Source of the DNA: a virus
IMG/VR virus record: IMGVR_UViG_3300028392_001365
Location: 1-37,439 of that record
Direction: 5' to 3' (one strand)
DNA: 37,439 nt
Part shown: positions 1-37,439 of the stretch, in pieces
Layout of the letters: each line of letters begins with the position of its first letter
Position numbering within the stretch: position 1 is the first letter of the stretch
Notes under the pieces: model-generated
Seen by the model: the letters and a program-made list of their open reading frames with translations, nothing else
Told to the model about the DNA's origin: nothing
Database searches by the model: none
Position numbers and translations under genes: made by a program

Positions 1-368
1 CCTCAGAAGTAGAGTACGATTATCTTGTTGGTGTAGACCATCTTTCTTGTGCATTAGAGCAAGAACAAAATCAAAAAAATCCCATTGAAAAATGCGTTAT
101 CTGTGGAGCTGAAACCGCCTACAGATTTAACGATCACATCGACTATCGTTTTAATTACGTAGAAGGTGCTGGACAATTATGCGAAAAATGCGGAGGAAAC
201 AAAGAAGTGTCTGAAACATTTATAGAAGTAGATCCTTTAGGTACGCCAAATCCTGGTCACAGACTAATCTTAGTAGACGAAACTACTATTTTGTATACAC
301 CAAACGATGCTGAATTGGGAGCTAAAGTAAGACAATTATATTGGGAATCTATAAAAAATAAAAAATGA
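1..368 (+). CDS. Zinc-ribbon protein, 5' end outside the window
   Basis: The reading frame is open from base 3 to the TGA at 366-368, giving 121 visible residues with no start inside the window. Two knuckles, CVICG and CEKCG, about 40 residues apart, form a probable four-cysteine zinc site. The C-terminal half is an ordinary soluble segment ending in SIKNKK. The stop overlaps the next start (ATGA), so the two are probably translationally coupled. I do not recognise a named family; a small zinc-binding phage protein is as far as the sequence goes. Confidence 0.8.
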   Translation, partial: SEVEYDYLVGVDHLSCALEQEQNQKNPIEKCVICGAETAYRFNDHIDYRFNYVEGAGQLCEKCGGNKEVSETFIEVDPLGTPNPGHRLILVDETTILYTPNDAELGAKVRQLYWESIKNKK

Positions 369-610
369 ATCAACAACAAAAACAACTTCAAGTAAAAGTA
401 GATCTTACTAAAACTACGGCTTGGTTATGTGATGAATGCGGTCACAATGTATTTAACGCAGGATTGCTACTTCGTAAGGTAAGTAGATTTTTATCAGGTG
501 ATGCACAAGACGGTATGGCTCCAGTCCAAACTTTCTATTGCGTAAAATGCGGAAACGTTAATAAAGATTTTTATCCACCTGAATTATCAAAAGCAGATGA
601 GCAAGAATAG
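365..610 (+). CDS. Small zinc-ribbon phage protein
   Basis: This 81-residue protein has CDEC at residues 22-25 and CVKC at 59-62, a two-knuckle zinc ribbon with a long insert. It starts on the ATGA overlap with the preceding zinc-ribbon gene and overlaps the next gene by 14 bases. Similar short ribbon proteins are common in T4-like and other large phages, but their roles are mostly unknown. Zinc binding is inferred from the cysteine spacing; nothing points to a specific DNA, RNA or protein partner. Confidence 0.85.
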   Translation: MNQQQKQLQVKVDLTKTTAWLCDECGHNVFNAGLLLRKVSRFLSGDAQDGMAPVQTFYCVKCGNVNKDFYPPELSKADEQE

Positions 611-860
611 CGAAATATACGGAGACAGCGTGATATACACATCAGAAAATACAAGACAGGTTTTAAAAACAGATTCTATTGTTGATGGTATCATAGATCA
701 ATTCATAGACAGATCAAGAGTTGGTAAACTAAAATACCGCACTGATCTTGATAGAAAAGATTTATCTTTATCTCAATGGTTACAACACGCAATAGAGGAA
801 CACATGGATGCTGTGCTGTATTTGCAAAAAATAAAGTCTACTATAGACGGTAAAAAATAA
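597..860 (+). CDS. Small helical phage protein, possibly MazG-like
   Basis: The 87-residue product has a C-terminal segment (YRTDLDRKDLSLSQWLQHA, then EEHMDAVLYLQKI) of a type seen repeatedly in small conserved phage proteins. The acidic helical pattern EEHMDA is reminiscent of all-alpha NTP pyrophosphohydrolases such as MazG, but a complete EExxE...ExxD site is not visible, so I do not assign an activity. It overlaps the upstream zinc-ribbon gene by 14 bases and lies 4 bases before the nuclease gene. Confidence 0.8.
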   Translation: MSKNSEIYGDSVIYTSENTRQVLKTDSIVDGIIDQFIDRSRVGKLKYRTDLDRKDLSLSQWLQHAIEEHMDAVLYLQKIKSTIDGKK

Positions 861-864
861 AACA

Positions 865-1782
865 ATGCCTAAACATGTATGGGGAGTAAATTATGCGTAT
901 CAAAAGTCTGTGTCCTATTCGCAGTACTCTATATACAAGCAATGCCAATATCAATGGTATTTGAACTATGTTAAGAAGCTGAAGATATTTAAACCTTCAG
1001 TGTACTTAACCTTTGGTACCGCGTGTCACGAAACTATACAAGAGTGGTTGAGAGTAATGTACGAAGAGTCTGCTAAGAAGGCAGAAGAGATGGACTTAGG
1101 AGAATTACTCAAAGAGAGAATGTACGAGAACTACAAAGAGTCTTTAGCAGAACAAAAAGGCGAACACTTTATAAAACCAGAAGAGTTCAAAGACTTTATT
1201 CAAGACGGAGTTACTATTTTAGATTTCCTTAAAAAGAAAAGATCAGAGTACTTTAATCTCAAAACCACTAAACTCATAGGCATAGAGATTCCAATCGAGC
1301 AATACATAGTAGACGAGATTCCAAATGTGATAATGACAGGATCTATCGACTTGATATTCTTTAATAAGAATACTGAGACTTACGAGATCTACGACATTAA
1401 AACTTCTACCAAAGGTTGGAACGATAACGATAAGAAGGACAAGAACAAGATCAGTCAGCTTCTATTATACAAACACTTCTACTCAAGAGCGCTAAACGTT
1501 CCTATAGACAAGATAGAAGTAAAGTTCTTCATAGTAAAGAGAAGACCTTGGATTAGTCCTGATTTCCCAACCAAATACGTTCAAGAGTTTATACCAGCTC
1601 AAGGCACAAAGAAAGTAAAAGACGCAGTTGCAGACTTCGAGTCGTTTGTCAAAGAGTGTTTTACCACAGACAACAAGTATATCGATAGAGAATACCCTAA
1701 AAATTTGGATGGCTGCAAGTGGTGCCCTTTCAAAGACAAGCCAGATATATGCGACCGTAAAGATAAAAAAGTTTTGTTATAA
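865..1782 (+). CDS. PD-(D/E)XK nuclease, RecB/Cas4-like with probable Fe-S cluster
   Basis: This 305-residue protein shows the RecB-family nuclease layout. His55 lies in FGTACHETIQ, Asp162 in GSIDLI, Asp177 and Lys179 in YDIKT, and Gln198 in the following helix (SQLLLYKHFY). Cys27 near the N terminus and Cys284, Cys287 and Cys296 near the C terminus match the split four-cysteine arrangement that holds a 4Fe-4S cluster in Cas4 and AddB nucleases. It should cut DNA, probably as an exonuclease in replication, recombination or host-DNA breakdown. There is no CRISPR array or cas1 nearby, so a Cas4 adaptation role is not suggested. Confidence 0.88.
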   Translation: MPKHVWGVNYAYQKSVSYSQYSIYKQCQYQWYLNYVKKLKIFKPSVYLTFGTACHETIQEWLRVMYEESAKKAEEMDLGELLKERMYENYKESLAEQKGEHFIKPEEFKDFIQDGVTILDFLKKKRSEYFNLKTTKLIGIEIPIEQYIVDEIPNVIMTGSIDLIFFNKNTETYEIYDIKTSTKGWNDNDKKDKNKISQLLLYKHFYSRALNVPIDKIEVKFFIVKRRPWISPDFPTKYVQEFIPAQGTKKVKDAVADFESFVKECFTTDNKYIDREYPKNLDGCKWCPFKDKPDICDRKDKKVLL

Positions 1783-1806
1783 ATTCATATTTACTCTTTA
1801 TCTACA

Positions 1807-1814
1807 TATTTATA
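1807..1814 (+). promoter_or_regulatory. TATTTATA motif upstream of the RHH gene
   Basis: TATTTATA lies 17 bases before the ATG at 1831, in a 48-base AT-rich gap. It is one of five ATATTTAT-type octamers in the window, each just before a gene that follows a short gap. A promoter element is a reasonable guess. It is the reverse complement of the T4-type late box TATAAATA, so the class cannot be decided from this window. Confidence 0.35.
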
Positions 1815-1830
1815 GTAAATAAATTATAAT

Positions 1831-2049
1831 ATGGTTAGCAAAACGAAAAGGGTAATTACGTCTGTAAAGATACCCGAGACTCTATACGAGGACTTCAAGA
1901 TCACAGCGATAAGAACTAAGATGAACTTACAAGACATAGTGGAGAGAACGATGTATATGTATCTTACTGATTCTGGCTTCAGAGCTAAGTTACACGAGCA
2001 ATACAATACTTACTACACTGGATCAGAAATTATTAACGCGATAAAATAA
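1831..2049 (+). CDS. Ribbon-helix-helix DNA-binding protein
   Basis: This 72-residue protein has the pattern of an Arc/CopG/MetJ ribbon-helix-helix domain. A short beta strand (RVITSVKIPE, about residues 7-16) is followed by two helices (LYEDFKITAIRTKM and LQDIVERTMYMYLTD). Such proteins bind DNA as dimers through the paired strands. It follows a TATTTATA motif and sits directly before the glycan island, so it may regulate that island, its own promoter or another phage operon. The fold assignment is good; the target is inferred. Confidence 0.75.
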   Translation: MVSKTKRVITSVKIPETLYEDFKITAIRTKMNLQDIVERTMYMYLTDSGFRAKLHEQYNTYYTGSEIINAIK

Positions 2050-2058
2050 GTTACAACA

Positions 2059-3501
2059 ATGATTAAAGGTTACATTCCAAAGGATCAAAGAAAAAAGATC
2101 CTGTTTATGTGCGACGACATTAGAATGACAAGTGGTATTTCTACCATGGCAAGAGAGATTGTAATCGGTACATCTCATAGATTTAATTGGATTAATTTAG
2201 GCGGTGCCATTGAACACCCAGATGCTGGTAAAAGATTGGACATTTCTCAGGACACCAACAATATCATGGGTATTCCTGACTCTTCTGTGTTTATTTATCC
2301 TATCAACGGATACGGTACGCAAGAGATGATAAGACAATTAATTGAAATTGAAAAGCCAGACGCTATCATGTTTTTTACGGATCCTAGATATTGGATTTGG
2401 TTGTTTCAAATGGAGAGTGAGATTAGAAAAAAAATCCCAATGATTTACTTAAATATATGGGACGATTTACCGGCTCCTTTATACAACAAGCCTTATTATG
2501 AATCTTGTGATACATTGATGGCAATTTCTAAGCAGACTTTAAACATTAATAAGTTAGTATTAGGAGATAGAATAGAAAATAAAATACTTAAGTACATACC
2601 ACACGGTATCAATCATAAAGTGTATTTCCCTATCAACGAATTCATGAAAGACGAATGCGCTAATGTACAAAAGAAACGTGAACAGCTATTTGGTAAAGAT
2701 CAACCAGAATTCGTAGTATTCTATAACGCTAGAAACATTAGACGTAAGAGTACCTCTGATTTGATTGCGGCTTACGCAGAATTCTGTGAATCTATAGGAA
2801 GAGAAAAAGCAAAGAAGTGCGGATTGTTATTACATACACAAGTAAGAGACGATAATGGTACAGATCTAGCGGTAGTAAGAGATTTATTATGCGATCCAGA
2901 ATACGTTAAAGTCGTATTCCATGATGCAAGAATTCCAAGCAACGAAGTAAATTGGCTATATAATATCGCAGATGTTACTGCATTGATTTCTTCTAACGAA
3001 GGTTGGGGATTGTCTTTAACCGAGTCTTTGATGACAGGTAAAATGATTATAGCAAACGTTACAGGCGGTATGCAAGACCAAATGAGATTTGAAGACGAAA
3101 ACGGTAATTGGATTGACTTCGATGAAAACTTCTGCTCTAATCACTTTGGAACTTACAAGAAGCATGGAGAATGGGCAGTTCCTGTATTCCCAACAAATTC
3201 AAGTATTGTAGGATCTATTCCAACTCCGTATATCTTTGACGATCGTTGTGATTTCAGAGACGTAGCGAAAGCAATCAAACAAGTATACGACTTAGATCCA
3301 CAAGAGAGAGCAAAGAGAGGAAACGCTGGTAGAGAATGGGTATTATCAGCAGAAGCCAAGATGAGTGCAGAAACTATGTGTGAAAACGTAGTAGAGTGTA
3401 TTGATCAAACTTTTGAAACATTCGAACCTAGAAAATCTTTTGAATTAACAAAGATAAACAAATTACCAAGAAAAAAAATAGTACATAAATTAACATATTA
3501 A
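2059..3501 (+). CDS. Glycosyltransferase, GT4-like (GT-B fold)
   Basis: The 480-residue protein has the two-domain GT-B pattern. An N-terminal Rossmann region opens KILFMCDD, and the C-terminal donor domain carries FYNARNIRRKS (about 221-231) and an EX7E motif, Glu314 and Glu322, in EGWGLSLTES. The following TGKMIIANVTGG matches the conserved G-x-P/x-V/I segment of GT4 enzymes. It is longer than many GT4 proteins. It is a retaining transferase using a nucleotide-sugar donor that cannot be told from sequence. It opens the island, with the next gene starting 1 base after its stop. Confidence 0.87.
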   Translation: MIKGYIPKDQRKKILFMCDDIRMTSGISTMAREIVIGTSHRFNWINLGGAIEHPDAGKRLDISQDTNNIMGIPDSSVFIYPINGYGTQEMIRQLIEIEKPDAIMFFTDPRYWIWLFQMESEIRKKIPMIYLNIWDDLPAPLYNKPYYESCDTLMAISKQTLNINKLVLGDRIENKILKYIPHGINHKVYFPINEFMKDECANVQKKREQLFGKDQPEFVVFYNARNIRRKSTSDLIAAYAEFCESIGREKAKKCGLLLHTQVRDDNGTDLAVVRDLLCDPEYVKVVFHDARIPSNEVNWLYNIADVTALISSNEGWGLSLTESLMTGKMIIANVTGGMQDQMRFEDENGNWIDFDENFCSNHFGTYKKHGEWAVPVFPTNSSIVGSIPTPYIFDDRCDFRDVAKAIKQVYDLDPQERAKRGNAGREWVLSAEAKMSAETMCENVVECIDQTFETFEPRKSFELTKINKLPRKKIVHKLTY

Positions 3502-3502
3502 T

Positions 3503-4795
3503 ATGAAGCAATACTGTGTTATAAGTTGTCCAATCGACACTTATTCAGGTTACGGAGCAAGAGCAAGAGATTTTGTAAAAGCGTTATACGAATTAAAGAA
3601 AGACGAATACGACATAGAGATACTCGCTCAAAGATGGGGTTCTACTCCATGGGGATATATAAAAGATCACAGCGAAGAATGGGGATTCTTAGAACCATTA
3701 CTTGCAAAACAACAGATGAGCAAACAACCAGACATATGGATTCAGATCACAGTTCCTAACGAATTTCAACCGGTCGGCAAATTCAATATCGGCGTTACAG
3801 CTGGTATAGAAACCACGTTATGTCATGCAAGTTGGACCGAAGGCGTAAACAGAATGAACGTTACATTAGTATCTTCTCAACACGCTAAGACTGTATTTCA
3901 ACAATCTGCTTTTGAAGAGAGAAATCAACAAGGTCAAGTAACGAAGCATATCAAGTTAGAAAAACCAGTAGAGGTATTATTTGAAGGAGTTGATTTAAAC
4001 AAATACTTCTATGTTGCAGACGAAGATTTAGATGGTACAGATCTAGTACAATCATTAGACGAGATCAAAGAAGAGTTCTGCTACTTATTTGTAGGTCATT
4101 GGTTACAAGGAGATTTAGGAGAAGACAGAAAGAATGTAGGTTTAATGCTAAAGACTTTCTTAGAAACATTTAGAAATAAAAAGAATAGACCTGCATTGAT
4201 ATTAAAAGTATCAGGCGCTGGATCTTCTGTTATGGACAGAGAGGACATGCTGAATAGAATCGATAGCGTTAGATCAACAGTAACTGGAGATTTACCTAAC
4301 GTGTATCTATTGCATGGTGAGTTAGACGACAAAGACATTAACAACTTATACAATCACGGTAAAGTAAAAGCCATGATTAGTTTGACAAAAGGCGAAGGAT
4401 TTGGTAGACCTCTGTTAGAGTTTACGCTATCTAAGAAACCATTAATCACAACAGCATGGTCAGGTCACACTGATTTCTTATTCATGGAAAATGTATGTAT
4501 GGTAGGCGGTGAAGTAAAAGCTGTTCATCCATCAGCTCAAGTAAAAGATATGATATTAGCGGAATCAGGTTGGTTCAGTCCAGACGTTAAGCAAGCTGAA
4601 TTCTATTTAAGAGATGTATACGAGAAGTATTCTAAATACGAAGAGAAAGCAAAGAAGCAAGCGCATCAATCAAAAACTAAGTTTAACTTTGATGAAATGA
4701 AGAATGTGTTGGCTAGTTACTTAGACAAAATTCCTAAACAAGTAGGATTGACTTTACCTAAACTTAAAAAAATAGAAGTTAAAAATGACAAGTAA
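3503..4795 (+). CDS. Glycosyltransferase, GT4-like, second copy
   Basis: The 430-residue protein has a GT-B layout. The N terminus includes DTYSGYGARARDF, a glycine-rich acceptor-side loop. The donor domain has FVGHWLQGD (about 196-204), the EX7E pair Glu298 and Glu306 in KGEGFGRPLLEF, and AWSGHTDFL just after it. It follows the first GT4 gene with a 1-base gap, and its end overlaps the next gene by 11 bases. The two GT4 proteins are not close duplicates, so they probably add different sugars or make different linkages. Confidence 0.87.
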   Translation: MKQYCVISCPIDTYSGYGARARDFVKALYELKKDEYDIEILAQRWGSTPWGYIKDHSEEWGFLEPLLAKQQMSKQPDIWIQITVPNEFQPVGKFNIGVTAGIETTLCHASWTEGVNRMNVTLVSSQHAKTVFQQSAFEERNQQGQVTKHIKLEKPVEVLFEGVDLNKYFYVADEDLDGTDLVQSLDEIKEEFCYLFVGHWLQGDLGEDRKNVGLMLKTFLETFRNKKNRPALILKVSGAGSSVMDREDMLNRIDSVRSTVTGDLPNVYLLHGELDDKDINNLYNHGKVKAMISLTKGEGFGRPLLEFTLSKKPLITTAWSGHTDFLFMENVCMVGGEVKAVHPSAQVKDMILAESGWFSPDVKQAEFYLRDVYEKYSKYEEKAKKQAHQSKTKFNFDEMKNVLASYLDKIPKQVGLTLPKLKKIEVKNDK

Positions 4796-5117
4796 AGAAT
4801 TTATAATATGGCTTCGAGGATTTACCGAAGGAGTCCATGAGTTTAATATAACGCCAAAACAGTGGGATATATTAAAAGAGAAATTAGCAGGAGTAAATGA
4901 TCAAACATATCCTTTTGGAATGCCTAATGCAACAAGAGGACCAGAAACACCAACGGGAACAACGATTACAACAACTCCTGGTACTGGTTATATTACGGTT
5001 GCTAATCCATATATAGCATCATTTGGTACTGTAACAACATCAACTGCAACTAATCTTCCATCAGGTAGTACAATTAGTTATACAACATCTAACGAAAAAA
5101 CATTATTAAATGACTGA
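4785..5117 (+). CDS. Phage protein with helical N terminus and Thr/Ser-rich tail
   Basis: Residues 1-40 form a compact, helical segment (SKEFIIWLRGF, TPKQWDILKEKL) of a type seen in short conserved phage proteins. From about residue 48 the protein becomes low-complexity and rich in Thr, Ser, Gly and Pro (PTGTTITTTPGTG, TVTTSTATNLPSGST). The base use also shifts toward ACA/ACT repeats. It overlaps both neighbours, a GT4 gene and a zinc-ribbon gene. An extended exposed tail inside a glycosyltransferase island could be a glycan acceptor, but this is inference from position and composition. Confidence 0.78.
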   Translation: MTSKEFIIWLRGFTEGVHEFNITPKQWDILKEKLAGVNDQTYPFGMPNATRGPETPTGTTITTTPGTGYITVANPYIASFGTVTTSTATNLPSGSTISYTTSNEKTLLND

Positions 5118-5550
5118 TCAATTAACAACGTGCCCTAAATGTAAGGCAGAAGATGCGTGCTATATAACTCCAATCAATGAGTTCCACAATGTTTATGCTT
5201 GCTTTGGTTGTGGTTTTATAAGTAGTGATTTGATGAGAGAGGGAGAATTTGATTTCGAACAATACGAAGCAGAATTCCCAGAATTATATAAGGACATTAA
5301 ATACATAGACGAAGAAACAAGAGTGTGGTATCCTCAAGTAATAAACATAGAGAACAAAGGCACTGTATTTGCTAATGGAACCTCTAAAGAAGATTGGCAG
5401 TGGAGTGCAATTAAAAGCATAGAGTTAACCGAGGAAGAGAAAGAGAATCCTAGATTTAAAAATAAAACCCACAAGTCAGATTCTGCTAGCTTACAAAACT
5501 TTGGTAAAGATTATTACCAAGCTTGCGAGTACATATTATTATTTGATTAA
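5110..5550 (+). CDS. Zinc-ribbon protein within the glycan island
   Basis: This 146-residue protein begins with CPKC (Cys8, Cys11) and CFGC (Cys31, Cys34), a classic N-terminal zinc ribbon, with Cys17 between them. The remaining 110 residues are acidic and aromatic (DFEQYEAEFPELY, TRVWYPQ) and match no family I know. It overlaps the Thr/Ser-rich gene by 8 bases and precedes a GT2 gene by 9 bases. Its role in the island is not evident; a scaffold or regulator is possible. Confidence 0.8.
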   Translation: MTDQLTTCPKCKAEDACYITPINEFHNVYACFGCGFISSDLMREGEFDFEQYEAEFPELYKDIKYIDEETRVWYPQVINIENKGTVFANGTSKEDWQWSAIKSIELTEEEKENPRFKNKTHKSDSASLQNFGKDYYQACEYILLFD

Positions 5551-5559
5551 AAAAAGATT

Positions 5560-6171
5560 ATGAAAATAAGTTACGCAATAACTGCTCACAACGAAGCAGA
5601 AGAATTAAATAGGCTGCTTAAGCAACTTATCGAAGGCAAAGATCCAGGGGATGAGATCATTATTCAGTTAGACAATACCGCTACAGACAAAGTAAAGTTT
5701 GTTATAGACGCGTATCCAGTAAAGTCAATTACATTTCCTCTTAACAAAGATTTTGCTGCATTTAAAAACAATCTGAAACTTAATTGCACAGGAGATTACA
5801 TCTTTTTTATTGATGCTGACGAATATCTATCTGAGCATCTATTAAAATTAGTGAAACAAGTCTTAGAAGCAAATGATAGTGTAGAATGTTATGGAGTTCC
5901 TAGAGTAAACACTGTTAAAGGTCTTACAGAGGAACACATTAAAACATGGCATTGGAGAGTAGACGAAAAAGGCCGAGTGAATTGGCCTGATTATCAAACA
6001 AGAATATGCAAGAACGTCCCTTCAATACAATGGGTTGGAAAAGTTCACGAAAGGCTAGAAGGTTGGAAAACCTCTTCTATATTTCCTGCAGAATTTGAAG
6101 ATTGGGCTTTATACCATCCTAAAGATATTAAAAGACAAGAATTACAAAACTCCTTATACAACACTATATGA
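5560..6171 (+). CDS. Glycosyltransferase family 2, compact
   Basis: The 203-residue protein starts with SYAITAHNEAEELNRLL, the usual GT2 opening. It carries a donor/metal motif FIDADEYL with Asp85 and Asp87 as the DxD pair, and LDNTATD at about 38-44. Later residues WVGKVHERLEG resemble the acceptor-side segment of small GT2 proteins like the LPS core transferase WaaE. It is about 40-50 residues shorter than typical GT2 enzymes but the GT-A core is intact. Its stop overlaps the gmd start (ATGA). Confidence 0.88.
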   Translation: MKISYAITAHNEAEELNRLLKQLIEGKDPGDEIIIQLDNTATDKVKFVIDAYPVKSITFPLNKDFAAFKNNLKLNCTGDYIFFIDADEYLSEHLLKLVKQVLEANDSVECYGVPRVNTVKGLTEEHIKTWHWRVDEKGRVNWPDYQTRICKNVPSIQWVGKVHERLEGWKTSSIFPAEFEDWALYHPKDIKRQELQNSLYNTI

Positions 6172-7151
6172 GTAAAGTAGCATTAATTACCGGCATCAAT
6201 GGTCAAGATGGAAGTTATTTAGCAGAGTTATTATTGGACAAAGGGTACGAAGTGCACGGCACACTAAAGAGAAACTCGGTAGCTGAGAATCAGACCGCAA
6301 GAATTCAAGTGTACGATCAGATCAAAGATAACTTAACTTACGCAGATATGACTGACTTAGCCTCTCTTAATAGAGTGTTAAGCAAAGTACAACCAGACGA
6401 GATATACAACTTAGCTGCTCAATCTCACGTAAGAATATCATTCGATCAACCAGTGTATACAGCAAATACTGTTGGTATCGGAACTCTTAATCTATTGGAA
6501 GCCGCACTATCTACATGTAAGAATGCAAAGATATATCAAGCGTCTTCTTCGGAAATGTTTGGTAACTGCATAGATGAGGACAGATTTCAAAGAGAGACAA
6601 CACCGATGAATCCAGTATCTCCTTACGGTTGTGCTAAAGTATTTGGATACAACATAACAAGAAACTATAGAAACTCTTATGGCATGTTCGTATCTAATGG
6701 AATCTTATTTAACCATGAATCGCCAAGAAGAGGTACTAACTTCGTAACAAACAAAGTGGTTAAAGAAGCAGTTAAGATATTCTACGGTCAATCAACAGAA
6801 TTAAGATTGGGCAACTTAGAAGCAACAAGAGATTGGGGTCATGCTAAAGATTATGTAGAAGCGATGTGGAGAATATTACAATTAGAAGATGCCGACGATT
6901 TTGTTTGTGCTACAGGTACTTCACATTCGGTTAGACAGTTATGTGAATATGTTTTTAGCAAGTTAGAATTAAACTACGAAGACTACGTAAAGTTGGACAT
7001 GAAGTTTCTAAGACCTGAAGAGCTAACTGATTTAAAGGGAGATCCTACAAAATTAATGAAGGCCACAGGTTGGAAACCCACTTACACGTTTGAAACAATG
7101 CTAGATGAGATGATTTCATATTGGTTGAAAGAATTAAATAGAGTATTCTAA
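6168..7151 (+). CDS. gmd: GDP-mannose 4,6-dehydratase
   Basis: It converts GDP-D-mannose to GDP-4-keto-6-deoxy-D-mannose, the branch-point for GDP-fucose and related deoxy sugars. The 327-residue protein has the family N terminus ALITGINGQDGSYLAE (NADP-binding GxxGxxG), LAAQSHV, and the catalytic region SSSEMFG with Ser127 and Glu129. SPYGCAK follows with Tyr153 and Lys157, then ILFNHESPRRG. It is slightly shorter than the usual 345-370 residues, with all catalytic residues present. It shares one base with the fcl gene downstream, so the two pathway steps are encoded back to back. Confidence 0.96.
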   Translation: MSKVALITGINGQDGSYLAELLLDKGYEVHGTLKRNSVAENQTARIQVYDQIKDNLTYADMTDLASLNRVLSKVQPDEIYNLAAQSHVRISFDQPVYTANTVGIGTLNLLEAALSTCKNAKIYQASSSEMFGNCIDEDRFQRETTPMNPVSPYGCAKVFGYNITRNYRNSYGMFVSNGILFNHESPRRGTNFVTNKVVKEAVKIFYGQSTELRLGNLEATRDWGHAKDYVEAMWRILQLEDADDFVCATGTSHSVRQLCEYVFSKLELNYEDYVKLDMKFLRPEELTDLKGDPTKLMKATGWKPTYTFETMLDEMISYWLKELNRVF

Positions 7152-8050
7152 TGAATAAGGTAATTACCGGAGGAACAGGATTAATAGGATCTGCTTTTAA
7201 CGAAGGAATTAAGTTAACTTCTAAGAGAGATCTAAGAGATTACGACAAAGCTAAATTCGCAATATCAATGTACAAGCCAGATGTGGTAGTACACTGCGCG
7301 GCAAAAGTTGGCGGAGTTGGAGCTAATATACAATTTCCTGCTGATTTTTTTATGGACAACATTAGAATGAATACAAATGTAATTCAAGCTTGTCACGAAC
7401 TAAAGATATCAAAGTTAGTTTCATTTTTATCAACGTGCGTATTTCCAGATAAAGTGGAATATCCATTAGACGAAACTAAAATAGAATTAGGTCCTCCTCA
7501 CCCGTCAAACTTTGCTTACGCTTACGCTAAGAGAATGGCAGACGTACAAATCAGGGCATTCAACAAACAATACGGTACACAATACTTTTCAGTGATTCCT
7601 TGCAACGTATACGGACCAAGCGATAACTATAGTTTAGAAGTTGGCCACGTTATTCCAATGTTAATTCACAAATGCTATCTTGCCAAAAAGAATAAGAAGA
7701 CTTTTGAAGTATGGGGTGATGGTACTCCGCTTAGAGAATTTGTTTATTCAAAAGACGTAGCAAACATAGTAGATCTACTTATCCAGAAATACACAGGGAC
7801 TGAACCAGTGATCATATCAAATCCAACTGAGTATTCTATTAAGCAAGTAGTAGACCTAATTGTGGAGCACATGGACTTCAAGGGGAAAGTAAAGTGGTTG
7901 ACAGACAAGCCAAACGGCCAACACAGAAAACCATCTTCTAACGCCAAACTTTTATCTATAATAGGAGAATATAATTTCACCACTTTGGAGAAAGGTTTAA
8001 AAGAATCAATAGAATGGTTTATATTAAATTACCCAAACGTTAGAAAATAA
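7151..8050 (+). CDS. fcl: GDP-L-fucose synthase
   Basis: This bifunctional 3,5-epimerase/4-reductase takes the gmd product to GDP-L-fucose. The 299-residue protein has VITGGTGLIGSAF for NADP, HCAAKVGGVGAN, and LSTCVFP with Ser94 and the epimerase cysteine Cys96. It also has YAYAK (Tyr123, Lys127) and His166 in VGHVIPMLI, the counterpart of the catalytic histidine of E. coli WcaG. The length is close to normal (about 315). It overlaps gmd by one base, and the next gene also starts on its stop codon. Confidence 0.96.
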   Translation: MNKVITGGTGLIGSAFNEGIKLTSKRDLRDYDKAKFAISMYKPDVVVHCAAKVGGVGANIQFPADFFMDNIRMNTNVIQACHELKISKLVSFLSTCVFPDKVEYPLDETKIELGPPHPSNFAYAYAKRMADVQIRAFNKQYGTQYFSVIPCNVYGPSDNYSLEVGHVIPMLIHKCYLAKKNKKTFEVWGDGTPLREFVYSKDVANIVDLLIQKYTGTEPVIISNPTEYSIKQVVDLIVEHMDFKGKVKWLTDKPNGQHRKPSSNAKLLSIIGEYNFTTLEKGLKESIEWFILNYPNVRK

Positions 8051-8721
8051 TGACAAGAGAAATAGTAATAGCAGCGTACGACAAATACTTGGATTGGTTG
8101 GACAAATTCAATTCAGATATTAAAGTTACTGTTTATAGAAAAGGAGAAGAAGCAAAACAAAGAGAAGACGAGATTAAATTAGAGCTTAACAAGGGCAGAT
8201 GCGTACACACATTCTTTAATCACATATACACTAACTACGACAATCTATCAGATATTACTTTCTTTGGTCAAGATTGGCCTTTCGATCATTGGGAAGATAT
8301 CGTAGACGTTGTAAACAATGGCACTGAAAACCTTAGGCATCAATTAAAAATAGGAGGTTATTACGGATTTCATTTCAATACCATAACAGTTCCATCTCCA
8401 TTAGGTGGCACAATGTGGGAGTTGAGTCCATCTAAACAACATGGAGAAGGACGCGTATTAGTTTGTCAGAGCAACGGATATCCTCAAGATTCTAATCCAA
8501 ATATAGACGTTGACAAATACTGGGATTTATTATTTGCTGATGAAAAACCTGCTGAATATGAATTCATGCCTGGCGGACATTTCGGAATTACCAAAGAACA
8601 CGCTCAATTAAGATCAAAAGAATTCTATAAAAAGGTATGCGATTTTCTATTAGAAGATGACGCAGCTCCTTGGATGATAGAAAGATTAGAGTGTTACATA
8701 TTCAACCCAAACATAAAATGA
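8050..8721 (+). CDS. DUF3431-type protein, probable glycan enzyme
   Basis: The 223-residue protein matches the DUF3431 pattern known to me: an opening IVIAAYDKYLDWLDKF, a VYRKG segment, then NKGRCVHTFFNHIYTNYDNL and FFGQDWPFDHW. These resemble the V-Y-N-KG, GREAHTYL and F-QG-PFDH blocks of that family, which occurs in fungi and bacteria and is often placed near glycosyltransferases. The activity is not established. Its position between fcl and the dehydrase suggests a sugar-transfer or modification role. The stop overlaps the next start. Confidence 0.75.
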   Translation: MTREIVIAAYDKYLDWLDKFNSDIKVTVYRKGEEAKQREDEIKLELNKGRCVHTFFNHIYTNYDNLSDITFFGQDWPFDHWEDIVDVVNNGTENLRHQLKIGGYYGFHFNTITVPSPLGGTMWELSPSKQHGEGRVLVCQSNGYPQDSNPNIDVDKYWDLLFADEKPAEYEFMPGGHFGITKEHAQLRSKEFYKKVCDFLLEDDAAPWMIERLECYIFNPNIK

Positions 8722-10004
8722 TTAAACTAGAAAATATACAAGAGTTAGTTGGTAATCACGTAGCTCCTTACATTTACAACGCAAAGAACTTTATACCAGG
8801 TAAAACACCAATCTACTACTCAGGTCCTTATTGGGATAACAAAGAAACTGAAGCAGCTATTGAAAGCTTTTTAAACGGTAAGTGGATAACTACGGGCGAA
8901 AAGGTTTATAAGTTTGAGAGTAAGTTTAGTAAGAGATTCAAGGTTAAGCATTCGCACATGGTAAACTCAGGTAGCTCTGCTAACTTGGTATTGATTGCTG
9001 CGTTAAAGAAGAGATTTAATTGGGTTGACGATGACGAAATTCTTGTATCTCCAGTTGGATTTCCTACTACAGTATCAGTACTATATCAACACAGATTAAA
9101 ACCAGTGTTTGTAGATATCGAATGGAACACACTTAACTTCGATCTAAAAAAATTAGAAGACAAGATCACAGATAAAACGAAAGGCATCTTTGTATCTCCA
9201 GTATTGGGTAACCCTCCAGATATGGACAAATTGGTAGAGATTGCAGAGAAATATAATTTAAAATTGATAGGAGATAACTGCGATAGTTTAGGATCAAAGT
9301 GGAATGACAAGTACTTAAGCGAGTACTACGTAGCTTTTTCTAATTCGTTTTATCCTGCACATCATATGTCAACCGGAGAAGGAGGCATGGTATGTACTAA
9401 CGACGATGAGCTAAAGAAATTATTCGTTAGCCTTAGTTGGTGGGGTAGAGATTGCTATTGTATCGGATCTGCTAACTTACTGCCTTGCGGTACATGTGGA
9501 AACAGATTCGATAAGTGGTTAGATAATTACGATGGCGTCATAGATCACAAGTATGTGTTTAGCGAAATGGGTTACAATTTAAAACCACTAGATTTACAAG
9601 GAGCGATAGGTTTAGAACAGTTAGAAAAACTGCCTATTATGGAAGCAAAGAGAAGATCTGCTAAAGCAAGACTAACAAAGATATTCACAGATAACATTCC
9701 AAATTTAAGAGCACCATCTAAATTAGAAAGTGCGGATCCTTGTTGGTTCGGCACTCCATTTATATGCGAAGAAGACGGATTGAAACATAGATTAGTTACA
9801 TTCTTAGAAGAGAACAAAATTCAAACAAGAAACTACTTTGCAGGAAACATCTTAATACACCCAGGCTATTCATTCTTGGATGACTACAAAAATTATCCTG
9901 AAGCAAATAAAGTATTAGACAAGGTATTCTTTATAGGTGCAGCGCCTCACTATACAGAACAGGTGTTTGCATACATTGAACAAGTAGTAAAAAAGTTTAA
10001 ATAA
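8718..10004 (+). CDS. rfbH: RfbH-like sugar 3-dehydrase (PLP, probable [2Fe-2S])
   Basis: The start at 8718 (ATGA overlap) gives 428 residues. The fold is DegT/DnrJ/EryC1/StrS, with Asp186 for the PLP nitrogen. The usual PLP lysine is replaced by histidine in SFYPAHHMSTGEGG (His215/His216), as in 3-dehydrases that deoxygenate C3. Cys188, Cys246, Cys248 and Cys257 are spaced C-X57-C-X-C-X8-C, very close to the C-X57-C-X-C-X7-C cluster motif I recall for CDP-6-deoxy-3-dehydrase E1. DHKYVFSEMGYNLKPLD is also typical of RfbH. It probably makes a 3,6-dideoxy sugar. The substrate may be CDP- or, given gmd next door, GDP-linked. Confidence 0.87.
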   Translation: MIKLENIQELVGNHVAPYIYNAKNFIPGKTPIYYSGPYWDNKETEAAIESFLNGKWITTGEKVYKFESKFSKRFKVKHSHMVNSGSSANLVLIAALKKRFNWVDDDEILVSPVGFPTTVSVLYQHRLKPVFVDIEWNTLNFDLKKLEDKITDKTKGIFVSPVLGNPPDMDKLVEIAEKYNLKLIGDNCDSLGSKWNDKYLSEYYVAFSNSFYPAHHMSTGEGGMVCTNDDELKKLFVSLSWWGRDCYCIGSANLLPCGTCGNRFDKWLDNYDGVIDHKYVFSEMGYNLKPLDLQGAIGLEQLEKLPIMEAKRRSAKARLTKIFTDNIPNLRAPSKLESADPCWFGTPFICEEDGLKHRLVTFLEENKIQTRNYFAGNILIHPGYSFLDDYKNYPEANKVLDKVFFIGAAPHYTEQVFAYIEQVVKKFK

Positions 10005-10819
10005 TGATATCGATATTCGGAGGAACAGGATTTATTGGATCTAAGTTCTACAACAAATACAAAGAGGATTCAGTCTTAATACCAAGAGACGAAGTACAAC
10101 CTAAATCTAATAGAGTATTATACCTAATTAGTACAGTCGATAATTACAACGTATTAGAAAATCCTTTCATAGACATAGAAACAAATCTAATACATCTAAT
10201 GAAAGTATTGGACAACTGTAAAGGAAAGGACATAGAGTTTACATTCGTTAGTTCTTGGTTTGTTTACGGCGATACGCGCTTACCAGCTAGAGAATCATCT
10301 CCTTGTAAACCAAAGGGATTCTATTCTATAACTAAGTTAGCAGCAGAACAATTAATAGAATCGTACTGCCAGACTTTTAATATTAACTACAAGATAGTAA
10401 GACTTGGAAACGTAATAGGAAAAGGAGATGGTAAAGCTTCAAAGAAAAAGAATGCATTACAATTTTTAATAGAAGAATTAAAAGCAGATAGAGATATCAA
10501 CTTATATAACAGTGGAGAATTCTATAGAGACTTCGTACATGTTGACGATGCGGTTGCCGGTATTAAGTTCGTTATGGATCTTGGAGAAAACGGAGAGATA
10601 TACAATTTAGGATCTGCAAGACAGCCGACACTATTCAAAGATATTATTGCTTACGCTAAACAAGAAATAGGATCTAATAGTAATATAGGAACCATGGAAG
10701 CATCAGACTTTCACAAGATAGTACAAGTAGAGTCCATGTATTTGGATTCAAGTAAATTAGGATCATTAGGATTTTTCCCGTCTATAGGAGTTTACGAAGC
10801 AGTTAAACAAATGATATGA
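10004..10819 (+). CDS. NAD(P)-dependent sugar-nucleotide reductase/epimerase (extended SDR)
   Basis: The 271-residue protein has IFGGTGFIG for dinucleotide binding, FVSSWFVYG as the active-site serine segment, and a YSITK catalytic pair (Tyr107, Lys111). It also has a FYRDFVHVDDAV motif typical of extended SDRs. It is adjacent to the RfbH-like dehydrase (1-base overlap). In 3,6-dideoxyhexose pathways an SDR reduces the 4-keto group after the dehydrase, as in abequose, paratose or colitose formation. That role here is inferred from position; the SDR assignment is clear. Confidence 0.88.
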   Translation: MISIFGGTGFIGSKFYNKYKEDSVLIPRDEVQPKSNRVLYLISTVDNYNVLENPFIDIETNLIHLMKVLDNCKGKDIEFTFVSSWFVYGDTRLPARESSPCKPKGFYSITKLAAEQLIESYCQTFNINYKIVRLGNVIGKGDGKASKKKNALQFLIEELKADRDINLYNSGEFYRDFVHVDDAVAGIKFVMDLGENGEIYNLGSARQPTLFKDIIAYAKQEIGSNSNIGTMEASDFHKIVQVESMYLDSSKLGSLGFFPSIGVYEAVKQMI

Positions 10820-11652
10820 TAAGTTATAATAAGATAGGACATTTTGGAAGGCTAGGCAATCAAATGTTTCAGTTTGCTTCCACTGTAGGCGTAGCTAATA
10901 AAACTGGCCATGATGTAGCATTTCCAAAAGAGAATGTAGATGTGCCAAGTGTAGAGCATTTCAAAGACGGAGTTAGAAGAGAGGTTTATTTTGATTTACC
11001 AAAGTACTTCGATAACGTTAAGTTGACATTGAAACCACAATCTGAAATACAAACATTACACGTAGCTCAAGAGCCATACTTTCATTTTTGTCAAGATCTA
11101 TTTAGAGTACCAGATCAGACCAATTTAATGGGATATTTTCAAACAGAGAAGTACTTTGAACATTGTAGCGAAACAATAAGAGAATTCTTTGAGTTCAATT
11201 CAGAAACAAAAAAGAAAGCTGAGTCTGCATTTCCAACATTTCCTATGCAATTAGAATTCGTGTCTGTGCACTTAAGAAAGGGAGATTATGCAGGACTTCA
11301 ACAATTCCATCCAGTAATGGACGCAGACTACTACTTTAATGCTATGACCTATTTCATGGATGGTAACTATTGCTTCTTAGTATTCTCTGACGATATAGAA
11401 TATGCCAAAGAATTATTCGGAGATCAAGAGAACATTGTTTATATGGAAGGAAACGAACCTGATGTAGACATGTGTATGATGAGCATGTGCCACCATAACG
11501 TAATAGCCAATAGTAGTTTTAGTTGGTGGGGTGCATGGTTAAATCAAAACCCCGATAAAAGAGTTGTAGCTCCAAAGAAGTGGTTCGGACCGGCATATAA
11601 TGGAGTTCACGATACAAAAGATTTATACCCTCAATCATGGATAATAACATAA
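10816..11652 (+). CDS. Fucosyltransferase, GT11 (alpha-1,2-type)
   Basis: The 278-residue protein has the GT11 hallmarks. The N terminus GHFGRLGNQMFQFAS is followed by GYFQTEKYF, then VHLRKGDYAG with His152, Arg154 and Asp157 (the HxRRxD-type GDP-fucose motif). IANSSFSWWGAWLN lies near the C terminus. Length is normal for bacterial GT11 enzymes. It would move L-fucose from GDP-L-fucose, the product of gmd and fcl five to six genes upstream, to an acceptor glycan. It overlaps the SDR gene by four bases. Confidence 0.94.
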   Translation: MISYNKIGHFGRLGNQMFQFASTVGVANKTGHDVAFPKENVDVPSVEHFKDGVRREVYFDLPKYFDNVKLTLKPQSEIQTLHVAQEPYFHFCQDLFRVPDQTNLMGYFQTEKYFEHCSETIREFFEFNSETKKKAESAFPTFPMQLEFVSVHLRKGDYAGLQQFHPVMDADYYFNAMTYFMDGNYCFLVFSDDIEYAKELFGDQENIVYMEGNEPDVDMCMMSMCHHNVIANSSFSWWGAWLNQNPDKRVVAPKKWFGPAYNGVHDTKDLYPQSWIIT

Positions 11653-11663
11653 AAAACAATTAT

Positions 11664-12194
11664 ATGATTAATCATTCAATAGAATCAGAAGATTCTAAAC
11701 ACCATTGGCTACACTTTATCACAAAAGAAAAAAGAGTTTTAGATTTAGGATGCGGTAGACATGCAACAGATCAACCACACATGCATAGCCCTAATTATTT
11801 CTTAGACACGGGAGCAGACTACGTAGTAGGAGTAGATATGTCTCAAGGAGAAATTGATTATTACAAAAATTTACAAGACACAGGAATTATGAGTTCTGAA
11901 AAATCTCTATTCTTTTGTGAAGAAATTAAGAGCCCTGAAAATATTATGAATTATATTAAAACTTATAATATCAATGCTGTTAAGTGTGACATAGAAGAAC
12001 ACGAGACTAAATTTTATAGTATAACTTCAGAGGATCTACAAAATGTAACTGAATTAGCTATTGAGTATCACAACTTAGAGATCAGAGAAAGAATAATAGA
12101 AAAAATGAAAGAGTGGAAATTTGATATATTCTGCGAAGGCAAATTTGGATTTGTAAATGCACCTCAAATGGGAGTTTTATTCTCTAGAAAATAA
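11664..12194 (+). CDS. SAM-dependent methyltransferase-like protein
   Basis: I chose the start at 11664 (MINHSIES), 11 bases after the preceding stop, over the ATG at 11637 that would overlap the GT11 gene. The 176-residue protein has RVLDLGCG (about 24-31) and VVGVDMSQ, motifs I and II of class I methyltransferases. A later stretch VKCDIEEHETKF may hold the following motif. It is short for an O-methyltransferase but the cofactor half is intact. Within the island it may methylate a sugar; the substrate is unknown. Confidence 0.75.
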   Translation: MINHSIESEDSKHHWLHFITKEKRVLDLGCGRHATDQPHMHSPNYFLDTGADYVVGVDMSQGEIDYYKNLQDTGIMSSEKSLFFCEEIKSPENIMNYIKTYNINAVKCDIEEHETKFYSITSEDLQNVTELAIEYHNLEIRERIIEKMKEWKFDIFCEGKFGFVNAPQMGVLFSRK

Positions 12195-12199
12195 AAAGT

Positions 12200-12895
12200 A
12201 TGGCGCTAATTAGTATTTGTATACCGACATATGAAATGAGTGGAAGAGGCGTTGGATATCTAACTCATTCTTTTAATATATTAAGTAGACAATCATTTAA
12301 AGATTTCGATGTAGTGGTTTCTGACCACAGTCAAAATGACGATATAAAAAAATTATGCGAAGATTATAGTAATCGTTTAGACATACACTATTATAGAAAT
12401 ACAGAAGGACGAGGATCTAATTCTATTAACATAAATAATGCTATAAAAAAAGCCAAAGGAGAAACCATAAAAATTCTGTTTCAAGACGATTTTTTAGTAG
12501 ATGACGATTCTCTTCATTGGTTGTATATTCATTTTTTTGGAAACACAAATCAATGGTTAGTTTCTGCTTGTTGTCACACTAAAGACGGAATCAATTTGAA
12601 TAATGAATTTTACCCAAAGTATCATGATAGCATACAATACGGAACAAATACAATAAGTTCTCCTAGTGTATTAATGTTTAAAAATGAAAAAGTAGAATAC
12701 TTTGATGAGAATACAATATGGTTAATGGATGTAGAATACTATAAAAGAATGTATGATAAGTTTGGATTACCTTCTGTGTGTAATTTTGTAACTGTTGCAA
12801 ATAGAGAACACGAGACCCAATTAAGTAAGACTCTACCAGAAGAAACAAAAACACTAGAGCTAAATTACATAAGAAAAAAGTATGAAACTAAATAA
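12200..12895 (+). CDS. Glycosyltransferase family 2
   Basis: The 231-residue protein begins LISICIPTYEMSGRG, the standard GT2 first strand and loop. It continues with VVVSDHSQND (about 38-47) and has FQDDFLVDDD at about 95-104 as its acidic metal motif. GSNSININNAIKKAKG matches the helix usually preceding DxD. It is a complete, small GT-A enzyme. Base composition is more AT-rich than the neighbouring sugar-nucleotide genes. It overlaps the DUF5672 gene by 14 bases. Confidence 0.87.
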   Translation: MALISICIPTYEMSGRGVGYLTHSFNILSRQSFKDFDVVVSDHSQNDDIKKLCEDYSNRLDIHYYRNTEGRGSNSININNAIKKAKGETIKILFQDDFLVDDDSLHWLYIHFFGNTNQWLVSACCHTKDGINLNNEFYPKYHDSIQYGTNTISSPSVLMFKNEKVEYFDENTIWLMDVEYYKRMYDKFGLPSVCNFVTVANREHETQLSKTLPEETKTLELNYIRKKYETK

Positions 12896-13538
12896 CGTTA
12901 CCATCGCTGCTGTAGCAGGTACGAAAGCTATCGAAACTCTTAAGGCTATTAAGTATAGTATGAGAGAGTTAGAGTTTGACCGTGCGATCCTAATTACTCC
13001 AGAAGATATACAAGACGATCAAGTAGAAATCATTAAGTGCGAACCGCTAAACTACGAACAATACAATCACTTTATAGTTTATAGATTACACGAGTACATT
13101 GATACAACGCACTGCTTACTAGTTCAGAACGATGGATACGTGGTTAATCCAGATATGTGGCAAGACCAATGGATGCAATACGATTATATAGGCGCGCTAT
13201 GGCCATATCCTCAAGACGATTTCTCTTTTAGAGATCAAGACGGAAACATACAAAGAATGGGTAATGGCGGATTTACACTGAGAAGTAAAAAGCTATTATG
13301 TGCGGCAAATGATTTAGATTTAGAATGGAAACAATATTATGGATTCTATCACGAAGATGGATTCTTTTGTTGTCATCATAGAAGCAAATACGAATCGGTT
13401 GGTTGTAAGTTTGCACCAATAGAGGTAGCTGCGCAATTTAGTCATGAAACCATGGTAGCAGAAAATTATGGAAACATACCATTTGGATTTCATGGAAGAA
13501 ACAATTATTATTATCAAGTAACACAAAAAAGTTTATAA
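12882..13538 (+). CDS. DUF5672-type putative glycosyltransferase
   Basis: The 218-residue protein shows the DUF5672 pattern. This includes the opening VTIAAVAGTKAIETLKAI, LVQNDGYVVNPDMW, YDYIGALWP, and MGNGGFTLRSKKLL followed by HEDGFFC. Members of this family sit in glycan clusters and have a GT-A-like arrangement, but their chemistry is not known to me. The QNDGY element could play the part of a DxD motif. It shares one base with the methyltransferase gene that follows. Confidence 0.82.
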   Translation: MKLNNVTIAAVAGTKAIETLKAIKYSMRELEFDRAILITPEDIQDDQVEIIKCEPLNYEQYNHFIVYRLHEYIDTTHCLLVQNDGYVVNPDMWQDQWMQYDYIGALWPYPQDDFSFRDQDGNIQRMGNGGFTLRSKKLLCAANDLDLEWKQYYGFYHEDGFFCCHHRSKYESVGCKFAPIEVAAQFSHETMVAENYGNIPFGFHGRNNYYYQVTQKSL

Positions 13539-14113
13539 TGAACGACGAACAAAGATTAGAAGAGCTATTTAACATCCCAAGAATGGGTCACGCTGCATTA
13601 GAACCTCACAATAGCGTAAGAGGTCTTCACGAACTAATACAACACTACTTTAAACCCGAGTTTGTAATGGCAGAGATTGGATCGTTTCAAGGCGTTTCAA
13701 CCATGTTATTCGCAATGCACGTTCAAAAAATATATAGTATTGATTGTTACGATTATGTTGTTCCTGAATCTGGCAGAATTCCTTCTCATGACCAACTGTT
13801 TGTGGACGCAGAAAAGATATTCCTAGAACGTACATCAGATATTAAAAACATTATCAAAGTTAGAAAATCTAGTGTAGACGCAGCAAAAGAATTTGAAGAC
13901 AGAACATTAGATGCGGTATACGTAGATGCTGAACACGATCCAATTAGTGTTAGATCTGATATTAATGCATGGAAGAATAAGATTAAAGTTAATGGTATTT
14001 TATGTGGACACGATTTTTATCTACCACACATCTACACTATTTTACACGAAGAAGGGCTAATCAAAGAATTGTATACATATCCAGACAGTTCATGGTCTGT
14101 AATAATTAAATAA
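13538..14113 (+). CDS. Class I SAM methyltransferase (Methyltransf_24-like)
   Basis: The 191-residue protein has AEIGSFQGVSTMLF (Gly48 and Gly52 in motif I), YSIDCYDY as the acidic ribose-binding strand, and DAVYVDAEHD as the later conserved acidic strand. GILCGHDFYLP is a familiar element of sugar and small-molecule O-methyltransferases of this type. It sits between DUF5672 and an epimerase gene, suggesting methylation of a sugar or polysaccharide. It starts on the preceding stop codon and ends one base before the next start. Confidence 0.84.
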   Translation: MNDEQRLEELFNIPRMGHAALEPHNSVRGLHELIQHYFKPEFVMAEIGSFQGVSTMLFAMHVQKIYSIDCYDYVVPESGRIPSHDQLFVDAEKIFLERTSDIKNIIKVRKSSVDAAKEFEDRTLDAVYVDAEHDPISVRSDINAWKNKIKVNGILCGHDFYLPHIYTILHEEGLIKELYTYPDSSWSVIIK

Positions 14114-14114
14114 T

Positions 14115-15110
14115 ATGAAGGTACTAATAACAGGAGTCGCAGGTTTATTGGGATCTAGTCTTGCAGATTGGATAATAGAAAATAAACCAGAAATAGAGGT
14201 AGTAGGTATCGACGATTTATCAGGCGGATACTTAGAGAATGTAAATCCAAAGGTTAAATTCTGGCAGATGAATCTAGTAGAACATCCTATTGAGAATTGT
14301 TTTGCTACCAACGAATTTGACTATGTATTCCACTTCGCAGCTTACGCAGCAGAAGGTTTAAGTCCATTCATTAGAAGATACAACTACGATAACAACTTAG
14401 TAGCAACAGCAAGAGTGGTAAACAACTGCATTAAGTACGATGTCAAGAGGTTGATCTTTACTTCTACGTTAGCAGTATACGGTCATGGTTACGGTGGTAT
14501 ATTTGATGAAACACAAGTGCCTAAGCCAATAGATCCATACGGAGTTGCTAAGTATGCTTGCGAGATGGACATTCAAATTGCAGGCGAACAACACGGTTTA
14601 GATTGGACTATCATTAGACCTCACAATGTATACGGTCGTAAGCAGAATATATGGGATAAGTATCGCAATGTCTTGGGTATTTGGATGTATCAACAGATGA
14701 ACGGAGAACCAATGACAATCTTTGGAGACGGTACACAAACAAGAGCATTCAGTTGTATCGACGACATAGTCGAACCATTGTGGAATTCTGCTGTAGAACC
14801 AAGAGCATCTAAAGAGATTATCAATTTAGGAGGAGTAGAAGAGTGGACTATAAACGATGCAAATAAAGTATTAAGAGATATTATTAAATACGGAGCAGAG
14901 TATCAATACAAAGAAGGAAGACACGAAGTAAAGCATTCTATTCCTACATACCAAAAATCAGAAGACATTCTTGGTTTTAAACACAAGACTACATTAGAAG
15001 AGGGATTATATGATATGTGGTTATGGGCTCAACGTCAACCAAATAGAGATAGATTCGTTTGGCCTTCATACGAATTAGACAAAGGCATTTATTCATTTTG
15101 GAAAAAGTAA
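14115..15110 (+). CDS. NAD-dependent sugar-nucleotide epimerase/dehydratase
   Basis: The 331-residue extended SDR has VLITGVAGLLGSSLADWI and an acidic residue after strand 2 (VGIDDLSGG), which favours NAD. FTSTLAVYG supplies Ser/Thr 117-118 and DPYGVAK gives Tyr142 and Lys146. FGDGTQTRAFSCIDDIV is typical of UDP-glucose/UDP-glucuronate 4-epimerase-like members. The exact substrate cannot be read out; C4 epimerisation of a UDP-hexose is the simplest guess. It is the fourth sugar-nucleotide SDR of the island. Confidence 0.88.
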   Translation: MKVLITGVAGLLGSSLADWIIENKPEIEVVGIDDLSGGYLENVNPKVKFWQMNLVEHPIENCFATNEFDYVFHFAAYAAEGLSPFIRRYNYDNNLVATARVVNNCIKYDVKRLIFTSTLAVYGHGYGGIFDETQVPKPIDPYGVAKYACEMDIQIAGEQHGLDWTIIRPHNVYGRKQNIWDKYRNVLGIWMYQQMNGEPMTIFGDGTQTRAFSCIDDIVEPLWNSAVEPRASKEIINLGGVEEWTINDANKVLRDIIKYGAEYQYKEGRHEVKHSIPTYQKSEDILGFKHKTTLEEGLYDMWLWAQRQPNRDRFVWPSYELDKGIYSFWKK

Positions 15111-15111
15111 T

Positions 15112-16002
15112 ATGATATACACTCAATTCATGTACGGTCAAGGTTTTGGAAACCAGCTTGCAGTTTATGTAACAACTAGGGCAATAGCCAAAAGAAATGG
15201 TTATGAGTTCGGTTACGCTGGATTGGAAAACTTTGGAGACAGAAGATACAACGATAAAGGCGTATACTTCATGGATCTACATATGGGAATGTCTATAAAC
15301 GGCATCATAAGCGAATACACAGAGAAAGAAACAAGAGTAAAATTAGATCATTCAGAACACGATCGTACGCATGGTTGTGATATAAGATTAATAGATGAAG
15401 ACTTGTTGAATGTAGCAGACAATACCAAAATTATGGGTATTATGCAAGGCGAGGATTATTTTTGGGATTATAGAGAAGAGGTTAAAGATTGGTTGAAAGT
15501 AAAACCTGAATTTGATTGTGTAGATTTTAGAAGCGACGACATTTGTGTATTGAATATCAGAGACTACGAAGCAGATCCTACACTATTCTTATCAAGAGAT
15601 TATTGGGTTAAAGCAATATATCACATGCTTAGTTTGAATGCTAACATGCAGTTCTTAGTTATTACTGAGAATCCTGATATGGCAAAGAGGTTATTACCAG
15701 AATTAGCGGATAATGTATACCACTTTGATTTAGCTAAAGACTACTCAATAGTTAAGAATGCTAAATGGTTAATCATATCTAATTCAAGCTTTGCTTATTT
15801 TCCAGCATTTTGTAGCAACGCGCATCTAATTATAGCTCCTAAGTATTGGTGTAGACACAACGTATCCGATGGATATTGGTCGTGTGGTTATAACATAAGT
15901 CGTAAGTTTACCTATATGGATAGACAAGGTCAATTGCAATCTTATACAGATGTAGCAAGAGAATTTGAATTATATAAAAAAGAAAGCAAGATATATGGCT
16001 AG
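15112..16002 (+). CDS. GT11/fucosyltransferase-like glycosyltransferase
   Basis: The 296-residue protein has a GT11-like plan. MYGQGFGNQLAVYVTTRAIA at the N terminus resembles G-x-GNQ-F-Y-A. VLNIRDYEA at about 146-154 is in the place of HxRRxD, with Asn for His. LIISNSSFAYFPAF resembles the conserved I-NSSFSWW segment. The family is therefore probable, but the altered motif could mean a different donor or acceptor. It overlaps the GT17 gene by 8 bases. Confidence 0.78.
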   Translation: MIYTQFMYGQGFGNQLAVYVTTRAIAKRNGYEFGYAGLENFGDRRYNDKGVYFMDLHMGMSINGIISEYTEKETRVKLDHSEHDRTHGCDIRLIDEDLLNVADNTKIMGIMQGEDYFWDYREEVKDWLKVKPEFDCVDFRSDDICVLNIRDYEADPTLFLSRDYWVKAIYHMLSLNANMQFLVITENPDMAKRLLPELADNVYHFDLAKDYSIVKNAKWLIISNSSFAYFPAFCSNAHLIIAPKYWCRHNVSDGYWSCGYNISRKFTYMDRQGQLQSYTDVAREFELYKKESKIYG

Positions 16003-16858
16003 AGTATTTGATGTGTTTACATTCTTTAATGAATTGGATTTATTAGAACTAAGATTAGAAATGTTAGATCCGTATGTAGATCAATTCGTATTGATAGAAT
16101 GCGTAGAGACTTTCTCAGGTAAACAGAAGCCATTGCACTTCATGAATAACAAAGAGAGGTTCTCAAAGTATTTACATAAGATATATCATCATGTAACTTA
16201 TGATCCTCCAAAATCATTCGAAGATTTACAACAAAGAATAATGAATCCTAATATAGACAAAGATGTTAAACAAGTTTGTATTCAAGCTTTAACTACGTCT
16301 AATGTACCAAAAGGAGAATTACATTGGCTAAAAGAATTCTATCAAAAAGAAACTATAAGATTTGCCATAGAAAATGCTGGAGCAGAGAACGACGATCTCG
16401 TATTCGTTACAGATTTAGACGAGATATGGAATCCAGAGTTAGACTATACACAAATAGAAAACGATAAGATATACAAGTTAAGACAATTAGCATACTCAGG
16501 TTACATGAACATAAGATCTTCAGAAGATTGGGCTGGTACATTATTAACAAGATACACAAATATAGACGGAGCTTGTTTAAACCATCTTAGAACTCCATCA
16601 AAAACTAAGTACGAATACATAGATAACGGAGGTTGGCACTTCACATTTATGGGTGGAGAACAACAAGTTAAGATGAAGTTAGAAGCTTACGGTCACCAAG
16701 AGTACAACAACGATTCTGTTAAGGACAGAGTCAAAGATTTACTAGCAAACGGTCTAGACGTTTTAGGTAGAACTAATTTTAGATTTTGGTTAGACGAATC
16801 AGAACTACCTAAATACCTAATAGATAACAAGCAAAAATATAAAAGATTTTTTAGATGA
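15995..16858 (+). CDS. Glycosyltransferase family 17-like
   Basis: I take the ATG at 15995 (MARVFDVFTFFNELDLL), which places the conserved GT17 opening at the N terminus; an upstream in-frame ATG at 15965 would add ten basic residues and more overlap. The 287-residue protein has FVLIECVETFSGKQKPLHF, WLKEFYQKE and FVTDLDEIWNPEL with Asp140 and Asp142. GGWHFTFMGG also fits the family. Eukaryotic GT17 members add bisecting GlcNAc; bacterial and phage members are uncharacterised, so donor and linkage are open. Confidence 0.88.
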   Translation: MARVFDVFTFFNELDLLELRLEMLDPYVDQFVLIECVETFSGKQKPLHFMNNKERFSKYLHKIYHHVTYDPPKSFEDLQQRIMNPNIDKDVKQVCIQALTTSNVPKGELHWLKEFYQKETIRFAIENAGAENDDLVFVTDLDEIWNPELDYTQIENDKIYKLRQLAYSGYMNIRSSEDWAGTLLTRYTNIDGACLNHLRTPSKTKYEYIDNGGWHFTFMGGEQQVKMKLEAYGHQEYNNDSVKDRVKDLLANGLDVLGRTNFRFWLDESELPKYLIDNKQKYKRFFR

Positions 16859-17991
16859 TAACATTCTGCGTCCCTTCGAAAAATAACTTAAGATACTTAA
16901 AACCATGTATCAAATCTATTCAAGATAATTCTTACTATCCTAATCAAATCATCGTGTATGTGGATCAAGATACCGACGGAACTGTAGAGTGGTTAAGAGA
17001 GAATGGCATTAAGTTTATTCAAAATCACGAAGAGACTCCACGAGGAATTGGCTTTGCTTACGATAATATGTTTCAATGGGCAGATAGAGAATATGTAATA
17101 GCATTTCACGCTGACATGATTCTTGGTCCTCATGCAGATAAACACATGATGGATATCAAAACACCAAACAATATTGTATGCGCTACTCGTGTAGAACCGC
17201 CATTACACCCAGCTGGAATAGAGAAGATAGTACAGGATTTTGGTATGTGGCCAGAAGATTTGAAGATAGAAGAGTTTAACCGGTTCGTAGAAGAAAACAA
17301 AAGCGATAGAACAACCAAAAGTATATTCGCTCCATGGTTAATTAGAAAAGATCAACACTTAGGCCACGATCCAATATTCAGATCTGTATTTGAAGACGCG
17401 GATCTATTCAGAAGGTTTAAATTACAAGGATACGATTTGATTCAATCTTGGTCTGCAATGGTATATCACTTAACTTGTAGAGGCGGGCAGTTTGCACACG
17501 CAGAAAAGATGGAAGACTTCGCAAAGAAAGATGAAGCTTGGCAAATAAATAACTCCATATCAATGAACGAATACATTAGAAAATGGGGTGGATTCCTAAA
17601 ACAAACAGATACATTAGAACCAATACCAAATGTTAAGTACAATATTGGATTAGAGATATTACACTGTAAAGATACTGGAATATTGGGCGTGGAACCATTC
17701 TTTAACAATATCAAATGCGGTATAGATACAAGCGATTATGTTAAACGCATGCAGGATCTTAGTTCTTTTGATATGCAAAGCAAGTTCGTAGAAGAGTTAA
17801 GAAACGATATTATACTAGTAGCTGACTACGAAGATATACTTCAAAATCAAGAGTTATTCAATTACATTCTACATAATCTACCTCAGATAATTCAATACGA
17901 TGCAGAACCCAATGGTCAATACGAATTACAAATGTTTAAATTAATAGTAAACAAAAAACAAGAACAACAACCAGAATTGAAGTTATGTTAA
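16855..17991 (+). CDS. Glycosyltransferase family 2, first of a tandem pair
   Basis: The 378-residue protein has a GT2 start (MITFCVPSKNNLRYLKPCIK), YVDQDTDGTVEWL, and FHADMILGP in the place of the DxD motif (His85, Asp87). The shared block ATRVEPPLHPAG and the segment MVYHLTCRGG are repeated in the next gene. Residues after about 250 form a second, unrecognised domain. It overlaps both neighbours by four to seven bases. A glycosyltransferase role is well supported; the donor is not predictable. Confidence 0.87.
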   Translation: MITFCVPSKNNLRYLKPCIKSIQDNSYYPNQIIVYVDQDTDGTVEWLRENGIKFIQNHEETPRGIGFAYDNMFQWADREYVIAFHADMILGPHADKHMMDIKTPNNIVCATRVEPPLHPAGIEKIVQDFGMWPEDLKIEEFNRFVEENKSDRTTKSIFAPWLIRKDQHLGHDPIFRSVFEDADLFRRFKLQGYDLIQSWSAMVYHLTCRGGQFAHAEKMEDFAKKDEAWQINNSISMNEYIRKWGGFLKQTDTLEPIPNVKYNIGLEILHCKDTGILGVEPFFNNIKCGIDTSDYVKRMQDLSSFDMQSKFVEELRNDIILVADYEDILQNQELFNYILHNLPQIIQYDAEPNGQYELQMFKLIVNKKQEQQPELKLC

Positions 17992-19160
17992 CACAAGAAC
18001 AAGTTACATTAGTTATACCTTCGAGTAATAACTTAAGACATTTAAAGAATGCGTACCATAGTATAAAGACCCACGCTCCTCATTGTAAGATCGTGATGCT
18101 AGACGATGGATCTACAGACGGTACCACAGAATGGTTAGCGGGTCTTAATGACGATAATATCACTGCGATATATAGATCTGATAAAAGGGTCGGTCATACC
18201 ATTCTTTACGATAAAGGAATCCAGTTAGCTGAAACAGAAGTGGTAGGTATTATGCATGCAGATATGATCTTAGGTCCTTATTACTTAGAGAATATGTTAA
18301 AACACTTACAAAGAGAAACTGTAGTGTGCGCAACAAGAGTAGAACCACCATTACACCCAGCTGGAGAAGAGAAGATCATTAGAGATTTTGGTACTGACTT
18401 TGATAATTTAAAATTAGATGCATTCGAAGCATACGTTTTAGAAGCTCAACACGAGTATAAAGACTTAACAACAGATGGTATGTTTGCACCGTGGATCATA
18501 TATAAAGAAGACTTCGTTGCAATGGGTGGACACGATGCATTGTTTGCACCATTTCCTTACGAAGACTCAGATATATTCCAAAGATGGATACTACACGGGT
18601 ACCAGCTAATCCAATCAAGAGATGCGTTTGTATACCACTTAACTTGTAGAGGACACAGGTGGACAGAAGAGATTGGCAAGGACGATGACTACTTTAAGAA
18701 TGCATCAGCGAAAGCCGCAAGAAACTACCTTAGAAAATGGGGTAGTTGGATTGAGAACGACGAGTATCAGAGACCTATATTAAAACCGAGGTACGATATA
18801 GGAATAGTTGTAGAGAATTGTGATGCTAATCTATTACTCTCGTTAGAGCCCTGGTTCAATAACATATATGTAGATCAGGCTTTAATTGCTGACTATATAG
18901 AATATGAGCAGCCTAAGACAGACCTACGCCTTGAAGCTAGGGTGCGTCCAATAGAAGAACCAAAGCAAAACGATATCATGATATACTTCGATGCTAATAC
19001 TAAGGTTGATCTAAACATTATTCCAAATATACAGGTTATCATTAGAGAATCGGTAGATGCACCAGGAACCTACGAGTACGAGGGATTTAAGATCGACGTA
19101 GCTGCATTAATTGGTCATGAAGACAAAATGATGGGAACATTCATCAAGAACGTATTCTAA
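17985..19160 (+). CDS. Glycosyltransferase family 2, second of a tandem pair
   Basis: The 391-residue protein is a paralogue of its upstream neighbour, sharing the N-terminal SNNLRHLKNA pattern and MHADMILGP (His91, Asp93). ATRVEPPLHPAGEEKI and VYHLTCRGHRW are also shared. The more usual LDDGSTDGTTEWL is present here, while the first copy has YVDQDTDGTVEWL. The C-terminal 130 residues are diverged. It is the last gene of the glycan island and is followed by a 21-base gap with a TATTTATA motif. Confidence 0.88.
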   Translation: MLTQEQVTLVIPSSNNLRHLKNAYHSIKTHAPHCKIVMLDDGSTDGTTEWLAGLNDDNITAIYRSDKRVGHTILYDKGIQLAETEVVGIMHADMILGPYYLENMLKHLQRETVVCATRVEPPLHPAGEEKIIRDFGTDFDNLKLDAFEAYVLEAQHEYKDLTTDGMFAPWIIYKEDFVAMGGHDALFAPFPYEDSDIFQRWILHGYQLIQSRDAFVYHLTCRGHRWTEEIGKDDDYFKNASAKAARNYLRKWGSWIENDEYQRPILKPRYDIGIVVENCDANLLLSLEPWFNNIYVDQALIADYIEYEQPKTDLRLEARVRPIEEPKQNDIMIYFDANTKVDLNIIPNIQVIIRESVDAPGTYEYEGFKIDVAALIGHEDKMMGTFIKNVF

Positions 19161-19161
19161 A

Positions 19162-19169
19162 TATTTATA
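19162..19169 (+). promoter_or_regulatory. TATTTATA motif after the glycan island
   Basis: TATTTATA lies in the only gap in this stretch, 12 bases before the ATG at 19182. It is an exact copy of the octamer upstream of the RHH gene at 1831. Its position at the end of the island suggests a new transcription unit starts here, but no partner element is obvious. Confidence 0.35.
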
Positions 19170-19181
19170 AGATAAAAGACG

Positions 19182-19511
19182 ATGGCCCTTTCACAACAAC
19201 CTAGATACCCTGTAACTTTGACAATAGATGGCAAAAAGATGCCATTTCAAATACAGTTCGATGTAAATGATAACACCACAAAGATGGGTATCAAGATGCA
19301 ATTCGTATTAAGTCAAGAGATTCAAGATCCAAGAGCCAAGCAGGAATTGGCAAATAAGATATCTGTTGCATTACAAAAAAGAATGGGAGATGCGGGTATT
19401 ACCATTGCTTACGACGATAGAAACGCATATCAAAATGTTATAGGATTCACCATACCATTGACATCGATCTCCGACATGCTAATGAAGACATTCAAAGGCG
19501 GAGGAGAATAA
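19182..19511 (+). CDS. Uncharacterised phage protein (109 aa)
   Basis: The protein has an N-terminal beta-rich half (YPVTLTIDGKKMPFQIQFDV, KMGIKMQFVLS) and a helical middle (PRAKQELANKISVALQKRMG). A further strand follows (ITIAYDDRN) before a short C-terminal helix. I do not recognise it. The alternating pattern would fit a small oligomeric or virion-associated protein, but that is a guess. It is the first gene of a four-gene block after the glycan island and is preceded by a TATTTATA motif. Confidence 0.82.
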   Translation: MALSQQPRYPVTLTIDGKKMPFQIQFDVNDNTTKMGIKMQFVLSQEIQDPRAKQELANKISVALQKRMGDAGITIAYDDRNAYQNVIGFTIPLTSISDMLMKTFKGGGE

Positions 19512-19527
19512 CACATTACAGAAAGTT

Positions 19528-19878
19528 ATGAAAAAATACAGACCGGCTAGAGCCATATTTGAAAACGTGAGTGCTTTGTCGGCGCAAGATATAGAAGCTT
19601 CCAATATACTAAAAGGTCTTCTTAAGGTCGAAGTACCAAAGGCGATAGAGTACGCCATACAAAATAAGAAGACCTTTGCTTCTATTTTTGAGATAAATGA
19701 TTCAAATTCATACATAGAACTGCATAAGAACCAATGGATATTCGCGCTTGAAACGTGTATATTATTTTACGTCGAAGAAGAGGATTATGAGGCGTGTAAC
19801 AAAATGACAAAACTTATAGAATCGATTAGATCTAAAAAGGTTAATAAGATTGTTACTCACACAGATAAAACAAATTAA
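19528..19878 (+). CDS. Uncharacterised helical phage protein (116 aa)
   Basis: The start is preceded by AGAAAGTTATG, the leader type common in this genome. The protein is helical, with a basic N terminus (MKKYRPARAIFENVSAL), an IEYAIQNKKTFASIFEI segment and an acidic aromatic stretch (LFYVEEEDYEACNKM). No motif points to a function. It lies 16 bases after the previous gene, and the next gene begins one base after its stop. Confidence 0.8.
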   Translation: MKKYRPARAIFENVSALSAQDIEASNILKGLLKVEVPKAIEYAIQNKKTFASIFEINDSNSYIELHKNQWIFALETCILFYVEEEDYEACNKMTKLIESIRSKKVNKIVTHTDKTN

Positions 19879-19879
19879 C

Positions 19880-20287
19880 ATGACAGAAAATTTTAAAGAG
19901 GTGCAGACTGCTGTGGATAACATGCTGAATGTTAAGTCTTATGTAAGAAGAAAAAAGAAGACACAATCTGATAAGAAGAAAGAGATGTTCGTACAAATGA
20001 TAAACAGTTTGGACGAGATATTCGTGAGACAAGGCTTGATGTACGCAGATATGGATATGGATATGTTTAAGTACGACGAAAAGTTTTTAGCAGTTATAGA
20101 CATCATGATCTATTTCCACTTTGGCGAAGCTTGTTCAGACGTAATAGCATTTTATCTTTACGACAGAAGAAATCCAGATGGTACGCTGAATCCCATATTA
20201 GACGATAAAGATACAGAAATAATACTAGAAAATCCTTACGATCTATGGAATTTATTAGTAATGGTAAATCCAAAAATCCAGGATTAG
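19880..20287 (+). CDS. Uncharacterised phage protein (135 aa)
   Basis: I use the ATG at 19880 (MTENFKEV), one base after the previous stop. An in-frame ATG at 19850 would overlap that gene by 29 bases. The product has a lysine-rich stretch (VRRKKKTQSDKKKEM, about residues 22-36), a methionine/aspartate cluster (MYADMDMDMF) and a C terminus rich in Asp and Pro. It is mainly helical. I recognise no family. Its 3' end overlaps the next gene by 43 bases in another frame, the longest overlap in the window. Confidence 0.78.
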   Translation: MTENFKEVQTAVDNMLNVKSYVRRKKKTQSDKKKEMFVQMINSLDEIFVRQGLMYADMDMDMFKYDEKFLAVIDIMIYFHFGEACSDVIAFYLYDRRNPDGTLNPILDDKDTEIILENPYDLWNLLVMVNPKIQD

Positions 20288-20967
20288 TGGAAGAGAATAA
20301 AGACAAACCTCAATTTATATATCAAGGTCTTCAGATCACAGAAGATCAGATATGGGAGGCAATAAATAATACGCGTAGCAATCACGAAGCTGCGAGATGG
20401 ATGAAGATCACGTACATTACGTACAAGAAATATGCAAAGAAATATATAGATAGAGATACAGGTAAAACCTTGTTTGATTTTCACATGAATCAATCTGCTA
20501 AAGGCATACCTAAGAATTTTCAAGGTAGCAATTTTAAGAAGGACTTGGAAGAGATGCTTACAGAAAAGCAAGTATCGAATCCACAAAGAATAGCGAAGCT
20601 TAAAGATCTGCTAATGAAAGACGGTAGATTAGGTTATTGTTGTGCTGAGTGTGGATTCAAAGAGAAACGCATATTAGATATGAAGGTACCGTTATTGATT
20701 AACTTCTGCAACGGTAACAAATCCGATTGGAGATTAGAGAACTTAAGATGGTTGTGTTATAACTGTAGCTTCTTATTTGCAGTGGATCCATTCAGCGATC
20801 GCATAACAAGAAACATAGAGTCTAAGTACATACATGATGAAGAGGTATTAGACGAGAACAATAACAAGTTCTATAATTTAGATCCATTCTATTTAGAACA
20901 CTTAGAACGTATAGGCTACGACGATAAAGGTAACCTAAATGTAGACGATATCATAGACTACAAGTAA
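20245..20967 (+). CDS. HTH plus degenerate HNH-like zinc protein
   Basis: This 240-residue protein has a possible helix-turn-helix (NHEAARWMKITYITYKKYAK, about 46-65). An HNH-like zinc module follows, with Cys133 and Cys136, then NGNKSDWRLENLRWLC and Cys171/Cys174. In active HNH enzymes the block before GN is HH-x-D/N. Here it reads NFCNGN, so the catalytic histidines are absent. It may be a zinc-stabilised DNA-binding protein or an inactive homing-endonuclease relative. No other start is likely: the next in-frame Met would remove the putative HTH. It ends just before the repeat-rich noncoding region. Confidence 0.78.
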   Translation: MEFISNGKSKNPGLVEENKDKPQFIYQGLQITEDQIWEAINNTRSNHEAARWMKITYITYKKYAKKYIDRDTGKTLFDFHMNQSAKGIPKNFQGSNFKKDLEEMLTEKQVSNPQRIAKLKDLLMKDGRLGYCCAECGFKEKRILDMKVPLLINFCNGNKSDWRLENLRWLCYNCSFLFAVDPFSDRITRNIESKYIHDEEVLDENNNKFYNLDPFYLEHLERIGYDDKGNLNVDDIIDYK

Positions 20968-20971
20968 CCGT

Positions 20972-20990
20972 TTCCAACGCGTTACATATC
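20972..20990 (-). repeat. AACnnrTTGG repeat, copy A
   Basis: On the minus strand this copy reads GATATGTAACGCGTTGGAA. It shares the core AACGCGTTGG with copy F 7.4 kb away, and the flanking GATAT is also shared. It is the first element of the noncoding region and faces away from copy B. Confidence 0.7.
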
Positions 20991-21000
20991 AATAAAATCA

Positions 21001-21030
21001 TAATGTGCAACTGATTGGTTTTCAACCTAA
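21001..21030 (+). repeat. AACnnrTTGG repeat, copy B
   Basis: The copy contains GTGCAACTGATTGGTTTTCA. The core AACTGATTGGTT is identical to copies D and E. It also forms the left arm of the hairpin closed by the inverted partial copy at 21048-21060. Confidence 0.75.
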
Positions 21031-21066
21031 TACAACTGGTTGGTTATCAATGAGTTGCACTTTTTT
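21005..21066 (+). terminator. Long hairpin followed by T6
   Basis: GTGCAACTGATTG (21005-21017) pairs with CAATGAGTTGCAC (21048-21060) over 13 positions with one mismatch. The loop is 30 bases, and six T residues follow immediately. This resembles a factor-independent terminator with a large loop. Both arms are copies of the repeat family, so the structure could instead be a protein-binding site. If a terminator, it would end transcription from the 19-21 kb genes. Confidence 0.5.
21031..21054 (+). repeat. AACnnrTTGG repeat, copy C
   Basis: The copy contains ACAACTGGTTGGTTATCAAT, a core variant AACTGGTTGG. It lies in the loop between the two hairpin arms in direct orientation to copies B and D, and overlaps the inverted partial copy at 21048-21060. 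Confidence 0.7.
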
Positions 21067-21086
21067 GTGATATTACTTAAAAAATA

Positions 21087-21116
21087 CATGCATAACTGAT
21101 TGGTTCTCTATCAAGA
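21087..21116 (+). repeat. AACnnrTTGG repeat, copy D
   Basis: The copy contains GCATAACTGATTGGTTCTCT. The first 15 bases of this string recur inverted in copy E, and GTTGGTTCTCTAT/GATTGGTTCTCTAT is shared with copy F, including the downstream AAGAA. Confidence 0.75.
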
Positions 21117-21164
21117 AGTTTCAAAAATAGTTCAATAAAACAGCTCTAGATAGCCAGAATTGTG

Positions 21165-21174
21165 TAATTTTACC
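21165..21174 (+). promoter_or_regulatory. Candidate promoter element TAATTTTACC
   Basis: TAATTTTACC lies 21 bases before the ATG at 21196 and recurs upstream of 35787 (35748-35757). A close variant TACTTTTACC stands at 28442-28451 in the other repeat-bearing noncoding region. It resembles the Bacteroidetes -7 box TAnnTTTG without the final G. No convincing -33 element is seen. Confidence 0.35.
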
Positions 21175-21195
21175 TTATATCAAACAATAATAGTT

Positions 21196-21513
21196 ATGAA
21201 AGTTAGAATTTACATTAAAAATGCGCTTACAAAAGAGATCGTTACTGACCACGAGGTTGTAATATTCGAAGATTACGACAACGATCTTATGTGGAAAAAC
21301 ATGCAGTTGAATCATAAAGCGCTTAGCGAGTCTTTTCCAGATTGTCACGTTAACTTTGAATTCTTAGACAATCAAGACTTCATCGCAGGAGTACCTCATA
21401 ATATGGAATTAGATCAAGCAAAAATAGATACGGGCGAAATGTCATGGCAATCTTACATGAAAAAATGGCATAACATGGACGTAGAATATTCAGCATTACC
21501 ATCATTAAACTAA
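21196..21513 (+). CDS. Uncharacterised small phage protein (105 aa)
   Basis: I take the ATG at 21196, preceded by AATAGTTATG, over the in-frame ATG at 21160, which would place the promoter-like TAATTTTACC inside the gene. The protein begins with a strand (MKVRIYIKNAL), then LTKEIVTDHEVVIFEDYDND, and ends helical (MSWQSYMKKWHNMD). It is the first gene after noncoding region 1, so it may be made early. No family recognised. Confidence 0.8.
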   Translation: MKVRIYIKNALTKEIVTDHEVVIFEDYDNDLMWKNMQLNHKALSESFPDCHVNFEFLDNQDFIAGVPHNMELDQAKIDTGEMSWQSYMKKWHNMDVEYSALPSLN

Positions 21514-21520
21514 TATACAC

Positions 21521-21715
21521 ATGAAAAAACTAAACGAATTTCTTTACACAATCATTTGCTTTGCAACTGCAATGATTGGTTACACAATCCATAACAGCAT
21601 ATTTTGGTCTATCATGGACTTTCTATTTGCACCAATCGCATGGATTAAATGGTTGTTTTATCACGAGGTATCTTTATCTATAATCAAAGAAACATTTGCT
21701 TTCTTTTTAAAATAA
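21521..21715 (+). CDS. Small membrane protein (64 aa)
   Basis: The protein has a short charged N terminus (MKKLNEF) and a hydrophobic stretch from about residue 8 to 50 (LYTIICFATAMIGYTIH, IFWSIMDFLFAPIAWIKW). This is long enough for one or two membrane passes. It may be an inner-membrane accessory or lysis-related protein; there is no motif to decide. It lies 7 bases after the preceding gene and 5 bases before a second tiny membrane ORF. Confidence 0.75.
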   Translation: MKKLNEFLYTIICFATAMIGYTIHNSIFWSIMDFLFAPIAWIKWLFYHEVSLSIIKETFAFFLK

Positions 21716-21720
21716 GTTAT

Positions 21721-21822
21721 ATGTTATCAGTAATAATATTCTTAGTAGTTGTGTATATCGGTCACACATTAAACTTAACCGATACAGATATTAAATTCAC
21801 AGACATTAAAACAAAAAAATAA
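21721..21822 (+). CDS. Tiny membrane protein (33 aa)
   Basis: A 33-residue ORF starts 5 bases after the previous stop, behind the A-rich leader AATAAGTTAT. It has one hydrophobic segment (MLSVIIFLVVVYIGHTL) and a polar tail ending DIKTKK. Its stop is followed 3 bases later by the next ATG, so it fills the space between genes exactly. Spacing and composition support a real gene; the function is unknown. Confidence 0.6.
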   Translation: MLSVIIFLVVVYIGHTLNLTDTDIKFTDIKTKK

Positions 21823-21825
21823 GTT

Positions 21826-22992
21826 ATGATAAAGAAAACAAACAAATCGTTGGACGGTACTTCATTTCATGGTGCTACAATTAGTGCTACGTTAGCAGAT
21901 CTACAAATTATCTTAGGTGCGCCAAATCATACGAGCGATCAATACGATAAAGTACAAAACGAGTGGGAAATGGAATTAGAAGACGGTACAGTATTTAGTG
22001 TATACGATTGGAAAGAGTATCGTCGTTATACAGATAAAGAACTAATCGAATGGCATATCGGTGGTATGGACCAAAAAGATACATTCGTAGCTCATGACAC
22101 TTTAGTAGAAGCATTAGATACTATGAACGCTCCACCAAAGTCAAACTTGTTTCAATCAGTTAAGTCGTTTATTAATTCTAAGAACTTAGGCGACACATTC
22201 ACTACTAAAGAATTCCACGCAGCAATGGACGGTATCGAACAACTAACTTGGTGGAAAAAATACAACAAGCAATTGTTTTATCGTAGCAATACTTACCGTA
22301 CTTACTTAAGACATTTAGGATTTGTACAGAATCCTGAGCGTGGATTGTGGAAAGTAATATGTCACATTCCAGCATGGTTAGATAGCGGTCATGTTAACAG
22401 CGCATTAGGTTATATGTATACAGCTGGAAGAGATAAAAATACAATTAGCTATTCTCATCCACAAGGCGCATGGTCTATTAAGCACTTAGATTATAAAGGT
22501 ATGACGAGAGACGAAATTGTAACTAAGATCAGAGAATACGTTTTATTGTTTGGCGTCTTAAATACTCCTAAAGTAGAAGCTACTAAAGTAGAAGAGACAG
22601 ACGCTTTAGCTGAATACAAAACTGCTACAGCAAAATTAGCTAAAGATTTGGCTAGTGAAATTATCGGTGATGGCAAATCTCCTAATGTGTGGTTCGTTAC
22701 TCAGTCTGCTTACTATATGAAGTACAAAGACGGATACGGAGAATCATTCATATTAGACGGATACGATGCTCCAGAAGAATATAACAAAATGTATGGTCCT
22801 TTCTTTACTTACTCAGATGCGTGTGCTAAGTACGACGAAATAGAATTAGATCATTACGATGGAGTTGGTACAGTAACTATAGAAGATCGTAAGATAGGTG
22901 TTGTTAAAGAGAAGTTCTTAGAAGAGAGAATAACTGTAGACTATTCTTACAACGAAGTTGACGATTCTAAATTTTATAACAAATCTAAATAA
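21826..22992 (+). CDS. Multi-domain uncharacterised phage protein (388 aa)
   Basis: The largest gene of this module appears modular. Residues 1-85 (ATLADLQIILGAPNHTSDQY, WEMELEDGTVFSVYDWKEY) form a beta-rich domain also seen alone in small phage proteins. Residues 110-195 (FTTKEFHAAMDGI, NTYRTYLRHLGFV) look like a winged-helix domain. A charged linker at about 245-265 leads to a C-terminal alpha/beta part. The start is preceded by AATAAGTTATG. I recognise no enzyme motif; DNA binding by the middle domain is an inference. Confidence 0.8.
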   Translation: MIKKTNKSLDGTSFHGATISATLADLQIILGAPNHTSDQYDKVQNEWEMELEDGTVFSVYDWKEYRRYTDKELIEWHIGGMDQKDTFVAHDTLVEALDTMNAPPKSNLFQSVKSFINSKNLGDTFTTKEFHAAMDGIEQLTWWKKYNKQLFYRSNTYRTYLRHLGFVQNPERGLWKVICHIPAWLDSGHVNSALGYMYTAGRDKNTISYSHPQGAWSIKHLDYKGMTRDEIVTKIREYVLLFGVLNTPKVEATKVEETDALAEYKTATAKLAKDLASEIIGDGKSPNVWFVTQSAYYMKYKDGYGESFILDGYDAPEEYNKMYGPFFTYSDACAKYDEIELDHYDGVGTVTIEDRKIGVVKEKFLEERITVDYSYNEVDDSKFYNKSK

Positions 22993-22998
22993 TAAATT

Positions 22999-23199
22999 AT
23001 GTTACACGAATACACTAAAGCTGAATTAAACAGTATGGAAACAATCGAGCAAGCATGGGACGGTGATGAGTTAAAGATCAAAACCGACACTCATAGAATT
23101 TGGTTAGTACTACGAGAGAACAGACCATACAATGGAGATTACGTAGTAGAAACAAATGTCGATGGTAGATGGGAACAAGCATCTTATTACTTTAATTAA
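22999..23199 (+). CDS. Small acidic phage protein (66 aa)
   Basis: The protein is short and aromatic (IEQAWDGDELKIKTD, HRIWLVLRENRPYNGDYVVE), predicted mostly beta, without cysteines or membrane segments. The R-IWL pattern is common in small conserved phage proteins of unknown role. It starts 6 bases after the preceding stop with leader AATAAATTATG. Confidence 0.75.
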   Translation: MLHEYTKAELNSMETIEQAWDGDELKIKTDTHRIWLVLRENRPYNGDYVVETNVDGRWEQASYYFN

Positions 23200-23213
23200 T
23201 AAAAATATAAAAC

Positions 23214-23489
23214 ATGACTCAGTCACAATTAGATAAATTAACGGTATTAGAATTATCAAAGTTAAATAGAATGGTAGTAGACACTATTAGATCAAAGAAA
23301 AAAGCCGATTCAAAAGAGAAGCGTAAAGCTTTCAAAATTGGAGATAAGGTCGTAGTAGAACACAAGAAGACAAGCGGTAAAGTATTCATCATAAAAGATA
23401 TCAGATTGACTAAAGCTACTGTACACGAGGTAGACGGATTTGGTAGATACGATGTACCTTTGACAATGATAGGACCATACTGCTATTAA
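23214..23489 (+). CDS. Small phage protein with SH3/KOW-like end
   Basis: The 91-residue protein has a helical N terminus (SQLDKLTVLELSKLNRMVVD), a basic linker (RSKKKADSKEKRKAF) and a beta-rich C-terminal half (KIGDKVVVEHKKTSGKVFII). The C-terminal half resembles small SH3-like or KOW folds that bind nucleic acid or protein. The fold reading is tentative. It stands alone between two short gaps. Confidence 0.75.
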   Translation: MTQSQLDKLTVLELSKLNRMVVDTIRSKKKADSKEKRKAFKIGDKVVVEHKKTSGKVFIIKDIRLTKATVHEVDGFGRYDVPLTMIGPYCY

Positions 23490-23507
23490 TAATTTAAAAA
23501 CATAACT

Positions 23508-23774
23508 ATGTACATAGACAACTTAACAGGAATTGAATTCACTTTCTACACAGAAAGCCAATACGAAAATGCCCGCTTTGGTGGTTACATTGAGAATTAC
23601 AAGATCGCTAGAGTAGAAGTAACTTACGACGATGGATCTAGAATAGATGCGCCGTACCACTCATTCGAAGAATTCGAGAACTGCGTAAAGAGAATGATGA
23701 ATGCTAAGAACGTTATTAGTGTATCTCCCTATCAAGCTGATCACTATTATGATATACAAGAATATGCAGAATAA
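23508..23774 (+). CDS. Uncharacterised small phage protein (88 aa)
   Basis: The product is beta-rich and aromatic (YIDNLTGIEFTFYTESQYENA, VEVTYDDGSRID), followed by an amphipathic helix (SFEEFENCVKRMMNA). No motif is recognised. It lies between the SH3-like gene and the secreted-protein gene in a run of + strand genes with A-rich leaders. Confidence 0.75.
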   Translation: MYIDNLTGIEFTFYTESQYENARFGGYIENYKIARVEVTYDDGSRIDAPYHSFEEFENCVKRMMNAKNVISVSPYQADHYYDIQEYAE

Positions 23775-23799
23775 TTTAAAAACAATATAAATAAAGATT

Positions 23800-24426
23800 A
23801 TGAAAAAGTTATTATTATTATCAATGATATTACCGTCGTTCGTTTCTTACGCACAGGAATATAGATTGAAAAAAATTAAAACTATCACTTATATTAAAGA
23901 ATATAACTACGATGTGCCAAAATATGAACATTGGAATAGCTATAGTTTAGGAGTTTCTCCATACGGTAACGTTTATTATGAAAGGAGACGAGACCCAAAA
24001 CAAGACGGATTTGGACTTGATATATATAGAGATAAAATAATTTATCCAGAAGATTTTGACAGTGGTAAAAATTATAGTGAAACGGATAAATTTATATTAA
24101 GTTCAAATAAAAGATTTGGTATGGGTATATATTATATAACGCCTTTAAAATATGGGTTTGATTTATCTATCGGTTGTGGTTGGTTACATTACTATTTACC
24201 ATCATCTCTACTAGAATTAACTCATAATATAGATGTGAAGTCAAATTCTTCTTTGTATTATATTTTTGGGTTTACAAAAGAAGTTCGTATTACAGAAAGA
24301 TTCCATTTAGAAATGAAAGGTATATTTAGAAACGTATCAAAATATTCAGTAATACACTACGATAATAGAGTTACCAATTTTGAACCTTCATTAGGTATTA
24401 GATACGATATAAACTTTAAAAATTAA
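23800..24426 (+). CDS. Secreted beta-rich protein, possible outer-membrane barrel
   Basis: The 208-residue protein opens with a Sec signal peptide, MKKLLLLSMILPSFVSYA followed by QE, a cleavage site of the type common in Bacteroidetes. The mature part has alternating aromatic strands (YSLGVSPYGNVYYERR, RFGMGIYYITPL, SLYYIFGFTKEV) and ends in a strand closing with Phe (GIRYDINFKN), as in small outer-membrane barrels. Its base use is more AT-rich than that of adjacent genes, suggesting recent acquisition from a host. It may alter the host surface, for example to block superinfection, but that is inference. Confidence 0.77.
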   Translation: MKKLLLLSMILPSFVSYAQEYRLKKIKTITYIKEYNYDVPKYEHWNSYSLGVSPYGNVYYERRRDPKQDGFGLDIYRDKIIYPEDFDSGKNYSETDKFILSSNKRFGMGIYYITPLKYGFDLSIGCGWLHYYLPSSLLELTHNIDVKSNSSLYYIFGFTKEVRITERFHLEMKGIFRNVSKYSVIHYDNRVTNFEPSLGIRYDINFKN

Positions 24427-24428
24427 AT

Positions 24429-24626
24429 ATGATACAAGATATAGAAAAAGAAATGCAGTTAATACAAGACAGAGAAAAGACAATGGCCAATCCAGAATTC
24501 CAAGCTTGGATGCGGGATTTGAATGTGTCCGCTTCTTACGAAGACAAATCAAGTAAGATAAATGCGTACGATCTACAGATGCAGTACAGCACTAAAATGT
24601 ATTCTAAATTAAATTTTAACAAATAA
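24429..24626 (+). CDS. Small coiled-coil-like phage protein (65 aa)
   Basis: The protein is charged and helical (MIQDIEKEMQLIQDREKTM, then FQAWMRDLNVSASYEDK). It begins 2 bases after the secreted-protein gene and is followed 3 bases later by the HEYSH gene. No family recognised. It may be coupled to either neighbour by translation. Confidence 0.7.
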   Translation: MIQDIEKEMQLIQDREKTMANPEFQAWMRDLNVSASYEDKSSKINAYDLQMQYSTKMYSKLNFNK

Positions 24627-24629
24627 GAT

Positions 24630-25235
24630 ATGAGATTAAGCAAAAACGATAAGACATTTATTGAGATAGTAAAAAGCGGTTGTAAGAAACACAAGATATC
24701 GTGTAAGCTTAAAGAAGTTAAGTACTTAAAACCAATTCCATCTGTAAGATGCACTGGATATTTTGATGATGAAGGTAAGACTTTACAAGTAGCAATGAAA
24801 CAGAAAGATTCATTCGAAATATTGGTACACGAATACAGTCACCTTACACAATGGGTAAATAAGATACCGGTTTATATGAAAGCAAATAAGTATCTGTTCG
24901 CTGTAGACGCTTGGATATCAGGTGAGAAGTTCTCTAATTCTATGGTAGATGCTGCGATACAAGGCGTAATAGATCTAGAATTAGACAATGAGAAGAGAGC
25001 TGTTAAGTTAATAAGTAAATACAACTTGAGTATTGATAAAGAAAGCTACATAAAGAAAGCGAATGCTTATTTGTATTTTTACCATTGGATGAGGAAGACT
25101 AGAAAGTGGAGCAGTCCTAATAACTTGCCTTATAGGAACAAGACGATTATCGCTGCGATGCCAACCACATTTAGAGGTAAGTATGATAAGTTACCAAAGC
25201 GATTTGAAAAGCTATTTAAACAAGAAAATATATAA
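24630..25235 (+). CDS. Putative HExxH metalloprotein 1
   Basis: This 201-residue protein carries HEYSH at residues 67-71 within the helix FEILVHEYSHLTQWV, the zinc-binding pattern of zincin metallopeptidases. A strand (GKTLQVAMKQ) precedes it, as in minimal peptidase domains such as SprT/IrrE relatives. A third ligand is not certain; Glu residues in the following helices (VIDLELDNEKRA) could serve. It is the first of three HExxH genes within 2.6 kb. Activity is inferred, not shown. Confidence 0.75.
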   Translation: MRLSKNDKTFIEIVKSGCKKHKISCKLKEVKYLKPIPSVRCTGYFDDEGKTLQVAMKQKDSFEILVHEYSHLTQWVNKIPVYMKANKYLFAVDAWISGEKFSNSMVDAAIQGVIDLELDNEKRAVKLISKYNLSIDKESYIKKANAYLYFYHWMRKTRKWSSPNNLPYRNKTIIAAMPTTFRGKYDKLPKRFEKLFKQENI

Positions 25236-25236
25236 T

Positions 25237-25473
25237 ATGAAAGCGATATTAGAATTTGACTTAGATGAAGGACAAGATAAGATAGCGCATTTAAGATGTG
25301 TTAAAGCAGTAAACATGGCGATAGCACTATGGGACATGGATCAATACTTACGAGGACTTATTAAATATGGAGAGCTAGACGATGCTATTCATAAAACACT
25401 CGAAGAGACCAGAGATAAACTAAAGGAAATCATGAGTGAGAATTCAATTGACTTAGACGAATTATTAAATTAA
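25237..25473 (+). CDS. Conserved small phage protein (78 aa)
   Basis: I take the ATG at 25237 (MKAILEFDLDEGQDK), one base after the preceding stop, rather than an in-frame ATG at 25183 inside the previous gene. The pattern AILEFDLDE, ALWDMDQYLRGLIKYG and RDKLKEIMSENSIDLDE matches a family of short proteins I know from many unrelated phages, whose function is not established. The protein is mostly helical. Confidence 0.82.
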   Translation: MKAILEFDLDEGQDKIAHLRCVKAVNMAIALWDMDQYLRGLIKYGELDDAIHKTLEETRDKLKEIMSENSIDLDELLN

Positions 25474-25477
25474 AGTT

Positions 25478-26041
25478 ATGAAGATAAATAGAAAACGAGT
25501 TGCGTGGTACCTACAGAATATCAGAGCAAAGAACAAAGAACTAACAGATGAGCAGTTAATAGATAAGTTAGCAACATGGATGGAAACGAATCCTGAATGC
25601 ATAGACATAGACGGTGTATCCCATCCAGGTCGTTACTACTATTCTACTGTTGGTTACGGCATCTTCAGTTTATTGGGAGAAAGATACAGAATGGGTAGAG
25701 TAGAAATATTCGACAAGCAAAACGAAAGTGGATACCAAATAGCAGAAGGATCTTATTGCATGCCGTTTGTATCCGCTAATCAATTCGAAGACTTCATAGA
25801 GTCTATGGAAACGGATCTGCCTATAAGCATAAACATAGGGTCTCATGATTGGTGCGAACAAGCTTGCGCTATAGACTTAGGCTTCGAAAATGCAGAAGCA
25901 ATGAACGATAAAGCAAATGTCAAAGCGTATCGTGATAAGCTGAACGACGAATACGCAGTAGAAAATGGATACAAGGATTTTGCAGACTTATTATCTAAAA
26001 GTAAATGGAATAAACCAAAACAAGATGAAGATACAATATAA
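25478..26041 (+). CDS. Uncharacterised phage protein (187 aa)
   Basis: The leader is TAAAGTTATG. The protein opens with a basic helical segment (KINRKRVAWYLQNIRAKN). A mixed alpha/beta region with three Cys follows (EGSYCMPFVSANQFEDFIE, GSHDWCEQACAIDLGF), then a helical acidic end. No catalytic motif is recognisable. Its 3' end overlaps the next gene, which starts at 26025 in another frame. Confidence 0.78.
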   Translation: MKINRKRVAWYLQNIRAKNKELTDEQLIDKLATWMETNPECIDIDGVSHPGRYYYSTVGYGIFSLLGERYRMGRVEIFDKQNESGYQIAEGSYCMPFVSANQFEDFIESMETDLPISINIGSHDWCEQACAIDLGFENAEAMNDKANVKAYRDKLNDEYAVENGYKDFADLLSKSKWNKPKQDEDTI

Positions 26042-26711
26042 CATAAAAGAAATTAAACCAAAGGTATTTGCCGTGATAGTACCAGATAGATATCACAGAG
26101 CAATGTTATTCATGAGAGTACAAGAGTTCTACGAGTCTCCTAACCCTAAATTCAGAGGCAAAGCTTTTGAAATATGGGACTACATAGAGTGGTACAGCAG
26201 AAAACACTCCGATAATTTTAGTTACGCAGCAGATTGGGTAGGATTTAACTTTCCTTTAAAGGTGGCAGAAAAGTGTTACGATAAAATGGGAGAGAGGTAC
26301 ACATACTACACTCCTTACGATGCAACTATGGGTAAGATATTAGATCAGATTAGAGAGACCATTAATTTAAAGTACGGACCTAAATCCAAAGCATATATCA
26401 TTGGAGTAGCAGACACCGTATCTAGTACATTTCAACACGAATTATGTCATGCCTATTATCATATAGATAACAAGTATAAGACAGAAGTGGACGCCATTAC
26501 AAAAGAGATAGATCCTAAAACATACAACAGAATGTGTAAGAACTTAACAGATATGGGATATACGGAGCAGGTATTCTCTGACGAGATTCAGGCATACACG
26601 TGTATCGATTCAGATTACTTTGAATTCAATAACAAAATACCAGGAGGTAAATTAAACAAACTATCAAAGAAGTATAAACTTATATATGAAAAATATATCA
26701 ACCAAAAATAA
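26025..26711 (+). CDS. Putative HExxH metalloprotein 2
   Basis: I use the ATG at 26025 (MKIQYNIKEIKPK), giving 228 residues and 17 bases of overlap; the in-frame ATG at 25965 would deepen the overlap. The core is TFQHELCHAYYHID, with HELCH at residues 138-142, a further His146 and Glu154 (KTEVDAI), an arrangement that can complete a zinc site. The N-terminal half has basic and aromatic segments (FRGKAFEIWDYIEWYSRKH). It resembles phage zincin-like proteins. The peptidase function is inferred from the motif. Confidence 0.76.
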   Translation: MKIQYNIKEIKPKVFAVIVPDRYHRAMLFMRVQEFYESPNPKFRGKAFEIWDYIEWYSRKHSDNFSYAADWVGFNFPLKVAEKCYDKMGERYTYYTPYDATMGKILDQIRETINLKYGPKSKAYIIGVADTVSSTFQHELCHAYYHIDNKYKTEVDAITKEIDPKTYNRMCKNLTDMGYTEQVFSDEIQAYTCIDSDYFEFNNKIPGGKLNKLSKKYKLIYEKYINQK

Positions 26712-26808
26712 AGATAAAGAGAAGCTTCGTCTTAAGAAGTACGAAAAGGCCAAGAAACAAGCAATAGCAAATTTAACTAAAACAGAAAGAAAAGCATTAG
26801 GTTTATGA
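26686..26808 (+). CDS. Tiny lysine-rich protein (40 aa)
   Basis: A 40-residue ORF starts inside the end of the HELCH gene and stops on the ATGA overlap with the next start at 26805. It fills an otherwise noncoding gap of about 95 bases. The product is strongly basic and helical (STKNKDKEKLRLKKYEKAKK, then LTKTERKALGL), which would fit nucleic-acid binding. The overlap signature supports it being real. Confidence 0.6.
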   Translation: MKNISTKNKDKEKLRLKKYEKAKKQAIANLTKTERKALGL

Positions 26809-27200
26809 GCAATGAAAAAAATTGGGTAACAAGAGCCACGGCACAGAAGATATTGGATTGGTGTTACTTTACCTATGGAAGGTCTAAAATTAACGGCGCA
26901 TATCCAGCCCTAGAATTTAGGAAGCCTGATTATCTTTCAGGCGACGACTACGGATACTACGATGAGATAGATCAAACCATATTTGTTAATAGAGAGATTC
27001 ACCATGATCTAGCCGAGCTTGTTAAGACAATCATACACGAATACACACATTATGTTAAACATTCTATGCACGAGTATCAGATCTTGGCCAAATATCTGCC
27101 ACACCATCAGAATCCTTTGGAGAAGGACGCTTTAAAGGTAGAGAGAAGAGATTATAAAAAATGTCTTAGATTTCTTAAAAAAGAATACAACATTGGTTAA
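26805..27200 (+). CDS. Putative HExxH metalloprotein 3
   Basis: This 131-residue protein has HEYTH at residues 78-82 within VKTIIHEYTHYVKHSMHEYQ, preceded by a short strand (DQTIFVNREIHHD). It is compact, and the later NPLEKDALKVERRD could supply a third metal ligand. This composition matches small SprT-like or IrrE-like metallopeptidase domains in phages, and it is the clearest of the three HExxH proteins. A structural zinc role remains possible. Confidence 0.8.
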   Translation: MSNEKNWVTRATAQKILDWCYFTYGRSKINGAYPALEFRKPDYLSGDDYGYYDEIDQTIFVNREIHHDLAELVKTIIHEYTHYVKHSMHEYQILAKYLPHHQNPLEKDALKVERRDYKKCLRFLKKEYNIG

Positions 27201-27206
27201 CCACAA

Positions 27207-27214
27207 ATATTTAT
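27207..27214 (+). promoter_or_regulatory. ATATTTAT motif
   Basis: ATATTTAT lies in the 23-base gap after the HEYTH gene, 9 bases before the ATG at 27224. The preceding base A gives AATATTTAT, as at 19160-19168 and 30826-30834. The element recurs in five short gaps of the window; it is a possible promoter box. Confidence 0.3.
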
Positions 27215-27223
27215 GTTCAGGAT

Positions 27224-27439
27224 ATGTTAATTTACGACCAACTAGATAAAATAGCGGAAGAGGCGCAGATTCCTACCGAGCTACACGAATACCTACACAT
27301 AAACAGTAGAGAGGTTTGGGTAGACACAATGGTTTTGCTAATAGATACTGGGCAGATCAAAGTAAATGCAAGACAAATCAAAGTTTTAGCAGAGAATTGG
27401 GAAGATTTATTGTGTAGGAAGTATTCAAATTTAAACTAA
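27224..27439 (+). CDS. Uncharacterised small phage protein (71 aa)
   Basis: The protein is helical and acidic (YDQLDKIAEEAQIPTELHEY, SREVWVDTMVLLIDTG). It may open the short unit of genes to 28265, as an ATATTTAT motif lies just upstream. The next gene starts 4 bases after its stop. No known domain. Confidence 0.75.
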   Translation: MLIYDQLDKIAEEAQIPTELHEYLHINSREVWVDTMVLLIDTGQIKVNARQIKVLAENWEDLLCRKYSNLN

Positions 27440-27443
27440 AACG

Positions 27444-27737
27444 ATGACGATTTTACAAACAACGGTTGATAGCGCTAGTGTAGGTTCCGCTTTTATGCAA
27501 TACGGCATATTGGGAATATTAGCATTTTTATTAGGTTACTTTGCATGGCAACAGTACTTAAGACTTGTTAAGAAGAACGAACAGCTAGAAGAAAAGATAG
27601 ACAAGCTACAAGAGCAGATGTTAAAGATAATTGTAGAAGAGAGAGACAGATTAGATACCCTAATAAGGGATAACACAGCCGCTCTACAAGAACTTCAGAG
27701 AACTATATACAAATACATGGTTAAAAGCAAGGAGTAA
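27444..27737 (+). CDS. Membrane-anchored coiled-coil protein, holin-like
   Basis: The 97-residue protein has one hydrophobic segment (about residues 15-33, YGILGILAFLLGYFAWQQY). It is followed by a long heptad-like helix (KKNEQLEEKIDKLQEQMLKI, then a second DRLDTLIRDNTAALQEL stretch). The N-out single pass with a charged cytoplasmic coiled coil resembles BhlA-type holins and other phage membrane-anchored factors, so lysis is one option. It shares one base with the following gene. Confidence 0.72.
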   Translation: MTILQTTVDSASVGSAFMQYGILGILAFLLGYFAWQQYLRLVKKNEQLEEKIDKLQEQMLKIIVEERDRLDTLIRDNTAALQELQRTIYKYMVKSKE

Positions 27738-28048
27738 TGGAAACTAAAAGATCTACGCTAACGAAAATGGGAGATAAATTAATCAAAGCATTTGAATTGG
27801 CAGAATCTTTTAAGAACAGACAGAAAAACAAGGACTTATCGTACGATCAAAAATTAGTGGTATTAAAAGAGGCCTTATCAAAAGAATACAAACAGTGTAT
27901 TGAAGGTTCCAGAATATCAGGTTTATTTGCAGCTAAGAGACAAGTAGTAGAGAAGCACATACAATTTGTAAAGACAGTGCAAAACAAAAAGGTTTTAATT
28001 GAAAGCGAAAAACAAATTATAGACACACTCATCTCTAAATACACATAA
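27737..28048 (+). CDS. Uncharacterised basic helical protein (103 aa)
   Basis: This protein is almost entirely helical and lysine-rich (KMGDKLIKAFELAESFKNRQ, KLVVLKEALSKEYKQ, EKQIIDTLISKYT). It starts on the stop of the membrane protein (TAATG), suggesting the two are made together. No known motif is found. A nucleic-acid or membrane partner role would be guesswork. Confidence 0.75.
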   Translation: METKRSTLTKMGDKLIKAFELAESFKNRQKNKDLSYDQKLVVLKEALSKEYKQCIEGSRISGLFAAKRQVVEKHIQFVKTVQNKKVLIESEKQIIDTLISKYT

Positions 28049-28064
28049 ACTCCATCTAAAGGTT

Positions 28065-28265
28065 ATGAAACAATTGTTTACGAAAAAGTTTGGTAAGAAG
28101 ATCGCTATCAAACCGTGCAGCTCAGATCAAATCGGTTGCGACTATCACATGGATCTATTCGGTAAGGCATGCTCATCGTGCCCATATCAGCCATCTAACA
28201 AGACCAAATTCTTTACTTTCGGAGCTCCCAAGTCTGCCCCATTGGTCCAAAAACAAAAAGCTTAG
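28065..28265 (+). CDS. Small cysteine-rich protein (66 aa)
   Basis: It has four cysteines (Cys18, Cys25, Cys36, Cys39) with His28 between them, a possible small zinc site around CDYHMDLFGKACSSC, and basic flanks. It ends just before noncoding region 2. The leader AAAGGTTATG fits the genome's usual start context. It may be a regulator, but no family is recognised. Confidence 0.65.
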   Translation: MKQLFTKKFGKKIAIKPCSSDQIGCDYHMDLFGKACSSCPYQPSNKTKFFTFGAPKSAPLVQKQKA

Positions 28266-28320
28266 TATATTATAGTCATTTGGTACAAAGCGTGCCAAAA
28301 GAGCCCAAAATAAGCCCTTT

Positions 28321-28352
28321 CATGCGTATTGGAAACCAATCAGTTATGCATG
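28321..28352 (-). repeat. AACnnrTTGG repeat, copy E
   Basis: On the minus strand it reads CATGCATAACTGATTGGTTT followed by CCAATACGCATG. Its core is identical to copies B and D. It also contains its own short hairpin, ATTGG-AAA-CCAAT, at 28328-28340, and is bounded by CATGC/GCATG. Confidence 0.8.
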
Positions 28353-28360
28353 CTAAAAAA

Positions 28361-28395
28361 CGATATACATAACGCGTTGGTTCTCTATGAAGAAC
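28361..28395 (+). repeat. AACnnrTTGG repeat, copy F
   Basis: The copy includes ATACATAACGCGTTGGTTCT, sharing AACGCGTTGG with copy A and GTTCTCTAT plus AAGAA with copy D. The 15-base arms at 28334-28348 (copy E) and 28368-28382 (copy F) are inverted to each other with 12 of 15 positions paired. Confidence 0.8.
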
Positions 28396-28441
28396 TTTTA
28401 AGATACTTGATAAATAATTTTTTTGTTTCGGAGGATAGTAG

Positions 28442-28451
28442 TACTTTTACC
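28442..28451 (+). promoter_or_regulatory. Candidate promoter element TACTTTTACC
   Basis: The element lies 57 bases before the ATG at 28509 and matches TAATTTTACC at 21165 in nine of ten positions. TTTG at 28422-28425, 16 bases upstream, could act as a -33 element. The downstream leader has no SD sequence. Tentative. Confidence 0.35.
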
Positions 28452-28508
28452 CTGTTGCTGCCAAATAAGGCATCATATATACAAATTTTTTAATATTAAA
28501 TAAAAGTT

Positions 28509-29432
28509 ATGAATACACTACAAACTACGTTGACCGCGTTACAGTCACAATTGGAATCTCAAAAAGAAGCGTCTAAGTATTACTACGACAATGTCTTTAG
28601 TAAAGAAGTTGCTACGTTAGAAGCAAGTATCGTTGAATGGTTTTACAAATTTACTGGTGAAACTTACACAATTAAGATCGAAAGTGGTGGAGAAACATTA
28701 CAGATCTATTCATCTGAAGCAGACGTAAAAGATATGTGGAGACACAATGCTATTACCATAAACTATTACTCTAGGTACAAAGAAGAGGCTAAAGCAAAAT
28801 TAAGTTTCTATTCTAAAGAGTGCGAGTACGACGATACTAAGACTATTGCTTACTTAAAAACTTTAGGTATGGTTGCAGTTTTGTTGAATCAAATCAATTT
28901 TATGATGCCAGTATGGAAAGCTGAGTATCAACAGTACGCACAAAAACGTTACGCTACATTCGAGCAACCAATATCTCACACAGAATTTGCTATACGTAAA
29001 ACAGAAGCTGAAATATTAGAACAAGGTCTCGCTTCTTACAAGCAAGCTGGATTCACGCATACTATATCTTCTCGTACTGAGTGCGAAAGACAATATAACA
29101 TTGATAGAGATCTCGAAGGAGCTTATACGCTAGAAACAAAACCTCAGTACTTCGATCTACAAACTGGTAGAGGTAGATACGACAACGTACGAGTGTATGC
29201 ATTCGAAGTTGTAGGTCATATCAAAAATGGTAAGGTAGAGATGAACATAAAGACTACTGCTGTAGAAGACGGATCATTCAGTCCTATAGTTGTTACTAAA
29301 GCAAGATTCGACGACTTCATTGCAACTGTATACAATTGGGAGAACTTTGATAGCGTTAAATACAATGCCAAGCAAACTGAAAGGTATCTTGATCACATGA
29401 GTAAATTTACTACTGTAGTAGAAGTAGCTTAA
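28509..29432 (+). CDS. Uncharacterised phage protein (307 aa)
   Basis: This is the first gene after noncoding region 2, with a TAAAAGTTATG leader. The N terminus is a coiled-coil-like helix (TLTALQSQLESQKEASKYY). A beta-rich middle follows (ETYTIKIESGGETLQIYSSE), then long helices and a C-terminal beta part with YDNVRVYAFEVVGHIKNGKV. It is soluble, without cysteine clusters. I recognise no family. It is a large gene directly behind a regulatory region, which suggests strong or early expression. Confidence 0.78.
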   Translation: MNTLQTTLTALQSQLESQKEASKYYYDNVFSKEVATLEASIVEWFYKFTGETYTIKIESGGETLQIYSSEADVKDMWRHNAITINYYSRYKEEAKAKLSFYSKECEYDDTKTIAYLKTLGMVAVLLNQINFMMPVWKAEYQQYAQKRYATFEQPISHTEFAIRKTEAEILEQGLASYKQAGFTHTISSRTECERQYNIDRDLEGAYTLETKPQYFDLQTGRGRYDNVRVYAFEVVGHIKNGKVEMNIKTTAVEDGSFSPIVVTKARFDDFIATVYNWENFDSVKYNAKQTERYLDHMSKFTTVVEVA

Positions 29433-29455
29433 TTAATAACATAAAAATAAAGTAT

Positions 29456-29683
29456 ATGAAATTGTATGCACTTATTATTAGTAACGAAGATTATGTAGAT
29501 ACTACGTTATTCGACGATCTACAAAAGGTTACCGAAGCCTTCGATAACATACCAGGAACAAGGATTCGATTTGACAATCAAGATCAGATAGTGGTCGCAG
29601 AATTAGATGGCTTAGAATATAGCTTTGGCTTCGGATCACGCGGAAATTTTTATGGTGGACAAATCATTTTAGAAAACAATTAA
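29456..29683 (+). CDS. Uncharacterised small phage protein (75 aa)
   Basis: The protein is mostly beta (KLYALIISNEDYVDTTLFD, IVVAELDGLEYSFGFGS) with a short acidic helix. No motif recognised. It lies between the 307-residue gene and the GLDMYL gene in tight tandem. Confidence 0.72.
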   Translation: MKLYALIISNEDYVDTTLFDDLQKVTEAFDNIPGTRIRFDNQDQIVVAELDGLEYSFGFGSRGNFYGGQIILENN

Positions 29684-29695
29684 AAAATAAAAGTT

Positions 29696-30160
29696 ATGGG
29701 ATTAGACATGTATTTGTACAAAAAAACATTCTTATACACAGGAGAATGGGTACGCGAAGAAGAAAGATGCGACGTAGTAGTTACACAAGGCGGTGAGCCT
29801 CATCCTACCATCAATCCAAAAAAGATTGAATACATAGTAGAAGAGGTCGGATATTGGCGCAAAGCAAATCAGATTCACAATTGGTTCGTAAAGAACGTAC
29901 AGAAAGGCGAAGACGATTGCAGAGAGTATCGTGTAGACTACGAACAATTACGAGATCTGTTGAATGCTTGCGAAGACGTATTAGACGATCATAGCAAAGC
30001 AGAGCAGTTATTACCATCAAGCTCAGGCTTTTTCTTTGGTAATACAGAGTACGACGACTACTATTTTGAAAAAGTACAGAACACGTACGATATCTTAATG
30101 AGTATCGTGTCAGCAGGAGATGCAGATACAGCAGAGTACACATATCAATCAAGTTGGTAA
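29696..30160 (+). CDS. Conserved phage protein of the MGLDMYL type
   Basis: The 154-residue protein opens MGLDMYLYKKTFL and has VGYWRKANQIHNWFVKNVQ and YEQLRDLLNACEDVL. This combination is widespread in small proteins of unrelated phages and prophages whose function is not known to me. The W-R-K-N-x-I-H-x-W block is highly conserved and could form an active or binding site. The leader is ATAAAAGTTATG. Confidence 0.85.
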   Translation: MGLDMYLYKKTFLYTGEWVREEERCDVVVTQGGEPHPTINPKKIEYIVEEVGYWRKANQIHNWFVKNVQKGEDDCREYRVDYEQLRDLLNACEDVLDDHSKAEQLLPSSSGFFFGNTEYDDYYFEKVQNTYDILMSIVSAGDADTAEYTYQSSW

Positions 30161-30180
30161 CATATAAAACAAATAAACAC

Positions 30181-30441
30181 ATGAAAACATTCAGCGATTT
30201 AGAATTTAAAACCCATCCAATGGGTTCAGGTATCATTAGTCGTATCAAATTTGATAATGGATACGGCGCATCAGTAGTCAAAGGACCGCACACTTACGGT
30301 GGAAACGAAGGACTATACGAGTTAGCTGTGACAGACAGTAATGATGATCTAACGTATAGTACACCAGTGACCAACGATGTAGAAGGTTATTTGACAGAAG
30401 AAGCGGTAACAAAATTATTAGAACAAATCCAAAATTTATAA
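30181..30441 (+). CDS. Conserved small phage protein (86 aa)
   Basis: I use the ATG at 30181 (MKTFSDLEF) rather than the in-frame ATG at 30154 inside the previous gene. The pattern ISRIKFDNGYGASVVKG, GLYELAVTD and NDVEGYLTEEAVTKLLEQIQ matches short proteins found in many phages, function unknown to me. It looks beta-rich with a C-terminal helix. Confidence 0.83.
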   Translation: MKTFSDLEFKTHPMGSGIISRIKFDNGYGASVVKGPHTYGGNEGLYELAVTDSNDDLTYSTPVTNDVEGYLTEEAVTKLLEQIQNL

Positions 30442-30444
30442 ACT

Positions 30445-30615
30445 ATGTTTGAAGAAATTGAAATTGGCGACATTTACAACGAGAACGAAGACGAACTAAT
30501 AGAGACTATCGAAGAACTCGAGAAGGAAGTTAAGTTCTACCTCGCTCAAGGAAACAAGACAGCAGCTAAATTGATTCAGCAGCAAATTAAGGACATTAAA
30601 AAAGTACACTTCTAA
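30445..30615 (+). CDS. Tiny acidic coiled-coil protein (56 aa)
   Basis: This 56-residue ORF exactly fills the gap between its neighbours: it starts 3 bases after the previous stop, and its TAA shares one base with the next ATG. It is strongly acidic and helical at first (IGDIYNENEDELIETIEELE) and ends basic (IKDIKKVHF). Spacing and composition support a real gene; no function is evident. Confidence 0.65.
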   Translation: MFEEIEIGDIYNENEDELIETIEELEKEVKFYLAQGNKTAAKLIQQQIKDIKKVHF

Positions 30616-30827
30616 TGAATAAAAAGTATTGCAAAATATGTAACAAAGAGATCCACCCTAAAAGAGTGGCGCTAGGATATGGCACCACATGCGTAGACCA
30701 CAGCACAGCAGAGAGATTCACAGGTCACTTGATCGTGGATGGTAAGACAGATTATTCAATACAGATAATTAAAGACCCTGAGGTAGGCAAGAAGCTTAAA
30801 CAGCTGGCTCAGGCTTCAATTGGCTAA
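30615..30827 (+). CDS. Small zinc-finger-like phage protein (70 aa)
   Basis: CKIC (Cys6, Cys9), then RVALGYGTTCVDHS with Cys26 and His29, give a probable C2HC-type zinc site. The block matches small CxxCg...GygttC..HS proteins seen in cyanophages and other phages. The rest is beta-rich (TGHLIVDGKTDYSIQIIKD). The role is unknown. Confidence 0.8.
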   Translation: MNKKYCKICNKEIHPKRVALGYGTTCVDHSTAERFTGHLIVDGKTDYSIQIIKDPEVGKKLKQLAQASIG

Positions 30828-30834
30828 TATTTAT
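30827..30834 (+). promoter_or_regulatory. ATATTTAT motif
   Basis: ATATTTAT overlaps the stop codon of the zinc-finger gene and ends 17 bases before the ATG at 30852. Fourth of five such octamers in short gaps. A promoter role is inferred only from recurrence. Confidence 0.3.
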
Positions 30835-30851
30835 TAACACAAACAAAACAC

Positions 30852-31145
30852 ATGAGCTACATAAAACCAATTGAGTATTCAAACTATATCGCGAATCTAC
30901 TATCTGAAGGCATAGAAGAGACTCCGGAAATGGGCGCTATGAAAACAGTTTCCGTTAAAGAGGCAATCAAGAATCTTACCACGGACGAGAGAGAGCAGTT
31001 ACAAGATTACGCTGCATCTTTAGTTGAGATACATAAGGAAATGAAAAGATTAGTCGCAAAAGGGAAGAAAGGCACTAATGTACAAGAGGAAACCGGCGGA
31101 GACATGATGAATTTAACCATGCCAACTACAGAAGAGAACATTTAA
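30852..31145 (+). CDS. Uncharacterised helical protein (97 aa)
   Basis: The protein starts SYIKPIEYSNYIANLLSEGI and has a helical core (VKEAIKNLTTDEREQLQDYA, VEIHKEMKRLVAKGKK). It ends in a methionine/threonine-rich tail (DMMNLTMPTTEEN). No motif recognised. It follows an ATATTTAT motif and leads to the membrane-protein gene. Confidence 0.75.
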   Translation: MSYIKPIEYSNYIANLLSEGIEETPEMGAMKTVSVKEAIKNLTTDEREQLQDYAASLVEIHKEMKRLVAKGKKGTNVQEETGGDMMNLTMPTTEENI

Positions 31146-31163
31146 TCAACACACAAATTAGTT

Positions 31164-31502
31164 ATGAATTTATTTTACGGTATTTTATTTGGCCTAATCG
31201 GGCAGATCGGATCTTTTATGCAATTGCAAGGCGGTATAAAATATGGGTGGTATCCCAAATATTTGTGGGCATCTATGCTTTGCGCCATACCATTAAGTTG
31301 GTTCTATTTAAAGTCGGTACAGTATTTTGTTAAAGCATTTGAAGGCGAGATATGGCCAAGCAGATTACTTGGATTCTCTTTAGGTATCATTACGTTTACT
31401 TTAATGAGTGGCATCCTATTTAAAGAACCATTCACAGCAAAAACAATCATATCTATTCTATTAGGATTTGCTATAGTGGCAATTCAGGTACTTTGGAGAT
31501 AG
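31164..31502 (+). CDS. Four-helix membrane protein, SMR/EamA-like
   Basis: The 112-residue protein has four hydrophobic stretches (about residues 3-20, 32-52, 66-84 and 93-111; for example LFYGILFGLIGQIGSFMQLQ and IISILLGFAIVAIQVLW). Length, four-pass topology and the GILFKEPFTAKTIISILLG segment resemble small multidrug-resistance/EamA-type half transporters. It lacks a clear conserved N-terminal glutamate, so transport activity is uncertain. It is unusual beside nuclease and phosphoesterase genes. Confidence 0.75.
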   Translation: MNLFYGILFGLIGQIGSFMQLQGGIKYGWYPKYLWASMLCAIPLSWFYLKSVQYFVKAFEGEIWPSRLLGFSLGIITFTLMSGILFKEPFTAKTIISILLGFAIVAIQVLWR

Positions 31503-31539
31503 ATTTTATCAGCATTATTAATTAGATTAAATTTAAGTT

Positions 31540-32292
31540 ATGAAAACGATTATCATAGGCGATGTCCATGGTAGAGACCAATGGAAACAAATAGTAGCAC
31601 AAGAGACTGATGCCGACAAGGTCATATTCTTAGGTGATTATTTCGATTCTTTTGATATTTCTGCTGTAGAACAGATGCACAACTTCAAAGAGATCGTAGA
31701 ATTCAAAGAGACTAGCGGTAAACAAGTTATCATGTTATTAGGTAACCACGACCATCACTACTATCCAGGCATTAACGATTCAAGTACTTCAGGTTATCAG
31801 ACAAGAATGGCGTTCGTAATAAAGCAATTAGTAGAAGAGAACAAGCAACACTTTCAGATGGCATACAGAGAAGGCGAATTCGTATTTAGCCACGCAGGTT
31901 TTAGTTCAGAATGGTTGGACGACACAGTTATAGGTTGGACATTGGATAATATGATAGATAAAGTAAACGAGTTATTGCGATATGCACCACACGCTCTCGA
32001 TTATAGATCTTTTAAAATGTTTGGTACAACAGAATGGGCTGGCGCAGGTGGATACGGTAACGAGACATATCAAGGACCGATGTGGATAAGACCTAAAGCT
32101 TTAATGGATGCTAATAAGAAAACTCTACGTAAGAAGATTATTCAAGTGGTTGGTCACACATACCAGAACGAGATAGACAAAGAAGGCAAGGCAACAGGAG
32201 GTAGATACTACTTCGTAGATGTACAAGAGACAAGTCAAGAGTATATGATTATTACCGACGGACAAATATCATTTAATAAAATAAAAAAATAA
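31540..32292 (+). CDS. Calcineurin-like metallophosphoesterase
   Basis: The 250-residue protein has the complete two-metal signature: GDVHGR (Asp8, His10), FLGDYFDSF (Asp33), LLGNHDHH (Asn69, His70), FSHAGF (His118) and VVGHTYQ near residue 205. This is the PPP/ApaH/PrpE arrangement, related to lambda PPase. Substrates in phage relatives include phosphoproteins and nucleotides such as cyclic or 2',3'-phosphates, so the exact target is open. The leader is AAGTTATG. Confidence 0.92.
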   Translation: MKTIIIGDVHGRDQWKQIVAQETDADKVIFLGDYFDSFDISAVEQMHNFKEIVEFKETSGKQVIMLLGNHDHHYYPGINDSSTSGYQTRMAFVIKQLVEENKQHFQMAYREGEFVFSHAGFSSEWLDDTVIGWTLDNMIDKVNELLRYAPHALDYRSFKMFGTTEWAGAGGYGNETYQGPMWIRPKALMDANKKTLRKKIIQVVGHTYQNEIDKEGKATGGRYYFVDVQETSQEYMIITDGQISFNKIKK

Positions 32293-32297
32293 AAGTT

Positions 32298-32564
32298 ATG
32301 CCAAACATTTTAGTACCTGTAGACACAGAGATTGACGTTGATGTAAACGTTAAAGATTTTTTAGAAGACTGTAGCGATTACGAAATAGAAGAAGCTATAG
32401 ATTGGTTGAAAGATAAACAATATATAAAACACACCGACATAGATAGACAAGTCTGCGCAACAGAATTAGAATTTATAGAAGCTTTAGATAAGATCTACAC
32501 AAAATGGAATGTATTATCTAAAGAAGAAGAGGCTTTCATATTAAGCTTAGCCAAAAGGTTTTAA
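32298..32564 (+). CDS. Uncharacterised acidic phage protein (88 aa)
   Basis: The protein has an acidic N terminus (VPVDTEIDVDVNVKDFLEDC) and helical body (YEIEEAIDWLKDKQYI, ELEFIEALDKIYTKW). It follows the phosphoesterase by 5 bases with leader TAAAAGTTATG. No family recognised. Confidence 0.75.
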   Translation: MPNILVPVDTEIDVDVNVKDFLEDCSDYEIEEAIDWLKDKQYIKHTDIDRQVCATELEFIEALDKIYTKWNVLSKEEEAFILSLAKRF

Positions 32565-32567
32565 TTT

Positions 32568-32732
32568 ATGGCAGTTGTAATAGACTTAGTAGATCAAATA
32601 GAGCACATGTTTTCTAAAGAACCAGACAAACGTAAGAAGGCAGAGCACAAAGAGTGGAAAGATACCATAAATAAATTAATACAAGATTGTAATAAATTGT
32701 GTAAATTTAAAATGTATTTCTTAATCAAATAA
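32568..32732 (+). CDS. Small helical protein (54 aa)
   Basis: This ORF begins 3 bases after the previous stop, and the next ORF starts 3 bases after its own stop. The product is helical and lysine-rich (VVIDLVDQIEHMFSKEPDKR, TINKLIQDCNKLCKFKM). No motif. Context supports translation. Confidence 0.6.
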   Translation: MAVVIDLVDQIEHMFSKEPDKRKKAEHKEWKDTINKLIQDCNKLCKFKMYFLIK

Positions 32733-32735
32733 AAC

Positions 32736-32900
32736 ATGGACAACATGAAGTGTTTAAAAAACAAAAAGACAGGTAACATTATTAGAGTTACCGATGTACA
32801 AGCTTATCAAATGGCAGGAAGTCAGTGGTCTTATGCATCTAAAACAGAGTGGAAGAATCAGACTAACCCCAAAAAAGTAGAAGATGTTAAAGAAGCTTAA
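32736..32900 (+). CDS. Small basic protein (54 aa)
   Basis: The ORF follows the preceding stop by 3 bases and overlaps the next gene by 17 bases. The protein has a basic N terminus (MKCLKNKKTGNIIRVTD), an aromatic middle (QAYQMAGSQWSYASK) and an acidic end. The pattern KNKKTGNIIRV with SQW resembles small proteins seen across phages. No function assigned. Confidence 0.6.
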   Translation: MDNMKCLKNKKTGNIIRVTDVQAYQMAGSQWSYASKTEWKNQTNPKKVEDVKEA

Positions 32901-33213
32901 ACAGATTTGGCACGAAATCATCGAGAGATGGTTCTTGCTTACATTCTTTACTGAGAGAATGGAAAGAGAGAGACTGCAGATATTAGCAGAACTGGTAAAA
33001 AGAAAAGATACCTTATGGAAGAATCTTTCTGTTAAACAGAGAACCGTAAAAGAAATTCTTACTTATAAAGAACCAAAAAAGAAGAGTATAAATGAATTAG
33101 TGGAAGAATATGAGAAAAAAAGTCCCGTAATTCAAGACGCTTTATACGAAGCATTAAAAAACATTCAACAAAAAGAAAATGGCAACAGCAAAGAAACCAA
33201 CAACAAAGACTAA
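32884..33213 (+). CDS. Uncharacterised helical protein with hydrophobic N terminus (109 aa)
   Basis: The N terminus is amphipathic with a short aromatic segment (IIERWFLLTFF, about residues 12-22), probably a membrane-surface helix rather than a full pass. The rest is charged and helical (ERERLQILAELVKRKDTLW, SINELVEEYEKKSPVIQ). It overlaps the next gene by 35 bases. No family recognised. Confidence 0.72.
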   Translation: MLKKLKQIWHEIIERWFLLTFFTERMERERLQILAELVKRKDTLWKNLSVKQRTVKEILTYKEPKKKSINELVEEYEKKSPVIQDALYEALKNIQQKENGNSKETNNKD

Positions 33214-33433
33214 GAAGACAGTAGAAGAAGCTCCGCAATTAGAAGCACAAATCTTAAAGTTCGATGGACCTCAACAACCTATGTGGTATCCTATAGATTG
33301 GGATACAGTGCAAACAATAGACGATATGAAAGCAATCTTAGAACACATGGGATTAGGATGCTCTACCGATGCACCGGCTTACGAGAAGCTTAAGAAGTAT
33401 TTATTTAATAGATACGTTAAGATAACAAAGTAA
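33179..33433 (+). CDS. Small phage protein with lysine-rich tail (84 aa)
   Basis: The N terminus is a basic Ala/Lys/Thr-rich tail (ATAKKPTTKTKKTVEEAPQ), like a nucleic-acid-binding arm. It leads to a compact domain with QPMWYPIDWDTVQTIDDMK and ILEHMGLGCSTDAPAYEKL. The domain matches small conserved phage proteins of unknown role. It overlaps its upstream neighbour by 35 bases and shares one base with the following gene. Confidence 0.75.
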   Translation: MATAKKPTTKTKKTVEEAPQLEAQILKFDGPQQPMWYPIDWDTVQTIDDMKAILEHMGLGCSTDAPAYEKLKKYLFNRYVKITK

Positions 33434-33642
33434 TGACTAAAGAAGAAGCCGAGTTCATAAATCAGCTGTGCGAGAATAGCGCGGTAACATGGACACAAGT
33501 GCACATAGAATACCAAAAGAAGTTCGTAGATCCTTCCCAGTGGTTAGAGGCGGGTGGATATCAGAAAGGCAGTCCACTACCACACGGAAATCAGATAGAA
33601 GGCAACGAGCTATGTAAGAGAGCACAGACTTTTAAAAATTAA
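33433..33642 (+). CDS. Small phage protein (69 aa)
   Basis: The protein has a helical start (TKEEAEFINQLCENSAVTW) and a segment GNQIEGNELCKRAQTFKN near its C terminus, a pattern I know from short proteins in other phages, of unknown function. It starts on the preceding stop (TAATG). A tiny membrane ORF follows 4 bases later. Confidence 0.75.
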   Translation: MTKEEAEFINQLCENSAVTWTQVHIEYQKKFVDPSQWLEAGGYQKGSPLPHGNQIEGNELCKRAQTFKN

Positions 33643-33646
33643 AGTT

Positions 33647-33763
33647 ATGATATATATTGCAATTGGAATTGTAGGTACGTGGATATGGATACTGTACGAA
33701 GCTAAAACTGCTCCGTATTACGACGAAAAGACTAATACATTCTACAAAAAAACAAAAAAATAA
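33647..33763 (+). CDS. Tiny membrane protein (38 aa)
   Basis: This 38-residue ORF follows the leader TTAAAGTTATG, 4 bases after the preceding stop. It has one hydrophobic segment (MIYIAIGIVGTWIWILYEA) and a lysine-rich tail (TNTFYKKTKK). The stop is 5 bases before the UVDE start. It resembles the 33-residue ORF at 21721. Small, but well placed. Confidence 0.6.
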   Translation: MIYIAIGIVGTWIWILYEAKTAPYYDEKTNTFYKKTKK

Positions 33764-33768
33764 AAGTT

Positions 33769-34668
33769 ATGAATTTAGGATACGCGTGCATCAATATGAC
33801 TATGCAGAAACAGGTTAGTATTAATAGAACAATGATGAAACGCACCTTCGAAGCCAAAGGAATGGACTACGTCTCAGATTTGACCCTTCTAAATTCAAAA
33901 GATATCATTAAGATATTAGAGTGGAACAGACAGCACGGAATAAAACTGTTTAGGTTATCTTCAAGCATAATTCCATGGGGAAATAACATAGACATAACCG
34001 AACTAAAAGACTACAAAGAGATCAAGTCTGAATTAAAAAAGGCCGGAGATTTTGCCAAGTTTTGGGATATGAGAATCACATGTCATCCTGGTCCATTCGT
34101 AGTACTTACTTCGCCAAATGACTCAGTAGTCGATAACGCCATATCAGATTTAGAAATGCACGGCAAACTATTCGATATGATGGAGCTTTCACAAACGCCT
34201 TACAATAAGATCAATATACATTGTAACGGAGTATACGGAGACAAGATCACCGCAATGGATAGATTCTGCGAAAACTTTAAGAGACTATCTAACTCAGTAC
34301 GTAGTAGACTAACAGTAGAGAACGACGACAAAGCATCCATGTACTCCGTTAAAGATCTAATGTACATACACAAGAAGATAGGAATTCCTATTGTATTCGA
34401 CTACCATCACCACCAATTTTGTACTGGAGATATGACCGAGCAAGAAGCGTTAGAGCTAGCTGCGACGACTTGGCCGAAAGACATAAAGCAACTAGTGCAC
34501 TACTCAGAATCAAAAGCATTACATGAAAACAACATTAAAGAAAAACCACAAGCTCATTCGCTATATATTAATGCCATCCCCAATACATACGAGTTGGATG
34601 TGGACATTATGGTTGAAGCAAAAGCAAAAGAGTTAGCAATACTACCATTTTTAGAATATGAAAAGTAA
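33769..34668 (+). CDS. uvsE: UV-damage endonuclease (UVDE)
   Basis: The 299-residue protein matches UVDE, a TIM-barrel repair nuclease that nicks DNA 5' of UV photoproducts. Visible signatures are GYACINMT at the N terminus, FRLSSSIIPW, and TCHPGPFV (His106). Others are INIHCNGVYGDK (His151), LTVENDD (Glu184), FDYHHHQF (Asp211, His213/His214) and VHYSES (His244), the metal-binding residues of the family. Length is normal. It may protect the phage genome from sunlight damage. It overlaps the next gene by 11 bases. Confidence 0.94.
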   Translation: MNLGYACINMTMQKQVSINRTMMKRTFEAKGMDYVSDLTLLNSKDIIKILEWNRQHGIKLFRLSSSIIPWGNNIDITELKDYKEIKSELKKAGDFAKFWDMRITCHPGPFVVLTSPNDSVVDNAISDLEMHGKLFDMMELSQTPYNKINIHCNGVYGDKITAMDRFCENFKRLSNSVRSRLTVENDDKASMYSVKDLMYIHKKIGIPIVFDYHHHQFCTGDMTEQEALELAATTWPKDIKQLVHYSESKALHENNIKEKPQAHSLYINAIPNTYELDVDIMVEAKAKELAILPFLEYEK

Positions 34669-34954
34669 CATAAGCAAGAAGCAGAGTAAACAATTAGACA
34701 AGACATTAAAAGAGGCACAGCAAGCGCTTAAGAATATAGAAGGTCTAACGAGTATGATTCAAGACGTTACCTCTATGGCAAAAGAAGGCATAGACACAGA
34801 GGAACTAGAGAACATCACCACAGAGGGCAAGATGGAAGCCACACTAGATAGCCTAAAAGCAGAAGATCTAGAATCGTTGCTTAAACAGTTCGAAGCCTTG
34901 TTTCCTCAAGTACAACAGACCATTAAGGAGCAAGAGGCCATAAAGAAGTCTTAG
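34658..34954 (+). CDS. Uncharacterised coiled-coil protein (98 aa)
   Basis: The protein is charged and helical throughout (SKKQSKQLDKTLKEAQQALK, DLESLLKQFEALFPQVQQTI), with a central acidic stretch (GIDTEELENITTEGKM). It begins within the last codons of the UVDE gene. No motif recognised. It may be a scaffold or assembly factor, by composition only. Confidence 0.75.
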   Translation: MKSNISKKQSKQLDKTLKEAQQALKNIEGLTSMIQDVTSMAKEGIDTEELENITTEGKMEATLDSLKAEDLESLLKQFEALFPQVQQTIKEQEAIKKS

Positions 34955-34956
34955 GC

Positions 34957-34964
34957 ATATTTAT
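34957..34964 (+). promoter_or_regulatory. ATATTTAT motif before the LamG gene
   Basis: ATATTTAT lies in the 18-base gap before the ATG at 34973, 8 bases upstream of it. Fifth copy of the motif; here it precedes a probable surface or structural gene, consistent with but not proving a late promoter. Confidence 0.3.
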
Positions 34965-34972
34965 TCTTACGC

Positions 34973-35743
34973 ATGCCAATACAATTACTAAATAGAAATA
35001 ACGCAGGTAACTTTACGTTAGTAAACAGATCTAATAGCGGAAGATTTAGTTTAGATGTAAATGTGTCCTCAACTTCTCCATCTGTAGTCTCAAGCGGATT
35101 AATATCAAACTTAGATGCTGGTAATGCTTTAAGTTATAATGGTTCAGGAACAACATGGACTGATTTAAGCGGAAATAGTAATAATGCAACTTTAACAAAT
35201 ACCACATTTGATGCAACTTATGGAGGCGGTATTGTATTTGGTAATAACAAATATGGTGCTCATACGCTAGGAACATCGCCTTATACTGGTAATTTTACTT
35301 GGACTTGTATATTCAAACATACAGATGGATACAGTTTTTCTCCTGATTGGGATTGGTTGTATACAATGAATAGTTATGGTAATGGTTTACTTTTTGGAAC
35401 AAATGGAGATAGACCTAGAATGAGTTATGGTAACTGGTTTACTGATGGTATTAATACAACAGGCCAAGCTGCATTAACACTTAACAGCTATTATATGTTA
35501 ACTTTTGGTAGAAGCGGAAGTTCTCTTTTCTGTTATTTACAAGACACTTCTTACGGAACAGGAAATTCAACGTCAGCAACTCCATCTATAACAACACCGT
35601 ATATAGGTACAACTCCAAATCCAAGTAGAAGCAGTGAATATTGGGTAGGTATTATAAATGTTATATTAGTTTATAATAGAGCATTAACTGCAGGAGAAAT
35701 AACACAAAACTATAATGTGTACAAGTCTAGGTTTGGACTTTAG
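34973..35743 (+). CDS. LamG/concanavalin-like carbohydrate-binding protein
   Basis: The 256-residue protein begins with a short repeat-like leader (RNNAGNFTLVNRSNSGRFSL). A jelly-roll domain follows: SGLISNLDAGNALSYNG, WTDLSGNSNNATL, FTWTCIFKH and NSYYMLTFGRSGSSLF. A closing VILVYNRALTAGEITQNY segment is the classic LamG end. Such domains bind glycans in phage tail fibres and adhesins, and the lack of a signal peptide favours a virion component. Base use is more AT-rich and Thr/Ser/Gly-heavy than nearby genes, suggesting separate origin. Confidence 0.87.
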   Translation: MPIQLLNRNNAGNFTLVNRSNSGRFSLDVNVSSTSPSVVSSGLISNLDAGNALSYNGSGTTWTDLSGNSNNATLTNTTFDATYGGGIVFGNNKYGAHTLGTSPYTGNFTWTCIFKHTDGYSFSPDWDWLYTMNSYGNGLLFGTNGDRPRMSYGNWFTDGINTTGQAALTLNSYYMLTFGRSGSSLFCYLQDTSYGTGNSTSATPSITTPYIGTTPNPSRSSEYWVGIINVILVYNRALTAGEITQNYNVYKSRFGL

Positions 35744-35774
35744 ACTTTAATTTTACCAACACAACACGAATCAG

Positions 35775-35782
35775 TATATTTG
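35775..35782 (+). promoter_or_regulatory. Bacteroidetes-type promoter candidate TATATTTG
   Basis: TATATTTG fits the -7 consensus TAnnTTTG of Bacteroidetes promoters and lies 4 bases before the ATG at 35787. TTTTAC at 35751-35756 is a possible -33 element at suitable distance. The string CAGTATATTTGAT is repeated exactly at the second candidate, 571 bases downstream. Confidence 0.5.
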
Positions 35783-35786
35783 ATCT

Positions 35787-35939
35787 ATGACCAAGAGCAA
35801 GATTCTAGAGCAGATCAAGTACTGGAAAGAAGTATTCAAACCTACTGGAAACATGGGCAAATGGTACGCGTCGATAAGAATCCAGAAACTTACCGAACAA
35901 TTAGATAAACGTAATAAGAAAACGAAGCGTGTCAAATAG
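35787..35939 (+). CDS. Small basic protein (50 aa)
   Basis: The ATG lies just after the TATATTTG element, leaving a very short leader. The product is basic and helical (SKILEQIKYWKEVFKP, IQKLTEQLDKRNKKTKR). It overlaps the Tat-leader ORF, whose GTG start is at 35929. Real by position and codon use, with unknown function. Confidence 0.6.
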   Translation: MTKSKILEQIKYWKEVFKPTGNMGKWYASIRIQKLTEQLDKRNKKTKRVK

Positions 35940-36147
35940 AAGAGATTTTCTTAAGAACTCCTTATTCGCCTCGATCGCACTCGCGCTCCCGATAAGTAGC
36001 AAACCCGAGAGCCTAGTAAATACAAAGGTCGCACCCGATAGAGTGTTCTACACAAACGGAGTAGAGAGGATGCGCATAACATCCGCAGGTTGGGTAGGAA
36101 TAGGAAACATTATACCAACATCAGAATTAAAACTAAACGTACGATGA
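35929..36147 (+). CDS. Tat-like leader joined to fibre-like stub (72 aa)
   Basis: A GTG start gives MSNRRDFLKNSLFASIALAL, a twin-arginine signal motif (RRDFLK) plus hydrophobic stretch, typical of Bacteroidetes Tat leaders. Residues 37-72 (FYTNGVERMRITSAG, VGIGNIIPTSELKLNV) match the repeat unit at the end of many phage tail fibres and bacterial adhesins (RMRIxSxGxVGIGTxxP). The protein stops there, so it may be a remnant or a miniature secreted protein. It overlaps both neighbours. Confidence 0.65.
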   Translation: MSNRRDFLKNSLFASIALALPISSKPESLVNTKVAPDRVFYTNGVERMRITSAGWVGIGNIIPTSELKLNVR

Positions 36148-36308
36148 AGCAACAGTCACAATCAAGCGAGTTGACAGGTTCCTTGGTTGCTTCGGAATCG
36201 TCAACGTCAACCAGCTTTTCGGAATCGGTAGCCACTTCGGACAAATCTGCGCCACCACCTGCAATAGACTTCATGTACGAGTGGATACGAAAACACAGCG
36301 GAAAGTAA
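36144..36308 (+). CDS. Ser/Thr-rich small protein (54 aa)
   Basis: I take the ATG at 36144, an ATGA overlap with the preceding stop, rather than 36090, which lies inside the fibre-like ORF. The product is a Ser/Thr-rich stretch (SSELTGSLVASESSTSTSFS) ending in a short helix (DFMYEWIRKHSGK). It may be an exposed tail or linker. Its low complexity gives limited support. Confidence 0.55.
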   Translation: MKQQSQSSELTGSLVASESSTSTSFSESVATSDKSAPPPAIDFMYEWIRKHSGK

Positions 36309-36345
36309 CCACAAACTTAGATTTCTTTACAAACGCGGATAGCAG

Positions 36346-36353
36346 TATATTTG
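36346..36353 (+). promoter_or_regulatory. Second TATATTTG promoter candidate
   Basis: TATATTTG lies in the 66-base gap before the ATG at 36375 and shares CAGTATATTTGAT with the first candidate. TTTAC at 36326-36330 could be its -33 element. The leader then continues AATAAAACAATAAGTTATG. The repeat of a 13-base string in two gaps supports a true promoter. Confidence 0.55.
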
Positions 36354-36374
36354 ATTATAATAAAACAATAAGTT

Positions 36375-36650
36375 ATGAGAAACCGGTACGAAAAAAGCCC
36401 ATTGAGTCTAATCGAAGGCGGAAGCAGAATTAAGATCACATTCAAGAACGGTATTGAAAGAGAGTACGACAACATTAAGGACGTGTCGGCTTACGTAGCA
36501 AAAGTGTTGAGCGAGAGCGACTACATGATCAATCGTATTGAGATGGAGAAGGAAGTGGTAACAAAAGAGTGGAAGCCACTATTCGGTAGACACACATACA
36601 AATCGGATTTAGGCAACAACTTCGTAAACTACAACAACTACGAAATCTAG
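36375..36650 (+). CDS. Uncharacterised small phage protein (91 aa)
   Basis: The protein has a beta segment (SRIKITFKNGIEREYDNIKD) and a helix (VSAYVAKVLSESDYMINRIE), then a C terminus rich in aromatic residues. It follows the second TATATTTG promoter candidate with an AATAAGTTATG leader, so it may head a small unit that includes the three paralogues. No known family. Confidence 0.75.
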   Translation: MRNRYEKSPLSLIEGGSRIKITFKNGIEREYDNIKDVSAYVAKVLSESDYMINRIEMEKEVVTKEWKPLFGRHTYKSDLGNNFVNYNNYEI

Positions 36651-36654
36651 ACCA

Positions 36655-36864
36655 ATGACAGAGAAGGAGAAAGCAGAGAGTATGGTGGACGAGTTCTATC
36701 AATACACAAACACCAACTCAAGAGAGAACGCCAAAGCCTGTGCCAAGATAATGGCAAAAGAAGTGTTGGTAAAGTTAAAGTACTACGGAGCTCCGCAACA
36801 CGCAGTAGAGTTTTGGGAAGAGACCGTATTGCAGATAGATCGCGTACCGGCATTTAAAGACTAG
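36655..36864 (+). CDS. Tandem paralogue 1 (69 aa)
   Basis: This is the first of three adjacent related proteins. It opens MTEKEKAESMVDEFY and has AKACAKIMAKEVLVKL and EFWEETVLQID. The layout KA...Y/F, AK-CA-I--EV and W-E is shared by all three copies. Similar short proteins occur in many Bacteroidetes-type phages; function is unknown. Base composition is GC-richer than copy 3. Confidence 0.78.
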   Translation: MTEKEKAESMVDEFYQYTNTNSRENAKACAKIMAKEVLVKLKYYGAPQHAVEFWEETVLQIDRVPAFKD

Positions 36865-36866
36865 TT

Positions 36867-37067
36867 ATGATAACCACAAAAGAGAAAGCAGTAGAGCTGT
36901 ACAATAGCTACTTCGATTTGGGCAGGGACTTCACAAGAGGAGTGTCGATGCACGAGTTCGCCAAACAGTGCGCACTAATATGTTGCAACGAAGTCTTGTC
37001 GGACATGGGAGCGGACAGAGGCCATCAATATTGGACAGAAGTAAAGGTAGAGATACAAAAGTTATGA
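36867..37067 (+). CDS. Tandem paralogue 2 (66 aa)
   Basis: Related to the genes on both sides: TKEKAVELYNSYFD, EFAKQCALICCNEVLSDM and YWTEVKVEIQKL match copy 3 most closely. The leader is CTAGTTATG. Its stop overlaps the start of copy 3 (ATGA). The N-terminal arm (RDFTRGVSMHE) is a few residues longer than in copy 1. Confidence 0.78.
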   Translation: MITTKEKAVELYNSYFDLGRDFTRGVSMHEFAKQCALICCNEVLSDMGADRGHQYWTEVKVEIQKL

Positions 37068-37267
37068 CACCAAAAGATAAAGCAATAGGATTATATTGCA
37101 AGTATATAGATGCTTATAATGATAGAAATTTGCAAGTAAGTGATTATAAGTTTGCTAAACGATGTGCATTAATAGCAGTAGATGAAATAATAGATAATAT
37201 TATTGATGATGATAAACAAATATTAAATTATTGGCAAGAAGTAAAACAAGAGATAGAACTGTTATGA
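37064..37267 (+). CDS. Tandem paralogue 3 (67 aa)
   Basis: The start at 37064 (MTPKDKAIGLYCKY) is an ATGA overlap; upstream in-frame ATGs lie inside copy 2. FAKRCALIAVDEIIDNI and YWQEVKQEIELL parallel copy 2. The coding sequence is strikingly AT-rich (many AT-ending codons) compared with copies 1 and 2, although the proteins are similar, so the copies have diverged in codon use or came from different sources. Confidence 0.8.
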   Translation: MTPKDKAIGLYCKYIDAYNDRNLQVSDYKFAKRCALIAVDEIIDNIIDDDKQILNYWQEVKQEIELL

Positions 37268-37410
37268 TCAAGAGATTGAGCAGCAAGAGCACCAAGATAC
37301 TTACCAGAATCCTAGACAGTAGAAGTAAACGGGTATGGAAAGGCACATACAGGAGTAGAGGAGCATTCGCAAGAAGACTCGCATTAACATTAATACGAAT
37401 AGAGTTATGA
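37264..37410 (+). CDS. Tiny arginine-rich protein (48 aa)
   Basis: The ATG overlaps the stop of paralogue 3 and the TGA overlaps the next start. The product is highly basic (KRLSSKSTKILTRILDSRSK, then RSRGAFARRLALTLIRIEL), consistent with nucleic-acid binding. No family known. The overlaps at both ends support it as a gene. Confidence 0.6.
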   Translation: MIKRLSSKSTKILTRILDSRSKRVWKGTYRSRGAFARRLALTLIRIEL

Positions 37411-37439
37411 AATACAGAATCAAACAGTACGACGCCTTA
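37407..37439 (+). CDS. Partial gene, 3' end outside the window
   Basis: Eleven codons (MKYRIKQYDAL) start on an ATGA overlap with the preceding gene, behind AGAGTTATG, and run off the window. Nothing can be said about function. Confidence 0.5.
   Translation, partial: MKYRIKQYDAL

Follow-up and report, generated by a model that had tools for sequence, protein, structure and literature searches.

A tight cluster of three conserved HExxH proteins with graded zincin-like features in a probable fragment of a T4-like phage genome

The 37,439-nucleotide stretch of DNA analysed here (the window; IMG/VR virus record IMGVR_UViG_3300028392_001365, probably a fragment) encodes three HExxH proteins, P1, P2 and P3, on the same strand and within 2.6 kb. 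We consider the chances about even that these are accessory gluzincin-type peptidases, each most likely cutting a particular host protein, with different substrates. The first-pass annotation had already reported this cluster, and the open reading frames and motifs are as it described; its view of all three proteins as zincin-like holds to differing degrees. For P1 this is well supported by the predicted model, the fold neighbours and sequence conservation, and for P3 it is fairly supported by weak family matches and a remote similarity to P1, while P2 is a putative zincin, with the motif and the predicted secondary structure behind that assignment. The genes and motifs concerned are:

24630..25235, forward strand: P1, 201 aa, zincin-like; HEYSH codons at 24828-24842
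24978-24980 (E117) and 24990-24992 (E121), forward strand: codons of the invariant Glu residues in the curated P1 alignment
25183..25473, forward strand: small ORF separating P1 from P2; probably begins at the internal MKAILEF, the start used in relatives
25478..26041, forward strand: 187 aa protein between P1 and P2, no function assigned
25965..26711, forward strand: P2, putative zincin of a separate family; HELCH codons at 26436-26450
P2 N-terminal motifs: RxQEFYESP and FxYxxDWxGFNxP
26580-26585, forward strand: conserved DE of P2
26805..27200, forward strand: P3, 131 aa, minimal zincin-like protein; HEYTH codons at 27036-27050
27120-27122, forward strand: codon of the conserved Glu of P3 (E106)
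27224..27439, forward strand: 71 aa protein with HEYLH; conserved neighbour of P3, motif not conserved
27444..27737, forward strand: 97 aa, with a coiled coil and what looks like a membrane segment; conserved 3' of P3

For P2 a start at 26025 seems more likely, as several relatives begin there. Many of the close relatives have the 187 aa protein, and so, at 62% identity, does one distant relative, L077. The 97 aa protein has 35 distinct homologues, with many distant relatives lacking P2 among the carriers, and shows weak spanin-like matches; tblastn searches of known phages gave no match for either this protein or P3. Elsewhere the window contains a long sugar-nucleotide/glycan cluster carried by the phage (2059-19160), with an aminotransferase alongside glycosyltransferases and nucleotide-sugar epimerases, and a gene for a UvdE-type UV endonuclease (33769-34668; Pfam E 9e-68). 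P1-P3 are probably co-expressed during infection from their one tightly packed, same-strand block. Promoter-like sites in this block are no commoner than in shuffled sequences and the promoter/terminator scan was uninformative, so that the operon structure is read from the gene packing alone.

The case is strongest for P1, which is very likely a gluzincin-type zincin. In its predicted model (pLDDT 94.6) the HExxH sequence is inside one helix (residues 61-76) with the conserved downstream Glu on a later helix; this placement of the HExxH residues on a single helix, implied by the zincin reading of the first-pass annotation, is seen in the models of both P1 and P2. A Foldseek search of the PDB with the P1 model gave nothing at E<=0.001, and structural re-alignment of the Foldseek candidates with VIA-align put zincins in the lead: IrrE (3dte; Z 6.6, rmsd 3.5 over 100 residues), ArdC (6sna; Z 6.5, rmsd 2.7 over 86 residues), PprI and SPRTN (6mdx; Z 5.9), followed by lethal factor, BlaR1, YfcM, CapP and minimal gluzincins. 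It is the consistency of this list that argues for a zincin fold, since the single Z-scores (maximum 6.6) are modest. Among the 35 members of the curated P1 alignment, 22 match the putative metallopeptidase family DUF6782 of Pfam at E<=0.01 and none matches Peptidase_M78 (PF06114) at that level. The HExxH is present in all 72 distinct P1 homologues, and both E117 and E121 downstream of it are invariant in the alignment (35/35).

The three proteins had been described as otherwise dissimilar, and for P1 and P3 this has to be revised: a profile-profile comparison aligns them with a probability of 91%, P3 being a remote relative of P1. At E<=0.01 in Pfam, 23 of the 27 P3 members match DUF3920, nine match DUF6782 and two match PF06114; P3 itself also matches a metallo-protease family of PHROG (E 5.8e-4). 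The P1 and P3 proteins of the window itself fall below the curated cut-offs of DUF6782 and DUF3920. All 47 homologues of P3 retain HExxH, and E106 is invariant in its curated alignment (27/27).

For P2 the description as dissimilar stands, profile comparison giving a confident alignment with neither P1 nor P3. There was likewise no convincing match in Pfam, NCBIfam or PHROG, and P2 is an independent and largely undescribed family. Homologues of P2 are also found in 16 bacterial and archaeal assemblies, where the copies may be cellular or viral. The predicted model is confident, with the HExxH inside one helix (residues 154-167, full-length numbering) and the conserved downstream Glu on a later helix. 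Foldseek searches gave nothing at E<=0.001 in the PDB and, among viral models, a single Megaviridae environmental protein (E 3.9e-6). In the curated alignment, which left out the members without HExxH, D206-E207 (full-length numbering) are present in 57/57 sequences. About half of its 20 invariant columns belong to the N-terminal motif pair, where R31, Q33, E34, D70, W71, G73, F74 and N75 are all invariant (57/57). HExxH occurs in 84 of 88 homologues; two of the four exceptions (L138 and L286) are truncated or mis-extracted, and the others, L278:5923-6576 from a Woesearchaeota assembly (HDIAH) and L279:2014-2685 from an Omnitrophota assembly (NELAN), are real substitutions in proteins that keep the N-terminal motif intact. 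The second site of P2 may therefore be no less important than its zincin site. The lack of a clear PDB fold match for P2 and these two cellular relatives with an altered or lost HExxH count against our main reading. Perhaps, then, P2 is not a peptidase at all, but works as an enzyme or a binding protein chiefly through the RxQE[FY]YESP / DWxGFNxP module, its HExxH being a structural metal site. The invariant N-terminal residues and the absence of fold and family matches favor such a function. Nevertheless, the near-universal HExxH and the order of strand, HExxH helix and Glu helix are as in zincins, and the weak VIA-align rows (none with Z>=5) include the zincins anthrax lethal factor, BACCAC_01431 and collagenase peptidase domains, all at Z<3. 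We regard the non-peptidase reading of P2 as unlikely, if still quite plausible.

With respect to distribution, a nucleotide search for the trio in known phages gave no match, and all three genes are present in each of the 15 close relatives. Homologues of both P1 and P2 are carried by the Xanthomonas jumbo phage XacN1 and by a 642 kb uncultured phage, and those of P1 also by the Stenotrophomonas phages RAS14 and CM1; the annotation given to the P2 homologue of XacN1 (L108:8019-8663), ABC transporter ATP-binding protein, is probably wrong. At distant P1 loci, P3 is the next gene in 23 of 65 cases. A T4-type portal gene is found in a 174 kb relative (G001) and in 17 other large records, and its presence in the former marks the lineage, one of large, uncultivated phages, as T4-like.

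The neighbourhoods of P1 and P2 in other phages raise a different possibility, namely that these two are peptidases that process virion proteins or further proteins of the phage, acting in some lineages with a MoxR AAA+ ATPase and an HExxH-bearing vWA co-chaperone. In one lineage (L252/L255-257) P1 is between tail tube and baseplate genes, next to the tail-tube/sheath genes, and in XacN1 it is near the portal and prohead-protease genes; both locations speak against our main reading. Moreover, a protein of ~700 aa with HE[GA]SH and a CobT/vWA-like C-terminal part is paired with a MoxR-like ATPase, and P1 is directly downstream of this pair in L239, L241, L259, L265, L267, L270 and others, as is P2 in L130 and L133; the gene order in L241 is vWA-MoxR-P1-P2. 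Examples of the pair beside P1 or P2 are:

L241:2459-5922: HE[GA]SH-vWA protein and MoxR-like ATPase
L259:2339-5888: HE[GA]SH-vWA protein and MoxR-like ATPase
L130:2023-5751: HE[GA]SH-vWA protein and MoxR-like ATPase

A profile search found the pair in 8 of 41 large records, in six of which P1 or P2 adjoins it or is one gene away, a result to be read as an association and not as a rate, because the records lack full independence and some were picked for carrying P1 or P2. A role in virion assembly has been proposed for the MoxR AAA+/metallopeptidase-vWA pair of jumbo phages (Iyer et al., PMC7824862). The MoxR/vWA and tail-gene neighbourhoods make this reading a serious rival. However, the same profile search found no such pair in either the window or the 174 kb relative, the other 33 records have no vWA partner although many have P1 or P2, and in several large relatives the T4-type portal gene is about 44-112 kb along the contig from P1-P3; on balance, we think this reading rather unlikely. 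Somewhat less probable is a further scheme, in which P2 would found a new family of zincin-like proteins that has another conserved site, for catalysis or binding, besides HExxH. In this scheme a MoxR-vWA remodelling machine of phages would have P1 and P2 as protease arms that can be detached, and some phages, including this one, would have kept the arms without the machine.

The HExxH motif by itself is only moderately surprising, and it is conservation that decides. The window has 72 non-overlapping ORFs on the forward strand that are 40 aa or longer (11,992 aa in total). Five of the encoded proteins contain HExxH against a mean of 0.49 expected from shuffles, and at least three such proteins occurred in 34 of 2000 shuffles. 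The HEYLH protein at 27224-27439 was considered as a fourth zincin and rejected as a chance motif, its Glu not being conserved and HEYLH being lost in 16 of 25 homologues; the HEVKH in the NAD-dependent epimerase encoded at 14115-15110 is a chance motif as well. Purifying selection acts on P1, P2 and P3, with median dN/dS values of 0.08, 0.10 and 0.04, respectively. That the three motifs also arose by chance, as in these two further ORFs, in proteins unrelated to peptidases deserves very little credence in view of the conserved HExxH, the invariant Glu that follows it and the resemblance of the P1 fold to zincins, and for P1 and P3 the conservation already makes it very unlikely.

Returning to the reading of P1-P3 as host-directed peptidases, all three are small and consist of a single zinc-peptidase-like domain of gluzincin type, in which HExxH is followed by a Glu. 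They are probably cytosolic since they have no obvious export signals, and would be accessory genes of the large T4-like lineage. They would bind zinc and be proteolytic, and each would most likely cleave one host protein, be it a regulator, a repressor or a defence factor, in the way that IrrE and CapP cleave the repressors with which they are partnered. The patchy distribution fits accessory better than structural genes, and so does the separation from the portal gene seen in several of the large relatives. Such an accessory, patchy distribution in turn fits host or defence substrates, which seem more likely than virion proteins, and agrees with what has been proposed for the zincins of jumbo phages (PMC7824862). 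It is already published that jumbo phages carry zincins in several copies, with cleavage of host proteins as their proposed role; new here are the P2 family, the tight trio, and the location of P1 or P2 beside the MoxR ATPase and peptidase-vWA pair in relatives, which ties both to this module. The trio adds to the zincin-like proteins of phages three named examples that are conserved, small and open to testing, and if host defence proteins are indeed what they cut, they would constitute a new set of counter-defence proteases.

Among the closest known systems are the SprT-like and ArdC-like metallopeptidases of jumbo phages, present in 1-3 copies per phage with a patchy distribution; a survey argued for host-protein targets from this sort of pattern (Iyer et al. 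2021, PMC7824862). In view of these copy numbers, reported for the SprT-like enzymes, it was too strong to call a cluster such as ours uncommon. The two sets are alike in their patchiness and in having several copies per large phage, and differ in that P1-P3 are all within 2.6 kb and fall below the Pfam SprT-like cut-off (PF10263: 13.5 bits for P2 against 25.6, P1 and P3 not being among the matches listed). They also differ in their presumptive ligands. The third ligand of the SprT family is a His, whereas none of the P1, P2 and P3 families has a conserved His after HExxH, a conserved Glu being in its place. The jumbo-phage MoxR/metallopeptidase-vWA pair, for its part, adjoins P1 or P2 in several relatives and was not found by searches of the window and the 174 kb relative. 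Among the papers searched, none was found on phage minigluzincins or HExxH jumbo-phage metalloproteases; the moraphage paper has a putative peptidase in its core gene list, with nothing that could be linked to P1-P3 (PMC12619734). Sequence and profile searches of PDB sequences gave no credible match for any of the three families, and a defence library gave only weak, unconvincing matches. At the level of structure, ArdC of plasmid R388 can be aligned with P1 over the 86 residues given above. ArdC has an additional N-terminal domain, whereas P1 is a single domain of 201 aa. Finally, the ImmA/IrrE-type zincins IrrE/PprI and CapP have HExxH plus Glu, as in P1, and the best alignment of the P1 model is with IrrE; in comparison with these proteins, no HTH or sensor domain is apparent in P1-P3, and in P1 the conserved Glu follows HExxH at a long distance, 46-50 residues.
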